From Arthrobacter sp. (GTDB taxonomy: Bacteria; Actinomycetota; Actinomycetes; Actinomycetales; Micrococcaceae), in assembly GCF_031179985.1 (NCBI RefSeq), contig NZ_JAPSHJ010000007.1:18766-82765 (forward strand): a DNA stretch of 64,000 bases. Reading direction: 5' to 3'. Position 1 is the first letter of the stretch, and every line of letters starts with the position of its first letter. This document shows positions 1-64,000 of this stretch, in pieces. The position numbers and the translations under genes are program-made. The notes under the pieces were generated by a model. The model was given only the letters and a program-made list of their open reading frames with translations. It was not told where the DNA came from and ran no database searches.

Positions 1-19
1 CTGACCAGGCACTACAACG

Positions 20-94
20 CTCCCTCACTTATCGCAGGAAATCCTGCGACGCTCGATCAGATATGGGACGTTATTGACGAACCCTCCCTCACTT
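20..94. repeat. Direct repeats and hairpin at window edge
   Basis: The 11-mer CTCCCTCACTT occurs at 20-30 and again at 84-94. Between them lies a short hairpin (TCGCAGG 32-38, loop AAAT, CCTGCGA 43-49). The second copy forms the left arm and loop of the terminator at 76-114. No coding frame is convincing in the first 250 bases. This looks like a small intergenic repeat element, but only this one instance is visible. Confidence 0.4.
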
Positions 95-120
95 CAGGTG
101 CGGGAGGGTTCGTCGTTTTC
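76..120 (+). terminator. Rho-independent terminator upstream of putA
   Basis: A perfect 13-bp stem (76-88 with 102-114) encloses a 13-base loop and is followed by GTTTTC at 115-120. It would end transcription of a plus-strand gene lying left of the window and so insulate putA. The T-run is short, so efficiency is uncertain. Confidence 0.7.
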
Positions 121-168
121 GGGCGAAAGGTGAGGAAGGGTTTTGGGGGATTTCTGAACGTTTGGACG

Positions 169-212
169 GTTTTCGAAAACAATGGTTTTTCTAACCTGTA
201 TTGCTTAGAAAA
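169..212. promoter_or_regulatory. putA leader with two inverted repeats
   Basis: This AT-rich leader holds a perfect 12-bp palindrome, GTTTTCGAAAAC (169-180), and an inverted repeat, TTTTCTAA (187-194) with TTAGAAAA (205-212). Both carry a GTTTTC-like half site, as expected of an operator for a dimeric regulator. PutA here has no DNA-binding domain, so control by a separate proline-responsive regulator is an inference. No near-consensus -35/-10 pair stands out. Confidence 0.45.
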
Positions 213-294
213 CATCGCTTTATCTTATGTGATTCGAAGCTCATACTGATGAATGAACACGGTTCCACACTCACGGAAAGAACGAGTACCAGCC

Positions 295-3200
295 ATGACC
301 AACATCTCCACGGAGCACGGTGCCCGCACTGGAAAAAGGGCCCAAGAGACGGCTGTCGCCGGAGCCCACGCGGTCGTTGAGGCCCACGCCCTCGCCAACG
401 AAACCATCGCACTGGTACGCCACTGGCTGACCGAAGCTTCCAAGGTTCCCGTCGACGCCTCAGCAGAGCAGTTGGCCGGCGTCCTGAAGGATCCCAACGG
501 CCTGGAATTCACCGTCGGATTCGTCGACGGCGTCATCCGCCCCGACGATCTCCACGTCGCCGCCCGAAACCTGGCCGAACTCGCGCCGAAGGTCCCCTCG
601 TTCCTCCCGTGGTACATGCGCAGCGCCGTGCGTGTAGGCGGAACCATGGCCCCGGTTCTCCCGCAGGTGGTTATTCCGATCGCCCGCCGCGTCCTGCGCG
701 AAATGGTCGGCCACCTCATCGTGGATGCAACCGATGCCAAGCTGGGCCCGGCCATCGCCAGGATCCGCAAGAACGATGTCCGCCTCAACGTCAATCTGCT
801 TGGTGAGGCGGTGCTGGGCGAGCGGGAAGGGTCCCGCCGCCTTCAGGGCACCCACACCCTCCTGGCACGCTCCGACGTCGACTACGTTTCCATCAAGGTC
901 TCCTCGACGGTGGCACCGCACTCGCCCTGGGCTTTTGACGAGGCCGTCGAGCATGTGGTTGAGAAGCTCACGCCGCTCTTCGCGCGCGCAGCCGCCTATG
1001 GAGCCAACGGGCAGAAGGCAAAGTTCATCAACCTGGACATGGAGGAATACAAGGATCTGGACATGACCGTCGCGGTCTTCACCAGGATCCTGGACCAGCC
1101 CGAATTCAAGAATCTTGAAGCCGGTATCGTCCTTCAGGCCTATCTCCCTGATGCCCTGGCTGCCATGATCCGCCTGCAGGAGTGGGCTGCTGCCCGACGT
1201 GCAGGGGGCGGGGCCGCCATCAAGGTGCGCGTTGTGAAGGGTGCCAACCTCCCCATGGAGCAGGTTGAGTCCTCCCTGCATGACTGGCCGTTGGCCACCT
1301 GCTCCTCCAAGCAGGAATCCGACACCAACTACAAGCGGGTCATCAACTACGCCCTGCACCCGGACCGGATCCGCAACATCCGGATCGGCGTGGCCGGCCA
1401 CAACCTGTTCGACATCGCCTTCGCCTGGCTCCTGGCCAAGCAGCGCGGCGTCGAGTCAGGCATCGAGTTCGAGATGCTGCTCGGTATGGCCCAGGGTCAG
1501 GCCGAGGCGGTCAAGAAGGACGTCGGCTCGCTCCTGCTCTACACGCCCGTGGTCCACCCGGCCGAGTTCGACGTCGCGATTGCTTACCTCATCCGCCGCC
1601 TCGAAGAAGGCGCCAGCCAGGACAACTTCATGTCGGCAGTATTTGAGCTCAGCGAAAACGAGTCCCTGTTCGAGCGTGAGAAGCAGCGCTTCCTCAACTC
1701 CCTGGACAAGCTCGACGACGCGGTCCCCGGACCGAACCGCAGCCAGAACCGCAACCTGCCGCCTGAGCCCATGCCCCGGACCGGTTTCCGGAACACCCCG
1801 GACACCGATCCCGCACTGCCGGCGAACCGGGATTGGGGCCGGTCGATCCTCGGCTGCGTTCCCTTCTCTACCCTGGGCAACGCCTCGGTGGAGGCGGCCA
1901 CCATCAGTGACGAGGACACCCTCAATACTGTGATTGCCACGGCAGTGGACAAGGGCAAGGTCTGGGCCGCTCTGTCCGGGGCAGAACGTGCCGAAATTCT
2001 GCACCGCGCCGGGGACGTCCTTGAAGCCCGCCGTGCTGACCTGCTCGAAGTCATGGCCAGCGAAACGGGAAAGACCCTCGACCAGGGTGATCCGGAGGTG
2101 AGTGAAGCCGTCGACTTCGCCCACTATTACGCAGAGTCTGCCCGCAAGCTCGACGACGTCGACGGCGCCACGTTCGTTCCAGCGAAGCTCACCGTGGTGA
2201 CCCCGCCGTGGAACTTCCCGGTTGCCATTCCGGCCGGCTCCACCCTGGCAGCGCTCGCTGCCGGTTCCGCCGTCGTGATCAAGCCTGCCAAACAGGCATG
2301 CCGCAGCGGTGCCGTGATGATCGAGGCGCTGTGGGAGGCAGGCGTTCCCCGTGACGTGCTCACTATGGTCCAGCTCGGCGAGCGGGAATTGGGCAAGCAG
2401 CTCATCTCCCATCCGTCTGTTGACCGCGTAATCCTGACCGGCGGCTATGAGACCGCTGAGCTGTTCCGCAGTTTCCGCCAGGATCTGCCGCTGCTGGCCG
2501 AGACCAGTGGCAAGAATGCCATCATCGTGACGCCGAGCGCCGACTTCGATCTCGCCGCCAAGGACGTTGCCTACTCCGCCTTCGGCCACGCCGGCCAAAA
2601 GTGCTCCGCTGCTTCACTGGTGATCCTGGTGGGCTCGGCAGCCAAATCGAGGCGTTTCCATAACCAGCTGATTGACGCCGTCACGTCGCTGACAGTTGGC
2701 TACCCTGAGGACCCCACGAGCCAGATGGGCCCGATTATCGAACCCGCCAAGGGCAAGCTCCTCACCGCCCTGACCACCCTGGACGCCGGCGAAAGCTGGG
2801 CCGTGGAGCCGAAGAAGCTCGACGAGACGGGCAAGCTCTGGAGCCCGGGAGTCCGCTATGGCGTGAAGCGCGGTTCCTACTTCCACCTGACCGAATTCTT
2901 TGGCCCGGTGCTGGGTGTCATGACCGCGGACACTCTGGAAGAAGCAATCGCCATCCAGAATGACATTGAATACGGCCTGACCGCTGGCCTGCACTCCCTC
3001 CACAGCGCCGAACTGGCGGTCTGGCTGAAGACCATCCAGGCTGGAAACCTCTACGTGAACCGCGGCATCACCGGCGCCATCGTGCAGCGGCAGCCGTTCG
3101 GTGGCTGGAAGAAGTCAGCCGTTGGAGCCGGCACCAAGGCCGGCGGGCCAAACTACCTCGCCGGGCTCGGCGACTGGGTGAGCAAGGCCAGCACTGCAGA

Positions 3201-3831
3201 CCAGCGTGACGGCGGAAAGGCTGTGGTCACCAACGCCGGTGTGCGGAGGCTGCTGAACGCGGCGAAGGGCTGGCTCGAGCCGGCGGAGCTGGAAACACTG
3301 CAGCGCGCCCTCGCTTCAGATGCCCTGGCCTGGGCAGAGGAATTCGGTACCGCCAAGGATGTGTCCGGCCTGAGCGCCGAACGCAACGTCTTCCGGTACC
3401 GCCCCCTCCCGGTGACCGTCCGTCTTTCCGAGGGCCAGGCACTCGGTGATCTCATCCGCATCTTGGCCGCGGGGGTGCTTGCGAATTCGGCAGTGACGGT
3501 GTCCACCGCCGTCGAACTCCCTGCCCAGCTGGAGGCGGTCCTCTCCGGGCTGGCCATCAAAGCACGGGTGGAGAACGACGCCGATTGGCTGGCCGGCGTC
3601 GGACGCCTCAGTACAGCGGGCAAGCTTTCGAACGGACGCATCCGCCTGATCGGCGGCAATGCCTCCCGGCTGGCAGGGGCCCTCGGTGGCCGACCCGACG
3701 TGGCCGTCTACGCCCACGAGGTGACAGAAGCGGGCCGGGTGGAACTGCTCCCGTTCCTTCACGAGCAGGCCGTCAGCATCACGGCGCACCGGTTCGGCAC
3801 CCCGAATCACCTCTCCGAGGGCCTGATCTAG
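295..3831 (+). CDS. putA: Bifunctional proline dehydrogenase / glutamate-semialdehyde dehydrogenase (PutA, type B)
   Basis: PutA oxidises proline to pyrroline-5-carboxylate with FAD and then to glutamate with NAD+. The PRODH barrel covers about residues 100-440 (motif RVVKGAN near 311). The aldehyde dehydrogenase domain covers about 500-980, with TPPWNFPVAIPAG, Glu736 in LAETSGKN, and catalytic Cys770 in GHAGQKCSA. A third ALDH-like domain follows (about 990-1178) and ends in the PutA-typical stretch HEQAVSITAHRFGTP. There is no N-terminal ribbon-helix-helix domain, so this is a type-B, non-autoregulating PutA. An in-frame ATG at 253 would add 14 residues; 295 is preferred because MTNIST begins the conserved-looking part and GGAAAG lies upstream. 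The gene stands alone between terminators. Confidence 0.95.
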   Translation: MTNISTEHGARTGKRAQETAVAGAHAVVEAHALANETIALVRHWLTEASKVPVDASAEQLAGVLKDPNGLEFTVGFVDGVIRPDDLHVAARNLAELAPKVPSFLPWYMRSAVRVGGTMAPVLPQVVIPIARRVLREMVGHLIVDATDAKLGPAIARIRKNDVRLNVNLLGEAVLGEREGSRRLQGTHTLLARSDVDYVSIKVSSTVAPHSPWAFDEAVEHVVEKLTPLFARAAAYGANGQKAKFINLDMEEYKDLDMTVAVFTRILDQPEFKNLEAGIVLQAYLPDALAAMIRLQEWAAARRAGGGAAIKVRVVKGANLPMEQVESSLHDWPLATCSSKQESDTNYKRVINYALHPDRIRNIRIGVAGHNLFDIAFAWLLAKQRGVESGIEFEMLLGMAQGQAEAVKKDVGSLLLYTPVVHPAEFDVAIAYLIRRLEEGASQDNFMSAVFELSENESLFEREKQRFLNSLDKLDDAVPGPNRSQNRNLPPEPMPRTGFRNTPDTDPALPANRDWGRSILGCVPFSTLGNASVEAATISDEDTLNTVIATAVDKGKVWAALSGAERAEILHRAGDVLEARRADLLEVMASETGKTLDQGDPEVSEAVDFAHYYAESARKLDDVDGATFVPAKLTVVTPPWNFPVAIPAGSTLAALAAGSAVVIKPAKQACRSGAVMIEALWEAGVPRDVLTMVQLGERELGKQLISHPSVDRVILTGGYETAELFRSFRQDLPLLAETSGKNAIIVTPSADFDLAAKDVAYSAFGHAGQKCSAASLVILVGSAAKSRRFHNQLIDAVTSLTVGYPEDPTSQMGPIIEPAKGKLLTALTTLDAGESWAVEPKKLDETGKLWSPGVRYGVKRGSYFHLTEFFGPVLGVMTADTLEEAIAIQNDIEYGLTAGLHSLHSAELAVWLKTIQAGNLYVNRGITGAIVQRQPFGGWKKSAVGAGTKAGGPNYLAGLGDWVSKASTADQRDGGKAVVTNAGVRRLLNAAKGWLEPAELETLQRALASDALAWAEEFGTAKDVSGLSAERNVFRYRPLPVTVRLSEGQALGDLIRILAAGVLANSAVTVSTAVELPAQLEAVLSGLAIKARVENDADWLAGVGRLSTAGKLSNGRIRLIGGNASRLAGALGGRPDVAVYAHEVTEAGRVELLPFLHEQAVSITAHRFGTPNHLSEGLI

Positions 3832-3862
3832 ACACTCACAGCGTCCGAGGTTGAACAAACGT

Positions 3863-3896
3863 AACCGGGCTGGCACCTTTTGGTGCCAGCCCGGTT
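3863..3896. terminator. Terminator between convergent putA and zinc-ribbon gene
   Basis: A perfect 15-bp stem (3863-3877 with 3882-3896) closes a TTTT loop. It lies between the putA stop and the end of the convergent gene at 3965. A strong T-run is lacking on the plus side, so it may act as a bidirectional stem-type terminator. Confidence 0.75.
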
Positions 3897-3964
3897 GCTC
3901 TTAAAAATCAATGCCGCTGCCGTGCCCGGGAATTTCTCCGGGATTGAGACCCAGTGGCGGGTTC

Positions 3965-4291
3965 CTAGCCGAAGTACCAGCCCGGCGGCACCCACGATGC
4001 CGGGACCGAGTGCGCAGAAAAGTCATCACAGCCAGTGCAAAAATAGGTCACTTCGCCCAGCTTCTTTACGGAACCGTCAGGCCGATGCTTGGCCGGAACG
4101 AAAGCTTCCAGGTAGATGAACTCGTCGGTGCCGCAGCGTTCGCAGTACGGGTTGCCGACGTAGTCGGCATCTACCCAGGTGGCAGCTGAGGTGCGGTTGG
4201 TGTGATGGGCCCCGGTGCTTGTGGGGCGCGCGGTTTCATGGGGGCGCACTACGGGTGCGGTGTGAGCGTGGGCATTCTGGGCTGTCGTCAT
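3965..4291 (-). CDS. Zinc-ribbon-like hypothetical protein
   Basis: This 108-residue soluble protein has two cysteine pairs, CERC (near 50) and CTGC (near 88), spaced as in a zinc ribbon. The first third is rich in His, Thr and Ala and is probably disordered. I do not recognise a named family. The ATG at 4291 is chosen because GGATAGG lies about seven bases upstream; an in-frame ATG at 4318 has a poorer site. A good promoter lies at 4386-4414, so the gene is probably monocistronic, and it ends against the shared terminator with putA. Metal binding is inferred from the cysteines only. Confidence 0.7.
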   Translation of the reverse strand: MTTAQNAHAHTAPVVRPHETARPTSTGAHHTNRTSAATWVDADYVGNPYCERCGTDEFIYLEAFVPAKHRPDGSVKKLGEVTYFCTGCDDFSAHSVPASWVPPGWYFG

Positions 4292-4385
4292 TGGCGGCCT
4301 ATCCCGAACGCATTCCAAGAGTGGCGGACATGCGTTCGTTGTCAGAGCGATGTCTCAGGCCTCTTCTTGACCATAAGCAAAATTC

Positions 4386-4414
4386 AGCATAAGCGATACG
4401 CGTTCGATGTTCAA
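4386..4414 (-). promoter_or_regulatory. Sigma-70-type promoter of zinc-ribbon gene
   Basis: On the minus strand TTGAAC (4414-4409) and TATGCT (4391-4386) are separated by exactly 17 bases. Transcription would start near 4379, giving a leader of about 88 bases to the ATG at 4291. Confidence 0.6.
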
Positions 4415-4426
4415 TCGTTATCTTTG

Positions 4427-5281
4427 CTAGGCGGAGCGCTTGATGGTACGCCCGACGATGGACTGCGTCAGGGCATCGATGACTTCCGCATTCGCCAAGG
4501 GGTTCCGGATAAGGGTGAAATCGACATCGCCCACCGGCGGGAGATCGAATCGGCGGGTGATGATTTTCAGATCCTCCGGAACGAGGGAGGACGGCATGAC
4601 CGCCACCCCGATCCCTGCCCTGACAGCGGCGAGGACGCCGCTGATCTGTTTGGTCGTGCACGTGATGCGCCAGGTCCGGCCGCCGGCTTCGAGGGCATCG
4701 ATGGCAAATTTCCTGCTCAGGCTCGGGGACGGGTAGGCAATCAGCGGCACCGGATCGCCCGGAGCAAGGGCCGTCTGCTCCAGTCCCACCCAGGCAAAGG
4801 AATCGTGCTGGACCACCGTGCCGTCTTTGGCGCCTGCCACCCATTTCACAAACACAAGATCGAGCTGCCCTGCGTTGAGGCGTTTGTACAGCTGGTCGCT
4901 CTGTCCAACTGTCAGCTCAAGGTTGATCTGCGGGTAGATCTGGCGGAATTCCCGCAGGATGCGGGGGAGGCCGGTAATGGCCAGGTCGTCAGCAGTGCCG
5001 AAGCGCAGCCTGCCCCGCATCGCCGAACCTGAGAAGTAGCGGGACGCAGCATCGTGTGCGGCGAGGATGTTTCGGGCGAATCCTGCCATCGCGTCGCCGT
5101 TGTCGGTTAGCCGCACATCCCGGGTATCACGGGCTATCAGTACTCTCTTTGCCGCCGTCTCCAGTTTCCTGACATGCTGGCTCACCGTTGGCTGCGCCAG
5201 CCCGAGACGTTCCGCGGCCTTGGTGAAGCTGAGGGTTTCCGCGACGGCAAGAAAGGAGCGGAGCTGGGCTGGTTCGAACAT
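4427..5281 (-). CDS. LysR family transcriptional regulator
   Basis: This 284-residue protein has the standard LysR layout. The winged helix-turn-helix at about residues 3-62 includes the typical SFTKAAERLGLAQPTVSQHV-like recognition region, and a periplasmic-binding-like effector domain runs from about 90 to the end. A good ribosome site (GAGGAG, seven bases upstream) supports the ATG at 5281. It is divergent from the MFS exporter at 5392, with 110 bases between them, the usual arrangement in which the regulator controls its neighbour and itself. The inducer cannot be deduced from sequence. A T-N11-A dyad lies in the shared intergenic region. Confidence 0.9.
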   Translation of the reverse strand: MFEPAQLRSFLAVAETLSFTKAAERLGLAQPTVSQHVRKLETAAKRVLIARDTRDVRLTDNGDAMAGFARNILAAHDAASRYFSGSAMRGRLRFGTADDLAITGLPRILREFRQIYPQINLELTVGQSDQLYKRLNAGQLDLVFVKWVAGAKDGTVVQHDSFAWVGLEQTALAPGDPVPLIAYPSPSLSRKFAIDALEAGGRTWRITCTTKQISGVLAAVRAGIGVAVMPSSLVPEDLKIITRRFDLPPVGDVDFTLIRNPLANAEVIDALTQSIVGRTIKRSA

Positions 5282-5360
5282 CGTTGTCTCCTCTTGCGGC
5301 CTGCGTCGCCCACTTGGTGATGGCGGGTGGCCGTCCCATCATTACGATGCGCAATGTTAG

Positions 5361-5375
5361 TTATAGCCACCATAA
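5361..5375. promoter_or_regulatory. Putative LysR operator
   Basis: TTAT-N7-ATAA at 5361-5375 is an inverted repeat containing the T-N11-A core typical of LysR-type sites. It lies between the divergent regulator (start 5281) and MFS gene (start 5392). A CATAAT hexamer at 5381-5386 ends five bases before the MFS ATG, so the MFS transcript may be leaderless. Confidence 0.5.
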
Positions 5376-5391
5376 GCTTCCATAATTACTC

Positions 5392-6843
5392 ATGGTCATC
5401 CTAGCGTTAAGGACGTCCCCGCTCACCGCTTCCTTAGGATTCTCTGTGGCACCCCCACCGCCGTCAACGGCAACTGTCAGTCAGCCCGTCATCGATTCCG
5501 CTACCTCCGCCTCACACCAGCAAGCCGAACCGGGCAACATCACCCAGCCGATCGCCGTCGTCAGTGAACGGCTGCCCTGGAGCCAGACTTTCATTTCCCT
5601 GCGTGTGCCGAACTTCCGCCTGTTCGCTATCGGCCACTTCATCGCCGTCATTGCGGTGTGGATGCAGCGGATAGCCCAGGACTGGATGGTGCTGCAGCTG
5701 TCCGGCTCCGTGACAGCGGTGGGGATCACGGTGGCTCTGCAGTTTATGCCGTCGCTGTTCCTGGGACCCTGGGCCGGGATGATGGCGGACCGCTTCGCCA
5801 AACGAAAGATCCTCATCCTGTGCCAGTGCATGGCTGCTGTCCTTGCCGCCACCCTGGCCGTTCTCGCAATCAGCCAGGTGGTCCAGGTGTGGCACGTCTA
5901 TGTCATCGCACTGGTACTGGGGCTGGTCACGGTGCTGGATCAGCCGGCACGCCAGGTATTTGTCAACGAACTTGTGGGTCCCAAATACCTGCGCAACGCC
6001 ATCAGCGTGAACTCCACAACCTTCCAGCTGGGCGGGCTGATAGGTCCGGCGCTCGCGGGGATTCTGTTGACTGCAGTGGGTGCAGGTTGGGCCTTCGCGG
6101 CGAACGCCCTTGCCTGCTGCTCGACGGTGGCCATGCTGTTGCTGCTCCGCAAGGACAAACTCTTCATCACGGCGCCCACTCCCAAGCGGAAAGGCATGCT
6201 CAGGGAGGGGCTGCACTACGCCTTGAGCAAGCCCACCATCTACTGGCCCTGGCTCATGGCTGGTTTTGTGGCCGTTTTCGCCATGAGCCTTCCCGTGATT
6301 CTGGCCGCCTTCGCTGACCACGTTTACGACATCGGCGCCGCCGGCTACGGACTGCTGAACGCCTTGGTGGCCCTCGGCGCCCTGGCGGGTGCTGTGGCAT
6401 CGACGCGACGGCGGCAACTCCGGCTGCGCTCGGTGGTGAGCTGCGCAGGAATGTACGGATTGATGCTCTGCCTGGCATCGCTGGCGCCGTCCCTGGTGTG
6501 GTTCGGCGCCGCGATGGTCCTCTCAGGTTTCTGGTGTCTCATGTTCCTCACCGGTTCCAACCAGTTGGTGCAGATCAGCTCCAACATGGGGATCAGAGGC
6601 CGCGTGATGAGCCTGTACATCATGGTGCTGATCGGCGGTCAGGCAATCGGCGGCCCTATGATCGGCTGGGTGGCCGAGCATGTTGACCCCCAGACCGCCA
6701 TCCTGGTTTCGGGCGGGGTCCCCGCGCTGGCAGCGGGGGCCGTCGCCGTCCTGATTGCACGCAAGGGCCACCTGACCCTCAAACTGGACGTGAGGGACAG
6801 GCGGCACCTGGTCCGCGTTGTCCGGCGAGCCTCGTCGGGCTGA
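5392..6843 (+). CDS. MFS exporter, EntS/MFS_3-like
   Basis: This 483-residue membrane protein has about 12 hydrophobic segments after a Pro/Ser-rich cytoplasmic N-terminus of some 65 residues. The segment LDQPARQVFVNELV in the first half is characteristic of the MFS_3 (enterobactin exporter EntS-like) group of drug and siderophore exporters. Substrate is unknown. No Shine-Dalgarno sequence precedes the ATG; leaderless translation or a later GTG near 5446 are both possible, and the variable N-terminus leaves the start open. The gene is divergent from the LysR regulator, which probably controls it, and ends seven bases from the convergent fucosidase gene. Confidence 0.85.
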   Translation: MVILALRTSPLTASLGFSVAPPPPSTATVSQPVIDSATSASHQQAEPGNITQPIAVVSERLPWSQTFISLRVPNFRLFAIGHFIAVIAVWMQRIAQDWMVLQLSGSVTAVGITVALQFMPSLFLGPWAGMMADRFAKRKILILCQCMAAVLAATLAVLAISQVVQVWHVYVIALVLGLVTVLDQPARQVFVNELVGPKYLRNAISVNSTTFQLGGLIGPALAGILLTAVGAGWAFAANALACCSTVAMLLLLRKDKLFITAPTPKRKGMLREGLHYALSKPTIYWPWLMAGFVAVFAMSLPVILAAFADHVYDIGAAGYGLLNALVALGALAGAVASTRRRQLRLRSVVSCAGMYGLMLCLASLAPSLVWFGAAMVLSGFWCLMFLTGSNQLVQISSNMGIRGRVMSLYIMVLIGGQAIGGPMIGWVAEHVDPQTAILVSGGVPALAAGAVAVLIARKGHLTLKLDVRDRRHLVRVVRRASSG

Positions 6844-6850
6844 GCTCGGT

Positions 6851-8815
6851 TTAGGTGACGTCGACGAGTGTCCATTGCTGGTGGGCGGAGCCTCGGTAGA
6901 GCTGTTGTTCCGTGGTGGTTCCGTCGGTGGTGGCTTCGCCGGTCAGGCCGAGGGCATAGGTGGAGAAGCGGTTGGTAAGGGCCACTTTTCCGTTACTTAC
7001 GGGCGTGATTGCCCATTGCTGTTGCAGGACGTCGGCGCTGGAATAGATCGCTGCCTTCTCGCCGATGGTCCGCGAGCGGAAACCGATCTCGAGGACCTTT
7101 CCGCTGTTGGCGTCCCTTAGCTTGTAGTAGCCGTCGACGTCGGTGGTCAGCGTCCAGCGCTGGTTCGCCGCGTTGGTGTCGGGGGCCAGGACAACGGCGG
7201 CCCTGTTGGCGGTGGAGCCGTTGAGTACGGTCAGTGCCTTCCCGCTGGCGGGGTTGATGAGTTTGTACGCGCGGTTGGGAGCGACGGCGAAGGACTGGCG
7301 GGCCGGCTTTGCGGTGCGGCCGCCGACCCGGAGGCCGGCTACGTTTGTATAGCCTCCCGAGCCTGCCTTTGCGGTGAACCGGATGTACCCGGCCGTGACG
7401 GGGGCCCACTCGGCGAGCTTCGGGGTGGGCCCGGTAGCCCAGGTGCCGGAGGCTACCGTTGTGAAGGTCACGCCGTTGGCGCTGGTGGAGATCTCGTAGG
7501 AGGTCACGTCGCCATCGGTGCCGTTTTGGCGGTTCCACTGTTTGGGAAGGTACTCCAGCGTGGTCACATCGGTGTACACACCGCCCAGATCCAGCGTTAT
7601 CGATACGGGCATGGCGAGTTCGCCGGTGCCGGGCCAGGTGGACCAGCAGGTCTGCAGTTTGTTGTCGGCGCGTCCGTCGATTGCGAAGTACGGGGGTTCC
7701 GGCTCACGGAAGGCTGTGGCGTAGGCGGCCACGGGTGTGATCAGGTGTTCGGCGCGCAGGGGTTGGGCGGGGAGCGCGCCGCGCGGGTTGGGGGAGAAGG
7801 CCGCGCCGACTTCGGCGAGGCGGGCCACCACGTTGGGGTCCAGCTTGCCGTTGCGGTTGGGTGGGCAGTTCAGGATGAAGGAGGTCCACCTCGATTCGAG
7901 TTCGGTGAGGTGGGTGATGATGGCGTCCCTGGACATCAGCCCTTCGGTGGGGGTGGAGGGGTGCCAGAACCAGCCGTTGCTGATGGTCTGACCCTGCATC
8001 CCGGCCCAGGTATTCCCGGCTGGCGCGGTGATCCCGAAAGGTTCCTCCCAGAAGATCCCGTCGGCCAGCCAGGGGGTGAGGACCGCGCAGATATCGATGA
8101 TGAGGCAGTTGGGCTGGAGGGATTTGACCAGGTCGCGGACCCGCTGCATCGGGACCTGTTGGTGGCCCATCTGCCAGGCGTAGCCATCGAGCATCAGGAC
8201 TTCGATCTCGCCGTAGCCGGTGAGCAGTTCTCTGAGCTGGTTCAGCACATAGGTGATCTGGGGCGAGTCGACACCGGCTGCGGGGTCGCTGACATGGTAT
8301 CCGCCGGTGGCCTGTACGGGATGGGTGCGGTCCCAGATGGAGAAGTAGAAGCCCACCTTCAGGCCCCGGGAGCGGAACGAGTCCACGTACTGCCTGACGA
8401 CGTCGTGCTTGTAGCCCGAGTTCATGACGTTCTGGGTGCCGTATTTGGTGGGCCACAGCGCGAATCCGTCATGGTGCTTGGTGGTGAGCACCCCGTAGCT
8501 CATCCCCGCCGAACGAGCGGCATCGGCCCACTGATCGGTATCCACCGACGGCGGTGCGAAAATCGCGGGATTCTGGTTCGGAGCAGCCCACTCCTCGTTC
8601 GTGTAAGTGCCCAGATTGAAGTGATTGAACATTCCAAAACGCATATCGACCAGCTTCTGCAGCAAAGCCTGCGTGTCCCAACCAGTTCCTGTTGCCAAGA
8701 CCTCAGCTGCTGTGGCTGGTGATACTCCGCCACTGACGGAGGTGGCCAGCAGACCTGCAGCAGAGGCACCAGCTGCGCCGAGAAAGTGCCGGCGGCCAAA
8801 ATTTCGTGACGTCAT
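6851..8815 (-). CDS. Secreted alpha-L-fucosidase (GH29) with F5/8C and ricin-type lectin modules
   Basis: The 654-residue product begins with a Tat-type signal (GRRHFLG, then an Ala-rich hydrophobic core and an ATAAE cleavage region), so it should be exported folded. The GH29 barrel follows: motif TTKHHDGFALW, then LMLDGYAW with Asp210 as the likely nucleophile. About residues 370-510 form an F5/8C-like carbohydrate-binding module, and the last 130 residues form a ricin-type beta-trefoil with three QxW repeats (NQRWTL, QQQWAI, HQQWTL). It should release terminal L-fucose from glycans outside the cell. Start 8815 is chosen because GGAGC lies nine bases upstream; an ATG at 8881 lacks a site and would hide the signal. 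No fucose uptake genes are adjacent. Confidence 0.9.
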   Translation of the reverse strand: MTSRNFGRRHFLGAAGASAAGLLATSVSGGVSPATAAEVLATGTGWDTQALLQKLVDMRFGMFNHFNLGTYTNEEWAAPNQNPAIFAPPSVDTDQWADAARSAGMSYGVLTTKHHDGFALWPTKYGTQNVMNSGYKHDVVRQYVDSFRSRGLKVGFYFSIWDRTHPVQATGGYHVSDPAAGVDSPQITYVLNQLRELLTGYGEIEVLMLDGYAWQMGHQQVPMQRVRDLVKSLQPNCLIIDICAVLTPWLADGIFWEEPFGITAPAGNTWAGMQGQTISNGWFWHPSTPTEGLMSRDAIITHLTELESRWTSFILNCPPNRNGKLDPNVVARLAEVGAAFSPNPRGALPAQPLRAEHLITPVAAYATAFREPEPPYFAIDGRADNKLQTCWSTWPGTGELAMPVSITLDLGGVYTDVTTLEYLPKQWNRQNGTDGDVTSYEISTSANGVTFTTVASGTWATGPTPKLAEWAPVTAGYIRFTAKAGSGGYTNVAGLRVGGRTAKPARQSFAVAPNRAYKLINPASGKALTVLNGSTANRAAVVLAPDTNAANQRWTLTTDVDGYYKLRDANSGKVLEIGFRSRTIGEKAAIYSSADVLQQQWAITPVSNGKVALTNRFSTYALGLTGEATTDGTTTEQQLYRGSAHQQWTLVDVT

Positions 8816-9271
8816 TGTCTTAGCTCCATGTTTGTTAAGGGTCCGCACCAGCACTGTTAGCGCAAACAACGTGTGATACATCCGATGTTATGGCCAAATC
8901 GAGGAGTGTCAAGAGTTAGCTTTTCGCGAAATAATGACAGCGCGTGCTCACGGCGGATTTGTTACATATGATGTCTGTGTCTCGTGAGTTCCGAAATGGA
9001 GCGCGGGGAGCCTGGAGCCTTTACCGCTGAGGCCCTTCTGTAGATAAGATGCACCAGCACGTCGGGGTTTCTCATCGCAGATCCCGACAAAGCCCGAGGG
9101 CCTGAGCCGGTGCGATACCGTGCTCAGGCCCTCGAGGATTAAGCTCTTGTGTGCCCCGATGGACTTTCGGGGGCTGGTTCCGTTTTTCAAGCGGCGCGCG
9201 GGTGTCAGAAAGCGCTGACTTGTCGCGCGCAGGTTCCGTGAATCGGCCACGGCGGTCACCCGCCGTCCGGG
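8816..9271. other. Intergenic region without convincing genes
   Basis: About 450 bases separate the fucosidase start from the end of the small basic gene. Apart from the large hairpin at 9095-9134 and a weaker stem (GTCGGG 9061-9066 with CCCGAC 9083-9088), I see nothing. Open frames here are short and lack ribosome sites. The fucosidase promoter should lie in 8816-8950, but no clear -35/-10 pair was identified. Confidence 0.5.
9095..9134. terminator. Large stem-loop downstream of small basic gene
   Basis: A perfect 13-bp stem (9095-9107 with 9122-9134) is extended inward by CGGT/ACCG (9108-9111, 9117-9120). There is no T-run on the plus side and only a weak one on the minus side. It lies 3' of the minus-strand gene at 9272-9418 and probably terminates it. 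Confidence 0.5.
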
Positions 9272-9418
9272 TCACTTCTTCTTGGCGGCCGCCGGCTTTG
9301 AAGTGGCTTTGTCCAGTGAGCTCGGCGGTGCTGCCGCAGCTCTCTTGTCCGCGCGCTTTTCTTTGATGGACTTGCCGGCCTTTTTTGATGCTGCTTGACG
9401 GGGGGACTTGTCAGCCAT
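9272..9418 (-). CDS. Small Lys/Ala-rich basic protein
   Basis: This 48-residue protein starts MADKSPRQAASKKAGKSIKE and ends in KPAAAKKK. It is highly basic, lacks cysteine and aromatic residues, and is probably disordered and able to bind nucleic acid, although that is inference. An excellent ribosome site (AGGAG, five bases from the ATG at 9418) and full use of the frame to the TGA at 9272 support it as a real gene. From memory, similar short KSxKEKRADKRA proteins occur widely in actinobacteria without known function. It stands alone, with a hairpin downstream. Confidence 0.75.
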   Translation of the reverse strand: MADKSPRQAASKKAGKSIKEKRADKRAAAAPPSSLDKATSKPAAAKKK

Positions 9419-9616
9419 GATCGCTCCTGTAGCGGAACCGAAGGGGTTCCTGACTCATGACGATACACCCGGGGTGCTAATGCAGGACCGGACCCGGCGG
9501 AGCGAAATGAGTACCTGTCTGAGGACACCGTTACGTGATTGTGCCACTGGCCATCGGGTGCCAAAATGTCGCTGTGGGCACCGTGAGGGGCGGGCCCATC
9601 GAAAACAGGATTGGCA

Positions 9617-10051
9617 ATGGGTATCGTTCTTGAGAACACGGTCCTGGTTCCGTGTGCGCCCTCCGATTTTTACGAGTTCTGCGTCGACGGCCGGCAGCAC
9701 TACAACCTTCCGGGCTACGAGGGTCTGGCTCCCGAATTTACAGAATGCGTTCCGGGCAGGTCCTGGGTGGAGACAGTGGAAACCGGCAGCGAATCCTTCC
9801 GCTACTCCTATACGCTCTACCCCATTGCCGACAGCACCCGGGCCACCATTGGCGTGGAAATCGAGCCCAAGGGTGTTGGCGTCCTTATGGCGGGGCTTAA
9901 AGCGGCCCGTTACCGCAAACGCGAGAGTGCCCGGCTGGTTGCCATGAAGAAGAGCCTGGCAAAGAACCTGGTTCGGAAGGTGATCCGAGAGGTTGAGAGG
10001 GAGAATTCCCGCAGGGCTTTCCCAATGCGGTTTGGTGAGGAGAGCGGCTGA
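9617..10051 (+). CDS. SRPBCC-like protein
   Basis: The 144-residue product resembles the START/polyketide-cyclase (SRPBCC) fold. It has a short beta strand entry (IVLENTVLVPCAPSDFYEF), central strands with repeated aromatic and acidic residues, and a basic C-terminal helix rich in Lys and Arg. Ligand and function are unknown. ATG 9617 has AGGA six bases upstream and is preferred over the in-frame TTG at 9611. The last three codons overlap the acceptor end of the convergent tRNA-Gly gene by nine bases. A second, only loosely similar SRPBCC gene follows at 10829. Confidence 0.65.
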   Translation: MGIVLENTVLVPCAPSDFYEFCVDGRQHYNLPGYEGLAPEFTECVPGRSWVETVETGSESFRYSYTLYPIADSTRATIGVEIEPKGVGVLMAGLKAARYRKRESARLVAMKKSLAKNLVRKVIREVERENSRRAFPMRFGEESG

Positions 10052-10113
10052 CGGGAATCGAACCCGCGTGTCGAGCTTGGGAAGCTAGCGCACTACCATT
10101 GTGCTACAGCCGC
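10043..10113 (-). tRNA. tRNA-Gly (anticodon CCC)
   Basis: The minus strand folds into a 71-base tRNA: 7-bp acceptor GCGGCTG/CAGCCGC, D-stem GCAC/GTGC, anticodon loop TTCCCAA, T-stem GCGGG/CCCGT with loop TTCGATT, and discriminator U. The anticodon CCC reads GGG glycine codons. Position 28:42 is a U-C mismatch in the anticodon stem. CCA is not encoded. The 3' end overlaps the stop codon of the convergent SRPBCC gene. Confidence 0.93.
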
Positions 10114-10270
10114 AGTGGGACCGGCCAAAAAGACTGGTAAACGGTCCCGGTGAAACATCGAGATTTACATTACCCCAGTCTTGGACTTTCCCGGAACATC
10201 TGCTCTGACGGCGTTGCTGCCGATGTATGTCAGGCTGGTAGTTGTCAGAAGCATCGACGAAGGAGATTCC

Positions 10271-10636
10271 ATGGCAGCGCCAAATCTGTTCCTCATCTAT
10301 GTGACCGATGTCCAGCGCTCCACCAGCTTCTATAGCGACCTCTTCGAGATGGAGCCCGTTATGGTGACCCCTCGCTACGTCCCATTCGAAGTGGCTCCGG
10401 GCGTGTTGTTTGCTCTATGGTCAGGAGCCGGCGACGGTGTCACAGCAACAACACCGCGCTCCAGTGAGGTGGGGCTCATGGTGCCAGGCGCCAGTGACGC
10501 CGTAGACCAGTGCTATACCAAATGGATGGATAAGGGTGTCAACGTTATCGAAGAGCCTCGCGACGAGGTCTTCGGGCGCACTTTCGTGATAACTGATCCA
10601 GATGGGAACCTCATCCGGGTCTCTCCCCTGGACTGA
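10271..10636 (+). CDS. VOC family (glyoxalase/bleomycin-resistance-like) protein
   Basis: This 121-residue protein has the paired beta-alpha-beta-beta-beta layout of vicinal-oxygen-chelate proteins. It opens with FLIYVTDVQRSTSFYSDLF and closes with the usual ITDPDGNLIRVSPL. Such proteins range from metal-dependent lyases to binding proteins, and the substrate cannot be assigned. Potential metal ligands are few: a clear N-terminal His is missing, and the terminal Glu of the common DPDGN-xxE pattern is replaced, so a non-catalytic role is possible. AGGAG at 10261-10265, five bases before the ATG, fixes the start. The gene follows the tRNA and appears monocistronic. Confidence 0.85.
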   Translation: MAAPNLFLIYVTDVQRSTSFYSDLFEMEPVMVTPRYVPFEVAPGVLFALWSGAGDGVTATTPRSSEVGLMVPGASDAVDQCYTKWMDKGVNVIEEPRDEVFGRTFVITDPDGNLIRVSPLD

Positions 10637-10828
10637 CCTCCGGGGGACTGACCGCGAGAGCCTGCCCGGCAACACGAGGCGTCATATGAAGGGCATCGGG
10701 TAACCATTCGGTAAAGGCCCCACCCGTGCGTAGGAGCGGGAGAGCGGGCTGGCTATCCTGAATCAGTTAGCTGCAGTCGTTGGGGAACGGGCTACGCCGA
10801 TCAGCCGTCCATGACCTAGGGGTTCCTC

Positions 10829-11275
10829 GTGGCATTTGCAGAGTACGAGGTGCTCATTCAGCGTGATGCCATCAGCGTTTACCATTTCCTGGCCGACGGG
10901 CTGAACCTGCCACTCTGGTGTAAGGACGTCCGCAGCATCGAATTGCTCTCCGGTGCGCCGGGAGCCAAGGGCAGCGTTTACCAACAGACCATCGCCGGAC
11001 CGGGCGGCCGCCCGGTGGCCTGCGATTTCCGGATCACACAGGTCCGTCCCGGGGCAGAGATACAGTTCCAGGTCATCGCCGGTCCTGCACAGCCCCGGGG
11101 CGGCTACTATCTCAGCTCCGAAGGCAAGAGCACCCGGGTCCGTTTCGCCCTTGAGTACCAGCCGAAAGGATTGATGGGGCTGGTTAACGGCTCGGCCCAT
11201 CAGTCCCTAAAGACTGAGGTTGCCCAGCTCGAGCTGCTCAAGGTCCTCCTGGAGAAGCAAGCTCCCGAGGAGTAG
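10829..11275 (+). CDS. SRPBCC family protein
   Basis: The 148-residue product matches the polyketide-cyclase/dehydrase-type SRPBCC pattern. It has an N-terminal strand with RDAISVYHFLADGLNLPLW, a run of beta strands (CDFRITQVRPGAEIQF), and a C-terminal amphipathic helix (QSLKTEVAQLELLKVLLE). The role is probably small hydrophobic ligand binding, and no enzyme activity can be claimed. The GTG start at 10829 is supported by AGGGG at 10818-10822, six bases upstream. A TATCCT hexamer near 10753 may be the -10 box. It is convergent with the CAP-domain gene and 33 bases from it. Confidence 0.75.
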   Translation: MAFAEYEVLIQRDAISVYHFLADGLNLPLWCKDVRSIELLSGAPGAKGSVYQQTIAGPGGRPVACDFRITQVRPGAEIQFQVIAGPAQPRGGYYLSSEGKSTRVRFALEYQPKGLMGLVNGSAHQSLKTEVAQLELLKVLLEKQAPEE

Positions 11276-11307
11276 GCCTGCCCTTCGCGGGCTTTGCCGG
11301 CCACGCT

Positions 11308-13068
11308 CTACTGCGCCAGCCTCAACCCTGACCAGGCACCGGTAACCGTGCTGGGCGAATTGAGTCCGCCACCGGTGAGATCCCAGTACTGGACCACGTC
11401 ACCCAGGCTGCCACCGGAGCGCCGCAGCGCCAGCCCGGTTGAATTGAGGCCCGTGACATCCCGCAATGCTCGGATGGCTGACACATCGCTCCACCCTGTG
11501 GCCACTATCGGGCGAGATTCGGCTCTCGGCGTTGTGCTGCCCGATCCTCGATAGAGCAGCACGTTTCCGTCACTCCGCCGCGCCAGCAGATCCTGGAACC
11601 CGTCGTCGTCGTAATCCACCATAGCCAGCCGGGTGGCAGTGATGCCCGCGCCGATCTGGGTCCGGACGGTGTGGTCGGCTGTCCCGCGGTTTGGGTAGAG
11701 CCACAGGTTTCCCGAAGAATCCAGGGCCAGCAACTGGGGCAGGCGGTTGTTGGCGCACCATTCCCCGATGGCGAGGGTCATGGCTGCCCAGCCGGACTGC
11801 CCCAGGGTCACCACCGGCACAAAGCCTCCGCCGGGATTACCCTGGTGCAGGGTAATACGGCCGTCGGCCCACTGAGTAAGGACGTCAAAAACCCCGTCCT
11901 TCTGCCAGTCGGTGATAAACAGTTCCTTCGCTGAGTTGAAGCCGGACCCGATCACCTGTTGGGCGCCGTACGCCCGGTTTCCCAGGGAAGGCCGGTTCAG
12001 GAGCTGCCCAGACGAATCCACTGAAACGAGGTCTCCTGCACTCTTAATTGCTGCTGCCGAGAGATCCACGGTGGGCGGCATGTGCCTTACCTGGGGATCG
12101 CACATGGTGGTCGGCGCGGGCGGGATGGCGCCGCTGCCGCCGGGTTGGTTGATGGTTCCGGCGGGGAGGGTGTTGTAGCCGAAGAAATTGACGACGCCCC
12201 ACATGGTGTAGCGGTTGGGTGTGGTCTGCCAGTTGCCGTCGGTGAACGTGATGCCTATCCCGATCACATTGAATCTAGGGTCTTTCATGATGGCGTCGTG
12301 GGGCGCGGAGCCCTTCCACATCTCCACGAGCTGTGCCGCGTTCCTGTCCCACCGGACGGCAATGATCTCACCGGCTCCGTTGGTGGGATTCATGGCCCGC
12401 GGATCTGTCCAGAAGTTCGCCCGGTGCTCGATCACCTCGCGGGTGGCGATGTTGTCGGACCACTCCTGGGCCATTCCGGCGACAGTGGGGTGGTACTTGA
12501 CGGATGCCAGCCCCAGGGAGTTCCGATAGCTGTTAATGGCTGCGAACACTTCCCTGATGTGGGCGGAGTTGTCGTCCCGGATCAGCGCTTCGGGGGTCAT
12601 GGTTCCGGGGCTGGAGGCTGATGTACCAGGAACATCGGCATCGGGCGCGGGCCCGGAAAGCTCTTCAAGATCCGACGGCGATGCGGACAACGGCGGAATG
12701 AGCGGCGGTTCCGGCGGGGTGGACGCAGTTCCAGGCGCAAGCACAGGCAAACGCTTAGCTGCCGGTGCCACGACGGCGGCACCCCCGCCTGGGTCAGCTG
12801 CCTGGGTGGGGCCTGACGGCGGTGAGATGGCCAGCCGCCGCGCGCCGTCGTCGTCGGGCGTCTTCGAAGCTTCCGCAACATCTGTGGACGATATGGGGCG
12901 GGCGGCAGCGTTCAGGCCCGAACCCGAGGACCCTGGACCGGCAGTCACCGGGCCGGGGGCCGGACCCATCAGAACGGGACCCATCAGGGCCAGGGCAGAG
13001 AGCATGGCAACAACAGCGGGCGCAGCAAGTTTCTTCAAGACCAGACCCCAGTTCCCCTCAGGCCGCAT
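11308..13068 (-). CDS. Secreted CAP-domain (SCP/PR-1) protein with FG-GAP-like tail
   Basis: The 586-residue protein has an N-terminal signal segment (KKLAAPAVVAMLSALALMGP), a long Pro/Ala/Ser-rich linker to about residue 165, and a CAP domain at about 170-300 containing AINSYRNSLGLASV, AQEWSDNIA and the GEIIA and MWKGSAPHDAIM motifs. The C-terminal 220 residues resemble FG-GAP/VCBS propeller repeats (VDYDDDGFQDLLARRSDGNVLLYRG). Bacterial CAP proteins act outside the cell, but most have no known substrate. The gene is divergent from dcd, with only 81 bases between the starts. The propeller tail suggests surface or ligand binding. Confidence 0.85.
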   Translation of the reverse strand: MRPEGNWGLVLKKLAAPAVVAMLSALALMGPVLMGPAPGPVTAGPGSSGSGLNAAARPISSTDVAEASKTPDDDGARRLAISPPSGPTQAADPGGGAAVVAPAAKRLPVLAPGTASTPPEPPLIPPLSASPSDLEELSGPAPDADVPGTSASSPGTMTPEALIRDDNSAHIREVFAAINSYRNSLGLASVKYHPTVAGMAQEWSDNIATREVIEHRANFWTDPRAMNPTNGAGEIIAVRWDRNAAQLVEMWKGSAPHDAIMKDPRFNVIGIGITFTDGNWQTTPNRYTMWGVVNFFGYNTLPAGTINQPGGSGAIPPAPTTMCDPQVRHMPPTVDLSAAAIKSAGDLVSVDSSGQLLNRPSLGNRAYGAQQVIGSGFNSAKELFITDWQKDGVFDVLTQWADGRITLHQGNPGGGFVPVVTLGQSGWAAMTLAIGEWCANNRLPQLLALDSSGNLWLYPNRGTADHTVRTQIGAGITATRLAMVDYDDDGFQDLLARRSDGNVLLYRGSGSTTPRAESRPIVATGWSDVSAIRALRDVTGLNSTGLALRRSGGSLGDVVQYWDLTGGGLNSPSTVTGAWSGLRLAQ

Positions 13069-13132
13069 CCCACCCCTCTGCGGCGTGCATAGGAGGCCAG
13101 ACTAGCCCTGAGAGAGCGAAGGGAACAGTGCA

Positions 13133-13149
13133 TACGGTATTTTTGAGCT
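13133..13149 (+). promoter_or_regulatory. -10 region of dcd, probably leaderless
   Basis: TACGGT (13133-13138) and TATTTT (13138-13143) lie immediately before the GTG at 13150, with no Shine-Dalgarno sequence. From TATTTT, transcription would start six to seven bases later, on or next to the GTG itself. This implies a leaderless mRNA. No good -35 box is seen. Confidence 0.4.
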
Positions 13150-13734
13150 GTGCTGATCTCTGACCGCGATATACGCGCCGAAATAGACTCCCAACGGATT
13201 GTGCTGGAACCGTTCGACCCCGTCATGGTCCAGCCGTCCTCAGTGGACGTCAGGATTGACCGGTTTTTCCGACTGTTCGACAACCACAAATACGCGCATA
13301 TCGATCCCGCGGAGGAACAGCCGGAACTCACCCGTCTGGTGGAAGTGGACCGCGGCGAGCCGTTCATCCTTCACCCGGGGGAGTTCGTGCTGGGTTCAAC
13401 CTATGAGACGGTCACCCTCCCGGATGACATCGCGGCGAGGCTGGAAGGAAAGTCTTCGCTGGGCAGGCTGGGGCTGCTGACGCACTCCACCGCTGGATTC
13501 ATCGATCCGGGATTCTCCGGGCACGTGACGCTGGAACTGTCGAACATGGCCACCCTTCCCATCAAGCTGTGGCCGGGCATGAAGATCGGGCAGCTCTGCT
13601 TCTTCCGGCTCACCTCTGCCGCCGAGTACCCCTACGGCGCAGGAGAGTACGGAAACCGCTACCAGGGTCAGCGCGGACCTACCGCCAGCCGGAGCCACCA
13701 GAACTTCCATCTGACGGACATCCAGGCACCCTGA
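13150..13734 (+). CDS. dcd: dCTP deaminase
   Basis: Dcd converts dCTP to dUTP, feeding dTMP synthesis. The 194-residue length and the strings [51 protein letters not shown] and a Tyr-rich C-terminus match the family closely. The mycobacterial homologue also hydrolyses dUTP, so a bifunctional deaminase/dUTPase is plausible here, but residues alone do not settle it. GTG 13150 directly follows a -10-like element, suggesting leaderless translation. The gene is divergent from the CAP-domain gene. It is a core housekeeping gene, in contrast to the decayed material downstream. Confidence 0.95.
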
Positions 13735-13766
13735 TTTCGGACCCGCCGGGCTACCAGGCTGCACAT

Positions 13767-13886
13767 ATGGGGAATTGGCGCGGCAACGAGCATAGACGGG
13801 CCATCTGGGCAGGCGCCGCAGGGTTCGTGGCAGTGGCGGCTTATATGGTCGCCGGCTCACCTCAGGTCCGGGTGTGGCTGGAATGA
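13767..13886 (+). CDS. Possible 39-residue membrane micro-protein
   Basis: An ATG at 13767 opens 39 codons ending at the TGA at 13884. The product starts MGNWRGNEHRR and has one hydrophobic segment of about 17 residues (AIWAGAAGFVAVAAYMV), like a single-pass membrane peptide. No convincing ribosome site precedes it. Reading on through the TGA gives another hydrophobic stretch (LYLISGLALVAFVATIV) in the same frame, so this may instead be the front of a broken gene. Confidence 0.3.
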   Translation: MGNWRGNEHRRAIWAGAAGFVAVAAYMVAGSPQVRVWLE

Positions 13887-13892
13887 GCCTCG

Positions 13893-13911
13893 CCGATACT
13901 TTCAGTATCGG
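13893..13911. other. Short perfect stem-loop
   Basis: CCGATACT (13893-13900) pairs with AGTATCGG (13904-13911) around the loop TTC. It follows the micro-ORF stop directly. No T-run follows, so a terminator role is weakly supported. Confidence 0.35.
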
Positions 13912-14004
13912 AGGCGGGGATCACACCATGGGGAAAGGCGCTCTATCTGATCAGCGGCCTTGCGCTCGTGGCTTTTGTGGCAACGATAGTGCCGTGGGGG
14001 ACCG

Positions 14005-14595
14005 CTAGAGGAAGCCAAAGATCGGCGGGAAGATGACGACGACGGCGGCGGCCCAGGCGCCGTAAACCGGCAGGTACCGTGTTTGCCAGCGCTCCAGCGA
14101 GGCAAACGGACGCCTCCCCCGCAGGAATCCGACGGCGAGCCAGGCCGCCCGCAGCAGATGCACCAGCAGCAGAAGATTCAGGCCCAGGGGTGCGATCTTG
14201 TTGGGACTGGAGCCGAATTCGGCGATACGGGTGAGCATTGCCGTGAGCATCGCGGCGTTGACTGCCAGGGCCGCGACGACGAGTACCTCCCGCCAGCAGC
14301 CATAGAATCAGCGGTGCGTGTACTGCGGCCAGCATTTCGGTGGAACCGCCAGCGGCAAAGGGGTAGATGTTGAGCACAACCGCGAGGGCCGCGAACGGTA
14401 TGAGCAGCATGGCCGCAACCTTGCTTGTAAGGCGCCGCTTCCACTCGAAGTACCCTGCGAGGAACGGGAAGACGAGCAAACCGAGGTTCCGATGGCGACG
14501 AGGAAGGCCTCGTCGTCAAGGCCGGTCGCTTGCCTGTCGGCTATCTGCTCGCGCAGATGGTCCTCCAGTTCGTCGACCTCGGTGGGGGAGATGGC
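14005..14595 (-). pseudogene. Decayed permease-prefix-domain membrane protein
   Basis: Three coding fragments lie in order on the minus strand in different frames. The first (from 14595) encodes ISPTEVDELEDHLREQIADR and more, the hallmark of permease prefix domain 1. It has a TAG just upstream (14598-14596) and no start. The second (from 14479) encodes MLVFPFLAGYFEWKRRL and two hydrophobic helices. The third, after a small indel near 14287 that breaks an apparent LLAREVLVV run, ends at 14005 with further helices. A deletion at about 14480-14500 removed the region between prefix and first helix. Intact relatives are usually paired with PadR regulators, and none is here. Confidence 0.7.
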
Positions 14596-14778
14596 CTATG
14601 GCCATCCATCCTTTGGTGCGACGTCACGCTCCGCATGCCTTGGATTACCTACTCGCAAGTAAACGGTTTCGCGCCTACATTTAAGAGTGGCATGGCTGGG
14701 GAGCCGGAACGCAGCGTTGCGTTTCGTTAGTGAAACAGCTCCGAGGTTAGATCCCTCGGTTGAAATATAGGGGTAAAT
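14596..14778. other. Short non-coding stretch
   Basis: Beyond the pseudogene remnant I see no gene here. Small frames lack ribosome sites. AGGGG at 14769-14773 serves the YegP-like gene. Confidence 0.4.
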
Positions 14779-14991
14779 ATGTCCGGAACATTCGAACTAT
14801 TTGTTAATGGCAGCACGTCCTACGGGTTCAGAATCAAAGCTCCGAATGGGGCGATTGTGGCAGTATCCGGGCAATTCCCGGACAAAGCCTCCGCGGTCCA
14901 GGGCATTCGCGCCGTCCGCGAATACGCCGGCATGGGGCTGATCAAGGATCTTTGCGAAGCATCCCCGGCGGATCGGCCAAAGGCTGCATGA
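14779..14991 (+). CDS. YegP-like DUF1508 protein
   Basis: This 70-residue protein matches the DUF1508/YegP fold: a short beta-beta-alpha unit with FELFVNGSTSYGFRIKAPNG and a following GQFPDKASAVQGIRAVREYA helix. E. coli YegP has two such units, and this is a single-unit form. Function is unknown, with stress-linked expression reported for relatives. AGGGG, five bases before the ATG at 14779, supports the start. It is convergent with the antiporter gene, whose stop is 33 bases away. Confidence 0.85.
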   Translation: MSGTFELFVNGSTSYGFRIKAPNGAIVAVSGQFPDKASAVQGIRAVREYAGMGLIKDLCEASPADRPKAA

Positions 14992-15024
14992 CGGCCTGCG
15001 TAGCGGGCTGGGCCCGGTGCTTCC

Positions 15025-16212
15025 TCAGGCCACTCCAGCCGGTTGGGGTTTTGCGGGGCGGCGAAATGCCCGCACCAGCGGTTCGATGTACTTGGCCGCG
15101 AGTGGACCCACGATGGCCATGATCAGGACGTAGGCAGTGGCCAACGCCGCCAATTCAGACTGCACCGCGCCTGAAGCCACGGCAAGACCGGCGATGACGA
15201 TTGAAAATTCGCCACGGGCAATCAGTGTGGCGCCGGCACGGAAACGGCCGGGAACCGCGATTCCCACCCTTTTGGCAGCCCAGATCCCTGTGCCCATTTT
15301 TGTAAGAGCCGTGAGCAACGCGAGGGCAAGAGCCCAGCCGATGACGGGCGGAATTGAGGCGGGGTCCGTGTTCAGGCCGAACGCCACAAAAAAGATGGCA
15401 GCGAACAGATCGCGCAGGGGCTCCAGGATACGGGTGGCGTTGTGGGCCGTCACCCCCGAGATGGCGATGCCGAGCATAAAGGCCCCCACCGCGGCTGAGA
15501 CCTGAAGGGCCGACGCCACTCCGGCCACCAGCAAGGCGGCACCGAGCAGGTTCAGCAGGAAGACCTCAGAGTTTTCGCTGTGCACCGCTTGGGAGACCCG
15601 GTGGCCATGCCGCAACGCCACCATCAGCACCACGGTGACGACGGCCAGCGAAATCCCCACCGTCTGAAGCCCGCCCAGGAAGCTGACCCCGGCAAGGATC
15701 GCGGTCAGGATGGGGAGGTACAGAGCCATCGCCAGGTCCTCGAACACCAGAATCGCCAAGATGGTTGGCGTTTCACGGTTACCCACCCGGCCCAGGTCAG
15801 TAATGACCTTGGCAGCGATCCCCGAAGACGAAATGTAGGTCACTCCACCCATCACCATGGCCCCGACCAGGCCCCACCCAAGAAGGACTGCCAGCCCCGC
15901 TCCGGGCAGGAAATTCAGGATAAGGTCCAGGACGCCGGCCTGCCAGGATCGTCGCAGGCCGGTGACAAGTTCAGTAGCTGTGTACTCGAGCCCGAGCATC
16001 AGCAGGAGGAGGATGACACCGATCTCCCCCGAGATATGCGCGAACTCCTGAATCCCTTTGAACTCCATAAAGCCGCCAGCACCAAAAAACAATCCGCCCA
16101 CGAGATAGAGCGGTATGGGTGACATTCCGATCCGTTCAGCCAGCCTGGCCAGCAGGCCAAGGCAGAACACAACGGCCCCCAGTTCGATGAGGGTCAGTGC
16201 CAGCGGATCCAT
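15025..16212 (-). CDS. CPA2 cation/proton antiporter, KhtU-like
   Basis: The 395-residue protein has about 12 hydrophobic helices and the CPA2 (Kef/Sodium-hydrogen exchanger) signature regions, including GVILLLLMLGLEY, the TYISSSGIAAKVITDLGR unwound helix, LAILVFEDLAMALYLPIL with the conserved Asp, and a RGEFSIVIAG segment. It lacks a cytoplasmic NAD-binding TrkA-N domain. The gene immediately upstream encodes a TrkA-C protein, ending six bases before this start, which matches the Bacillus KhtT/KhtU potassium/proton antiporter pair. A role in potassium or proton efflux under alkaline or electrophile stress is inferred from that arrangement. Confidence 0.88.
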   Translation of the reverse strand: MDPLALTLIELGAVVFCLGLLARLAERIGMSPIPLYLVGGLFFGAGGFMEFKGIQEFAHISGEIGVILLLLMLGLEYTATELVTGLRRSWQAGVLDLILNFLPGAGLAVLLGWGLVGAMVMGGVTYISSSGIAAKVITDLGRVGNRETPTILAILVFEDLAMALYLPILTAILAGVSFLGGLQTVGISLAVVTVVLMVALRHGHRVSQAVHSENSEVFLLNLLGAALLVAGVASALQVSAAVGAFMLGIAISGVTAHNATRILEPLRDLFAAIFFVAFGLNTDPASIPPVIGWALALALLTALTKMGTGIWAAKRVGIAVPGRFRAGATLIARGEFSIVIAGLAVASGAVQSELAALATAYVLIMAIVGPLAAKYIEPLVRAFRRPAKPQPAGVA

Positions 16213-16218
16213 TGCCGC

Positions 16219-16701
16219 TTATCCGTTGCGCAGAATGTCGGCCGCTGTATCGAGGCCTTCCTGAGTGCCTACGGCAACGAGGAGATCCCCCCGGTGGAGG
16301 ACGACGTCGGGACCGGGGGAGGGGACAACCTCGCCTTCGCGCATGATAGCCACAATGGAGACGCCGCTTCGGGTGCGGATGCATGCCTTACCCATCGGCT
16401 GGTTCTCGAAGGGCGAACCAGACGCAATGGAAAACTGCCGTGTAACGATCCCCGGGATTTCCCGGTGGGCTTCAGAAAGCTGCATGGCCAGGTGCTGCCC
16501 GCCCAGCAGATTGCCGAGAGTTGCAGCCTCATCAGCTGTCAGGGGAATGGACGCCTGGCACGTGTCGGGATCGTCCCAGGTTGAAACAATGAGTTCGCTC
16601 TGGCCTTCCCGGTACTCCACGACGCCGATCCGGCGCCCCGAAGCCGTCATAAAATCCTTGCGCCTGCCAAGGCCGGGAAGATCTGTCTCATCCACGTTCA
16701 T
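16219..16701 (-). CDS. TrkA-C regulatory subunit, KhtT-like
   Basis: This 160-residue cytosolic protein has an N-terminal domain with a short regulatory strand set (DLPGLGRRKDF...GRRIGVVEY) and a C-terminal TrkA-C (RCK_C) domain from about residue 85 (GSPFENQPMGKACIRTRSGVSIVAIMR ... LHRGDLLVAVGT). It lies six bases upstream of the antiporter and is almost certainly co-transcribed. In Bacillus, KhtT binds c-di-AMP or protons and gates KhtU, and a similar gating role is inferred here. The TrkA-C ligand cannot be read from sequence. Confidence 0.88.
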   Translation of the reverse strand: MNVDETDLPGLGRRKDFMTASGRRIGVVEYREGQSELIVSTWDDPDTCQASIPLTADEAATLGNLLGGQHLAMQLSEAHREIPGIVTRQFSIASGSPFENQPMGKACIRTRSGVSIVAIMREGEVVPSPGPDVVLHRGDLLVAVGTQEGLDTAADILRNG

Positions 16702-16772
16702 GGGTCCAGCCTAATGCTCCCGTGGGCCGTGCGGGGCTGAAGCGGCAGACGATTCCGGAGAATACGGGAGAG

Positions 16773-17351
16773 CTAAGCGTCCTCCCGTTGTGGATTCTCC
16801 AGCCTGAAGAAGTTGGACTGGCTGCCGTCGCTTCGCTGTTCCTGGTAAATGAAATTCAGGCCCCGTTCATCGAAGGTCTTGAACCATTCCTCCCAGCTGA
16901 CATGGCGGAGCTTGTCGTCGTCGCCACCAAAATCGATCCGGAGCACTCCAAGGTGGTCACCGTGTTCCGTTCCTTCAACCGTGGCCGGAACGCCGTCGCG
17001 CTCTTCTGCCCACTGCCTGATGACTTCATGGTGAGTCGTAACGAGGCTTCTGCCTTCCCGCTCCGGCTCATCCTCTGGTGAGGTGACTTCCTGCGAGTAC
17101 TTTAGGGAATCGGATGAACCCGGCCCCTTGCGGACCTTGCCTTCGTCCGGTCCGGCGCCCATGGCGCCCTGGTCTTCGCCGTTCGCAGCCTCGCCGCTGC
17201 TGAGTGAATCAACAAGCTCGTCCTTTTTCATTCCCGACGTTCCACTTACCCCGGCATCCTTCGCTTCCTGCCGGAGCTCGTCCACCTTCATGTCCCGCAG
17301 CTCGCCCGTATCATCGGTATTGGTTGGTTGGTTGTCCGCTTTGTCTGCCAC
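16773..17351 (-). CDS. Rho-N/SAP-domain protein with conserved C-terminal domain
   Basis: The 192-residue protein begins with a Rho termination factor N-terminal-like module (MKVDELRQEAKDAGV and GMKKDELVDSLSS, residues 21-52), which can bind nucleic acid. An acidic, Gly-rich linker follows, then a compact domain at about 105-192 with HHEVIRQWAEERDG, LGVLRIDF and SWEEWFKTFDERGLNFIYQE. The C-terminal part resembles a widespread actinobacterial domain of unknown function. Similar proteins occur beside stress genes, but the role is not established. It is monocistronic, and a TACTAT hexamer in the upstream AT-rich stretch (near 17390) could be its -10 box. Confidence 0.8.
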   Translation of the reverse strand: MADKADNQPTNTDDTGELRDMKVDELRQEAKDAGVSGTSGMKKDELVDSLSSGEAANGEDQGAMGAGPDEGKVRKGPGSSDSLKYSQEVTSPEDEPEREGRSLVTTHHEVIRQWAEERDGVPATVEGTEHGDHLGVLRIDFGGDDDKLRHVSWEEWFKTFDERGLNFIYQEQRSDGSQSNFFRLENPQREDA

Positions 17352-17445
17352 TTAACTGATCCTTTCCGCTCTGGATTTCACCAAATAGTAAGGCTACTTA
17401 TTAAGTGGGCACCAAGCCTGGGCTGACTGTCAAGAGGCCTCTTTG

Positions 17446-18849
17446 CTATGCGGACGGAACGACCGCTATCTCCGCCTTGCCTGGCGGTTTGACCGGCAGG
17501 AGGACCAGGAGGCCGGCCAGCAGCACCACCATGATGCCCAGGATTCCCCAGCGCTGGGCCTCGCCCTCGGCGACCAAGGGGACGGCCAGTGCGATGCAGA
17601 GAGTGAAGAGCGTGGGTGCCAGAAAGCTCACGGCCCGGCCCGTGGTGGCATAGAGGCCAAAAAGCTCACCTGATTCGCCATCGGGTGCAAGCCGTGCCAA
17701 ATAGGCTCGGGACGATGACTGGGCAGGGCCAACGAACAAGCACAGGAACAGGCCAAAGACCCAGAAAGTGGTGGCCCCCGCCCAGGTGCTGCCGAAGAAA
17801 ACGTAGTCACCGTCGCCCAGCACCAGGATGGCGGTCCCGGCAATCAGCAGCCCCACCAGCGAACCGAGGATGACAGCTTTTGGACCCACCCGGTCATCCA
17901 GGAAGCCTCCAATCATGGCCCCCACTGCCGCCACCACGTTTCCAAAGATGGCGAAGAAAATCACGTCCTTCAGCTCGAACCCGAAGGTGCCCGCCGCGAT
18001 GATTCCCCCGAAGGTAAAGACGGCGGCTAGACCATCCCGGAAGATGGCGCTGGCAAGAAGGAAATAGATCGTGTGCGGACTCGTCCGGTAGATGGCCGTG
18101 ATCCGCCGCATCAGCAGCCCGTAGGAAGCCATGAAGCCGAGCCTTGCCGCGCCTGCCGGCCGGGGAAGCTCGGGAACGGCGAACAGCACGGGGAGAGCGA
18201 AGATGAAGAACCACAAAGCGGAAAACACTGCCACGAGGCGGATGTTGAAGCCGTCCTCCGTCGAGGCTCCGAACCATTCGAAGCCGGGCTGGACAAACAG
18301 TTGCAGCACAATCAGCAGGGCCACGATCCCGCCAAGATATCCCATGCCCCAGCCGAAGCCACTGACCTTCCCGATGTTCCGGGGGGTCGAGATCTGGGCC
18401 AGCATAGCGTTGTAGTTCACCCCGGCAAATTCGAAGAACACGTTGCCCAGCGCAATCAGGGTGACCCCGAGGAGCAGGAACTCCGGCCGGGGGAACACAA
18501 AAAAGCACAAAGCGGTCAGAAGGGCGACGACGGCCGTGTTGACTCCCAGCCAAAGCTTCCGCCTGCCGCCGATGTCGGAGCGTTGCCCCGTAACAGGGGC
18601 CAACAGTGCAATGGCCAGACCGGCCACCGCCAATGCCCCGCCGAGGACAGCCGAAGCCTGATCTTCTCTGCCGAAGGCATCCGAGGTGAGATAAACAGTG
18701 AACACAAAGGTGGTCATGATCGCGTTGAAAGCCGCCGAGCCCCAGTCCCAGGAAGCCCAAGCCAGGATCTGGCCCTTGCTGACCGCCTGGCTTCCTGTCT
18801 CGAGTTCCGACGGTGGCTGTTGTGCCTGAGACGCGGTGGCGGAGTTCAT
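17446..18849 (-). CDS. MFS transporter of UMF1/Atg22 type
   Basis: This 467-residue protein has about 12 membrane segments. It belongs with the UMF1 (Atg22-like) branch, as shown by the opening ILAWASWDWGSAAFNAIMTTFVFTVYL, the ERG-like loop QRSDIGGRRKLWLGVNT, and NYNAMLAQISTPRNIGKVSGFGWGMGYLGGI. Yeast Atg22 exports amino acids from the vacuole; bacterial substrates are unknown. The gene is divergent from the Mrp operon, with 141 bases between the starts. It has no operon partner, because the Rho-N gene downstream has its own leader. Confidence 0.88.
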   Translation of the reverse strand: MNSATASQAQQPPSELETGSQAVSKGQILAWASWDWGSAAFNAIMTTFVFTVYLTSDAFGREDQASAVLGGALAVAGLAIALLAPVTGQRSDIGGRRKLWLGVNTAVVALLTALCFFVFPRPEFLLLGVTLIALGNVFFEFAGVNYNAMLAQISTPRNIGKVSGFGWGMGYLGGIVALLIVLQLFVQPGFEWFGASTEDGFNIRLVAVFSALWFFIFALPVLFAVPELPRPAGAARLGFMASYGLLMRRITAIYRTSPHTIYFLLASAIFRDGLAAVFTFGGIIAAGTFGFELKDVIFFAIFGNVVAAVGAMIGGFLDDRVGPKAVILGSLVGLLIAGTAILVLGDGDYVFFGSTWAGATTFWVFGLFLCLFVGPAQSSSRAYLARLAPDGESGELFGLYATTGRAVSFLAPTLFTLCIALAVPLVAEGEAQRWGILGIMVVLLAGLLVLLPVKPPGKAEIAVVPSA

Positions 18850-18990
18850 GACCCGATGCTATCGCCCCTTCAGCCGAAATCTGGGTCAAGAACGAATGCG
18901 CCCGCTTGGTAAACTGGACACGCTGAACCCAACTAACGACCGCCAGCTCCAACCTTTGATAATCGAATTCCTGACGTTGCGGAGATACCA

Positions 18991-21900
18991 GTGATTACAG
19001 TCCTTGCCGTGCACTTTGCGGTGGCTGCACTGGCGCCCTTTTTGTTCGGGAAATTCGGCAGGAACTCGTTCTACGCGTTGGCCGTGGTTCCCGCCGCATC
19101 GTTCCTCTGGCTGATCCTCCAGCATGCTTCGGTGTACTCGGCGTCCGCCGGACAAGCGGCGCAACCAGGGGCCGCCGTCCAGGTGGTTCCCTGGATTCCA
19201 GAGCTCAAGCTTGAACTGGCCTTCCGGCTGGACGCCCTGGCGTGGGTGATGTCGCTGTTGATCCTCGGAATCGGATCACTGGTGCTCGTGTACTGCGCCC
19301 GCTATTTCAAGGACAAGGACAGCGATCTGGGCGGCTTCGGAGCCCAACTGCTGGCATTCGCCGGCGCAATGTTCGGCCTGGTCACTGCCGATGACCTGCT
19401 GCTGATGTTCATGTTCTGGGAGCTCACCACTGTCCTGTCGTATTTGCTGATCGGTTACGCCAGGACCAGGCTGTCCGCCCGCCGCTCCGCCCTCCAGGCC
19501 CTCGTGGTCACCACGGCCGGCGGCTTGAGCATGCTGGTTGGCCTGATCATCCTTGGCCACAGCGCCGGCACGTACAGGATTTCAGCCATCCTGGAGCAGG
19601 CTCCGGCACTGATAACGGGGAACGCCGCCGGGGCGGTCAGTGCCGCCGTCGTGCTTATCCTGGTTGGCGCGGTGACAAAGTCCGCCCTGGTCCCTTTCCA
19701 CTTCTGGCTCCCCGGAGCCATGGCGGCACCGACGCCGGTGAGTGCTTATCTGCATGCAGCCGCAATGGTCAAGGCCGGCGTTTATCTGGTGGCCCGGCTG
19801 GCTCCGGGCTTCGCGGAAACAAGCTTTTGGCTGCCGCTGGTGCTGGGGCTGGGCCTGGCCACGATGCTGGTAGGCGGCTACCGGGCGCTGCGGCAGACCG
19901 ACATCAAGCTCATCCTGGCCTTCGGCACCGTCAGCCAGCTCGGCTTCCTGATCATGGTGGTGGGCCTGGGTAAACCGGATGCCGCACTGGCCGGGCTCGC
20001 TTTGCTGCTGGCCCACGGCCTGTTCAAAGCCACGCTCTTCCTGGTGGTTGGCATCATCGACCACCAATCAGGTACCCGCGACATCAACAAACTCTCCGGT
20101 GTTTTCAGTTCATCACGAGCCTTGGGCATTGTGGCTGCCGTCGCCGCCGCTTCCATGGCGGGAGTGCCTCCCCTGGCTGGATTTGTCGCCAAGGAGTCGG
20201 TGTTCGTGGCGTTCGTGCACCACGCTGCAACGCCAGACGCCGGGCAATCGCCGGTCTGGGGTTATGTGGTGCTGATCGGGCTGGTGCTGGGCTCGGTCCT
20301 GACGTTCGCCTACAGCGCGCGCTTTATGTGGGGAGCGTTCGCCACCAAGCCGGGCGTTGAACGTATACAGTTCAAGCCCATCCGGCCATCGTTCCTGGCG
20401 GCACCTGCCATGTTGAGCCTGCTGACGATCGCGTACGGCCTCTGGCCGGTGCCCGTTGACGCGTGGCTGCAACCTTACGCGGCCCTTTTCGGTACGGGCA
20501 GCGTAGATGGAGGAGGAGCCGACGGCGGCAGTGCGGCCGGCGCGGCAGGCCACCTTGCGCTCTGGCACGGTTTCACCCTGGCGTTGGGCCTTACGGGAGT
20601 CACCTTTGTACTCGGGTGGGCCATGTTCCGCTGGCGGGCCGGCTTCTCCCGGCTGCAGGAGAGGGTTCCTGGTTGGATCGACGGCGACCGCGCCTACCAG
20701 CTGACCATCGGCGCCCTGGACGACGTCGCAGTCTGGGTCACCGGGCGAACCCAGCGAGGGTCACTGTATTTCTACCTCGCCGTCATTCTGTCTGTAGCGT
20801 TTATCCTGCCGCTGACGGCTCTCGTCGCCGCCAAGAAACCCCTGCCCGATGACTTGTATTTCATCGACCCCAATTCACCGCTGCAGATAGTTGTGGGCGC
20901 GGGGATCGTGATCGGAGCGCTGGCGGCAGTGAAGGCCAACAAGCGCTTCCTTGCCGTACTCATGGTATCCGTCACCGGCTATGGCATCGCTCTGATGTTC
21001 GCGCTCCAGGGTGCTCCCGACCTTGCCCTGACGCAGATGCTGGTGGAAACCATCATCCTGGTTGCCTTCGTCCTTGCCATGCGCAGCCTGCCACCTGAGC
21101 TGCGGGACAGAACGGGAGGCAAGTACAGGATCACCCGCGTGATCATCGGTATCGGTTTTGGCATCACCATGATCTTCGTGGGCATCTATGCCATGGGTGC
21201 CCGTATCGCCGAGCCCGTTTCACTAGCCTTCCCGAAACTGGCGTACGAAGGCGGTGGCGGGTTGAACACGGTCAACGTCACGCTCGTTGACATTCGGGTC
21301 TGGGACACCTTCGGCGAAATTTCGGTGCTGGCGCTCGCGGCCACGGGCGTCGCGAGCCTGATCTTCATCCGGGGACGTGGTGACGGCATCAAAGCGTCAT
21401 CAACGGTCGCGGCAGGAACGGTAGGCCGGCGGACAAGCGTCGTGCGTAACTCCCGTGACAGTGCAGCTCTGGAACTGAGCCGTAAATTCGCGGCATCAAC
21501 CCGCGACGCGTGGCTTGTTGCGGGCCGAACGCTCGCCCCCGAACGCCGCTCCATCATCTTCGAGGTGGTGACACGACTCCTGTTCCACTCGATGATCATC
21601 TTCTCCCTGTACCTGTTGCTGGCTGGACACAACCTGCCCGGCGGCGGTTTCGCGGGCGGGTTGACGGCGGGCCTCGCCCTGACCATCAGGTACCTGGCCG
21701 GCGGCCGTTTCGAACTCAGTGAGGCAACCCCCATCAGTGCAGGCACCCTGCTGGGAGCCGGCCTGGCGACGGCGGCCGCTTCCGGTGTTGTCCCGCTGCT
21801 GCTCGGCGGGCAGGTTTTCCAGACGGCCATTATTGAGCTGTGGCTGCCCGTCTTTGGCGACATCAAGTTTGTCACCTCCACCATCTTCGACATCGGCGTC

Positions 21901-22050
21901 TACATCGTGGTGGTCGGGCTCGTCCTGGACGTTCTGCGAAGCCTGGGGGCTGAAATCGACGAACACTTCGAGGAAGGACCAGCGGAGCCGACAGCCGAGC
22001 AGGAACCCGACAGAACTCCGGCCGAAACCACAGCAAAGGGCAAGGCATGA
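18991..22050 (+). CDS. mrpA: Na+/H+ antiporter subunit A with fused B domain
   Basis: MrpA is the large proton-translocating subunit of the multi-subunit Mrp antiporter, related to NuoL of complex I. The 1019 residues contain the proton-antiporter core (about 120-400: GLVTADDLLLMFMFWELTTVLSY, VTKSALVPFHFWLPGAMAAPTPVSAYLHAA), an extended C-terminal helical region, and a terminal MnhB domain at about 850-975 (LLFHSMIIFSLYLLLAGHNLPGGGF). That fusion explains why no separate mrpB follows. The GTG start has GGAG seven bases upstream. It overlaps mrpC by four bases (ATGA). A 40-residue charged tail follows the MnhB domain. Confidence 0.95.
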   Translation: MITVLAVHFAVAALAPFLFGKFGRNSFYALAVVPAASFLWLILQHASVYSASAGQAAQPGAAVQVVPWIPELKLELAFRLDALAWVMSLLILGIGSLVLVYCARYFKDKDSDLGGFGAQLLAFAGAMFGLVTADDLLLMFMFWELTTVLSYLLIGYARTRLSARRSALQALVVTTAGGLSMLVGLIILGHSAGTYRISAILEQAPALITGNAAGAVSAAVVLILVGAVTKSALVPFHFWLPGAMAAPTPVSAYLHAAAMVKAGVYLVARLAPGFAETSFWLPLVLGLGLATMLVGGYRALRQTDIKLILAFGTVSQLGFLIMVVGLGKPDAALAGLALLLAHGLFKATLFLVVGIIDHQSGTRDINKLSGVFSSSRALGIVAAVAAASMAGVPPLAGFVAKESVFVAFVHHAATPDAGQSPVWGYVVLIGLVLGSVLTFAYSARFMWGAFATKPGVERIQFKPIRPSFLAAPAMLSLLTIAYGLWPVPVDAWLQPYAALFGTGSVDGGGADGGSAAGAAGHLALWHGFTLALGLTGVTFVLGWAMFRWRAGFSRLQERVPGWIDGDRAYQLTIGALDDVAVWVTGRTQRGSLYFYLAVILSVAFILPLTALVAAKKPLPDDLYFIDPNSPLQIVVGAGIVIGALAAVKANKRFLAVLMVSVTGYGIALMFALQGAPDLALTQMLVETIILVAFVLAMRSLPPELRDRTGGKYRITRVIIGIGFGITMIFVGIYAMGARIAEPVSLAFPKLAYEGGGGLNTVNVTLVDIRVWDTFGEISVLALAATGVASLIFIRGRGDGIKASSTVAAGTVGRRTSVVRNSRDSAALELSRKFAASTRDAWLVAGRTLAPERRSIIFEVVTRLLFHSMIIFSLYLLLAGHNLPGGGFAGGLTAGLALTIRYLAGGRFELSEATPISAGTLLGAGLATAAASGVVPLLLGGQVFQTAIIELWLPVFGDIKFVTSTIFDIGVYIVVVGLVLDVLRSLGAEIDEHFEEGPAEPTAEQEPDRTPAETTAKGKA

Positions 22051-22649
22051 GGGTAAACCTGACGCTGCTGACAGTCATGGGTGCGCTGTACGCCTGTGGC
22101 ATTTACCTGATCCTCGAACGCAGCCTTACCCGCGTCCTCCTGGGCCTGATGCTCCTGGCCAACGCCACCAACCTGCTCATCCTCGCTACAGGTGGGTACG
22201 CAGGGTTGGCGCCGATTTTCAGCAAAGAGACGGCCCCGGGCGATTACAACGACCCCCTTCCGCAGGCGCTGATCCTGACGTCGATTGTGATTTCGTTTGC
22301 CGTCACCGCTTTTATGCTGGGCATCATCTACCGCACATGGGTTCTGGCTCGCGAGGACGAAATCCAGGACGACGTGGAGGACCGCCGCGTCGCCGACACC
22401 CCCAGCTACGATGCCGAAGATGACGCGGAAATTCCAGTGGAAACCTCCGAGTTTCCACTCACCATGCTCGGCACGGATGGACGGGCAGTCTCCAACAGGC
22501 CCCCGGGCGACGAAACAGGCAGTGGAGATCCACACCCTGACGACACTGTCCGGGCTGGCAGCGCGGTGCTGACGGTCGAGGACGCGGCAGCAGAGGAAAA
22601 ACCCGGTTCCACCAACATTGAACCCGGACCGGAAGGAGGCCGAAAGTGA
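22047..22649 (+). CDS. mrpC: Na+/H+ antiporter subunit C
   Basis: MrpC is a NuoK-like subunit with three membrane helices: YACGIYLILERSLTRVLLGLMLLANATNLLIL, then a third helix ending near residue 100. Family members are usually about 110-130 residues long. This one is 200 because of an extra tail of roughly 85 residues rich in Asp, Glu, Pro and Thr (from about 115), which is probably disordered and cytosolic. It overlaps mrpA and mrpD by four bases each, giving translational coupling. It is required for assembly of the complex. Confidence 0.93.
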   Translation: MRVNLTLLTVMGALYACGIYLILERSLTRVLLGLMLLANATNLLILATGGYAGLAPIFSKETAPGDYNDPLPQALILTSIVISFAVTAFMLGIIYRTWVLAREDEIQDDVEDRRVADTPSYDAEDDAEIPVETSEFPLTMLGTDGRAVSNRPPGDETGSGDPHPDDTVRAGSAVLTVEDAAAEEKPGSTNIEPGPEGGRK

Positions 22650-24304
22650 ACATTGCCAGCCTTGCGCCGCTCGCCGTCGTACTTCCCATCCTGGGAGCTG
22701 CCCTCACCTTCGTGCTGATCCGGCACTCCCGGGCCCAACGGGTAGTGAGCATTACTCTTCTCTCCCTCACGCTGCTGCTGGAGTGCGTCCTGCTCGCCTC
22801 CGTCTGGAACGGCGGGACCATCGCGGTGAACATCGGGGGCTGGCTGCCGCCTTGGGGGATCGTCCTGGTGGTCGACCAGTTCTCATCCCTGATGCTGGTG
22901 GTGTCGTCCTCGGTGAGCCTGGCGGTGCTGGTCTATGCGACCGGGCAGGGAATGGCCGACGGCGACCAGGACGCCCCGCTCTCCGTTTTCCACCCCACCT
23001 ACCTGATCCTCGTGGCCGGCGTCTCCAACGCGTTCCTGTCCGGTGACCTCTTCAACCTCTACGTGGGCTTCGAAATCCTGCTCACGGCCAGCTACGTGCT
23101 GATGACCCTCGGCGGAACCGGCCCCCGGATCCGGGCAGGCGTTACGTACGTCGTGGTGTCGGTGGTGAGCTCCGTGCTGTTCCTGATCGCCATCGCCATG
23201 ATCTACGGGGCCACAGGCACCATCAACATGGCCGACCTCGCCATCAAACTTGCTGAACTCGATCCCGGGACGCGCACGCTCCTGCACGTTATGCTGCTGG
23301 TGGCCTTTGGTATCAAGGCTGCTGTGTTCCCGCTTTCCTTCTGGCTTCCGGACTCATATCCGACGGCGCCTGCTCCGGTCACCGCCGTCTTTGCTGGCTT
23401 GCTCACGAAGGTGGGCGTCTACGCCATCGTCCGTACGGAAACCCTCCTATTCCCGGGAGATACCCTCAATACACCGCTTATGATCGCAGCGCTGCTGACC
23501 ATGGTGGTGGGCATACTCGGTGCCCTGGCTCAAAGCGACATCAAGCGTCTGCTGTCGTTTACGCTGGTGAGCCACATCGGATACATGGTGTTCGGGCTTG
23601 CGATGTCCTCCGTAGCAGGCCTGGGCGCCGCGGTGTTTTACGTAGCGCACCACATCACGATCCAGACCAGCCTGTTCCTTGTCACGGGCCTGATCGAACG
23701 CCGCGGCGGGAGTTCCTCGATGGACCGGGTGGCCGGCCTGGCCAAGCTGTCGCCGCTGCTGGGGCTCCTGTTCTTCGTTCCGGCCATGAACCTTGCCGGC
23801 ATTCCACCGTTTTCGGGTTTCCTCGGCAAGCTGGGCCTGATGCAGGCGGGCGTTCAGCTGGGCACGCCCCTCGCCTACGCCCTGGTCATCGGCGGGGTGC
23901 TCACAAGCCTTCTCACCCTGCTGGCCGTAGCCAGGGTGTGGAACCGTGCCTTCTGGCGCAAGCCCAGCGACGCCGAACACCCCGATCCTGTGCTCCTCGC
24001 GGCTCCCGGGGACGCGGACACCGGAACGCGGCACGGGCGCAAGAACGTCATCCTGCTGCCGCGCACCATGGTGGGCTCCACCATGGCACTGGTGCTTTTG
24101 GGCGTGGGGCTGACGGTCTTTGCCGGCCCGATCTTCAAGGTTGCCGATCAGTCGGCCCAGGACATGCTGGACAGGACGTCCTATATTCGGGCCGTGCTCG
24201 GGGACAACGCGCCGGTCCCTGCGATTGCCCTGCCTGATTCGGAGCCGCGGGCCTCAGGGGCGGCTGACTCACAGGAGCCAGCACCCTTCGGAGCAGGCAA
24301 ATGA
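22646..24304 (+). CDS. mrpD: Na+/H+ antiporter subunit D
   Basis: MrpD is the second proton-pumping-type subunit, related to NuoM/NuoN. The 552 residues contain the antiporter core with FNLYVGFEILLTASYVLM, IKAAVFPLSFWLPDSYPTAPAPVTAVFAGLLTKVGVYA (with the conserved Lys in the sixth-helix region), and SDIKRLLSFTLVSHIGYMVFG. About 60 residues after the last large helix form an Ala/Pro-rich tail. The GTG start at 22646 overlaps the mrpC stop, and the stop overlaps mrpE. Confidence 0.95.
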   Translation: MNIASLAPLAVVLPILGAALTFVLIRHSRAQRVVSITLLSLTLLLECVLLASVWNGGTIAVNIGGWLPPWGIVLVVDQFSSLMLVVSSSVSLAVLVYATGQGMADGDQDAPLSVFHPTYLILVAGVSNAFLSGDLFNLYVGFEILLTASYVLMTLGGTGPRIRAGVTYVVVSVVSSVLFLIAIAMIYGATGTINMADLAIKLAELDPGTRTLLHVMLLVAFGIKAAVFPLSFWLPDSYPTAPAPVTAVFAGLLTKVGVYAIVRTETLLFPGDTLNTPLMIAALLTMVVGILGALAQSDIKRLLSFTLVSHIGYMVFGLAMSSVAGLGAAVFYVAHHITIQTSLFLVTGLIERRGGSSSMDRVAGLAKLSPLLGLLFFVPAMNLAGIPPFSGFLGKLGLMQAGVQLGTPLAYALVIGGVLTSLLTLLAVARVWNRAFWRKPSDAEHPDPVLLAAPGDADTGTRHGRKNVILLPRTMVGSTMALVLLGVGLTVFAGPIFKVADQSAQDMLDRTSYIRAVLGDNAPVPAIALPDSEPRASGAADSQEPAPFGAGK

Positions 24305-24846
24305 GCCGCCGGCGTGTGTCGCTGCGGCAGGAACTGCCGCTGCTCGTCTGGCTGGTGTTCGTCTGGGGTGCGCTGTGGCAAAACTTCAGCCCTGGAAACC
24401 TGCTGTTCGGCGCCGTGCTGGCCATTCTCGTGGCCCGCATGTTCTACCTTCCTCCGGTGGAGTTGAGCGGCCGGTTCAGCATTCTGCAGGCCATTCCATT
24501 TGCCCTGCAGTTCGTTGGAAAAGTGGCGGCCGCCAGTTTCCAGGTCTTCTACCTGGCCGTCGCCCGCGGCCCCAAGGTGACCAACGCCGTCGTGGCCGTC
24601 CCGCTGCGCAGCCACTCTGACCTTATGGTGACGGCGACCGGTCACGTCATCTCCCTGATCCCCGGTTCCCTCGTGGTGGAGGTGGACAGGTCCACCTCCA
24701 CGCTCTATGTCCACGCCCTGAACGTGCGGAACGCCGACGACGTCGTCAAGTTCCGCCGGTCTGTCCGCGACGCGGAAGCCGGACTGATCAGGGTCATGGG
24801 TACAGAAGAAGAACTCGCGGCACTCAAACAGGAGGTTGGCGCGTGA
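24301..24846 (+). CDS. mrpE: Na+/H+ antiporter subunit E
   Basis: MrpE (181 residues) has two or three N-terminal membrane helices (LLVWLVFVWGALWQNFSPGNLLFGAVLAILVA) and a soluble domain containing TATGHVISLIPGSLVVEVDRSTSTLYVHALNV, the hallmark of the family. In Bacillus, MrpE supports full activity but is partly dispensable. The gene is coupled to mrpD and mrpF by ATGA overlaps, confirming the conserved order. Confidence 0.94.
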   Translation: MSRRRVSLRQELPLLVWLVFVWGALWQNFSPGNLLFGAVLAILVARMFYLPPVELSGRFSILQAIPFALQFVGKVAAASFQVFYLAVARGPKVTNAVVAVPLRSHSDLMVTATGHVISLIPGSLVVEVDRSTSTLYVHALNVRNADDVVKFRRSVRDAEAGLIRVMGTEEELAALKQEVGA

Positions 24847-25121
24847 TGCAGCTTGTTTTGGTGATAACTGCGGTGACCCTGTCCCTTGCTGCGGCCGGGG
24901 CGATCGTCCGCATCGCCGTTGGCCCATCGCTCCTGGACCGGGTGCTTGCCGCGGACGTCCTGCTGGCCATCCTGGGAGCAGCGCTGTGCATCGACATGGC
25001 CGTCAACCGGCACCTGAACAACCTGATGCTTGTTGTGGCCGTCTCTGTCATCGGCTTTATAGGATCAGTCACTGTGGCCCGTTTTGTTGCCGACCGGCGG
25101 GAGCAACCCAGTGACTCCTGA
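24843..25121 (+). CDS. mrpF: Na+/H+ antiporter subunit F
   Basis: MrpF (92 residues) has three short helices and the family string IVRIAVGPSLLDRVLAADVLLAILGAALCIDMAVN. It contributes to the sodium pathway of the complex. It overlaps mrpE by four bases, and its last four codons overlap the mrpG start. The length is normal for the family. Confidence 0.94.
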   Translation: MMQLVLVITAVTLSLAAAGAIVRIAVGPSLLDRVLAADVLLAILGAALCIDMAVNRHLNNLMLVVAVSVIGFIGSVTVARFVADRREQPSDS

Positions 25122-25521
25122 TACGACCCTGGACACAGTGATCGACGCCGTATCGGCCGTCTTTATGGTGGTGGGGGCGGCGATGTCACTCGGCGCTGCC
25201 ATCGGGCTGCTGCGTTTCCCGGACCTCATGAGCCGCATGCACGCAGCCACCAAACCCCAGGTGCTGGGGCTCTTCCTGCTGCTGGCCGCTGTGGGGTTGC
25301 AGCTGCGCACCTGGTGGATATGGCCGGTGCTGCTCCTTGCCTGGATCTTCCAGTTGCTGACCGTTCCGGTTTCGGCCCACATGGTGGGCCGCGCCGGTTA
25401 CCGGACCAAGCACCTTCACCGCGAGCTGCTCAGCACCGACGAGCTGGAAGCAGTAGTGCAAAAAGCGGCTGCCAAGGACGCGGCGGACCCCGCCTCAAAG
25501 GACGACGACGGTTCCGCCTGA
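25111..25521 (+). CDS. mrpG: Na+/H+ antiporter subunit G
   Basis: MrpG (136 residues) completes the operon. It has three helices with FMVVGAAMSLGAAIGLLRFPDLMSRMHAATKPQVLGLFLLLAAVGL, the typical family core, and an Ala/Asp-rich charged tail. The GTG at 25111 is preferred because GGGAG (25099-25103) lies seven bases upstream; a TTG at 25084 would add nine unconvincing residues. It overlaps mrpF by 11 bases. A small stem (AAGCCG 25527-25532 with CGGCTT 25538-25543) follows the stop and may end the operon. Confidence 0.93.
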   Translation: MTPDTTLDTVIDAVSAVFMVVGAAMSLGAAIGLLRFPDLMSRMHAATKPQVLGLFLLLAAVGLQLRTWWIWPVLLLAWIFQLLTVPVSAHMVGRAGYRTKHLHRELLSTDELEAVVQKAAAKDAADPASKDDDGSA

Positions 25522-25552
25522 GCGGTAAGCCGGCAGCCGGCTTCGTATGCCG

Positions 25553-25816
25553 CTAAACGATGTCCTGGGTCTTGGCGAAACGGGTGATGGCCCGCTGCGT
25601 TCCGCGGTTCGCGAGGACCTGGATGATGGCACTGACGGACGCGGAGACCAGCGCAAACGTCAATGCTGTACGGAGCGTGGTGGGCACGTCATCCTTGTCC
25701 CCCTTGGGAGGCTTACGGCCGGTGACCTTTTCCCAGGCCGCATCCACTACCTTGGTGCCGGCATAACCGGCCAGCAGGCTGATGCCCGTACCAAGCAACT
25801 TGATGAAAAAACTCAT
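25553..25816 (-). CDS. DUF4235 membrane-associated protein
   Basis: This 87-residue protein matches DUF4235, an actinobacterial family. An N-terminal hydrophobic segment (LLGTGISLLAGYAGTKVVDAAWEKVTGRKPP) is followed by a charged loop and a second hydrophobic helix (LRTALTFALVSASVSAIIQVLANRG). Two membrane-inserted helices are likely, and the function is unknown. It is convergent with mrpG, and its RBS (rich in GGAG, near 25825) supports the ATG at 25816. Confidence 0.88.
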   Translation of the reverse strand: MSFFIKLLGTGISLLAGYAGTKVVDAAWEKVTGRKPPKGDKDDVPTTLRTALTFALVSASVSAIIQVLANRGTQRAITRFAKTQDIV

Positions 25817-25928
25817 TTCCAGGGGCTCCTAACAGTAAAACAGGAGGAAACGGGACTTCCCCTAGACTAACCGCATCGTTGACGGAGTTAGGCCAAGGCG
25901 GAACAGAGGGTCGCTGTATAGTGCCGCT

Positions 25929-26594
25929 ATGGATGACAAGGGGATTCTGCACCAGTACCTCAGCACCCGGAGGGCAAGCCTCCTGGGGAAGCTGGACGGC
26001 CTGAGCGAATACGATGCCCGCAGGCCAATGACGCCCACCGGTACCAACCTCCTGGGCCTGGTCAAGCACGTGGCAAGCGTTGAACTGGACTATTTCGGGC
26101 TGGTGTTTGGGCGGCCCAGCGGACGCAGCCTGCCGTGGCTTAGTGATGAGGCGGAACCCGACGCCGACCTGTGGGCGGCACCGGAGGAAACCCGCGAGGA
26201 GATCATCGAGCTGCACCATTTCGCAGCTGCCCATACCGATGCCACCGTCGCGGCGCTCCCGCTGGATGCCTCAGGTGAGGTTCCGTGGTGGCCGGAAGAA
26301 CGACGCCGGGTGACCCTTCACCAGATCCTTGTCCACATGTGCGTAGAGACCGCCCATCACCTGGGGCACGCCGACATCCTCCGCGAACTCATTGACGGCT
26401 CTGCGGGCCAGCGGCCCGGCGATTCAAATCTCTCGGTGCGCAGCCTCGAGGAGTGGGTGGCCCACCGTGCCCGGCTTGAAGCCGCCGCGAGTGAGGCTGC
26501 TGTCAGGGAGGAAGCCGCCTGTGAGGCTACTGCCCGTGACGACGCTGGCCGCCAGGCGACGGCTACAGCCGCCATTCCTCTCGGACAGGCTTGA
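25929..26594 (+). CDS. DinB family protein
   Basis: The first 165 residues match the DinB/DUF664 four-helix bundle, whose members bind a metal through three histidines. Candidates are His in LGLVKHVASVELDYFG and the pair in HMCVETAHHLGHADILREL. Many members are thiol-S-transferases for mycothiol or bacillithiol, so a mycothiol-dependent role fits an actinobacterium, but this is inference. The last 55 residues form an Ala/Glu/Arg-rich low-complexity tail (ARLEAAASEAAVREEAACEA) not seen in the core family. The 3' end overlaps the convergent DUF4166 gene by 32 bases. Confidence 0.85.
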   Translation: MDDKGILHQYLSTRRASLLGKLDGLSEYDARRPMTPTGTNLLGLVKHVASVELDYFGLVFGRPSGRSLPWLSDEAEPDADLWAAPEETREEIIELHHFAAAHTDATVAALPLDASGEVPWWPEERRRVTLHQILVHMCVETAHHLGHADILRELIDGSAGQRPGDSNLSVRSLEEWVAHRARLEAAASEAAVREEAACEATARDDAGRQATATAAIPLGQA

Positions 26595-27246
26595 GGTGGG
26601 CCGGTGTCCCGTCCGTTGACACAGGCGGAAAGGTGCACGTGAACTCGCCGCGGTAACCGAACAGGAAACCGAAGACAGGGTTCCGGACCTGCATCTGGAT
26701 GGTAAACACGCCGCGCTGATCGTCATAACCTTCGAACAGATCAGCCGTCCCCGTCAGGAAAGCGGGGAAGGTGAAACCCAGCCTGCCTTCGTAGAAGCGC
26801 TGCCCTTCGGACCTCAGGTGGAGGGATCCGTCCGGAAGGACGTTGAGCTTCAGATCTGTGGCCAGATGCTGGTGCGTCCCCAGGTAGTCCACAATGCCGC
26901 CCGTTTTCTCGCTGTAGATCATGGTGGCGTCAAAGCGGCGTTTCTTGCCCGGCTGCACAGTCATGGTCCGGACGAAGGTCACTGTCGGACGCCCGAAGCC
27001 GTCAAGGTAGGGGTAGTTTTCGATGGTGAAGGGGATGTCCTTCCCATTGTCTGGAAAGAGGATGTTCCGGAAAGCGCCGAAGCGGAGGAAAGGGGCCGTC
27101 CACCACGCCCCGCGGCGCACTTCCGAGAAGATACCGGTGCCGATGCAGGCATAGCCTGAGTCGAGGTCTACACCGAAGCGCCGTTGCAGCATCGGGTGCA
27201 GGCGGTGGAAATCCGGGCCCAGGGCAGTGGCGAAGATGGAGCTCAT
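26563..27246 (-). CDS. DUF4166 protein
   Basis: The 227-residue protein matches DUF4166 (ALGPDFHRLHPMLQRRFGV near the start, then IGTGIFSEVRRG, a lipocalin-like beta-rich middle, and FGFLFGYRGEFTCTF near the end). No enzymatic function is known. It starts inside the stop of the upstream SRPBCC gene (ATGA overlap), so both are translated as a unit and probably act together. The end overlaps the DinB gene on the other strand by 32 bases. Confidence 0.88.
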   Translation of the reverse strand: MSSIFATALGPDFHRLHPMLQRRFGVDLDSGYACIGTGIFSEVRRGAWWTAPFLRFGAFRNILFPDNGKDIPFTIENYPYLDGFGRPTVTFVRTMTVQPGKKRRFDATMIYSEKTGGIVDYLGTHQHLATDLKLNVLPDGSLHLRSEGQRFYEGRLGFTFPAFLTGTADLFEGYDDQRGVFTIQMQVRNPVFGFLFGYRGEFTCTFPPVSTDGTPAHLKPVREEWRL

Positions 27247-28097
27247 GCCGGCGCTCCCTCAAATTGTGGCTGTTTCCTGTGATCCGGATCCGGCAACGTC
27301 TTCAGCGATGCCGGCGCTTCCGCGGACCCCCTGTCCGGTGGCTGACGGAGGCAGCGTTTTGCCTTGGGCACCGTTGGATGGGAGGGCAACGTCAGGGCCA
27401 AACCGGCCAGGGTCAAGCCGAGTGCGGCAGTGGAAGCCCTTGCCGGCAGATTCTTCAATGAACCGGGGTTCTTCAGCGAAGCGTTCAAGGGGCGCGCCGC
27501 AACAGCATGGCGAAGGAGCCCCGCCGCTCCGGCGACGCCTGCGGCGCGCGCTGCCGCATCAAGGAACCAGGCGTTGCGGCTCCGGGCCGGATCAACGCCC
27601 GATTCGGCCCACAGCCGAAGCCGGTCGAAGCTTAGTGCTGTGGCCCAGCCGAGGCCTGGGCGGATGAACCGGGCGTCCAGCTTTCGGCCCAGGGCACCCA
27701 TACCGGGAGCGTAGTTGTAGCCGGTGATGAAGCGGATGCCCTGATCCACGGGTACGTAGCGCCAGTAGCCCGACCCCGGACCGATCGGCGAGAGAGGGTT
27801 GCTGGTGGAGAATTTGAGCACCGATGTCGCCTGTCCGCCTGCTGTCGTCTTATGCCCCAGCGATGTACCGATCCCGGTGATGGCGCAGAACGGCAGCTGG
27901 AATTCATACCGGAACTGTGAGTGCCTGTCACTGCCGACGCCAGTCGGGACGATCCTGGAGAACCGGAGATCCCAGCGCGGATGCAGGGCCGGGTCCTGGC
28001 TCAGCTCCCAGAGGCTATCCATGGACGATCGCACCAGGATTTCCACATAGATCTGCCGGCCGCTTCGCGCTTCATTTGTACGTGTTGTTTCCCCCAT
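27243..28097 (-). CDS. SRPBCC-type protein coupled to DUF4166
   Basis: This 284-residue protein has a START-like N-terminal domain (RQIYVEILVRSSMDSLWELSQ, WDLRFSRIVPTG, SGYWRYVPVDQGIRFITGYNY). A helical middle region and an Ala/Pro-rich C-terminal tail with a basic end follow. Function is unknown; lipid or quinone-like ligand binding is possible. ATG 28097 is favoured over 28163 because TATGAT (28109-28104) ends exactly six bases upstream, giving a leaderless transcript, while 28163 has no ribosome site. It overlaps the DUF4166 gene by four bases. Confidence 0.7.
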   Translation of the reverse strand: MGETTRTNEARSGRQIYVEILVRSSMDSLWELSQDPALHPRWDLRFSRIVPTGVGSDRHSQFRYEFQLPFCAITGIGTSLGHKTTAGGQATSVLKFSTSNPLSPIGPGSGYWRYVPVDQGIRFITGYNYAPGMGALGRKLDARFIRPGLGWATALSFDRLRLWAESGVDPARSRNAWFLDAAARAAGVAGAAGLLRHAVAARPLNASLKNPGSLKNLPARASTAALGLTLAGLALTLPSHPTVPKAKRCLRQPPDRGSAEAPASLKTLPDPDHRKQPQFEGAPA

Positions 28098-28109
28098 CCC
28101 AGGATCATA
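28098..28109 (-). promoter_or_regulatory. -10 box, leaderless start of SRPBCC/DUF4166 pair
   Basis: On the minus strand TATGAT (28109-28104) is followed by six bases and then the ATG at 28097. A transcription start at the A of the ATG is therefore expected. No clear -35 element is visible 16-18 bases further upstream. Confidence 0.45.
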
Positions 28110-28264
28110 ATGGGTGAACAGGTCAGCAGCTGCTGTGCCGTACCCTGCCGGAACGTGCACCATGGGAAGGCAGGAGCCCTACGCCGCCGATTGTGACACC
28201 GCCACAGGGATCGCAAGCACCGCCAGGTGTAAACTGGACAACGCCCACAAGGGCAGATTGATTA

Positions 28265-28387
28265 CGACAGGGGAGCGCCGCCGTCGGGCATCACCGGGAT
28301 TCCGGGAGTGCGATGGATGGGCGCTGAGAGTGCGGACAGCCGCAGACCCTCGAACCTGATCCGGTTAGTACCGGCGCAAGGGAGTCG
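28265..28387 (+). ncRNA. TPP (thi-box) riboswitch
   Basis: All core elements of the thiamine pyrophosphate aptamer are present. The closing stem is CGAC 28265-28268 with GTCG 28384-28387. P3 is GCGCC 28275-28279 with GGCGC 28319-28323, followed by the invariant CTGAGA 28324-28329, the AACCTGAT block 28353-28360, and the CCGG/CCGG stem with the GCGCAAGGGAG close. P3 carries a long apical extension of about 39 bases that can fold (CATC 28289-28292, CCGG, GATG 28313-28316). It precedes the YkoE-D-C genes, as expected for thiamine repression. Confidence 0.95.
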
Positions 28388-28431
28388 AGTTCTCAGAGTG
28401 TCCGGCAGATGCGGCGCAATCCGCGGTGGCC

Positions 28432-28464
28432 GGGGAGCACTTTCCCCTCCTGTTCCTCAGGAGG
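28432..28464 (+). promoter_or_regulatory. Riboswitch expression platform that masks the ykoE ribosome site
   Basis: CCTCCTG (28446-28452) pairs perfectly with CAGGAGG (28458-28464), burying the Shine-Dalgarno sequence five bases before the ATG. A competing stem, GGGGA (28432-28436) with TCCCC (28443-28447), shares bases with its left arm. This predicts control of translation initiation rather than termination; no T-run is present. Confidence 0.65.
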
Positions 28465-28469
28465 AAGAC

Positions 28470-29102
28470 ATGACTGGAATTTCTGAAAAGCAGACCCTCA
28501 CAGCCGGCAAACGGAGCTGGCGCGTTGTAGACATCGTGGTGGCGGCCCTGATTGCCGTCGCCGGTGGCGTGATTTTTTGGGCGTGGTCCCAGGGCGCCAA
28601 CGTTATTTCGGCTCCGCTTAATGCGGTTTACCCCCCGCTGACCGGACTGTACGCCGGTGGCTGGATGATCCCGGCGGTACTGGGAATGCTCATTATCCGC
28701 AAGCCGGGCGCGGCCCTGTTCTGCGAGACCGTTGCGGCTACGGGTGAGCTCCTCATGGGCTCGCAGTACGGCACCACCGTGCTGATTTCCGGCCTGCTGC
28801 AGGGCCTTGGCGCCGAACTGGTGTTCGCGGCGTTTGTATACAAGAAGTTCAACCTTCCGGTCGCTTTGCTGGCGGGCGCAGGTGCTGGCTTTTTCTGCGG
28901 TCTGAACGATTCCTTCGCGCCATGGGGCTGGAACATTGCCTACGCGGCCGGAGACAAGGCCGCCTACATCATCTTCACCGCGATCTCGGGTGCCGTCATT
29001 GCCGGGGGCCTGTCCTGGATCGCCACCCGTGGGCTCGCTAAAACCGGAGTTTTGAGCTCCTTCGCCTCCCGTAAGGCTGCGACGGAGCCCGTCTTCTCCT
29101 GA
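28470..29102 (+). CDS. ykoE: ECF transporter S component, YkoE type (thiamine/HMP)
   Basis: YkoE is the substrate-binding membrane subunit of the YkoEDC energy-coupling-factor transporter for hydroxymethylpyrimidine or thiamine. The 210 residues hold five to six helices, with family strings VIFWAWSQGANVISAPLNAVYPPL, ETVAATGELLMGSQYGTTVL and SGLLQGLGAELVFAAF. The ATG at 28470 follows AGGAGG with five-base spacing; the frame is open further upstream only through the riboswitch. The stop overlaps the ykoD start by one base. Control by the TPP riboswitch supports vitamin B1 uptake. Confidence 0.93.
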   Translation: MTGISEKQTLTAGKRSWRVVDIVVAALIAVAGGVIFWAWSQGANVISAPLNAVYPPLTGLYAGGWMIPAVLGMLIIRKPGAALFCETVAATGELLMGSQYGTTVLISGLLQGLGAELVFAAFVYKKFNLPVALLAGAGAGFFCGLNDSFAPWGWNIAYAAGDKAAYIIFTAISGAVIAGGLSWIATRGLAKTGVLSSFASRKAATEPVFS

Positions 29103-30661
29103 TGACACCGATTCGCGACGGCGGCGTCCGCCCGGCCGGGGTAACGGCGCAAGGCTGGGCCTGGCGGCACGCCGGCAGGCCCCGCCCCGCCGTCCAAGGG
29201 CTTAATCTGGACATCCGCGCGGGGGAGCGGGTGCTCCTGCTCGGCCCCTCGGGTGCCGGCAAATCCACGCTCCTGCACGCCCTCGCGGGGGTGCTCGGCG
29301 ACACGAACGACGACGGCGGCGAGGCGGGCGACTCCGACGAGTCCGGTTCGCTGCTCATTGACGGCCAGCCGCCACGGGCCCAGCGCGGGCGTGCCGGGCT
29401 TATGCAGCAGGATCCGGAAACGCAGGTGATCCTGTCCCGCCTCGGCGACGACGTCGCCTTCGGTGCCGAGAACCTCGCAGTGCCCCCTGCGGAGATCTGG
29501 ACCCGGGTGCATGAGGCGCTCGACGACGTCGGGCTGGGTCATCTGCCGTTGGACCACCCGACGTCGGCCCTGTCCGGCGGACAAAAGCAGCGCCTGGCGC
29601 TCGCCGGCATCCTGGCCATGCGTCCGGGGATCATTTTGCTGGATGAGCCCACCGCCAACCTTGATCCTGCCGGAGTGCTCGAAGTCCGTGATGCCGTGGG
29701 CCGTTGTCTGGAGAAGACCGGCGCAACCCTGGTGGTCGTGGAGCATCGTGTTGCGGTGTGGAAAGACCTTGTGGACCGGATCGTGGTGCTGCAGCCGGGA
29801 GCTTCGAATGACGGCGCGGTGCTCATTGATGGACCTCCTGACCTGGTGCTGGAGCAGGCAAAGGAGATGCTGATCAGGGCGGGGGTCTGGGTTCCCGGCC
29901 ACGTTCCGGCGACGCGCCAGCGGGGTTCGGCTGCTGCACTGCCACCCGGCACCGCAGGTACCGGCCAATTGCTCCTTGCCGCGGAAAAGCTTGCCGTCTC
30001 GCGCGAACGGCCCCGGCGCCGCGGCTTCAAAAAGCTTCCTCCCACGCCCGTGCAAACCGGGATATCCGCGCAGGTCCGGGCGGGTGAAGCGCTGACCGTC
30101 ACCGGGCCCAACGGCTCGGGAAAGTCCACCTTTGCCCTCACGCTGGCCGGGCTGCTGAAGCCTGTTGCCGGAGCTGTATCAGCCACCCTTGAGCTGAGCG
30201 CCGGTGCCGGAATTGATCCATACAAGTGGAAGGCCGAACAGCTGATTTCCAGGATCGGAACGGTGTTCCAGGAACCCGAGCACCAGTTTGTCACCGGCCG
30301 GGTCTTGGATGAGCTCCTTTTCGGGCCCAGACATCTGGGCCACGGCGAGGAACGCGTCGACGAACTCCTGGAGCGGCTAAGGCTCACTTCCCTCGTGGAC
30401 GCCAACCCCTACACACTGTCCGGGGGCGAAAAGCGACGGCTCTCGGTGGCCACCGTACTGGCCGCCCACCCACAGGTGCTGGTGCTGGATGAGCCCACCT
30501 TCGGCCAGGACGCCACCACGTGGGCCGAACTGGCTTCCTTCCTCTCCGAGCTCCTGGACGCCGGAGCCGCAGTTGTTTCCGTGACCCACGACCAGGAATT
30601 TTCCTCGGTCCTCGGTGGCACCGAACTCGCAATGGGGACTCCGGAAATGGCCGCATCATGA
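29102..30661 (+). CDS. ykoD: ECF transporter ATP-binding protein with two ABC domains, YkoD type
   Basis: This 519-residue protein fuses two ATPase domains. The first has Walker A GPSGAGKST near residue 50, signature ALSGGQKQRLAL and Walker B IILLDEPTANLDP. The second has GPNGSGKST near residue 338, a Q-loop with FQEPEHQFVTG, signature LSGGEKRRLS and VLVLDEPTFGQD. Both look competent. It powers vitamin uptake by YkoE through the T component. It starts inside the ykoE stop and ends in an ATGA overlap with ykoC, so the three genes form a tight operon. Confidence 0.94.
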   Translation: MTPIRDGGVRPAGVTAQGWAWRHAGRPRPAVQGLNLDIRAGERVLLLGPSGAGKSTLLHALAGVLGDTNDDGGEAGDSDESGSLLIDGQPPRAQRGRAGLMQQDPETQVILSRLGDDVAFGAENLAVPPAEIWTRVHEALDDVGLGHLPLDHPTSALSGGQKQRLALAGILAMRPGIILLDEPTANLDPAGVLEVRDAVGRCLEKTGATLVVVEHRVAVWKDLVDRIVVLQPGASNDGAVLIDGPPDLVLEQAKEMLIRAGVWVPGHVPATRQRGSAAALPPGTAGTGQLLLAAEKLAVSRERPRRRGFKKLPPTPVQTGISAQVRAGEALTVTGPNGSGKSTFALTLAGLLKPVAGAVSATLELSAGAGIDPYKWKAEQLISRIGTVFQEPEHQFVTGRVLDELLFGPRHLGHGEERVDELLERLRLTSLVDANPYTLSGGEKRRLSVATVLAAHPQVLVLDEPTFGQDATTWAELASFLSELLDAGAAVVSVTHDQEFSSVLGGTELAMGTPEMAAS

Positions 30662-31473
30662 GGGAAGCCTTGACGCTCCGGAGTGAATCGCTCCTCAGCC
30701 GAGCCAACCCGCTGGCCAAGTTTGCCGCCGTCTTCCTCATCACTCTGGTTCTGGCGTTGTCCATCGACTGGGTCTCCGCAACTGTGGCGCTGGGCTTCGA
30801 GCTGCTGTTGTTTCCGTTGGCAGGGCTGACTCCCTTGCTCCTGTGGCAACGCGGGTGGCCGCTGATCATCGCCGCAGCCCTGGGCGGCTGGAGTACCGCC
30901 ATTCTGGCTCCGGACGCCGGAAGGATACTGCTCGACGTTGGCATCTGGTCCATCAGCGCAGGTTCCCTCGAACTGGGGCTGGGATTCATGCTCCGGGGGC
31001 TGGCCATTGCGCTGCCGGCGGTGCTGCTTATGAGCTGCACCGACCCTACAGACCTTGCCGATGCCCTGGCCCAAAAAGCGAAACTGCCGCACCGCTTCGT
31101 CCTTGGGACCCTGGCAGCGATGCGGCTGGTAGGGCTCATGGCGGAGGAGTGGCAAACCATCGGGATGGCCCGCCGCGCCCGTGGCGTAGGTTCTCGCGGC
31201 ACGCCGTTGCAGCGACTCCGGGCCACCCTGGGCCAGAGCTTCGGGCTGCTGGTACAGGCCATCCGGCGCGCTTCAAGGCTCGCTGTCACGATGGAGGCGC
31301 GTGGATTCGGTGGAGCCCAACGGACGTGGGCGCGCGAATCCACGTACAGCCGGCTGGATGTCTGGGTGCTCGTGGGCGGAACGGTAATCGCTGCCGCCGC
31401 CGTGACAGCGGCGATCGGCGCAGGGACCTGGAACCTGGTCTGGGCGTCAACTGGTTACCCTCACAACACGTAG
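30658..31473 (+). CDS. ykoC: ECF transporter T component, YkoC type
   Basis: This 271-residue membrane protein couples the ATPases to YkoE. It has the CbiQ/EcfT family pattern: N-terminal RANPLAKFAAVFLITLVLA, several helices, and the two Ala-Arg-Gly coupling helices (MARRARGVG and MEARGFGG) that dock on the ATPases. The ATG at 30658 overlaps the ykoD stop. The stop codon lies in one arm of a possible stem (31466-31473 with 31484-31491), which has no T-run. Confidence 0.93.
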   Translation: MREALTLRSESLLSRANPLAKFAAVFLITLVLALSIDWVSATVALGFELLLFPLAGLTPLLLWQRGWPLIIAAALGGWSTAILAPDAGRILLDVGIWSISAGSLELGLGFMLRGLAIALPAVLLMSCTDPTDLADALAQKAKLPHRFVLGTLAAMRLVGLMAEEWQTIGMARRARGVGSRGTPLQRLRATLGQSFGLLVQAIRRASRLAVTMEARGFGGAQRTWARESTYSRLDVWVLVGGTVIAAAAVTAAIGAGTWNLVWASTGYPHNT

Positions 31474-31629
31474 CGGATGGTCACTACGTGTACGCAAGCT
31501 GGCTGACTTCCCGGCTCGCAGCAAAACCCCAATAGGTATTTTCGCGGCTGAAATATCGCATCAATCGGGTAAAGCTGTGTCCTTTCTCCCAAAATGACCT
31601 GCTTTTCAGCGTTTGAAACTCATAAATGA

Positions 31630-31641
31630 TATATTTTTGAT
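31630..31641 (+). promoter_or_regulatory. -10 box and dyad, leaderless start of XRE-MurA gene
   Basis: TATATT (31630-31635) is followed by six bases and then the ATG at 31642. There is no Shine-Dalgarno sequence, so a leaderless transcript is likely. The stretch from 31620 to 31645 has symmetric ends (TCATA ... TATGA) and could be an operator for the encoded XRE domain. Confidence 0.45.
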
Positions 31642-33165
31642 ATGACTCAAGAGACTGCGGAATCTGTCGGCGCCATGCTTCGCGATGCCAGGACGGAAAA
31701 AGGCTGGACCCAGGGGCAGTTGGCCGCAGAGCTTGGAACAAGCCAGAGCGCCATTGCCCGGATGGAACAGGGCAAGCAGAATCTGAGCCTGAAGATGATC
31801 CAGCGGCTGGAAACCATCTTCGGCCACGCCATGGTGAAAGTCGGCCGGCCACAGATGACCCACCTCCGGGTGGAAGGCGGCCTTACCCTGTCCGGCTCGG
31901 TGGACGTAAACAGCAGCAAGAACGCCGGCGTCGCGCTTCTCTGTGCCAGCCTCATAAACAGGGGGACCACCACTCTCCGCAGACTGGCCAGGATCGAGGA
32001 AGTCAACAGGATCGTGGAGGTTCTCACCAGCATCGGCGTCGAATGCACCTGGCTCAACGACACCGATCTGCAGATCCGCAGGCCGGCAGTTCTGGACCTG
32101 GCCTCGATGGACGTCGAAGCCGCCCGCCGCACACGCAGCGTGATCATGCTGCTGGGCCCCTTGCTGGATGAGTCAGCGGAGTACCGCCTCCCCTATGCCG
32201 GAGGGTGCGATCTGGGCACGCGCACGGTTGAACCGCATATGCAGGCACTGCGGCAATTCGGCCTTTCAGTGGAGGCCAGCGCAGGGTTTTACGCCGTCCA
32301 GGCTCCCCTGTCGGATGAGCAGGACCGCTCTTTTGTGCTCAGCGAACGCGGCGACACCGTTACCGAAAACGCAATCATGGCTGCAGCGCACCGCCGCGGA
32401 ACCACTGTCATCCGTAACGCCAGCCCCAACTACATGGTTCAGGACCTTTGCTTCTACCTCCAGATGCTGGGTGTGGAGATAGGGGGTGTTGGCACCACCA
32501 CGTTGAAGATCACGGGCCAGCCCTCCATAGACGCCGATGTCGAATATTTCCCGTCCGAGGACCCGATCGAGGCAATGAGCCTCATTACGGCCGGCATCGT
32601 GACCAATTCCGAGGTCACTGTCCGTCGGGTCCCCATCGAGTTCATGGAGATCGAGCTGGCCACGCTCGAGCAGATGGGGCAGGAGTTGGAGGTTTCCGGA
32701 GAGTACTTTGCGCGCAACGGACGCACACGGCTGGTGGATGTCACCACTAAACCATCGGAGCTGCACGCTCCCCAGGACAAAATCCATCCCATGCCGTTCC
32801 CCGGCCTGAACATCGACAATCTGCCGTTCTTTGCCGTAATAGCGGGGAACGCCGAGGGGCAGACGATGATCCACGACTGGGTCTATGAGAACCGTGCCAT
32901 TTATCTGACAGAACTGAACAAGCTCGGCGCTCAGGTACAGCTGCTGGATCCACACCGCATCTACGTTAATGGGCCTACCAAGTGGCGTGCTGCAGAAGTG
33001 GGCTGCCCGCCTGCGCTCCGTCCGGCGGCTTGCCTGCTGCTCGCGATGCTGGCTGCCCGGGGCGTTTCCGAGCTCCGCAACATCTACGTTATCGAGCGCG
33101 GCTATGAAGACCTCGCAGAACGCCTTAACACGCTTGGCGCCCGGATCGAGTACTTCCAGGACTAA
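31642..33165 (+). CDS. XRE helix-turn-helix fused to MurA-like enolpyruvyl transferase
   Basis: Residues 8-62 form an XRE/Cro-type DNA-binding domain (LRDARTEKGWTQGQLAAELG, SQSAIARMEQGK). Residues 72-507 form an EPT-fold MurA-like enzyme. Catalytic positions of E. coli MurA are kept: Lys93 in NSSKNAG (K22), Cys189 in GGCDLGTR (C115), Arg194 (R120), Asp392 (D305) and Arg486 in ERGYED (R397). It could therefore transfer enolpyruvate from PEP to UDP-GlcNAc, the first step of peptidoglycan synthesis, or a related sugar. It is longer than usual MurA (about 420) because of the HTH. It stands alone, with no division or wall genes beside it. A separate housekeeping murA is expected elsewhere. A regulator that senses UDP-GlcNAc or PEP is an attractive alternative role. 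Confidence 0.88.
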   Translation: MTQETAESVGAMLRDARTEKGWTQGQLAAELGTSQSAIARMEQGKQNLSLKMIQRLETIFGHAMVKVGRPQMTHLRVEGGLTLSGSVDVNSSKNAGVALLCASLINRGTTTLRRLARIEEVNRIVEVLTSIGVECTWLNDTDLQIRRPAVLDLASMDVEAARRTRSVIMLLGPLLDESAEYRLPYAGGCDLGTRTVEPHMQALRQFGLSVEASAGFYAVQAPLSDEQDRSFVLSERGDTVTENAIMAAAHRRGTTVIRNASPNYMVQDLCFYLQMLGVEIGGVGTTTLKITGQPSIDADVEYFPSEDPIEAMSLITAGIVTNSEVTVRRVPIEFMEIELATLEQMGQELEVSGEYFARNGRTRLVDVTTKPSELHAPQDKIHPMPFPGLNIDNLPFFAVIAGNAEGQTMIHDWVYENRAIYLTELNKLGAQVQLLDPHRIYVNGPTKWRAAEVGCPPALRPAACLLLAMLAARGVSELRNIYVIERGYEDLAERLNTLGARIEYFQD

Positions 33166-33209
33166 GCGCTTCCAGTCATATTGATGGCCGCTGAGCGCAC
33201 AATGGATCT

Positions 33210-34394
33210 ATGCGGACCTTTGGCGTGGAGGAAGAACTGCTCATTGTGGACCCTGACACTGGGGAGCCGCTGGCCTTGGCCGACGCGCTGCTGGCCGTCC
33301 GGACTGCCGACGACGCCCCGGAATCTGAGGGCGAGACCGGGCTGACAGCCGAGCTCAAGCTGGAGCAGATTGAAACGCAGACGCTGCCCTGCCGCGACCA
33401 CACGGAGCTCCTCCAGCAAATCCGGGACGGCCGGGCAATGGCGGACCAAGCTGCCCGGCAGCACGGTGCGCGTGTGGCTGCACTCGCCACGTCGCCCCTT
33501 GCCTCCACTACCCACACCACTCCGGACCCTCGGTACGCGACGATTCAGGAGCGTTTCGGCCTCACGGTGCACGAGCTGCTTACGTGCGGTTTCCACGTCC
33601 ACACCTTCGTCGAATCCCCGGAGGAGGGTGTGGCGGTCCTGGACAGGATCCGGGACAAGTTGGCCATCCTTGTTGCCTTGAGCGCCAATTCGCCGTTCTG
33701 GAACGGAGTGGAGACAGGGTTTGAAAGCTACCGCACCCAGGCGTGGTACCGCTTACCTACGTCGGGTCCCTCCGCGATCTTCGGTACCTTGCCCGTGTAC
33801 CGGCGCACCGTTACCAGGCTCTTGGAAACAGGGGTACTCCTTGACGAGGGAATGATCTACTTCGATGCCAGGCTGGCGCGGAACCATCCCACTGTTGAGG
33901 TCCGGGTGGCCGACGTCTGCCTCCGTGCGGAGGATGCCGCATTAATCGCAGTGCTGGTACGCGCGCTGGTGGAAACGGCAAGCCGCGAATGGCACGACGA
34001 CGTGGATCCGATCCCAGTGCCCACCGTCCTGCTGAGGACCGCTTCCTGGCAGGCCAGCAATCGCGGACTCCGCGGTGAACTTCTTCATTTCGGCACCTTC
34101 ACGCCTGCCCCCGCCGCTGACGTCGTAAATGCCCTGGTGGACTACCTCGAACCGGTCCTGCGCGAGCAGGGTGAGCTGGAACTGGTCAGAGCCGGCGTCA
34201 CACGGATCCTGTCCCATGGCACCGGCTCCGAGCAGCAGCGGCGGGCCCGCCAAGAAGCGGGAGCGGACGCGGCGTTCGACGGCGGCGGGCTGAGCGCCGT
34301 CGTCGCTCACGCGGTGAAGGTCACCATGCGCGGAGCTGACGCGATTCCGACGGCGGCCCAGTCACCGGTCCTCCAGCGGGTCAGGCGCGGCTGA
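33210..34394 (+). CDS. YbdK-type carboxylate-amine ligase (GCS2 family)
   Basis: The 394-residue protein belongs to glutamate-cysteine ligase family 2. Evidence is the opening [14 protein letters not shown], the [13 protein letters not shown] segment, [15 protein letters not shown], and the [18 protein letters not shown] block that builds the ATP/glutamate site. E. coli YbdK has weak glutamate-cysteine ligase activity. Actinobacteria use mycothiol, so glutathione synthesis is not assured; a link to ergothioneine (EgtA-like) or another amide ligation is possible. It follows the XRE-MurA gene by 44 bases, without a clear ribosome site, and ends at the strong terminator at 34450. Confidence 0.85.
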
Positions 34395-34449
34395 TTCCTC
34401 AGCCGGACGGTCCCCGTCCCGGGCCGGGGCCGACGCCGTTCCGGGTATT

Positions 34450-34493
34450 AAACAGATGCAGGCCCCTGCATCAAGGGGGCCTGCATCTGTTTT
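34450..34493. terminator. Bidirectional terminator
   Basis: A perfect 16-bp stem (34451-34466 with 34476-34491) is followed by TTT on the plus strand and by a T-rich stretch on the minus strand. It lies between the convergent YbdK-type and surface-protein genes. Its left arm shares 19 identical bases with the terminator at 39963. Confidence 0.85.
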
Positions 34494-34567
34494 ACGGCTG
34501 GGTTGTGCCAGTGCGGCTTTCGGTCACCGCCACGTCGGGGGGAAGTGGCGGTGACCGAAGCTTTCGG

Positions 34568-37500
34568 TTAGGGGAGAGCCCCTTCCGTGGTTTGTGCTGC
34601 CTTGCGGCGGCGGTTGGTGACCATGGTGAGGCCGGCGATCAGGAGTACCAGGGCTGCTCCGAGTCCGGTGAGGATGTTTGTTCCGGTGTTGGCCAGGGCG
34701 GCGGCCTGCGTGATCACTTTGTGGGTGGTGGTGCAGTCCGGGTTCTGGTCCTGGGCCGGTACACATATGCCTCCGGTGCCGGGGGTGACAGTGTTGGTGA
34801 GTGTGCCGTCCCCGGATCCTACTGCGCCGGTGGTGACGGAGTAGGTGATGGTGACTACGTCTCCAACGGAGAGGTTCCCGTTCCAGGTCAGTTTGTCGCT
34901 GGCCCGGTCCACGTTGACGGTCCCGGCCGAGGCTGTGGCGTCGTTGTTGTAGGCGGCGTCGTCAAGGACCTTGGCCAGGTCATCGGTGGCGACGGCTCCG
35001 GTCACTGATCCGGGCCCGGTTTGGCGGACCTGGACGGTGTAGGTGACCTTGTTCCCCTCGACGATGTTGGAACCGTTATCGGGGTCCGAGGTCTTGGAGA
35101 CGGTGTAGCCGCCCTGAAGGTGGGTGGTGGTGCAGTCGGGGTTCTCATCCTCGGCCGGAACGCATTCGCCTCCGGGTCCGGGGGTAACCACGTTTGTCAG
35201 GGTTCCGTCGCCGGCGCCGAAAGCGCCGGTGGTGACGGAGTACGTGATGGTGACTACGTCCCCGACGGCCAGGTCCCCGGTCCAGGTCAGTTTGTTGCTG
35301 GCCTGGTCCGCCGTGACGTTCCCGGCCGAGGCTGTGGCGTCGTTGTTGTAGGCGGCGTCGTCCAGGACCTTGGACAGGTCATCGGTGGCCAGAGCACCAG
35401 GTACAGTTGCCGGCCCTGCCTGACGGACCTGGACGGTGTAGGTGATCTTGTTGCCCTCGGCGACTGAGGAGCCGTTGGCCGGATCCGAAGTCTTGGAGAC
35501 CGTGAAGCCGCCCTTGAGGTGTGTGGTGGTGCATTCGGTGCTCTGGCCTTCGGCCGGGACGCATTCGCCTCCGGTGCCGGGGGTGACAACGTTGAGCAGT
35601 TCGCCGTCGCCGCCGTCCAGCGGTCCGGTCACCGTGACTGAGTACGTCAGGGTGATGGTCTGTCCGGGCATGATCTGTCCGGCTGACCAGGAGAGGGTGT
35701 CGCCGGTGACAGTGGCGGTGCCGCTGTCCGGTTCGACCACGGTGACGTCGCCGTTGTAGTCGGCGTCATCCAGAACCCCGGCCAGGCTGTCTGAAATTGA
35801 CGGGTTCGGATAGGGTGCGGCGCTGGTTGCCGGTTCGGTGATGGTGACCGTGTAACGGATCACGTCGCCTGGTTTGACGTTCGTACCGGATGAGGGATCA
35901 GCGGTCTTCACCACGGTGTAGGGTTCCGGGACGAGGAAACCTGCGGGGTCTGTCGGCTCCAGGGGTGGCCCGTCCGGTGGGGTGACCGAGGCTGTGGCGG
36001 TGTTGATGGTGGTGCCGACCGCTGCTGTCATTTCACAGTTCACCGTGGCGGAGGCGCCTACGGCGATGCTGGGGATGGTGGTGCCGCAGTCCGGGATCAG
36101 TGAATCGGAGACGAGGACGTTGGTGAGCTCACCGCTGCCCTTGTTGGTGGCAATGATCCGGAAGGGAACAGTATCTCCGACCAGGTACTGCGGGTAGTCA
36201 GCGGTGGCGTTCGCGTCCCTCCAGTCCGCGTCGTTGGCCGGGTCCCCGCCCTTGACGAGGACGTACTTTTTCAGGTCCATGGCGTAGCAGTCACCGATAA
36301 CGGCTGTTGCTGAGGAGAGCATCGGCAGCATGGTGTGCCCGGCGATGGAGTTGGCTGTGTTGACCAGGACCTGGCCGGGCTTGTTGTCCCCGGCGGCCGG
36401 GGCAACGCAGTCCGTCCCTGCCGGGGTGGCGAAATTAATCGAGATCCGCTGGGACGCACCGGGTTCCAGGGCGGGGCCGATGATCCTGACGGCAGTGGGG
36501 TTTGCAACGGGAGCGGTGGACCAGTTCACGGTGTTGCCCGTGACGGAGCCGGGGGCGTCGCCGTTGGAGCCATCCCTGGGGTCGTTGCTCAGGTCACCGG
36601 ACGGCCACGTCGTGTAGTAGACGGTGGAACCGGCCGGGGCGTCCACTCCGGTGATGGTGTAGGTTCCGTCGATGTTCGTCCCGCCGGCGTCGCCGGCCAC
36701 GGGAAGGATGTCGATGGTGTCCGTGAAGGGGTTCACGATGGGGTCCTGGGAATTAACAATCAGTTCCCACGAGGACGTATCCCCGTAGAAGGAGAGCACG
36801 TTATCCGCCGCGGACTTCCCCAGTGTGGTGGCCGAGGAGTTCGGGACGGTCACCGTCGCCGACGCTGACCGGGCACCGACCGGGCGCTGGTCACCGGGGA
36901 CGCTGATGACGGCCGTGTTCGTCAGTTTGCTGCCCGGAACCGGGGTTCCGTCCTCCGGGACCTGGGCCTGGTACGTGATGGTCTGGTCCACGTTGGCCGG
37001 GACATTGGTGAAGTCCCAGGTAATGGTCCGTCCGTCAGGGGAAACCGATGACGGCGCAGGGCTGGCCGAGCCTTGGACGTAGACCATGCCCTCGGGAAGA
37101 GTATCCACTACCGGGAACGAGACAGGCGGCGGGCTCGTGACCAGGTTGTCCGCCCTGGCCGTAATCGTGTACGGGATCGGGACACCAGGCTGCGCCGTTG
37201 TCTCCGTGGTCGCCTTCGTAATCACACCCTGCGGTCCCTGCAACCGGAAAGCATCCCCGGAACCGTTCATGTTCGGCCCGAAAGTGCTCCCTGGCAGATC
37301 AATACCGCCCGGGGCGCTGCTGACGTTGTGCCAGCCGTTCAAAGACGGATACTCCGGGTAGACTCCCGGCGTCGGGTGGTTGAACGCTCCGACAGTCCAG
37401 CCTTCACCGCTGGTGGGCGCGTCAGGGGAAATGTAACCAAAAGCACGGAGGAATGTGTGCGGTGAACGGTCCACCGCCGGATCCCAGGTCATCTTCACGG

Positions 37501-39106
37501 CGGTCACGCCGGCAGGAAGAGTCATCAGGCTATCGGTCGTGACCCGCGGGTCATTCAGCGAAGTACCCGCAGCCGGGGAAATCTCGGTCCACATGCCACT
37601 CGGTGCAGTCTGGCCGCAGGTTTCGGTCTTGGGGTTGATGGCAGCGGTGGTGTAGAAGTACCGCGCCGTCGGGTAGTTGATGTACGAGTTAACACCACCG
37701 ATAAGACCGTCCCAGCCGCCGCCGTCCACATGGGTCGGAATGAAGGCCGGGTTCTGGTTCATCGTGCAAATGCCGGCCATCTGAGCACCGCCGGGGCCGG
37801 TGTAAGTCGACCAGAAGGTGCTGTTGGCCTGCATGTACATCCGCAAGTCGACGTCCTCGCCAGCGTTGGATGCTGCCACCAATTCGTCATACGTGTCCAT
37901 GCCGGGGATCGGCAGGGGCATGTCCTGGCTGGTGCCGGGGCTTACCCACAGGTTCGCGTCCCAGGGGGTGCGGGAATAGGTAGGCGTTCCGGTCCAGTGG
38001 TTGTTGAAGCCTCCGGGTGGCGGAAGGGTGGCGGAGGAGACGTTGTTGGTCTGGGGGTCGGGCGAGGTCACCCCGTCAGTGAACGTAAAGGCAGGGGAAC
38101 CGGCCGCGCTGAACGTGTAGGTGGTGAGCACAGTGACAGGCGTAGGGATGCTGAATTCGATGGTGCCCGAAGCGATGTAAGCGCCGCTTCCCGGCAACGG
38201 AGATCCCATGCTGTCGTTGACCGGGGTGTTGACCAGGGTGTAGGTCAGGTCTGAGACGGTGACGGAGTAGTTGGCACCCGAACCGGTGACTGCGCAGGTG
38301 GGGAAGTTGGTTCTGTCGGCCTGAGTGGGGTCCGAGTAGGGCTGGCCCGTTGACCTTGAGCGAGCACCGACGGGGACGCAGTTTTCAAACTGGAAGCCCG
38401 TCATGGCACCGGCAACCGAGCCCGTGACGTTGACGGGGAAGGTGTAGGACGCGGGGCCTGGCCGGCTGCCGGCGTCGAGGATCAGGGAGTAGTTCATCTT
38501 GATGAACGTGCGGTTGCCTCCGGAGCGGCTTTCCTGAACGGCCCCCTGATACCCTTGGCCGGGCGCTGAGACGAGGGAGAGGTCCATGCCGTGGGAGTAG
38601 GTGATCGGCAGAGGTGCCGGGCTTGCCGGTCCTGCCGGAGCAATCGCCTCATCCGAAGTGGCGGTGCCGGATGCGGTCAGATTGCCGCCGTTTTCTCCGG
38701 AAACCCGGATGGGCGCCTGAATGACGGTGGATGTTCCCTCAACGATGGTCCCTATGTTGCAGACGAGGGTTGTGCCGTCAGCGGAGATCGAGGAAACAGG
38801 ATCGACATTTGCCGTCTTGCACACCGTGGGGATGCTCGTGAAGACACCGTTGCCGGCCGTCAGGGTGGCCCGGACGTTGTCTACGGGCTCGTTGAGTTGA
38901 GGTGCATCGGCGTCGTTGGTGTTGACATGGAATTCGGCGACGCGGGTGGACGCGAAGGGGGCGTCGGTAGGAGCCGGATCGCCGGCCCAGTTGGCTGTGA
39001 TCTCGTGAATGGAGCCAGGGGCTGCCCAGGCTGCGGGAAGAGTTCCCATGATAAGTGCTGCCAGCAGTGCGAACGCGACAGTGAAAGACAGACTCTTTCG
39101 CGCCAT
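34568..39106 (-). CDS. Wall-anchored repeat surface protein (LAxTG signal)
   Basis: The 1512-residue product starts with a signal peptide (MARKSLSFTVAFALLAALIMG ... AWAAPG). It continues as beta-rich DUF11-like and adhesin-type domains, carries three tandem repeats of about 132 residues near the end, and closes with LANTG (1471-1475), a hydrophobic helix (LTGLGAALVLLIAGLTMV) and basic NRRRK. LAxTG motifs are typical substrates of class E sortases in high-GC actinobacteria, so covalent attachment to the wall is expected. Each repeat contains TVSKTSDP and YTVQVRQ-type strands with Asp/Lys pairs that could form isopeptide bonds. Start 39106 is chosen for the signal peptide. GGGAG lies only one base before it, a second GGGAG about 12 bases before it, so the start is not certain. 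No sortase is adjacent. Confidence 0.85.
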   Translation of the reverse strand: MARKSLSFTVAFALLAALIMGTLPAAWAAPGSIHEITANWAGDPAPTDAPFASTRVAEFHVNTNDADAPQLNEPVDNVRATLTAGNGVFTSIPTVCKTANVDPVSSISADGTTLVCNIGTIVEGTSTVIQAPIRVSGENGGNLTASGTATSDEAIAPAGPASPAPLPITYSHGMDLSLVSAPGQGYQGAVQESRSGGNRTFIKMNYSLILDAGSRPGPASYTFPVNVTGSVAGAMTGFQFENCVPVGARSRSTGQPYSDPTQADRTNFPTCAVTGSGANYSVTVSDLTYTLVNTPVNDSMGSPLPGSGAYIASGTIEFSIPTPVTVLTTYTFSAAGSPAFTFTDGVTSPDPQTNNVSSATLPPPGGFNNHWTGTPTYSRTPWDANLWVSPGTSQDMPLPIPGMDTYDELVAASNAGEDVDLRMYMQANSTFWSTYTGPGGAQMAGICTMNQNPAFIPTHVDGGGWDGLIGGVNSYINYPTARYFYTTAAINPKTETCGQTAPSGMWTEISPAAGTSLNDPRVTTDSLMTLPAGVTAVKMTWDPAVDRSPHTFLRAFGYISPDAPTSGEGWTVGAFNHPTPGVYPEYPSLNGWHNVSSAPGGIDLPGSTFGPNMNGSGDAFRLQGPQGVITKATTETTAQPGVPIPYTITARADNLVTSPPPVSFPVVDTLPEGMVYVQGSASPAPSSVSPDGRTITWDFTNVPANVDQTITYQAQVPEDGTPVPGSKLTNTAVISVPGDQRPVGARSASATVTVPNSSATTLGKSAADNVLSFYGDTSSWELIVNSQDPIVNPFTDTIDILPVAGDAGGTNIDGTYTITGVDAPAGSTVYYTTWPSGDLSNDPRDGSNGDAPGSVTGNTVNWSTAPVANPTAVRIIGPALEPGASQRISINFATPAGTDCVAPAAGDNKPGQVLVNTANSIAGHTMLPMLSSATAVIGDCYAMDLKKYVLVKGGDPANDADWRDANATADYPQYLVGDTVPFRIIATNKGSGELTNVLVSDSLIPDCGTTIPSIAVGASATVNCEMTAAVGTTINTATASVTPPDGPPLEPTDPAGFLVPEPYTVVKTADPSSGTNVKPGDVIRYTVTITEPATSAAPYPNPSISDSLAGVLDDADYNGDVTVVEPDSGTATVTGDTLSWSAGQIMPGQTITLTYSVTVTGPLDGGDGELLNVVTPGTGGECVPAEGQSTECTTTHLKGGFTVSKTSDPANGSSVAEGNKITYTVQVRQAGPATVPGALATDDLSKVLDDAAYNNDATASAGNVTADQASNKLTWTGDLAVGDVVTITYSVTTGAFGAGDGTLTNVVTPGPGGECVPAEDENPDCTTTHLQGGYTVSKTSDPDNGSNIVEGNKVTYTVQVRQTGPGSVTGAVATDDLAKVLDDAAYNNDATASAGTVNVDRASDKLTWNGNLSVGDVVTITYSVTTGAVGSGDGTLTNTVTPGTGGICVPAQDQNPDCTTTHKVITQAAALANTGTNILTGLGAALVLLIAGLTMVTNRRRKAAQTTEGALP
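34715..35926 (-). repeat. Three tandem coding repeats in surface protein
   Basis: Units lie at about 35510-35926, 35114-35509 and 34715-35110, running in the gene's direction. The two distal units are 396 bases (132 codons) and nearly identical at protein level (shared AEGNK/VEGNK, LDDAAYNNDATASAG, VGDVVTITYSVTTGA, DCTTTH). The first is more diverged. Such arrays can expand or shrink by recombination. Confidence 0.85.
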
Positions 39107-39241
39107 GCTCCCGTCGATGCTCCCAAGGTGAGTCCGGGACCTAAGACCCTCCCAGAGGTTCCCTGGACCTTTCCCGGGATTTGGGCTCTGACGTAAATGA
39201 TTCAACTGAGTACCACCTGACGATTGGATCAGGGCACAGAT

Positions 39242-39267
39242 GCGACCCCAATGATTCTTTGGGTCGC
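39242..39267 (-). other. Stem-loop in leader of surface-protein gene
   Basis: GCGACCC (39242-39248) pairs with GGGTCGC (39261-39267) around a 12-base loop that can partly close further (CAA/TTT). It lies in the roughly 200-base leader between the promoter at 39314-39341 and the start at 39106. No T-run follows, so an mRNA stability or regulatory role is more likely than termination. Confidence 0.4.
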
Positions 39268-39313
39268 GTCATTTACAGCTGATGGCTCTGCAATTTGCTT
39301 CCCCCCAAGCTAA

Positions 39314-39341
39314 ATATTAGATGCATCGGGCAACATGTCAA
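39314..39341 (-). promoter_or_regulatory. Near-consensus promoter of surface-protein gene
   Basis: On the minus strand TTGACA (39341-39336) and TAATAT (39319-39314) are 16 bases apart, almost ideal for the housekeeping sigma factor. Transcription should start near 39307 and give an unusually long leader of about 200 bases before the ATG at 39106. Confidence 0.7.
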
Positions 39342-39387
39342 TTCCCGGATAATTACATTACAAGGCAGTCAATAAAAGTCAGCATGC

Positions 39388-39651
39388 TTGCCAATAAACC
39401 AATACGGTTGGCCGGTTTGTAAGGCCGGTAATGTCCTGACATGGATCAACGATCCGGCCTCAGTACCCCTACTTCATGCGGAATCGGGCGGATCACCCGT
39501 CAGTTTCACAGGTGTAGACCCTCACGCGCTCGTCAACCAATTGAAGGGCTATCGTGTTCTAGCGGCCAAAAGTAAAGACACGCTCTTCGTACCTCTGATT
39601 TTAAAATGCTTATCGGAGCGGGCAAACAATCCACTTGGAGTCCGTGCTTGA
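39388..39651 (+). CDS. Orphan open reading frame, uncertain
   Basis: A TTG at 39388 opens 87 codons (PINQYGWPVCKAGNVLTWIN near the start). I recognise no family. Codon use is unlike neighbouring genes, with many A/T third positions, and the local base composition is clearly AT-richer. There is no ribosome site. It could be a fragment of horizontally acquired DNA, a relic of a longer gene, or chance. The region shows no partner gene and no terminator of its own. Confidence 0.25.
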   Translation: MPINQYGWPVCKAGNVLTWINDPASVPLLHAESGGSPVSFTGVDPHALVNQLKGYRVLAAKSKDTLFVPLILKCLSERANNPLGVRA

Positions 39652-39962
39652 TAAATGAATCGGTTGACTGTTACTGCTTTGCGCGGCGCAACAAAGTAGC
39701 AACATCACGTTCAACATTGCTGCTTCAGTATTTTCTGCTTTCTACTGCTGTTAACCGGCGGGATGACAGATCGTGACGGCATTCCGGCATCCCGGAAAAG
39801 GCCACTGCCAGGGAGGCCACGACGACAACGTTTCAACCCACATCACCGAGAAGGGGGCCCGGAGCCAGAGGTGCTTACGCCTCGCCGAGCGCAGCTGCTA
39901 AACTCTCCCAGCTCATTCCCCCCACAACCCGATGCGTTTCATGAAACGAGCGTAGTGGGGCA
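39652..39962. other. Gene-poor AT-richer stretch
   Basis: Apart from the edge of the terminator at 39963, I see no gene, repeat or recognisable RNA here. Open frames are short and have atypical codon use. Together with 39300-39650 this looks like old intergenic or acquired sequence. Confidence 0.4.
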
Positions 39963-40002
39963 AAACAGATGCAGGCCCCTGAAAATCAGGAGCCTGCACT
40001 GT
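39963..40002 (-). terminator. Terminator of the DoxX-like gene
   Basis: On the minus strand the arm from ACAGTGCAGGCTCCTGA pairs with the arm ending in CTGCATCTGT, with small mismatches, and TTTTG follows. It lies 34 bases beyond the stop of the gene ending at 40037. It shares 19 bases (AAACAGATGCAGGCCCCTG) with the terminator at 34450. Confidence 0.75.
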
Positions 40003-40036
40003 GAAGGGCCGGTTCTCTTCGCAGCAGACGAAGCTG

Positions 40037-40606
40037 TCAGCGCAGCCAGCGCAGCGACGGGTTTTTGATGAGGGCGGACCACTGCTGGCCCAGGCCCCAG
40101 GTGTCGCCGGCGCGCGCTGCGGCCAGAGCAATAATGACCGTGGCGTACACAACGTGTTCGTCAATGATGGGATTGTTCTGAAGTGGCAGGGATGACAGCC
40201 ACATCAGGCCAAGAAGAAGGGGCCCGCCAGCTGCCGCGCTACGGAGTGCTATGCCCAGAACCAGTGCTGTTCCGGCGCCAAGGAGTCCGAACATAAAGAG
40301 CCAATCCACGACAGGCGAACCGGCCAAGGCCTGGAAAATTCCGGAAAACGAACCCTTTACGCTGCCGAGGTACCCGGCAGTGGGCGAGCCACCGGCGATC
40401 CACGCCTTCGCGGGCGAAGTGGCAAAGCCGAGCCCGAAAGCCTTGTCCAGGAATGCCCAAAGAAAGACACTTCCAAGCACGATCCTGACGACTGCGAGGG
40501 GTCGGGCTGCTGCGGGCGGGAGTGGCGTGCTGCTGGGGGCTGGCTCCTGTGAGGTTGGGGCCGAGGTGCGTTGCTCTTCGGCTGTCATGTTTTGTCCGGT
40601 CTGCAT
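40037..40606 (-). CDS. DoxX-like membrane protein
   Basis: The 189-residue protein has a hydrophilic, Pro/Ser-rich first 33 residues and then four hydrophobic helices with the DoxX-like opening ARPLAVVRIVLGSVFLWAFLDKAFGLGF. Relatives include the large subunit of thiosulfate:quinone oxidoreductase and many uncharacterised redox-linked membrane proteins. AAGGAG, five bases upstream of the ATG at 40606, sets the start. It lies 160 bases downstream of metZ, in the same orientation. A TATATT hexamer just after the metZ stop (minus strand, near 40757) may be its promoter. A sulfur-related role is suggestive only. Confidence 0.8.
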   Translation of the reverse strand: MQTGQNMTAEEQRTSAPTSQEPAPSSTPLPPAAARPLAVVRIVLGSVFLWAFLDKAFGLGFATSPAKAWIAGGSPTAGYLGSVKGSFSGIFQALAGSPVVDWLFMFGLLGAGTALVLGIALRSAAAGGPLLLGLMWLSSLPLQNNPIIDEHVVYATVIIALAAARAGDTWGLGQQWSALIKNPSLRWLR

Positions 40607-40766
40607 TGGTTCTCCTTTTATCGAACGATCTGAGTATCGCTGAACACCGAATGCACTTCCTGTTGACGGCCAGGAACTGCAGCGCCCACGCCGGAGGGCG
40701 GCGGGTTCTGATGCTGGGAACCAACCAACACAAGCGGCGGTCGGTACCGCCACAATATATATGGCG

Positions 40767-41975
40767 TCAGACCTGCTTGAGTGCCTGCTCCAGGTCGCCA
40801 ATGAGGTCATCCGCATCTTCCAGGCCCACGGATAGCCGCACCACGCCGTCCGTCAGTCCGATGGCAGCCCGACCTTCCGGTCCCATCGCGCGATGGGTTG
40901 TGGTGGCCGGGTGCGTGATGAGGGATTTTGAATCGCCGAGGTTGTTGGAGATATCGATGATCCGCAGGGCGTCAAGGAGGGCAAACGCGGCGTCCTTGGC
41001 AGTGCGCCCGGCCGAGGGGTTCAGCTCCAGGGTCAGCACCGTTCCGCCGGCCTTCATCTGCTTGGCTGCCAGCTCGTATTGGGGGTGGGATTTCAGCAGT
41101 GGGTACTTCACCCAGCTGACGCCCGGCTGCTGCTCCAGCCATTCGGCGAGGCGAAGTGCTGAGGCAGAGGAATGGTTGACCCGCAGCGCCATGGTCTCCA
41201 GTCCCTTGGCCAGTACCCAGGCATTGAAGGAGGATAGCGAAGGGCCGGTGTGCCGCATGAGCTGCTTCACCGGGCCGTCTATGAATTCCCTGGTTCCCAT
41301 GATGGCGCCACCCAGTACCCGGCCCTGGCCGTCAATGTGCTTGGTGCCGGAGTACACAATGACATCCGCGCCGAGGTCTCCACAGCGCTGCAACAGGGGA
41401 GTGGCAAAGACGTTGTCGACGACGACGGTTGCACCCGCGGCGTGCGCCAGTTCGCTGACAGCCGCGATGTCCACAATCTCCTGCATGGGGTTGGAGGGTG
41501 ATTCAAAGAAAACGGCGGTGGTGGGAACGGATAATGCCTCGCGCCACTGCTCCAGGTTCGGGCCGTCGACGAAGACAGTCTCTACGCCCCACCGCGGCAG
41601 GATCTCGTTGAGGATCACGAAGCAGGAACCAAACAGCGAGCGTGCCGCCACTACCCTGTCACCTGCAGCCAGGAGCGCGCCGAGGGCTGTGAAGACCGCG
41701 GACATGCCGGACGCCGTCGCAAAGCATGCTTCGGTGCCTTCCAATAGCCGCAGGCGTTCCTGGAAGGTTGCCACGGTCGGGTTGCCGTAGCGCGAGTAGA
41801 CGAAGCGTTCGTCCTCACCCGTAAAGGCGCGCTCGGCTGCGGCCGCGGACTCATAGACGAAGCCGGAATTGAGGAAAACCGGCTCAGCAGTCTCCTGGAA
41901 GTTGGTGCGGTCGAGTCCGCCGCGAACAGCCTGGGTGTCAGGGCTCCAGCCAGCGGCGTCAGGGTTGAAGGTCAC
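40767..41975 (-). CDS. metZ: O-succinylhomoserine sulfhydrylase
   Basis: MetZ joins sulfide to O-succinyl (or O-acetyl) homoserine to make homocysteine, using PLP. The 402 residues match the Cys/Met metabolism PLP family: RYGNPTVATFQERL, ATASGMSAVFTALGALL, DNVFATPLLQRC, and Lys212 in YSGTKHIDGQGRVLGG as the PLP Schiff-base lysine. The GTG start abuts the stop of the upstream rhodanese gene without any gap, implying coupled translation. The SAM-IV-type riboswitch at the head of the operon fits repression by excess methionine-derived SAM. MetZ, rather than MetB, fits an actinobacterial direct-sulfhydrylation route. Confidence 0.93.
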   Translation of the reverse strand: MTFNPDAAGWSPDTQAVRGGLDRTNFQETAEPVFLNSGFVYESAAAAERAFTGEDERFVYSRYGNPTVATFQERLRLLEGTEACFATASGMSAVFTALGALLAAGDRVVAARSLFGSCFVILNEILPRWGVETVFVDGPNLEQWREALSVPTTAVFFESPSNPMQEIVDIAAVSELAHAAGATVVVDNVFATPLLQRCGDLGADVIVYSGTKHIDGQGRVLGGAIMGTREFIDGPVKQLMRHTGPSLSSFNAWVLAKGLETMALRVNHSSASALRLAEWLEQQPGVSWVKYPLLKSHPQYELAAKQMKAGGTVLTLELNPSAGRTAKDAAFALLDALRIIDISNNLGDSKSLITHPATTTHRAMGPEGRAAIGLTDGVVRLSVGLEDADDLIGDLEQALKQV

Positions 41976-42386
41976 TTAGTTCTTTCCAAGGTTGGTGGGA
42001 AGGCCGCGGTTCTTCCAGCCGTTGACGGTGCGCTCGCCGTAGCGGTCGGGCTCGCCTTCGAACCCTTCAAGGATGTTGTACGAGGTGTAGCCCGCTTGCG
42101 TGGCGGCGATGGCTGCGGAGATGGAGCGCTGGCCGGAGCGACACAGGAAAACGAGCTCGACGCCGGGATCCTCAGGCGCCTGCTGCTTGAGTTGGCCGAT
42201 GAAATCCGGGTTCGGCACTCCGCCGGGGAAGGACCAGGAAATGAACAGGGGATCGTTCTCCGTCGCTTTGGTCTCGGGGATGCCGATGTGGGCCCATTCG
42301 CCCTCGGTGCGGACGTCCACAAGGATGGCGCCGGCTTCGAGTTTGGCCCAGGCGTCTTCAGGTGTCAGGTCTCCGGCGTAGCTCAT
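41976..42386 (-). CDS. Rhodanese-like sulfurtransferase
   Basis: This 136-residue single-domain rhodanese has the catalytic Cys82 in the loop CRSGQRS, plus ILVDVRTEGEWAHIG near the start. It could carry sulfane sulfur to metZ or protect from reactive sulfur species. It lies between the DUF1737 gene (ATGA overlap) and metZ (immediate junction), under the same SAM riboswitch, which argues for a role in sulfur assimilation. The sequence FISWSFPGGVPNPDFIGQL is also conserved in related actinobacterial rhodaneses, from memory. Confidence 0.92.
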   Translation of the reverse strand: MSYAGDLTPEDAWAKLEAGAILVDVRTEGEWAHIGIPETKATENDPLFISWSFPGGVPNPDFIGQLKQQAPEDPGVELVFLCRSGQRSISAAIAATQAGYTSYNILEGFEGEPDRYGERTVNGWKNRGLPTNLGKN

Positions 42387-42706
42387 GCGTGCCCCTCAAA
42401 TGAGTCTTGGGCGTCGTCGTCAGCGTTTTCGTCGGCTTCGAGACGGTCAACAGCGGTGGCAACTGCGGCATCGGCGCTGGCTATGGCCGTGGGGAGCACG
42501 AGTGCTTGCGCCACGATGACATTGATGCCGTTGTACGTGGCGGCCGGGCTTCCGTGCAGCACGTAGCCTTCGCTCAGGGCAGTGGAAATCCGCTCGCAGA
42601 AGCTGCGGTCATCCGGGCCGGTAATCAGTCGGTAGGTCAGTTTTTCTTCCGAAGCGGCAGCTTGGGCGCTGGGGGCCGGAATAGTTTGGGCAGGTGCGTC
42701 AGACAC
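42383..42706 (-). CDS. DUF1737 protein, first gene of met operon
   Basis: The 107-residue product contains a DUF1737 segment, KLTYRLITGPDDRSFCERIS, with ALSEGYVLHGSPAATYNG following. DUF1737 has no assigned function. An Ala/Pro-rich lead and an acidic tail flank it. GTG 42706 is supported by AAGGAG seven bases upstream. It is the first gene after the riboswitch and overlaps the rhodanese gene by four bases. Confidence 0.87.
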   Translation of the reverse strand: MSDAPAQTIPAPSAQAAASEEKLTYRLITGPDDRSFCERISTALSEGYVLHGSPAATYNGINVIVAQALVLPTAIASADAAVATAVDRLEADENADDDAQDSFEGHA

Positions 42707-42752
42707 GAGGGTCTCCTTCTCTCACGCTTGCAGCTCGATGGGGTCGAATGCC

Positions 42753-42833
42753 GAGTATTCACCTGAGGCACCCCGCCGCGGGAGGAGGGTTGCCGACCGG
42801 CAAGTCAGGGCTTGGCACCGGTTCTCATTACTC
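42753..42833 (-). ncRNA. SAM riboswitch, SAM-IV-like
   Basis: On the minus strand, the 81-base element closes with GAGTA/TACTC (42833-42829 with 42757-42753). It contains the S-box-like core GGTGCCAAGCCC, a TGCCGGTCGGCAACCCTCC block, and CCGCGGCGGGGTGCC before the closing arm. This is the order found in actinobacterial SAM-IV riboswitches before met genes. It precedes DUF1737-rhodanese-metZ by about 45 bases. No T-run terminator follows, so translational control is likely. Confidence 0.85.
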
Positions 42834-42979
42834 CTCAAAAAAGTAACACTTACGACGGCGCCCTGCACCGCCGTCGTCGTCATGTTCCGTAACGGGTGGA
42901 CATGTCCGCCATTGCCATTTCGGATCCCAAGAAATTTCGGCGCAAACGCACGGGTTCACCGGGCCGGCTGCAAAGAGTT

Positions 42980-43017
42980 GGTAAGCATACTTGCCATAGG
43001 GATAGTAAGCATGCTTA
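42980..43017. promoter_or_regulatory. Twin palindromic operators upstream of marR
   Basis: TAAGCATGCTTA (43006-43017) is a perfect 12-bp palindrome. GGTAAGCATACTTGCC (42980-42995) is a near copy starting 24 bases earlier, so both face the same side of the helix at about two turns. The placement, about 80 bases before the MarR start, fits autorepression. A perfect 12-mer by chance in an intergenic region is unlikely, although GCATGC itself is common. Confidence 0.6.
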
Positions 43018-43095
43018 TCGTAGAGCGTTGGATGGTATGCGCTGAGGGTTCTGCCCATGGCAGTAAGAATCGCAACCAGGAGGAGGGCTGGACGG

Positions 43096-43653
43096 ATGAT
43101 TCGGAATCAGGACGCCAACACCTGGAGCACGCATCAGCTGCTGTCTATGGCTGCACGGCTCGTTGAACGGCGGCAGGACCGTGCGCTGGCAGCATTGGGG
43201 CTTACCCACGCGGCCGTTATAGCTCTCCAGTGCCTCGACGGCGGCCCACTGAATCAGGAAAGGCTGGCAGCCCAGATCAAAGTGCAGAGCCAAAGTCTGG
43301 GCAAAGTGCTGGCGCGGCTTGAAGCGAGCGGCCTGGTAACACGCTCCCGCAGCCCCGTGGACCGCCGCAGCATAGATGTAGCCATCACCGAAGCCGGCCG
43401 CAGGGCGCTGGATGCTGCACGGCAGGCCGAACGGGACGCCCTTCCTCCTGGCATTTCGCGCCGCCGGTCACTTCACGATGAACTGGCCCGTGTCATTGAT
43501 TTTTTCCCGGATCGGCCGGGCCCGGTTCCGGATATACGGACTGGACCCCAGGCCTTAACGGAAGTACGCCGCGAGCCCCCAGCGAAGACCCACCAAGAGC
43601 GGGTCTCCGAGGACTCCAAGGAGCAGGAGGAGCCGCCACAAGGTCCTTCCTGA
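43096..43653 (+). CDS. MarR family regulator
   Basis: The first 125 residues of this 185-residue protein form a MarR winged-helix domain: HQLLSMAARLVERRQDRALAALGLTH, LNQERLAAQIKVQSQSLGKVLARLEASGLV, and the wing RSRSPVDRRSIDVAITEAGR with the conserved Asp-Arg. The C-terminal 60 residues are acidic, Pro/Glu-rich and probably disordered. ATG 43096 is preferred because AGGAGGAGGG lies eight bases upstream; an ATG at 43057 has only GAGGG at nine. Two palindromic sites lie just before it. The target besides itself is unknown; no efflux gene is adjacent. Confidence 0.88.
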   Translation: MIRNQDANTWSTHQLLSMAARLVERRQDRALAALGLTHAAVIALQCLDGGPLNQERLAAQIKVQSQSLGKVLARLEASGLVTRSRSPVDRRSIDVAITEAGRRALDAARQAERDALPPGISRRRSLHDELARVIDFFPDRPGPVPDIRTGPQALTEVRREPPAKTHQERVSEDSKEQEEPPQGPS

Positions 43654-43692
43654 CGACACTTACCAACTGCGGGGCCCACCCGCAGGAAGGCC

Positions 43693-44634
43693 CTATTCGG
43701 TTCTTGCGAAAAGCTCGCTGAGTTCCGCGGTGAGTTGTTTGCGGAGCGCCGGAGTCCCGATTTCCTTGCCGTCAATGTGGTTGACCGGCGCCAGGAGGCG
43801 GATGCTGGAAATCAGCCAGACGGCGTCGGCATCCAGCAGGTCCTGCGGCTCCAGCGGGCCATAGCCCAGCTCCCAGCCCGCAGCCTTTGCCGCCGTGAAA
43901 AGAGCACCCTGGGAAGTGCCCGGGAGGATCCCGCTGTCCAGTTGGGGCGTGATAAGCCGCTTGACTGTGCGACTGGCGCCGCCGTCGTCCACCGATTGGA
44001 CGTGGGCGAGCAGTACGGTGGAGGTGGGACCCTCCAACACCCGGCCGTCCGCGGATGTAAAGATGACGTCGTCGGCGCCCTGCTTGTGGGCGTACCGCAG
44101 GGCTGCCATATTGACCGCGTAGGACAGGGTCTTGGCTCCGAGGAGCAGCCATGGGGCGCGCTCACCGGCTTCGCTGTCATAGCCACGATCCAGCAGGATA
44201 ACGTCCACGCCTGTTTCACGCTGGCGACGGCCGGCGGCAGGCACCGGTGATACCTGTACCCAGCAGGTGGGGCCGGACGAGCCTTCGACGCCGCGGGTGA
44301 CCAGGAGCTTCACCACCGCTTCGTCTTCCACCGGGTCAACGGAAGGATGCTTCCCGCGGTACTCCGTCAACGCCGTCGCGATGGCCAAGCGCCACGAATC
44401 CTGGCCCGGGATGTGAAGGTCCAGGTGCCGGGCGGAACCCTCCAGCCGGTCCAGGTGCGCCTGCAGCTTCCGCGGATGTCCCGCTACAGCCAGGAGGGAC
44501 TCGAAGACGCCGTCGCCGCGGGTGGCTCCCTGGTCCGTAGCCATCAGTTGCGGCTGTGAAGCGTCCGCAATCCGGCCGTTGGGAAACTCGGGATCAAGGA
44601 ACACCAGCACCGTGGCGGGAGCAGCAGAAGTCAT
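43693..44634 (-). CDS. Aminodeoxychorismate lyase-like PLP enzyme (class IV)
   Basis: This 313-residue class IV aminotransferase-fold protein is probably 4-amino-4-deoxychorismate lyase (PabC), which splits ADC to pABA and pyruvate. It shows TDQGATRGDGVFESL, Lys168 in LLGAKTLSYAVNM as the PLP lysine, and DDVIFTSADGRVLEGPTSTVLL. A branched-chain or D-amino-acid aminotransferase is the main alternative. The context is supportive: a PabB fusion lies 1.6 kb away on the same strand, with cls inverted between them. A bare CTAG-rich junction separates it from marR on the other strand. Confidence 0.83.
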   Translation of the reverse strand: MTSAAPATVLVFLDPEFPNGRIADASQPQLMATDQGATRGDGVFESLLAVAGHPRKLQAHLDRLEGSARHLDLHIPGQDSWRLAIATALTEYRGKHPSVDPVEDEAVVKLLVTRGVEGSSGPTCWVQVSPVPAAGRRQRETGVDVILLDRGYDSEAGERAPWLLLGAKTLSYAVNMAALRYAHKQGADDVIFTSADGRVLEGPTSTVLLAHVQSVDDGGASRTVKRLITPQLDSGILPGTSQGALFTAAKAAGWELGYGPLEPQDLLDADAVWLISSIRLLAPVNHIDGKEIGTPALRKQLTAELSELFARTE

Positions 44635-44727
44635 GCCTCCAGCTTAGTAGGGGCTGCTGCGGGATAGGCTGTGGACAATGCCCGCTCTGGAACAGGTCCA
44701 GCGGGCTGTGAACTATGGGGGTTCATT

Positions 44728-46203
44728 TTGCTCTGGCCGTTTCCGTTGGCTGGCACGTTGCCACCTTGGCTTATCTTGTTCCTGAGCCTGCTTGACCTGG
44801 TGATCCGCGTCCTGGCTGTTGGAATCATCCCCGGGAACCGTCGCCCCACGACGGCCATGGCCTGGCTGCTGGGCATTTTCTTTGTGCCTGTGCTGGGACT
44901 GGTGCTTTTCCTCCTTTTCGGCAATTTCAGGCTTTCACGCAGGCGCAGGGCACAGCAGGAGGCGGTGAACAGGCGGATCCAGGCCGGCACATCGCAATTG
45001 GCCAGACTGGAGAGCCGGTACTCCGGTCCCGAGTGGGTGGGTTCGGCCGCCGAACTGAACCGAAGGCTCGGTTCCCTGCCCATGGTGGACGGCAACAGTG
45101 TGGAGCTGCTGCCGGGGTATCCGGATTCAATCAAGGCAATGACTGCAGCCGTGCGCAAGGCCAAGGTCTTCGTCAACGCCGAGTTCTACATCATGAGCAC
45201 GGACCATGTGACCGAAGACCTCTTCGAAGCCCTGGTCGAGGCCGCCGAGCGGGGTGTTGAGGTCCGCGTCCTGTTCGATCACCTCGGCACGTTGCGCATC
45301 AAGGGCTACCGGAAGCTCATAAGACGCCTCAATGACAGCAAGATCCAGTGGCGCCCCATGCTCCCGCTGCGTCCCGTGCATGGACAATGGCGCCGGCCCG
45401 ATCTCCGCAACCACCGCAAAATTATGGTGATCGACGGCGAAGTGGCCTTCACCGGATCCCAGAACCTGATCGAGCCCTCGTACAACAATCCCCGGCACCG
45501 CAAAGTGGGCCGCGAGTGGGTTGAACTCATGACGTGCCTGCGCGGCCCGATCGTTACCACCATTAATGTGGTCTTCGCCACCGACTGGCTGAGTGAAACA
45601 GACGATTCCCTGGAGGATCAGCTGGCGCACCCGCCCGAACTGGCACCCGGCACCGTGACGGCCCAGGTGGTGCCCAGCGGCCCGGGATTCAGCACCGAAA
45701 ACAACCTGCGGCTCTTCAACACCCTCATCTACTCCGCCCAGCACCGGATCTCTATCTGCAGCCCGTACTTCGTCCCGGACGACTCCCTGCTGTATGCGGT
45801 GACCACGGCGGCGCAGCGGGGGGTCGCCGTCGAACTCTTCGTCTCCGAAAAGGGCGACCAGCTCCTGGTGCACCACGCCCAGAGGTCCTACTACCAGGCG
45901 TTGCTGGAAGCCGGCGTGCGCATCTACCTCTATCAAGCGCCGTTTGTGCTGCACGCCAAGCACTTCACCATCGACGACGAAGTGGCTGTCCTTGGGTCCA
46001 GCAACATGGACATGCGGTCGTTTTCGCTGAACCTCGAGGTCTCCGTGATGCTCCTGGGGCAGGACATCGTCACCCGGATGAGGGCTGTGGAGGACACCTA
46101 CCGGGACATCTCGCACGAACTCCAGCTCGAGGACTGGATGCAGCGGCCCATGCTGGTCAAGTACGTGGACAACGTGGCGCGGCTGACGGCGACCCTGCAG
46201 TAG
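44728..46203 (+). CDS. cls: Cardiolipin synthase
   Basis: The 491-residue enzyme has two N-terminal helices (residues 1-60) and two phospholipase D motifs, HRKIMVID (from His229) and HAKHFTID (from His409), which transfer phosphatidyl groups to form cardiolipin. The N-terminal pattern and SGPGFSTENNLRLFNTLI are typical of Cls. A TTG at 44728 with GGGGG six bases upstream is the preferred start; a GTG at 44671 would add 19 residues without similarity. It is divergent from the PabC-like gene and convergent with the PabB fusion, 22 bases apart. High-GC actinobacteria usually use this type together with phosphatidylglycerol. Confidence 0.92.
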   Translation: MLWPFPLAGTLPPWLILFLSLLDLVIRVLAVGIIPGNRRPTTAMAWLLGIFFVPVLGLVLFLLFGNFRLSRRRRAQQEAVNRRIQAGTSQLARLESRYSGPEWVGSAAELNRRLGSLPMVDGNSVELLPGYPDSIKAMTAAVRKAKVFVNAEFYIMSTDHVTEDLFEALVEAAERGVEVRVLFDHLGTLRIKGYRKLIRRLNDSKIQWRPMLPLRPVHGQWRRPDLRNHRKIMVIDGEVAFTGSQNLIEPSYNNPRHRKVGREWVELMTCLRGPIVTTINVVFATDWLSETDDSLEDQLAHPPELAPGTVTAQVVPSGPGFSTENNLRLFNTLIYSAQHRISICSPYFVPDDSLLYAVTTAAQRGVAVELFVSEKGDQLLVHHAQRSYYQALLEAGVRIYLYQAPFVLHAKHFTIDDEVAVLGSSNMDMRSFSLNLEVSVMLLGQDIVTRMRAVEDTYRDISHELQLEDWMQRPMLVKYVDNVARLTATLQ

Positions 46204-46225
46204 GCCTGCCTGCGTCCGGGGAGGT

Positions 46226-48334
46226 TTAGCCGGGGAACTCGGCCCCAAGTGTGGAAAGCACACCGTACGCCTTGGTCCGGATCTCCTCGTACTCCTCCTG
46301 CGGCGAGGAATCGGCCGTGATGGCACCGCCGACGCCGAGGCTGAGCTCGGCACGGCCGTCGCCGTCGGCCCTGATCACCAGGGTTCGGATGGCGACGGCC
46401 AGATCGGTGGCCCCATTGAGGGAAAAGTAGCCGATGGCACCCGAGTACACACCGCGAGGGGCCTCTTCCAGCCGGTCCAGAATGGCCATGGTGCTGATTT
46501 TGGGAGCGCCCGTCATGGAGCCGGCGGGGAAGCAGGCCGCAACTGCCTCGGCCCGGGAAGCCCCTGGCAGGAGTTGAGCGTCAATGGTGCTCACCAGTTG
46601 GTGGACGGTGGCGTAGCTCTCCACCACGCATAAGCGGCTCACTGTTACGCTGCCGGGCTCGGCGAAATGGCTGAGGTCGTTCCGCAACAGGTCCACAATC
46701 ATGATGTTCTCGGCCCGGTCCTTTGGGGACGATTCCAGGTCGGCGCGAAGGGCAGCATCCTGTTCCGCATTTAGCGAGCGGCCCCGCGTGCCCTTGATGG
46801 GTTCGGCCCGCATGCTGCCGGCGGAAGTGATCCTGAGGAAGCGCTCCGGTGAGGTGCTGGCCACTGAGAGGCTGCCGAAACGCAGGAGACTCCCGAAAGG
46901 GGCAGGATTCCTTTGCCGGAGCTGCACGTAAGTTTGCCAGGGATCCACTGCGGTCCCATGTGCATGGAGCGCTGTCGTCAGGCAGATTTCGTAGGAGTTG
47001 CCTTCAGCAATCTCGTGCTGCGCCACCCCTATCTTGTGTTTGTAATCCACCTCAGTGTCCCGGGCGGTGAATTCCAGCCCACCGACGCCTGGTTTCTTGG
47101 AAAGTTCGACGGCGTGGACACCTGCGTCAGCACCGTCACCTGCGGCAGTGCTCCCCGCGGCCCCCGAGGCTGCCGTCACGGCTTGGGCAGCTTGTGACAC
47201 CCATTCCGCGGCGTCTGGTGCTTCAAGGGCGAACAGCCAGACGGAACCCTTCCGATGGTCCAGGACCACAGCACGCCCGGCGAAGATCAAGGCGGAATCC
47301 GGTGTGGGGGATCCGGCGTTACTTCCGCCTGTCTCGCGCTTCAGTTCATAGCCCAGATAGCCCAGCCAGCCAAGGGTGAATTCACCGCCGTAGCCCTCGG
47401 GCGCGGGAACAATGCTGCTTCCCCAGACCGCATCCAGCCAGCGGAAGAAGGGGCCTTCGATCCTCGCGGTGGCGCAGCCTGTGCTTACCGTTGTGATCCC
47501 GTTGCGGTGCGTGGCCATCTGGCCATGGCTGCCGCCGTCGTCGGCCAGAATACTGAACCGCCTGCGCTCCGCTGCAGGCGAGGCCCCAACGGCGCCCGCG
47601 GAAGAACCGGTATCCCGCGCAAGGTCCGGGCCGTCCGAAGAGTCCAGCCACACGGCATTGGTCGAGGCTCCGTAGAGCGTTTCGTAGAGGGCCATGGCGT
47701 CAGGCTCCGCGTCGATCCGTTGCGCTCGCAGCTTCAGGCCGCGGCGGGTTGAGAGCTCCGGCAACAGTACGCCAGAGCAGGACGGCAGGTACTGAAGGGC
47801 ACGCAGGACGTCCCCGGGGGCGTTGCCGTCTGCCCGGTTGAGTACCCGCACGTCAATGTTCTCCAGCACCGCATCCGCGGCCAGCCACTCGACTTCCTGC
47901 GCCGCCCAGAGATCCCAGTACGGCTCATAAGTGCTTCCATCACGGGACAAGGCGCGTGCGCGGCGTTCGTCGTCGGGGGCCTCTGTCCAGACCACTGCGT
48001 CCAAAAGGGGCCGGGCCGCATCAGAGGCCGCTCCCACTCCCTCGACGATCACAATTTCAGCGGGAAGCGTGACTCTGACGTCGCCGTCGTAATGCTTCTC
48101 CCAATCCCACGTCACCCATTCGGCGCCCTGCCCGCTTCGCAAGGGCGCGAGCACGGTGGTGATATAGCGTTCCACCCCGGCCGCAAGCCCGTTCCAGCCC
48201 GGATAGATGTCCTCGAGGTGGAAAAGGGAGACCTTGTGATGGGCGCGCAAACTTGCCGCCAGTTCGATAGCGATGGTTGTTTTGCCTGCTCCGGACCGCC
48301 CGTCGATGGCAATGATCACAGGTGCGGGGCTCAT
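46226..48334 (-). CDS. pabB: P-loop kinase-like domain fused to aminodeoxychorismate synthase component I (PabB)
   Basis: Residues 12-19 (GRSGAGKT) are a Walker A motif in a uridine-kinase-like NTPase domain (about 1-175, with FHLEDIYPGWNGL and EIVIVEGVGA). From about residue 270 a chorismate-binding domain follows. PIKGT with Lys514 is the PabB-type nucleophile signature, distinct from TrpE's PIAGT, and SSPKDRAENIMIVDLLRND, FPAGSMTGAPK and GVGGAITADSSP complete it. PabB makes ADC from chorismate for folate synthesis with an amidotransferase (PabA), which is not in the window. The kinase function is unknown. The gene overlaps the upstream phosphatase gene by four bases, suggesting coupled translation. 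Confidence 0.9.
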   Translation of the reverse strand: MSPAPVIIAIDGRSGAGKTTIAIELAASLRAHHKVSLFHLEDIYPGWNGLAAGVERYITTVLAPLRSGQGAEWVTWDWEKHYDGDVRVTLPAEIVIVEGVGAASDAARPLLDAVVWTEAPDDERRARALSRDGSTYEPYWDLWAAQEVEWLAADAVLENIDVRVLNRADGNAPGDVLRALQYLPSCSGVLLPELSTRRGLKLRAQRIDAEPDAMALYETLYGASTNAVWLDSSDGPDLARDTGSSAGAVGASPAAERRRFSILADDGGSHGQMATHRNGITTVSTGCATARIEGPFFRWLDAVWGSSIVPAPEGYGGEFTLGWLGYLGYELKRETGGSNAGSPTPDSALIFAGRAVVLDHRKGSVWLFALEAPDAAEWVSQAAQAVTAASGAAGSTAAGDGADAGVHAVELSKKPGVGGLEFTARDTEVDYKHKIGVAQHEIAEGNSYEICLTTALHAHGTAVDPWQTYVQLRQRNPAPFGSLLRFGSLSVASTSPERFLRITSAGSMRAEPIKGTRGRSLNAEQDAALRADLESSPKDRAENIMIVDLLRNDLSHFAEPGSVTVSRLCVVESYATVHQLVSTIDAQLLPGASRAEAVAACFPAGSMTGAPKISTMAILDRLEEAPRGVYSGAIGYFSLNGATDLAVAIRTLVIRADGDGRAELSLGVGGAITADSSPQEEYEEIRTKAYGVLSTLGAEFPG

Positions 48335-48888
48335 GGAATAGAGCGTACCTGCTGCTCCGGAGGGTCCTGGTACTTCTGCAGCTGGAGCTGGGCCCTGACA
48401 TGCTTAACAATTCCGGGCACAGAAGCCTGGATAAGCCGCCAGGTCTCTTCGAAATCGGACTGGCCTCCGTACCAGGGATCGTCAATGCCGCGGTCCAGAT
48501 TGTCGCCGTCGGCCACCACCGGATCGAAGGAGCGCAGCATGCGGATCCGGGCGCGGGATTGCTCGTCCGGTGCCGCTTCCAGAAGCCAGCCGTAATGGTC
48601 GACGTCCAAGGCCAGGATGAGGTGGCGCTCAGCGAACCATTCCTGTTGCCATTTCCTTGCTCGATGCCCGCTTGAGTCGATCGATCGGGCTGCAAGAATC
48701 CGGGCAGCGCGGGGATCAACGGGGCGGCCTGCTTCATAGGCCGTGGTACCGGCGGAATCCACCACAACGACGTCGCTCAGACCGGCTGCTGCGAAGGCGT
48801 CTGCGAGCATCCGTTCAGCCATGGGGGAGCGGCAGATGTTGCCGGTGCAGACCGCAATGATCCGGTAGGGGTTCGACGACGGGGACAT
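48331..48888 (-). CDS. Low-molecular-weight protein-tyrosine phosphatase
   Basis: The 185-residue protein carries the LMW-PTP P-loop CTGNICRS (Cys14 to Ser21) and the catalytic IDDPWYGG acid motif. It dephosphorylates phosphotyrosine; mycobacterial PtpA is a relative. It could also act on arsenate in some relatives, but the CTGNICRS context favours PTP. It overlaps the PabB-fusion start by ATGA. That linkage with a P-loop kinase-like domain is notable, but regulatory meaning is unproved. Confidence 0.92.
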   Translation of the reverse strand: MSPSSNPYRIIAVCTGNICRSPMAERMLADAFAAAGLSDVVVVDSAGTTAYEAGRPVDPRAARILAARSIDSSGHRARKWQQEWFAERHLILALDVDHYGWLLEAAPDEQSRARIRMLRSFDPVVADGDNLDRGIDDPWYGGQSDFEETWRLIQASVPGIVKHVRAQLQLQKYQDPPEQQVRSIP

Positions 48889-49000
48889 GCGCTAAGCATG
48901 CTGCAGCGTTTCCGGTTTGGCTAGCCCGCAAGCAAGGCCTGTGCCGATCGGCGCTGGGTTGCCCTTAACTTTGGGCAGGGTGGACAGGCGAGCACAATCG

Positions 49001-49036
49001 TTGACTTTTTCAACAATGTATATTCTCATGAATATA
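49001..49036 (+). promoter_or_regulatory. Operator/promoter region of the CoA operon
   Basis: TTGACTTTTTCAA (49001-49013) has dyad ends TTGA/TCAA. It is followed by TATATTC-TCAT-GAATATA (49019-49036), a perfect 7-bp inverted repeat. Dyads of this AT-rich type are common operators of TetR or MarR repressors. They lie about 75 bases upstream of the SDR start. A TTGACT could serve as -35 with TATTCT (49021-49026), but spacing is short. Confidence 0.5.
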
Positions 49037-49108
49037 GCAAAGCATCACGTGCCGTGTGGCCGGGTGCATACGTCCGCGGCATCACATGCCAGCAGCAAAG
49101 GAGCAGCC

Positions 49109-50059
49109 ATGAGCCTGTCAGGCAAAGTAGCAATCGTCACCGGCGGCGCCAGAGGCCTGGGGCTGGCTTACGCGAGGGAGCTTTCACGCCAGGGCGCCGC
49201 CGTCGTCGTCAACGACGTTGACGTCTCCGCAGCGGAAGAGGCTGTGGCATTGATCCGGTCCGACGGCGGCAGGGCTGTAACAGCGGTTGCTCCCGTAGGC
49301 AGCAAGGAAGCCGCAAAACTGCTCGTAAACACTGCAGTTACCGAATTCGGACGCCTGGACATCCTGGTGACCAACGCCGGCATCCTGCGGGACAAGAGCC
49401 TGTTGAAGATGACCGACGAGGATTTTGACCTGGTGATCAACGTCCACCTGCGCGGCACCTTTACCTGTGCACGTGAAGCATTCGCCTACTTCAAGGAAAA
49501 CGGGGTGGCCGGCAGGATCATCACCATCGGCTCACCCACCGGCCAGCGCGGAAACTTCGGCCAGACCAACTACGCCGCCGCCAAAGCCGGAATCGTGGGG
49601 ATGGTCCGCACCTGGGCACTGGAAATGAAGAAGGCAGGCGTCACTGCCAACACCGTAGTCCCGGTGGCGGCCACCGCCATGACCAAGACTATTCCTTACT
49701 TCCAGAAGGCTGTCGAGGCCGACGAGCGCGGCGAAGCGATGCCCGACTTCTTCCGGCAGGAGCTCGGTTTCGGAACGGCCGACGACGTCTCCGGGCTGAT
49801 TGCCTTCCTCGCTTCCGACGCCGCTTCCGGCATCACCGGCCAGGTGATCGGCGCCGGCGGTGACCGCCTGCAGTTGTGGACCCACCCGGAGGCAGCCGTC
49901 ACCCACTACTGCGACGGCGGCTGGAGTTACCAGGAGCTCGTGGAAAACTTCACCCCGCTGTTCGGAGGCAAGCTGCAGAGCGTGGGCGAGGAGTTCCTCC
50001 CGCTGCCGGAGGAGCTTAAGCCTGCCCAGCAGGAACCAGTACCGGTGCAGGCACGCTGA
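49109..50059 (+). CDS. Short-chain dehydrogenase/reductase, MFE2-type 3-hydroxyacyl-CoA dehydrogenase-like
   Basis: This 316-residue SDR has the NAD(P) glycine motif TGGARGLG (residues 11-18), the NAG motif, and the catalytic Tyr155/Lys159 (YAAAK). The string VAIVTGGARGLGLAYARELSRQGAAVVVND resembles the dehydrogenase part of peroxisomal multifunctional enzyme 2, and an extension of about 60 residues follows the usual 250-residue fold. Acting on a 3-hydroxyacyl-CoA is inferred from the MaoC and acyl-CoA synthetase genes downstream. AAGGAG, six bases before the ATG at 49109, sets the start. It is the first gene of a likely operon, with one base to the next gene. Confidence 0.9.
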   Translation: MSLSGKVAIVTGGARGLGLAYARELSRQGAAVVVNDVDVSAAEEAVALIRSDGGRAVTAVAPVGSKEAAKLLVNTAVTEFGRLDILVTNAGILRDKSLLKMTDEDFDLVINVHLRGTFTCAREAFAYFKENGVAGRIITIGSPTGQRGNFGQTNYAAAKAGIVGMVRTWALEMKKAGVTANTVVPVAATAMTKTIPYFQKAVEADERGEAMPDFFRQELGFGTADDVSGLIAFLASDAASGITGQVIGAGGDRLQLWTHPEAAVTHYCDGGWSYQELVENFTPLFGGKLQSVGEEFLPLPEELKPAQQEPVPVQAR

Positions 50060-50060
50060 C

Positions 50061-50966
50061 ATGCCCGCATCCCCCACTGTCCAGCCGTACGAGCTGGGCG
50101 TTGATGCCTCGAAGCTCGCTGCGATCGACATGCACGTCCACCTCGAGGTGGACGGGCACGGGCATGGTTCCCTACCCGCAGCGCTAACCAAGGCCTCAGC
50201 AAAATACTTCAAGGCCGAGGACCGGACGCCTTCGATAGACCGGATTGCCGAGGTGTACCGCGAGCTGAACATGGCCGCCGTCGTGTTCACCGTGGACGCC
50301 CGGACGCAGCTCAGACATGAGCCCAACTCCATTCCTGAGCTCATCGCCGGTGCCGCGCGGAACAACGACGTCCTGATTCCCTTCGGGAGCGTGGACCCGC
50401 GCACCGGCACGGAAGCGATTCGAGGTGCCAGGCATCAGGCGGTGGACCTTGGCGCACGCGGTTTCAAATTCCACCCCAGCCTGCAGGGCTTCGATCCGTC
50501 CGATGAACAGTTCTACCCGCTGTGGGAGACGCTGCAGGAACTGGGGCTGCCGGCCATTTTCCATACAGGGCAGAACGGCATGGGCGCTGGACTCCCTGGG
50601 GGCTATGGAATCAAGCTGGCCTACTCCAATCCACTGCTGCTCGACGCTGTTGCCGCTGACTTCCCGGAGCTGCAGATCATCATGGCCCACCCCTCGGTGC
50701 CGTGGCAGGACGAGGCGAACTCGATCGCCACCCATAAGGCCAATGTGTTCATTGACCTTTCCGGCTGGTCCCCGAAGTATTTTCCGGAATCCCTGGTGAA
50801 GGCCGCCAATTCGATGCTTCAGGACAAGGTGCTGTTCGGCACTGACTTCCCTCTCATCACCCCGCAGAAGTGGCTCGGCGCCTTCGCCGATCTGCCGCTG
50901 AAGGACGAGGTGCGGCCAAAGATCCTCAAGGAGAACGCCGTGCGGCTCCTCGGGCTCGCCGCCTGA
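50061..50966 (+). CDS. Amidohydrolase (family 2, ACMSD-like)
   Basis: The 301-residue metal-dependent hydrolase has the HxH motif (His25, His27 in AAIDMHVHLEVDG), then KFHPSLQGF, IFHTGQNG, IIMAHPSVPWQ and FGTDFPLITP with the terminal metal-binding Asp. These belong to amidohydrolase family 2, which includes ACMS decarboxylase, 2,6-dihydroxybenzoate decarboxylase and several lactonases. Decarboxylation or hydrolysis of a ring-cleavage product is possible; sequence does not fix the substrate. It starts one base after the SDR stop. Confidence 0.9.
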   Translation: MPASPTVQPYELGVDASKLAAIDMHVHLEVDGHGHGSLPAALTKASAKYFKAEDRTPSIDRIAEVYRELNMAAVVFTVDARTQLRHEPNSIPELIAGAARNNDVLIPFGSVDPRTGTEAIRGARHQAVDLGARGFKFHPSLQGFDPSDEQFYPLWETLQELGLPAIFHTGQNGMGAGLPGGYGIKLAYSNPLLLDAVAADFPELQIIMAHPSVPWQDEANSIATHKANVFIDLSGWSPKYFPESLVKAANSMLQDKVLFGTDFPLITPQKWLGAFADLPLKDEVRPKILKENAVRLLGLAA

Positions 50967-51056
50967 TTCAACTCATTCACCCAGGTGCGCAAAACCCCAA
51001 ACTGCCGCACCGCCGTCGTCCTTACTCACTAGAAACCGCTACTTCTGGAGGCAACA

Positions 51057-51512
51057 ATGCCCAATCTCGTCGTCGACTTCGACAAACTGCTCACTCTCGC
51101 CGGCACCGATCTCGGCGTCACCGAATACCGGGATATCACCCAGGAACAGATCAACAGGTTCGCGGAGGCGACGGGCGACGACCAGTGGATTCACGTGGAC
51201 CCGGAGAGAGCCAAGGACGGGCCGTTCGGTGCGCCCATCGCCCACGGCTTCCTCACCCTCTCGCTCATCATCCCGTTCTGGGGCGAGCTCTTCGACGTCG
51301 AAGGTGTGGCCACGAAAGTGAATTACGGGCTCGACAAGGTCCGCTTCACCTCACCTGTGATGGTGGGCTCACGCATCCGCATGCAGGCCACCATCGCCGA
51401 AATCATCGAGGTGAAGGGCGGCGCCCAGATCAAGGTGGCCAATACCATCCAGATTGAAGGCCAGGAGCGCCCCGCCGTGGTGGCAGAATTTCTGGCCCGC
51501 TTCTACAAGTAG
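51057..51512 (+). CDS. MaoC-like (R)-specific enoyl-CoA hydratase
   Basis: The 151-residue hot-dog protein belongs to the MaoC group. It has ITQEQINRFAEATGDDQWIHVDPERA with hydratase-type Asp41/42 and His46, and PIAHGFLTLSL. It should add water to trans-2-enoyl-CoA to give (R)-3-hydroxyacyl-CoA, which MFE2-type SDRs oxidise. GGAGG, seven bases before the ATG, sets the start. A 90-base gap after the amidohydrolase gene leaves room for an internal promoter. Confidence 0.9.
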   Translation: MPNLVVDFDKLLTLAGTDLGVTEYRDITQEQINRFAEATGDDQWIHVDPERAKDGPFGAPIAHGFLTLSLIIPFWGELFDVEGVATKVNYGLDKVRFTSPVMVGSRIRMQATIAEIIEVKGGAQIKVANTIQIEGQERPAVVAEFLARFYK

Positions 51513-51564
51513 AGCTGCCTGGGGAACAGCAGCAGGACTAACTTGGGATAAGAGAGGATTCACG

Positions 51565-53127
51565 ATGGAAAATTTTGGCATCGGCTCCTGGCTGCAGCGT
51601 CGCCGCCCGAAGTCGGGCAGTAAGACTGTGCTGGTGGCCGGAGACCGGCACGTCAGCTACGACCAGCTGGCGGACCGCACCCTCCGCCTCGCCCACGCGC
51701 TCAAAGACCGCGGCGTGGTCAAGGGTGACCGGGTGGCCTACCTGGGCGAGAACCACCCGGCGTTCCTTGAAACACTCTTTGCCTGCGGGACTCTGGGGGC
51801 GGTCTTCGTGCCGCTCAACACCCGGCTGGCGCCACCGGAAATCCATTTCCAGCTGCAGGACTGTGCGGTCACAGTCTTGATCCATTCGCAGAGCCTCAGC
51901 GAACTGGCCACCCGCGGAGCTATGGGGACCGGCGTTGGGAGGCTCGTCGTCGTCGACGATTTGGTAGACGGCGACAGCCGGACAGACTCACAAAGCGCAA
52001 CCGGCGCCGTTCCGCTTGAGGATTTTGAGGAGGTTCTGGCCTCCTCTGCCGCCGATCCGCTGGACGAACCGGTGGGGCTGGATGACGCAGCCATGATCCT
52101 GTACACCTCGGGCACCACCGGTCAACCCAAGGGTGCTGTGCTCACGCACGGAAACATCACCTGGAACTGCTTCAACGTGATCGTGGATTTTGACTTCTCC
52201 TCGGCTGACATTGCGCTCATGATCTCGCCGATGTTCCACGTGGCCTCGCTGGATATGGGTGTTCTGCCCACCATCCTGAAGGGCGGCACCGTAGTACTGG
52301 AGTCCAAGTTCGATCCCGGGCGGACCCTGGAACTCATCGAGCGGCACCGCGCCACCACCATCAGCGGCGTTCCCACCACCTACCAGTTGCTCTGCGAGCA
52401 CCCGCACTGGCCCACGGCGGACATCAGCTCGCTGAACAAGCTCACCTGCGGCGGGTCTGCAGTGCCCATGCGGGTGCTCGAGGCTTATGAGGCGCGCGGC
52501 CTGCGGTTTTCCAACGGTTACGGCATGACTGAAACAGCGCCCGGAGCCACCACCCTTCCCGCCGACCGCTCCCGCGAGAAGGCCGGTTCTTCGGGTCTGC
52601 CGCATTTCTTCACGGACATCCGGATCGCTGACCTCATGGGAGGCGTGGTCCCTGCAGGTGAGGTGGGGGAGATCCAGATCAAAGGGCCCAACGTCATCCC
52701 CGGGTACTGGAACAGGCCGGAGGCAGCTGCCGAATGCTTTGCCGACGGCGACTGGTTCAGGTCCGGCGACATGGGCTACAAGGACGCGGACGGATTCCTT
52801 TTCATCTCCGACAGGCTCAAGGACATGATCATTTCCGGCGGAGAGAACATCTACCCGGCGGAGGTGGAACAGGCCATCCTCGAGCTTGTTGCAGTGTCCA
52901 GCGTGGCAGTGATCGGCATCCCGGATCACAAGTGGGGCGAGGTGCCCAGGGCGGTGGTGGTGCTGCGCGAGGACGCGCATCTCAGCGAGGACGAGCTCAG
53001 GGAGCACCTTGAAGGCAGGCTGGCCCGCTATAAGATCCCGAAATCAGTGATCTTCGTGGACGATCTGCCGAGGACGGCGAGCGGGAAGATCCGCAAGGCC
53101 GCGCTGCGTTCATCCTTCAGTGGATGA
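51565..53127 (+). CDS. Acyl-CoA synthetase (AMP-forming, FadD-like)
   Basis: This 520-residue enzyme of the ANL superfamily activates a carboxylic acid to its CoA thioester. It has the P-loop YTSGTTGQPKGAV (near residue 180), NGYGMTET, the GDWFRSGDMGYKD and ISDRLKDMIISGGENIYPAEVE hinge region, and a C-terminal KIRKAALR lysine region. The acid may be medium-chain, aromatic or terpenoid-like; sequence cannot decide. GAGG upstream of ATG 51565 supports the start. Its last 11 bases overlap the convergent LysE gene. Confidence 0.92.
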   Translation: MENFGIGSWLQRRRPKSGSKTVLVAGDRHVSYDQLADRTLRLAHALKDRGVVKGDRVAYLGENHPAFLETLFACGTLGAVFVPLNTRLAPPEIHFQLQDCAVTVLIHSQSLSELATRGAMGTGVGRLVVVDDLVDGDSRTDSQSATGAVPLEDFEEVLASSAADPLDEPVGLDDAAMILYTSGTTGQPKGAVLTHGNITWNCFNVIVDFDFSSADIALMISPMFHVASLDMGVLPTILKGGTVVLESKFDPGRTLELIERHRATTISGVPTTYQLLCEHPHWPTADISSLNKLTCGGSAVPMRVLEAYEARGLRFSNGYGMTETAPGATTLPADRSREKAGSSGLPHFFTDIRIADLMGGVVPAGEVGEIQIKGPNVIPGYWNRPEAAAECFADGDWFRSGDMGYKDADGFLFISDRLKDMIISGGENIYPAEVEQAILELVAVSSVAVIGIPDHKWGEVPRAVVVLREDAHLSEDELREHLEGRLARYKIPKSVIFVDDLPRTASGKIRKAALRSSFSG

Positions 53128-53740
53128 GTGCCAGCATCACACCAACTGCAACGAACAGCACACCGAAAACCCGGTTCAGGATGGTCTGTCCGCGGGCGTT
53201 TTGAGTGAAGCGCTGGAACCATGCGGCGGCCGCGGCGAAGAAGAACCACATCACCACGACGTCTATCAGCACTATGGTTACGGCCAGGACCAGGTACTGC
53301 GGAACCAGGGGCTGTTCAGGTCGGATGAACTGCGGCATAAATGCCAGGAAGAAGACGATCGCCTTCGGATTAAGCATGTTGACCCACAAGCCGCGCCGGA
53401 ACATGGAGGCAGCGGACTCGTTCCGGAGGGACTCAACGACGGTCTGGTCAAGGTCCGGCTTGTGCATAAACTGCCGGATTCCCAGGTAGACGAGGTAGGC
53501 GGCGCCCGCATAGCGGATGACGTTGAATAACACGGGGGACCCGGACACCAGCACCCCCACGCCCAAGGCCACAAGCAGGATTTGAATGATCAGCGCCGCC
53601 TGCTGGCCCAGGATTCCCCAGATGGCACGCCGGAAGCCGGAGTTCAGCGAGTTGCTCATCGTGTTGATCGCGCCCGCACCGGGCGTCAGGCTGATGAGGA
53701 CTCCGGTGCCCGCGAGGGCGAGCCACAGGGAAGGTTGCAT
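53117..53740 (-). CDS. LysE/RhtB family amino-acid exporter
   Basis: The 207-residue membrane protein has six helices and the LysE-type opening ALAGTGVLISLTPGAGAINTMSNSLNSGFRRAIWGILGQQAAL, including the conserved PGP-like turn. Members export lysine, homoserine, threonine or related compounds. No substrate can be assigned. It is convergent with the acyl-CoA synthetase gene, with an 11-base overlap, and is not part of that operon. Confidence 0.92.
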   Translation of the reverse strand: MQPSLWLALAGTGVLISLTPGAGAINTMSNSLNSGFRRAIWGILGQQAALIIQILLVALGVGVLVSGSPVLFNVIRYAGAAYLVYLGIRQFMHKPDLDQTVVESLRNESAASMFRRGLWVNMLNPKAIVFFLAFMPQFIRPEQPLVPQYLVLAVTIVLIDVVVMWFFFAAAAAWFQRFTQNARGQTILNRVFGVLFVAVGVMLALIH

Positions 53741-53780
53741 CAGTAAAGTTTACGGGCCACCTCGCGGTGGGCGGACTGGC

Positions 53781-53932
53781 CTACTTGGGGCGGTTGTTCT
53801 TGCCGTCCAGCCACAGTTCCGTCGACTCGTCCCGATGGACGCCATCAGACCCGACGTGTTTTTCGCTGATCATCGGTCCGTTCTTGATGCGGTTTTTTCT
53901 TCGATGGTGTCCAGGTAGGCCTGAAATGACAT
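53781..53932 (-). pseudogene. Truncated, frame-disrupted DUF4287 gene
   Basis: The ATG at 53932 starts MSFQAYLDTIEEKT, the hallmark N-terminus of DUF4287 proteins, but a stop follows about seven codons later. After a frame shift, KNGPMISEKHVGSDGVHRDE then runs to the stop at 53781, which is the usual C-terminus. About 40 central codons are missing. A ribosome site (AAGGAA) still precedes the ATG. DUF4287 has no known function. Confidence 0.8.
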
Positions 53933-53983
53933 GAATAGGTTCCTTCCGCTTGGAGTATCGGTTTCGTGTTGCCCCCGCTCCAG

Positions 53984-54535
53984 TCAGCTGGAACGGAGGC
54001 CGTAGCTCAGGATCATGTTGCCTTTGCTGGTCCGCTGCGAATCCTGAAGCTCCAGCCTCGTGACGGGGTCGCCCTCTTCAAAGAGGTGCTTGCCCGATGC
54101 TGCAATCACGGGGTGGATCATCAGCGTCAGCGAATCGAGCAAGCCGGCGAAAAGCAGTTGGCGGACCACTGAAATACTGCCGAACACATTGACGTCCCCG
54201 CCTTCGGTGTCTTTGAGCTGTTGGACAAAGTCCTCCAGCGGGCCCTGGATGAGCCGAGAATTCTCCCACTCCAGCTTTTCCGGGAGGGTCCTGGAAGCCA
54301 CGAACTTCGGGAGGGTATTGATGAAGCCGGCGAAATCCTGATCCTGGCTCGCGTTGGGCCAATAGCCCGCCCATTCCTCATAGCTCACCCTGCCCAGAAT
54401 GCCTGCGTCCACGCTCTGCATCATGCTGTCCAGTCCTGCCCCGAGCTCATCATCAAAGCTGTCGAACTGCCACAGGTTCGGGGACTGAGCGACGCCGTCG
54501 AGGGAGTAAAAAAGGCCGGCTGACAATTTGCGCAT
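53984..54535 (-). CDS. RibD C-terminal / dihydrofolate-reductase-family protein
   Basis: The 183-residue protein has the DHFR-like fold of RibD C-terminal proteins: MRKLSAGLFYSLDGVAQSPNLW at the start, GRVSYEEWAGYW in the middle and GDVNVFGSISVVRQLLFAGLLDSLTLMIHPV toward the end. Members are NADPH-binding reductases of unknown substrate. GGGGAG, about seven bases before the ATG at 54535, sets the start. It lies 51 bases from the broken DUF4287 gene and is probably not part of an operon with LysE. Confidence 0.87.
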   Translation of the reverse strand: MRKLSAGLFYSLDGVAQSPNLWQFDSFDDELGAGLDSMMQSVDAGILGRVSYEEWAGYWPNASQDQDFAGFINTLPKFVASRTLPEKLEWENSRLIQGPLEDFVQQLKDTEGGDVNVFGSISVVRQLLFAGLLDSLTLMIHPVIAASGKHLFEEGDPVTRLELQDSQRTSKGNMILSYGLRSS

Positions 54536-54812
54536 TGAGGTTCTCCCCTGGGGACTCGTAGTGGCTTGTTCTTGCACCCTATAGAGGCTTCCACGCAGGG
54601 GGAACCATTCGGGGAAGCAAATATCGGTCCTTATGACGGGGGCTGGATTGTAGCCCTCCCCGGGCGCTGGGTTAGCCTTTATAAGGCATGGGCGGATTCC
54701 GGAAGGCATACTGCCCCTCTTCCCGTGCCCCGGTGCTGTGCCGCACCGCTCGATTCTTCAACAACCACGAAGGCGCTCCAGCGCTTCTTCAAGACCACGG
54801 ATGGAGCCAGTC

Positions 54813-56366
54813 ATGGCTGTTAGGACCGACCCCCCAGTCCCGGCTCCCATAGTCCCGAACGTAGCCGTCACCGCCCCCACTCCCGAACAGCTTCAGTCTG
54901 TCCGGGGGACCTTGCGCTCCGCACGCAGGCTCAAAACGGAAGTTTTGGGCGGGTTGGTGGTGGCCCTGGCCCTGATTCCGGAAGCGATTGCGTTTTCAAT
55001 CATTGCAGGCGTTGATCCCAGGCTGGGTCTGTTCGCATCCTTCACCATGGCGGTCACCATTGCCTTGGTAGGCGGACGCCCCGCAATGATCTCTGCAGCC
55101 ACCGGCGCCGTCGCCCTGGTGATCGCGCCCCTGGTCAAGTCCCACGGCGTCGATTACCTGATTGCAGCCGTCATCCTTGCAGGGATCTTCCAGATCGTCC
55201 TGGGGCTGTCCGGGGTGGCAAAACTCATGCGCTTCATTCCCCGGTCCGTGATGGTGGGATTCGTCAACTCCCTGGCCATCCTGATCTTCATGTCACAGGT
55301 ACCGGATCTGCTGGGCGTCCCGTGGCTGGTCTACCCCCTCGTTGCCCTTGGCCTCGTGATTGTCTTCGGGCTGCCGAAACTGACCAGGGCGGTGCCGGCC
55401 CCGCTTGTTGCCATTGTGGTCCTGACGCTCATTGCGGTAGTGGCTTCAGCGGATGTGCCCACCGTCGGGGACAAGGGTGCGTTGCCGGAATCCCTGCCGT
55501 CGCTGTTCATCCCTAATGTGCCCTTCGGCCTCGAGACCCTGCAGATCATCTTCCCCTTCGCCCTCGCCATGGCTTTTGTCGGACTGCTGGAATCGCTCAT
55601 GACGGCCAAGCTCGTCGATGACGTCACGGACACCCGCTCAAACAAGAGCCGCGAGGCGTGGGGGCAGGGAGTCGCCAACATTGTTACCGGCTTCTTCGGG
55701 GGAATGGGCGGCTGCGCGATGATCGGCCAGACCATGATCAACGTCAAGGCTTCGGGCGCGCGGACCAGGATCTCGACCTTCCTGGCCGGTGTCTTCCTGC
55801 TCATCCTGGTGGTCGCCCTCGGTGACGTCGTAGCCGTGATCCCGATGGCCGCACTCGTAGCAGTAATGATCTTTGTTTCCTGGGCCACCTTCGACTGGCA
55901 CAGCATCCACCCCCGGACGCTGAAGATGATGCCCCGGAGCGAAACCCTGGTCATGGTCGCCACTGTGATCGTCGTCGTCGCCACCCACAACCTGGCTATT
56001 GGCGTCGGCGTCGGAGTCCTGGTGGCCATGGTGCTGTTTGCCCGCCGAGTGGCCCACTTCGTCACCGTCGAGCGGACTGTCACCACCATCAACGGGCAGG
56101 AGACGGCGAGCTACGTTGTGGACGGCGAGCTCTTCTTCGCTTCCTCGAACGACCTCTATACCCAGTTCGAATACGCCCTGGATCCGGAACGCGTGATTAT
56201 CGATATGCACGCCTCACACCTCTGGGATGCCTCTACCATCGCCACCCTGGACGCCATCACCGACAAGTACCACAAGCACGGCAAGGACGTGAAGATCATC
56301 GGCCTCAACGACGCCAGTACCCTCATGCGGGAACGACTCAAAGGAAAACTCGGTGCCGGAAACTAA
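54813..56366 (+). CDS. SulP family anion permease with STAS domain
   Basis: The 517-residue transporter has 10-14 membrane segments, with IPEAIAFSIIAGVDPRLGLFASF, SAATGAVALVIAPL and FFGGMGGCAMIGQTMINVKASG from the SulP family. A C-terminal STAS domain (about 400-510: VDGELFFASSNDLYTQFEYA, VIIDMHASHLWDASTIATLDAI) follows. Bacterial SulP proteins transport sulfate, bicarbonate or organic anions; this branch is uncharacterised. The ATG at 54813 has GGAG seven bases upstream. Its end overlaps the next gene's GTG start by 14 bases, suggesting coupling. Confidence 0.88.
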   Translation: MAVRTDPPVPAPIVPNVAVTAPTPEQLQSVRGTLRSARRLKTEVLGGLVVALALIPEAIAFSIIAGVDPRLGLFASFTMAVTIALVGGRPAMISAATGAVALVIAPLVKSHGVDYLIAAVILAGIFQIVLGLSGVAKLMRFIPRSVMVGFVNSLAILIFMSQVPDLLGVPWLVYPLVALGLVIVFGLPKLTRAVPAPLVAIVVLTLIAVVASADVPTVGDKGALPESLPSLFIPNVPFGLETLQIIFPFALAMAFVGLLESLMTAKLVDDVTDTRSNKSREAWGQGVANIVTGFFGGMGGCAMIGQTMINVKASGARTRISTFLAGVFLLILVVALGDVVAVIPMAALVAVMIFVSWATFDWHSIHPRTLKMMPRSETLVMVATVIVVVATHNLAIGVGVGVLVAMVLFARRVAHFVTVERTVTTINGQETASYVVDGELFFASSNDLYTQFEYALDPERVIIDMHASHLWDASTIATLDAITDKYHKHGKDVKIIGLNDASTLMRERLKGKLGAGN

Positions 56367-57735
56367 TCGAGGGCCGGTGACCGCCCCGGATACGCAGCCC
56401 GCGAAGGGTCCGCACGGTTCTGCCAGGACCGAACGGTTCTTCAGTGCCCTGACACGCTGCAGAAAAGCCCTGATCCCGGAAAAGCTGGAGCGGCGCCTGA
56501 ACACGCCCTCAGGCCTGCTGTGGGGCTATGTTGTTGTCCACCTTTTCTTCCTGGCGTACATGTTGACGTTCGTCCTTCAGGGCCAGGCCTTCAGCGACAC
56601 CAACATCTACCGCGACTGGGCCGCCGGAGGGTTCCGCGAAGAGAACCTGGCCGGGCTGCCCAGCCCGTGGGTGTACCCGATTCTGGCCCTGCTCCCCATC
56701 GCTATTGCCGGCATGGCCGGGCCCGGACCGTTCCTGCTCATCTGGGTGCTGATGATCAGCGCGCTCAACGCGCTCGCGGTTGGGCACCTGACCAAATGGG
56801 GCAAGAACACCGCCGCCCTCCCCGCCGCCTGGTGGTGGCTCGGCTTCATCTTCCTCATGGGCTTCCTCGGCTTCGCCCGCGTGGATGGTTTAACGGCCCC
56901 ACTGGTTCTGAGTGCACTTCTCTTCGGGGTGTCCCGCCCCTTCGCGGCCTCGCTGCTCCTCAGCATCGCCACCTGGATCAAGGTATGGCCTGCTGCCGTT
57001 GTCCTGACTCTGCTCACCGTCGCCAGGCGCCGGCTGCACGTGCTGGCGGCCGGAGTGCTGGTGACCGCTATCGCCGTGGGCGGCGCCGCAGTGCTGGGGG
57101 TAGCGCCGAAGCTCCTGAATTTCCTGACCGCGCAGGGGGATCGGGGCATGCAGCTGGAGGCTACTTTCACCACCCCCTGGCTGTGGCTGAGCGTACTGAA
57201 CACGGGCAGCTCGCGGATGTACATGAACACCGAGATCAACTCCATGCAGGTGGATGGTCCCGGTACCGAGATCATGTCCTTCCTGATGCAGCCGTTGCTT
57301 GCCTTGGCTGCCGTACTGGTCGGGGTGCTGATCTTCCGGGCGCTGCACGCCGGCAACCGCGTGGGCTTGTCGGACCGCAGCGAGCTCCTGCTGGTCGGAA
57401 CGCTCACCATGACCACCGCCTTTGTGGTTTTCAACAAGGTGGGATCACCCCAGTTCATGGTTTGGCTGGCTCCTGCTGTTGCAGTGGGACTGGCAAGCCA
57501 TTGGAAGCAGTGGCGGGTGCCGGCGGCCATTCTGATCGCCATCGCTGTGACCACGTACTTTATCTACCCGCTTTTCTACGATGCATTGAGCCACAACAAC
57601 CCCCTGATGGCGTTGGTTCTGACCATCCGGAACGTGCTTTTGGTGGTGCTCTTCTGCTGGTCCGTGCGACGTCTCTACCGTCTGAGCAAGCATGCGCCGG
57701 AGGGTGAAGTTGCCGATGAAGCCGAGACCCGCTGA
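56353..57735 (+). CDS. GT-C type membrane glycosyltransferase-like protein, first paralogue
   Basis: This 460-residue protein has about 10-11 helices, a short hydrophilic N-terminus and a conserved first loop with FSDTNIYRDWAAGGFREENLAG, containing acidic and Arg residues typical of GT-C mannosyltransferases. Later motifs SWVYPILALLP and AWWWLGFIFLMGFLGFARVDGLTAP recur in the next gene. It probably uses a polyprenyl-phosphate sugar. Role in lipomannan or wall polymer synthesis is inferred from the adjacent MptB. The GTG start at 56353 (AAGGAA upstream) overlaps the SulP stop. Confidence 0.75.
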   Translation: MPETNRGPVTAPDTQPAKGPHGSARTERFFSALTRCRKALIPEKLERRLNTPSGLLWGYVVVHLFFLAYMLTFVLQGQAFSDTNIYRDWAAGGFREENLAGLPSPWVYPILALLPIAIAGMAGPGPFLLIWVLMISALNALAVGHLTKWGKNTAALPAAWWWLGFIFLMGFLGFARVDGLTAPLVLSALLFGVSRPFAASLLLSIATWIKVWPAAVVLTLLTVARRRLHVLAAGVLVTAIAVGGAAVLGVAPKLLNFLTAQGDRGMQLEATFTTPWLWLSVLNTGSSRMYMNTEINSMQVDGPGTEIMSFLMQPLLALAAVLVGVLIFRALHAGNRVGLSDRSELLLVGTLTMTTAFVVFNKVGSPQFMVWLAPAVAVGLASHWKQWRVPAAILIAIAVTTYFIYPLFYDALSHNNPLMALVLTIRNVLLVVLFCWSVRRLYRLSKHAPEGEVADEAETR

Positions 57736-59038
57736 CATGCTGCAAAAGGTTGGCCAGGGACTGACGCGCCTTCGTGGGAAGGTCCTGACACCGGCTACGG
57801 TGAAGTGGCTGAGCAGGCCTTCCTCCGTCTGGTGGGGCTTCGCGGTTGTCCATCTCTACTTCCTGGGCTGGATGATGTCCTTCATCCTCAAGGGCGAAAT
57901 GTTCAGCGACACCCTGCAGTACCGGGAATGGGCCGTGAACGGAGCCAACCCCGGAAACGGTGAGGCGTCCATCAGCCCCTGGGTGTACCCGGCACTGGCG
58001 CAGCTGCCCATTTACTTCTCCAACATCGCCGGGCCGGACCACTACCTGCTGGTGTGGACGCTAATGATCACGGCCCTCAACGCGGTGGCCCTGGCTTATC
58101 TGATCCGTGGCGGTAGACGGCCTGAGGGAATTGCTCCCGCCTGGTGGTGGCTGGGCTTTACCGTGTTCATGGGATACCTCAGCTTCGCCCGTGTGGAGGG
58201 AATCACGGCGCCCATCGTCCTGATTGCTTTGCTCTTCGCGGCCCGCAGGCCCGCGGTTGCCGCCGTTCTGCTCAGCATAGCCACGTGGATCAAGGTCTCT
58301 CCGGCGGCTGTCCTCCTGCCGATCCTGATTGCCAGCAGGGATCGCGTCAAAATCATCGCCGCCGGTATTGCCGTGAGCGCAGCCGTAGTGGTGGGTACGT
58401 ACTGGGCCGGCGGCATCAGCCACCTGTTTGATTTCCTCACCAACCAAGGCGAGCGGGGGATGCAGCTCGAGGCCACATTTTCCACTCCCTGGCTCTGGCT
58501 GAGCGTCCTGAACATCGGCGACGCAAAAATTGCGGACAACGTGGCCATCAACTCCTCGGAAGTGTATGGCCCCGGGGTTTCCATTGCAGCCGTTCTGATG
58601 CAGCCTCTGTTCCTGGTCGCCGTGGCCGCCGGTGCTGTCCTGCTGATGTGGGCCCTGCACAGGGGAGCAGAGCGCGAAGAGCTGTTCCTCGAAGGCGCGC
58701 TCATGATGACAGCAGCGTTCATCGTCTTCAACAAGGTGGGTTCACCGCAGTTCATCATCTGGCTCGCTCCGGTGGTGGTGGCGGGCCTCACCCATGATTG
58801 GAACCGCTGGAAGGTGCCCGGCGCCCTGCTGATGTCCATAGCAGCGCTCACCTTCGTGATTTATCCCTTGTTCTACACACCGCTGATCCACGGCCACCCG
58901 CTGATTGCACTGGTCCTCACGGCGCGGAACGTGCTCCTGGTGGTTCTCCTGTACTGGTCCGTACAACGCACGCTGGAGTTGGCGGCCCGCAAGGGGCGGC
59001 CAGTCGAAGCTGCCGCTGCGGGACGCTCGCAGGACTAG
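57716..59038 (+). CDS. GT-C type membrane glycosyltransferase-like protein, second paralogue
   Basis: The 440-residue product is a tandem paralogue of the previous protein, sharing FSDTLQYREWAVNGANP, SPWVYPALAQLP, AWWWLGFTVFMGYLSFARVEGITAP, NQGERGMQLEATFSTPWLWLSVLN and FNKVGSPQFIIWLAP. Preserved acidic first-loop residues suggest that both are active. The start is uncertain: ATG 57716 with GGAGGG 11 bases upstream, or ATG 57692 or 57737. The gene overlaps its neighbour by about 20 bases. The stop shares a CTAG with the stop of the convergent MptB gene. Confidence 0.75.
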   Translation: MKPRPADMLQKVGQGLTRLRGKVLTPATVKWLSRPSSVWWGFAVVHLYFLGWMMSFILKGEMFSDTLQYREWAVNGANPGNGEASISPWVYPALAQLPIYFSNIAGPDHYLLVWTLMITALNAVALAYLIRGGRRPEGIAPAWWWLGFTVFMGYLSFARVEGITAPIVLIALLFAARRPAVAAVLLSIATWIKVSPAAVLLPILIASRDRVKIIAAGIAVSAAVVVGTYWAGGISHLFDFLTNQGERGMQLEATFSTPWLWLSVLNIGDAKIADNVAINSSEVYGPGVSIAAVLMQPLFLVAVAAGAVLLMWALHRGAEREELFLEGALMMTAAFIVFNKVGSPQFIIWLAPVVVAGLTHDWNRWKVPGALLMSIAALTFVIYPLFYTPLIHGHPLIALVLTARNVLLVVLLYWSVQRTLELAARKGRPVEAAAAGRSQD

Positions 59039-60633
59039 CTTGGAATGTCCTCGGGGCGGCGCTGGCGGGACAGCAGCGCTGCCTTGGCCGCCGGCGTTAC
59101 CAGCAGCTTGCGCGTTTTCTTGTCTATGAACAGCAGGTACAGGACGAAGGCCAAGGCGACGAAGAAGGCCAGGGTGGAGGCCTGATAGTCCAACTCGACG
59201 AATCCCCACACTGAGAGCTGGTCCTGGGCTCCAAACACCACAAAGAACGTGATGATGACGTAGACGGTCCAGATCTGCCAGTCGTCCCGGATGCCCGTTA
59301 CGGCGAGCAGGGGGATGAACCAGAGGACGTACCAGGGCTGGATGATCGGCGAAAGCACCACGATCGCGGCGAAGCCCAGAGCCATCCTCCGAATGAGCCT
59401 GGAGTGGTCTCCCCTGAACATCAGCAGGACCACCAGGCCCACCCCGGCGTATTTGAGCAGCGACCGCAATCCCGAGGCGAGCATTCCGCCGTCGAGCCCC
59501 AACGCATTGGCCAGGCCCTCCACCTGCTGGCCGAGGAAGCCGGACGGCGAATAACCGGTGTAACCCGGCGTCGGATCCGTGATGGCCGAAACCCAGCCCA
59601 TACCCAGCCCGAACGGGACGCCGCTGACTGCCAGCACGCCGAAACTGATGGCGGCTGTCAGGAACCAGTACCAGAACTTCCTTCCCCAGCCCGCGGCCTG
59701 GCCAGCCCACAGCAGGCCGATAAAGGGCAGGAGAACAATGGAAATGGGCTTGATGCCAATGGAGGCAGTGACCAGGAGGACTCCCCAGAGACCGCGATTC
59801 GTGGCCGCGAAGTAAGTCCCTGCAACGGCCAGTCCCACCATGAGGGCGTCGTTATGGGCGCTGGCCACGAAACTGATCAGGAAGAGCGGGTTGGCCACGG
59901 CTATCCACAAGGCCCTGCCGCCGTTGATGCCGTGAAGCTGCGCGAGTTTGGGGATGTAAACCATACATAGGACCACACCGGCAACGGCAATCAGGCGGAA
60001 CAGGAAAACAGAGAAGTCAGGCTGTGCCCCCGTGATGTGCACTACCAGGCCCTCCAGCCAGAGGAAGTAGGGGCCGTAGGGCGTCCTTGCCTCGGCCCAG
60101 GCCGGGTCAGCACCGAGGGCGAACCAGTTGCTGAGGGCAGAGATGCCGGTGTTGTAGGGGTTGAGGTTTTCCAGGACCAGCCGCCCTTGCCCGGTGTAGG
60201 CGTACACGTCCCGGGAATAGATGGGCACGGCAAAGAGCATGGGCGCTGACCAGACCGCGATAGCCCAGGCCACTGACCTCAGCGATCCCGGACCCCAATT
60301 CCCCAGCCGCTGTCCGAGGCGCAGCCACGAGCGCATCAGCATCATGGCTCCGAGGGTGAGCAGCAGGGTAGCGGTGGTGACTCCCCAGCCTTCCGTGCGG
60401 AGGGCAATAACCAGTGGGTGGCGGATCATCGGGGAACCGTTCGCGATCCATCCTGTGCCGATGGATCCGACGAACATCATGAGGGAGCCCACCAGACCCT
60501 GGAGGATGGCCCAGTAGGCGCGGGGAGGAGTATCGACGGCGATCTCCCCTGTGCCGGAGCGGGAGGGCTGACTCTCCTCTACTTGGTGCTCCACCTGACC
60601 TCCGGTGCCCTTGGACGAATTGGCGGACATCAT
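59035..60633 (-). CDS. mptB: Polyprenol-phosphomannose-dependent alpha-1,6-mannosyltransferase
   Basis: The 532-residue GT-C protein matches MptB of actinobacteria, which extends the alpha-1,6-mannan core of lipomannan and related lipoglycans. Key features are PIYSRDVYAYTGQGRLVLENLNPYNTG (the first-loop acidic/Arg site), an ISFVASAHNDALMVGLAVAG segment and a C-terminal IQPWYVLWFIPLLAVTGI. It has about 13 helices. A cytoplasmic N-terminus of about 40 residues precedes the first helix. MM start is poorly supported by a ribosome site. It faces two GT-C paralogues tail to tail. Confidence 0.88.
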   Translation of the reverse strand: MMSANSSKGTGGQVEHQVEESQPSRSGTGEIAVDTPPRAYWAILQGLVGSLMMFVGSIGTGWIANGSPMIRHPLVIALRTEGWGVTTATLLLTLGAMMLMRSWLRLGQRLGNWGPGSLRSVAWAIAVWSAPMLFAVPIYSRDVYAYTGQGRLVLENLNPYNTGISALSNWFALGADPAWAEARTPYGPYFLWLEGLVVHITGAQPDFSVFLFRLIAVAGVVLCMVYIPKLAQLHGINGGRALWIAVANPLFLISFVASAHNDALMVGLAVAGTYFAATNRGLWGVLLVTASIGIKPISIVLLPFIGLLWAGQAAGWGRKFWYWFLTAAISFGVLAVSGVPFGLGMGWVSAITDPTPGYTGYSPSGFLGQQVEGLANALGLDGGMLASGLRSLLKYAGVGLVVLLMFRGDHSRLIRRMALGFAAIVVLSPIIQPWYVLWFIPLLAVTGIRDDWQIWTVYVIITFFVVFGAQDQLSVWGFVELDYQASTLAFFVALAFVLYLLFIDKKTRKLLVTPAAKAALLSRQRRPEDIPS

Positions 60634-60733
60634 GATGGGGAACTCTCGGGTGGGCTAGGCTGAACCGACAGCGAAGGCGGTTCAGACGACCCCCAAGCGC
60701 AGCTCCATGTTAGCACCGAGCCTCCGCCTGCCA

Positions 60734-60747
60734 CTGTCATTTGACAG
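60734..60747. promoter_or_regulatory. Perfect dyad upstream of mptB
   Basis: CTGTCA-TT-TGACAG forms a perfect inverted repeat, about 100 bases upstream of the mptB start. A TAACAT hexamer (minus strand 60712-60707) lies between it and the gene and could be the -10 box. It may be an operator or simply a chance repeat. Confidence 0.3.
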
Positions 60748-60807
60748 CCCGACGCCGTCCGTTACGCTCCGTTGTCCGCGTTCGGTCTCTGACTCGGCGC
60801 GCTGGGC

Positions 60808-61038
60808 TCAACTCCCCGAAGAATGACTGTCTTGGCCACCTTCCGTCAGTTCGCTTTCCGTATCAGGGCCGCCGTCGTCGTCGCAACCAGTCTGATTGAC
60901 GAGGGAGCTGGCCTGTGCGCCGCCGCCGGTGTGGAGGCCTGTGCTGGCGGTGGCAGGAAAAGCGGTGGGCATGGCCAGTCCCGTTCCGATGCTCAGGGCC
61001 AGCAGCACCCCGGCTGTTGCCCGGACGATCCTTCCCAT
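60808..61038 (-). CDS. Small secreted Gly/Ser-rich protein
   Basis: This 76-residue product has a signal segment (MGRIVRATAGVLLALSIGTGLAMPTAFPATAS) and then a short hydrophilic tail rich in Gly, Ser, Asp and Thr (VNQTGCDDDGGPDTESELTEG). One Cys follows the possible cleavage site by about 18 residues, too far for a lipobox. GGAGAG about six bases before the ATG at 61038 supports the start. I recognise no family, and a cell-surface or secreted role is inferred from the signal only. Confidence 0.65.
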   Translation of the reverse strand: MGRIVRATAGVLLALSIGTGLAMPTAFPATASTGLHTGGGAQASSLVNQTGCDDDGGPDTESELTEGGQDSHSSGS

Positions 61039-61159
61039 CTCAGCTCTCCATCCCTTGCCTGCCTGTAATAAGCATGCAGCAGTGGGTTGTGGACGCACCG
61101 TGACGGGGCTGAGCGAGGCCTGTGAAGGCCCCCTGCTAGCCGGGATCCAGGGTCGAAAT

Positions 61160-62458
61160 CTAGTCCTGGCCCAGCCGGGCCGCTCGCGCAGCGAGGTAAC
61201 GGCGCTCGGGGAGGCTGGCCGTCGAGCTTGCAGCGCGGAGATACGCCTCACGCGCCGCCGGGGCATCGCCGGTCAGTTCGAGAAGGTGTGCCCGCACCGC
61301 ATCAAGGCGATGGCTGCGCGTGAGCTGTGGATCTGCTTCGACGGTGCCCAGCACCGCCAAACCTGCGAGCGGTCCCTTCACCATGGCCACTGCTACGGCC
61401 CGGTTCAGCGTGACCACCGGGCTTGGCGCGATCCGCTCCAGCACGTCGTAAAGCGCCAGGATCTGGGGCCAGTCGGTATCTTCGGCCTTTGGTGCTTCGT
61501 CGTGGATGGCCGCGATGGCCGCCTGCAGCTGGTAGGGACCCACCGAGGCTTTGCCCAACGTGCTGGTCAAGAGCCCAACCCCTTCCTGGATCTGGGCGGT
61601 GTCCCAAAGACTGCGGTCCTGTTCAGTGAGCGGCACCAGGCCGCCGCCGGGCAGCGTGCGGGCTGACCTCCGGGCATCCGTCAGCAGCATGAGTGCCAGC
61701 AGGCCGGAGCTTTCGCCCCTCGCCGGTGATGTTGCCGGGATGACGTCCAGCAGCAGACGCGCAAGCCGGATGGCCTCGCCCGTGAGGTCCGCGCGCTGCA
61801 GGGAACGGCCTGAGCTCGCGGAATAACCCTCATTGAAGATCAGATAAAGGACCTGCTGGACGACGGCGGTCCTCGCCATGATCTCGTCAGGTGCCGGCGG
61901 CTCAAACCGGGCACCGGCACGGGTAATGCTGCCCTTGGCCCGGCTGATCCGCTGCGCCATGGTGGCCTCGGGAACCAGGAAGGCGCTGGCGATTTCAGCA
62001 GTGGTCAGGCCACCGACGGCACGAAGGGTCAGGGCCAGCTGGGACGGCGGTGAAAGCGCCGGGTGGCAGCATAAGTACAGCAGCGTCAGTGTGTCATCGG
62101 CGTCAGGTGACACGCCGCCGTCGTACTCCCGGTGCTCCCACGCAGGCTCCCCGCGCATGGACACTGCTCCGGAAGCATGCAACGCAGAAGATTCCAGGGC
62201 AAAAGTTTCTTCCCGGCGGCGGCGGGCGCTCTCGCTGCGCCACTGATCCACCAGGCGCCGGCTGGCTACTGTCACCAGCCACCCGTGGGGATTATCCGGG
62301 ATGCCGTCCCGGGGCCAGCTGAGCGAAGCTTCCAGCAGCGCCTCCTGCACAGCGTCCTCGCACGCATCAAACTGGCTATAGCGGCGGATGAGCAGGCCGA
62401 GGACCTGCGGCGCGAGCGTGCGCAGCAGGTCCTCCAGCGGACGGCTTCCCGGTTCCAT
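61160..62458 (-). CDS. ECF42-type sigma factor (DUF6596, TPR tail)
   Basis: The 432-residue protein has region 2 (about 10-75: YSQFDACEDAVQEALLEASLSWP), region 4 (about 125-185: LTLRAVGGLTTAEIASAFLVPEATMAQRISRAK), and a long C-terminal extension with YLIFNEGYSAS and TPR-like helices that replaces an anti-sigma factor. This is the ECF42 group layout. It is about 35 bases downstream of the YCII gene and in the same orientation, the usual genomic partner. It likely directs RNA polymerase to that pair and a few other genes. Confidence 0.92.
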   Translation of the reverse strand: MEPGSRPLEDLLRTLAPQVLGLLIRRYSQFDACEDAVQEALLEASLSWPRDGIPDNPHGWLVTVASRRLVDQWRSESARRRREETFALESSALHASGAVSMRGEPAWEHREYDGGVSPDADDTLTLLYLCCHPALSPPSQLALTLRAVGGLTTAEIASAFLVPEATMAQRISRAKGSITRAGARFEPPAPDEIMARTAVVQQVLYLIFNEGYSASSGRSLQRADLTGEAIRLARLLLDVIPATSPARGESSGLLALMLLTDARRSARTLPGGGLVPLTEQDRSLWDTAQIQEGVGLLTSTLGKASVGPYQLQAAIAAIHDEAPKAEDTDWPQILALYDVLERIAPSPVVTLNRAVAVAMVKGPLAGLAVLGTVEADPQLTRSHRLDAVRAHLLELTGDAPAAREAYLRAASSTASLPERRYLAARAARLGQD

Positions 62459-62493
62459 GTATGCGGCCTCGGCGTTCCCCGCCTTACTGCCGG

Positions 62494-62853
62494 CTAGACA
62501 TCCGGCGGCCCGTCCTGGACGGCCCTCAACTCCACCGTTCCGGCGTACTTGACGATGCTGGAGCAGATCTCGATGGCCCGTTTCTCGCTGGCCACATCGA
62601 CTACCCAGTATCCGATGAGAGATTCCTTGGACTCGGCGTACGGACCGTCTGTGGTGATCACGCCGTCGTGCGTCTGCTTGACCAGTTTTGCGGTGCTGCC
62701 GTCAGCCAGCCCGGCGTTGAACACCAGCTCGCCGGAGTCCGTGAGGTCCTTGTCGATCTGGATCATGAACCCGATCATTTCCTGGATCCATGCCGGGTCC
62801 GCGGTTTCCATCATCGTTTCGCCCGAACCGAACATCATGATCATGTACTTCAT
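62494..62853 (-). CDS. YCII family protein (DGPF-type), ECF42 partner
   Basis: This 119-residue protein has the DGPYAES segment of the DGPF/YCII family and the surrounding PAWIQEMIGFMIQIDKDL and GYWVVDVASEKRAIEI helices. The invariant His/Asp pair of catalytic YCII proteins is not clear, so it may be a sensor or binding partner. ATG 62853 is chosen because AAGGAG lies six to seven bases upstream; an ATG at 62898 is in frame but weak. ECF42 sigma factors nearly always have such a partner. It is upstream and probably co-transcribed with the sigma gene. Confidence 0.92.
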   Translation of the reverse strand: MKYMIMMFGSGETMMETADPAWIQEMIGFMIQIDKDLTDSGELVFNAGLADGSTAKLVKQTHDGVITTDGPYAESKESLIGYWVVDVASEKRAIEICSSIVKYAGTVELRAVQDGPPDV

Positions 62854-62990
62854 CTCTGGCTCCTTGGTTACTGGCACCTCTTTGGTGCCTTCATTCATAG
62901 GTCGGAGGCGCTGCCTGTTTCTCTACATGCTCCGGAACATTTTTTGAAGAAAGTTCGACGGCGGTTGCAGGCCAGGAGGTCCGCCCCGCC

Positions 62991-63026
62991 GTCACGCTCG
63001 GGGTCACGCTCGGGGTCACGCCCGGG
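62991..63026. repeat. 12-bp tandem repeat at methyltransferase stop
   Basis: The unit GTCACGCTCGGG occurs at 62991-63002 and 63003-63014, and a one-base variant GTCACGCCCGGG at 63015-63026. The third copy contains the stop codon (TGA, 63018-63016) of the methyltransferase gene. Copy number could vary between strains and change the C-terminus. Confidence 0.7.
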
Positions 63027-63831
63027 CGATGACCTCACCGTTGGGGATCAGGAACCAGCCGTCGTCAGTGGAACCCCAGCGGTGCCAGCCGGCGGAGAGG
63101 CGGGCCAGGTCTGCTGCCTGGGCGAAGCCGTACTCCAACGCCTGCTCCGCGAAGGCCGAGTGCCGCACGCGCTCACTCCAAACCCGTGCCTGCCAGCGCC
63201 GCTGCTGACCAGTGGCGTAAAGCCAGTTGCTGCTGCTGGGTGCGACGTCGGTGAAGCCTGCGGCCTGGGCCCAGGAAACCAGCCTGCGCCCGGCGTCCGG
63301 TTCCGCGCCATTGCGGCGGGCAATCTTTTGGTAAAGCTCCATCCACTCGTCCAGTTCGGGGATGGTGGGGTACCAGCTCATGCCGTGGAAATCTGCGTCG
63401 CGCACGGCCACGATCCCGCCGGGTTTGGCCACACGCCTCATCTCACGCAGCGCTTCCACGGGGTCGGTCAGGTGCTGGAGGACCTGGTGGGCATGGACGA
63501 CGTCGAACGTTCCGTCGTCAAAGTCCAGGTCGTAGATGTTCCCGGCGGCGAACTCGACGTTCGCCACGCCGCGTTCTGCTGCCAGGGACCTGGCCTGGGC
63601 GATGATGTCAGGGGACCTGTCCAGCCCGGTCACTTTGCCGGGGGCCACCATAGCAGCGAAATCGCACGTGATGCTTCCCGGGCCGCAGCCCACGTCCAGT
63701 ACCGATGCGCCCCTGGTGAGATGGGGGATGACAAACGCGGCCGAGTTCTCCGCAGTCCGGGACGCATGGGCGCGCACAACAGATTCATGGTGGCCGTGGG
63801 TGTAGACGTCGTCAGGCTGCTCGGCACTCAT
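63016..63831 (-). CDS. Class I SAM-dependent methyltransferase
   Basis: The 271-residue protein has a Rossmann fold with motif I VLDVGCGPG (residues 44-52), motif II ending in GLDRSPDII, and the post-I and motif III runs FDVVHAHQVLQHLTDP and RRVAKPGGIVAVRDADF. These match the UbiE/COQ5-like branch; the C-terminal helices are longer than in UbiE itself. The substrate may be a small molecule such as a quinone or sterol precursor, or an unrelated acceptor. No partner gene is clear. Confidence 0.9.
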   Translation of the reverse strand: MSAEQPDDVYTHGHHESVVRAHASRTAENSAAFVIPHLTRGASVLDVGCGPGSITCDFAAMVAPGKVTGLDRSPDIIAQARSLAAERGVANVEFAAGNIYDLDFDDGTFDVVHAHQVLQHLTDPVEALREMRRVAKPGGIVAVRDADFHGMSWYPTIPELDEWMELYQKIARRNGAEPDAGRRLVSWAQAAGFTDVAPSSSNWLYATGQQRRWQARVWSERVRHSAFAEQALEYGFAQAADLARLSAGWHRWGSTDDGWFLIPNGEVIARA

Positions 63832-63942
63832 AGTGAAACGCTACCCCCGGTGCCTTCGAAAGGAGCGCAACCCGGCACATCACATTGTGGGCCCAGCCCT
63901 TACAGTGAAGGAGGAAATCCAAGGGATGAAGGAAGAGAACCC

Positions 63943-64000
63943 ATGTCTGAAGCTCCGCGTCATTCGCTCTCCGGCCTGCCGCGCCTGGCGCATCCCGACG
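63943..64000 (+). CDS. Start of an unidentified gene, cut by window edge
   Basis: ATG 63943 opens a frame reaching the window end and encoding MSEAPRHSLSGLPRLAHPD. GGAAGAG lies about six bases upstream. An alternative ATG at 63926, after AGGAGG, is in another frame. Only 19 codons are visible, so no product can be named. Confidence 0.45.
   Translation, partial: MSEAPRHSLSGLPRLAHPD

Follow-up and report, generated by a model that had tools for sequence, protein, structure and literature searches.

The question raised by this locus is whether one protein could carry out an early step of cell wall synthesis and also read the promoter of its own gene. The first committed intermediate of peptidoglycan is the product of MurA, and the window (the whole stretch of 64,000 nucleotides analysed here, from Arthrobacter sp.) holds a gene in which a helix-turn-helix (HTH) segment precedes a MurA-like domain. 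The features of this gene are as follows.

31642..33165 (+): HTH-MurA fusion gene, 507 aa, an uninterrupted ORF from the ATG at 31642 to the stop at 33165
31678..31824 (+): HTH_3 domain, residues 13-61 (Pfam, 49.0 bits vs a cut-off of 23)
31744-31767 (+): recognition helix, about residues 35-42, from the helices of the AlphaFold2 model
31873..33126 (+): MurA/EPSP_synthase domain, residues 78-495 (Pfam, 155.8 bits vs a cut-off of 22.8)
32344..32370 (+): ERGDTVTEN-type loop, residues 235-243, which replaces the E. coli pyrophosphate loop with Ser162 and Gly164 (81/81 fusion proteins)
33004..33024 (+): CPPALRP, residues 455-461, which replaces the segment with E. coli Asp369 (81/81)

An earlier note on this DNA had proposed that an XRE-type HTH is fused to a MurA-like enzyme, and this is borne out by the single ORF and by both Pfam domains, each above its cut-off. 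The gathering score of PF01381, the XRE/Cro-type HTH family, is exceeded, and residues 78-495 match PF00275, the family of EPSP synthase and MurA, well over the cut-off. Among the NCBIfam models, the fusion passes the subfamily NF006873, named UDP-N-acetylglucosamine 1-carboxyvinyltransferase (321.8 vs 297 bits), and falls short of the MurA equivalog TIGR01072 (312.7 vs 392.7 bits). An AlphaFold2 model, for which 43 aligned members of the fusion family were the input, has a mean pLDDT of 88.3, with a poorly ordered linker between the domains (about residues 61-70) and low confidence in the loop of residues 188-192 around Cys189. The closest solved folds to this model are MurA structures, with a target TM-score of about 0.9, so that the domain has the MurA fold. 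NikO acts on UMP in nikkomycin synthesis. This enolpyruvyl transferase (PDB 4fqd) has a related fold and came up in the same searches as MurA, but it matches the fusion less well (79.2 vs 189.5 bits for the best MurA). That the HTH segment might be a separate gene with its own start and stop, which the earlier note had named as grounds for rejecting the idea, is ruled out: 80/80 relatives (those retained of at least 589) are full-length, and 123/123 matches in a sample of the class are free of stops.

The fusion is widespread. At least 589 relatives were confirmed in public genomes, and the 80 retained align from residue 1-9 to 506-507, with 64-98% identity; genera among the relatives listed include Arthrobacter, Pseudarthrobacter, Sinomonas, Brachybacterium, Nocardioides, Aeromicrobium, Janibacter and Streptomyces. 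A search for the same domain order in other actinobacteria, as the earlier note had suggested, used an even sampling of 393 Actinomycetes genomes and a threshold of E <= 1e-150, and found the fusion in 123 of them, one match each and none with an internal stop. Of these matches 120 span nearly the whole protein, whereas the other three, in G298, G089 and G208, are partial. A tree of 26 enolpyruvyl transferases places its 13 fusion proteins in a single clade on a long stem (support 98/97), although the program warns of long-branch attraction and the grouping of the canonical MurAs is weak (52/58). HTH-MurA is an old, stable family of Actinomycetes. One of the partial matches (L252, G298:C1:2095128-2096255) is cut at residue 376 in an open frame of 394 aa and retains the predicted operator described below (score 33.8); it may be a decaying or a misassembled copy. 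Very divergent additional enolpyruvyl transferases were also seen, at G116:C1:3472562-3473791 (L187, 112.9 bits, on a very long tree branch) and G012:C13:190089-191321 (101.2 bits), perhaps from natural-product clusters.

Whether the enzyme domain is still a MurA was examined by aligning 81 fusion proteins with E. coli MurA and with the second MurA of the window's own genome. The canonical enzymes have the same fold and the same nine active-site residues as the fusion, but they have no HTH, and identity is low, at 25.8% to the E. coli protein and 28.1% to the window genome's own copy. The nine residues, in E. coli numbering, are Lys22, Asn23, Arg91, Cys115, Arg120, Asp305, Arg331, Arg371 and Arg397, and all are invariant in 81/81. 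The earlier statement that every key MurA residue is kept therefore stands for the five that it named (fusion Lys93, Cys189, Arg194, Asp392 and Arg486, equivalent to E. coli Lys22, Cys115, Arg120, Asp305 and Arg397; 81/81), but not for Ser162, Gly164 and Asp369, which are replaced in 81/81 and which the window genome's second MurA (G000:C100) retains. The changes, again in every fusion protein, are Ser162 to Gly, Val163 to Asp, Gly164 to Thr, Lys160 to Glu and Arg232 to Pro, while Asp369 aligns with Pro (PPALRP) next to a one-residue gap. E. coli MurA has been subjected to deep mutational scanning, and among the ten residues listed as least tolerant, position 162 accepts only Ser or Thr, 164 only Gly and 369 only Asp or Glu; S162 and G164 touch the substrate pyrophosphate (PMC9842644). 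The fusion retains seven of these ten. Since the other three, nearly immutable in E. coli, are missing, the description of the enzyme as catalytically intact, in the E. coli sense, does not hold by sequence.

MurB uses the product of MurA. In 35 genomes that all carry the fusion and are 99-100% complete, members of PF00275 were counted, and 17 of the 35 have just two, one being the fusion. Its partner is AroA in 17/17 (G042 by NCBIfam and 16 by BLAST), and MurB was found in 17/17. A second set of 24 genomes, named via the public-genome relatives and including several draft assemblies (the completeness figures are for the 35 of the first set, and the MurB check covered 17 of those), contains 11 with the fusion and AroA only: five Aeromicrobium, Mumia quercus, Nocardioides sp. 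Soil774, N. jensenii, Janibacter massiliensis, Piscicoccus intestinalis and Auraticoccus cholistanensis. Both sets combined, the partner is AroA in 28/28 two-member genomes, and the ERGDTVTEN and CPPALRP motifs are present in 3/3 sole-MurA members inspected in full. The counts are restricted to genomes with exactly two members because those scoring 325-357 bits may be either MurA or AroA; by NCBIfam, the ambiguous members in G127 (L175), G159, G005 and G381 are MurA and that in G172 (L182) is AroA. The remaining genomes, including the window's, have extra PF00275 members, and those identified in a sample included canonical MurAs. The second murA that the earlier note had advised looking for does exist, as a canonical-type MurA elsewhere in the window's genome (G000:C100).

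Because the fusion is the only MurA found in 17/35 genomes that also have AroA and MurB, it is very probably, judging from these gene complements, a divergent MurA that still works despite the three missing hallmark residues, and the same finding supports the proposal of an enzyme-repressor fusion. No other MurA seems to be present in the Aeromicrobium, Nocardioides and Janibacter genomes examined. A first view of the fusion as a pseudoenzyme, taken from the loss of Asp369, was dropped given the sole-MurA genomes. A related alternative is that the domain has ceased to be a MurA and serves as a sensor, or as an enzyme for another acceptor. The replacement in 81/81 of three among the ten residues least tolerant in E. 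coli, the missed TIGR01072 cut-off and the long stem in the tree would all fit such a change, but the sole-MurA genomes with their MurB, and the invariance of the nine other active-site residues, make it improbable. A changed role is less excluded in species that also have a canonical MurA, such as that of the window.

If the fusion is a working MurA, the next question is what its HTH binds. Upstream of the fusion gene, amid otherwise divergent DNA, the relatives share an 18-bp palindrome, TATCTCA-N4-TGAGATA, with variants such as TAACTCA...TGAGTTA and TATCGCA...TGCGATA. Since raw palindrome scoring rewards every inverted repeat, it separated promoters poorly from random stretches, and a trained matrix was used instead; this was built from 38 loci, no Arthrobacter-like locus among them, and its best score over 869,248 background positions was 10.6. 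With this matrix the predicted operator precedes the fusion gene in 116/118 promoters of the class sample, each scoring above the background maximum (79/80 in a first batch, or 74/75 without loci identical to training ones, and 37/38 in a second, none of whose 38 is identical to a locus of the public-genome relatives). Once loci identical to training are taken out, the count is 111/113.

Genome-wide searches allowing at most one mismatch show how confined this element is. In 20 genomes chosen from the public-genome relatives, 18 have the site at the fusion's own promoter and 14 of those 18 have it nowhere else; the two misses have variant sites in place, and six of the 24 match places lie off the own promoter, one of them exact (G017). 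In the class sample, 23 of the 25 genomes searched have the site at their own promoter, all exact matches (17/17) are own promoters and six one-mismatch places lie elsewhere; the two misses are G260, which has a weaker own site (27.8), and G270, without a site. Twenty fusion-free genomes gave no exact match, and four of them gave six places between them with one mismatch; all are from the window's order, so that as a control they are not matched to other orders. No canonical murA promoter was recognised among the genome-wide match places. By these searches the predicted operator is near-unique in each genome and close to private to the fusion gene. A different but related palindrome, TATCTCAACGTTGA[GA]AT, occurs in Streptomyces-type genomes (G017:C152:13529-13592, in two tandem copies; G012:C31:641781; G172:C1:5160706) and is probably the site of another regulator.

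In the window itself, the promoter region contains three elements.

31616..31633 (no strand): operator-like palindrome (proximal), AAACTCATAAATGATATA, 26 bp upstream of the ATG, matrix score 23.8 vs a background maximum of 10.6
31554..31571 (no strand): operator-like site (distal), TATCGCATCAATCGGGTA, 88 bp upstream of the ATG, the sole exact match in the genome
31630..31635 (+): TATATT, the putative -10 box of a leaderless promoter; it overlaps the proximal site and is placed by spacing and by the TANNNT of relatives

The AT-rich dyad that had been noticed before the gene is the proximal site. Its core is the sole match in the genome within one mismatch, by a pattern derived from the site itself, and at up to two mismatches the pattern of the distal site is no commoner than a reversed control (16 places each). 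Arthrobacter-like relatives exceed the matrix background in 28/41 cases and not in 13, but within 170 bp upstream TATC[GT]CAY occurs in 41/42 of their loci vs 4/2922 background windows, and TCAYNNRTGATAT in 26/42 vs 0/2922; the two upstream elements are spaced 69-81 bp apart. Across the class sample, 77/79 and 37/37 sites finish with the TA that opens a TANNNT -10 box, and the first start codon lies 10-11 nt past the site in 58/79. No Shine-Dalgarno sequence was seen on inspection before the ATG of the window, and the TANNNT of relatives is spaced so as to start the transcript at the start codon. The gene thus apparently has a leaderless promoter, as had been suggested, and an operator lying over the -10 box of such a promoter would favour repression.

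Both operator misses of the class sample (G270 and G089) belong to one genus (g7), and their recognition helices read GMT..DIEQIE, where the other members displayed have TSQSA..R[IM]E or close variants; TACGAT, a TANNNT box, is still present at both promoters. Since both misses have a changed recognition helix, operator and HTH were remodelled together, and since the two genomes are of one genus this counts as one event. The two loci (L157 in G270 and L253 in G089) also have in common a GCTGACCTACGATGG promoter stretch, and g7 has possibly switched to a new operator. Covariation between residue 39 and an operator base was suggestive, but it was set aside and not used as evidence because the rows are related.

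With footprinting across relatives, a near-unique site in each genome and the joint remodelling of HTH and operator, the fusion very probably sits on its own promoter, as the earlier note had supposed. It could be argued instead that the palindrome is the site of another regulator, or a sigma-factor promoter motif, and that the HTH of the MurA does something else or nothing. In favour of this, the palindrome overlaps the -10 box, and one public-genome relative, a Dermatophilaceae MAG (L078) left out of matrix training, has a normal recognition helix and no recognisable site (best score -9.3). Such a motif would hardly be expected, however, to be nearly confined to the fusion gene and to lack exact copies in the 20 fusion-free genomes of the window's order, and both g7 genomes lost the palindrome along with the usual recognition helix yet retain TANNNT, so we regard this explanation as unlikely. 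That the fusion protein activates its promoter rather than repressing it is also unlikely. An activator could use the second upstream site of Arthrobacter-like loci, 69-81 bp off, but the site of the non-Arthrobacter promoters has its end within the -10 box, so that a protein bound there should keep RNA polymerase out.

Returning to self-repression by the fusion, the neighbouring genes offer little guide to function. Upstream in the window (28308-31473, +) are an ABC_cobalt-type permease component, a double-ATPase ABC protein and a CbiQ-type permease, resembling an ECF-type transporter, and its ATPase adjoins the fusion in 36/42 Arthrobacter-like loci and 0/39 others. Downstream by 45 bp is a GCS2 gene (glutamate-cysteine ligase family 2; 33210-34394, +), for which co-transcription is possible and which is common to 29/42 Arthrobacter-like loci and 0/39 others. 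It is followed at 34568-39205 (-) by a gene for a surface-type protein of 1545 aa, with repeated DUF7927/DUF11 domains and near-identical C-terminal repeats. Apart from the fusion and overlapping frames, no gene cluster is common to more than 14 of the 39 non-Arthrobacter-like loci, and for this reason no function was inferred from neighbours.

In Streptomyces, the fusion adjoins the aconitase gene acnA in the two loci checked (L074 and L082), and in the literature SCO5998 (MurA2) adjoins SCO5999 (AcnA) (PMC12161575). Because both adjoin acnA, Streptomyces MurA2 (SCO5998, sven5810, vnz_28735) is, on gene order, very probably the orthologue of the fusion. It appears in the available parts of published work as a second MurA that BldM-WhiI or SigB controls, with no mention there of an HTH or of self-regulation: murA2 is a BldM-WhiI target (PMC4125116), the SCO5998 promoter is SigB-dependent (PMC8346170), and overexpression of murA2 failed to copy the whiI exploration phenotype (PMC11005364). 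No report of an HTH-MurA fusion or of its self-regulation was found among the matches listed in a mostly open-access literature.

By mechanism, the fusion would belong with trigger enzymes such as PutA, which represses its own gene and putP from a single target, the DNA between the two being all that it binds (PMC8249747). PutA and others (BirA, NadR and PepA) likewise combine an enzyme and a DNA-binding regulator in one protein, although the enzymes, folds and pathways differ. The fusion has enzyme and DNA-binding domains in one chain and, judged by sequence, a specific operator at its target promoter; for PutA the substrate switch has been demonstrated, whereas for the fusion such a switch is speculative.

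Taken together, we consider that HTH-MurA is a divergent but working MurA joined to a Cro-type HTH, a single-target trigger enzyme that represses its own gene, and would give this reading a probability of roughly three in four. The protein, presumably as a dimer, would bind the palindrome at its own promoter, and once bound would cover the -10 box and so repress its gene, while the MurA domain would catalyse enolpyruvyl transfer to UDP-GlcNAc. More speculatively, UDP-GlcNAc, PEP or UDP-MurNAc might gate DNA binding. A tentative extension, which we would rate at somewhat less than an even chance, is that many actinobacteria depend for their peptidoglycan on this MurA with a remodelled active site, and that it doubles as a metabolite-gated repressor of its gene, in which one of these ligands shifts the enzyme between its open and closed forms and thereby releases or locks the HTH dimer, making a flux sensor of a single protein at the step that commits the cell to wall synthesis. 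The broader suggestion, that the protein switches cell wall synthesis at large, finds no support, because the only predicted target is the fusion's own gene.

If the reading is true, a MurA that reads its own promoter would give wall synthesis a very short feedback loop, and as the fusion is the only such enzyme found in many soil actinobacteria, the first step of the wall appears in them to control its own supply. A further suggestion is that a MurA on which cells live can do without the E. coli residues at three positions that are nearly immutable there, and this matters for the binding of MurA inhibitors. The predicted operator makes the claim of self-repression directly testable.
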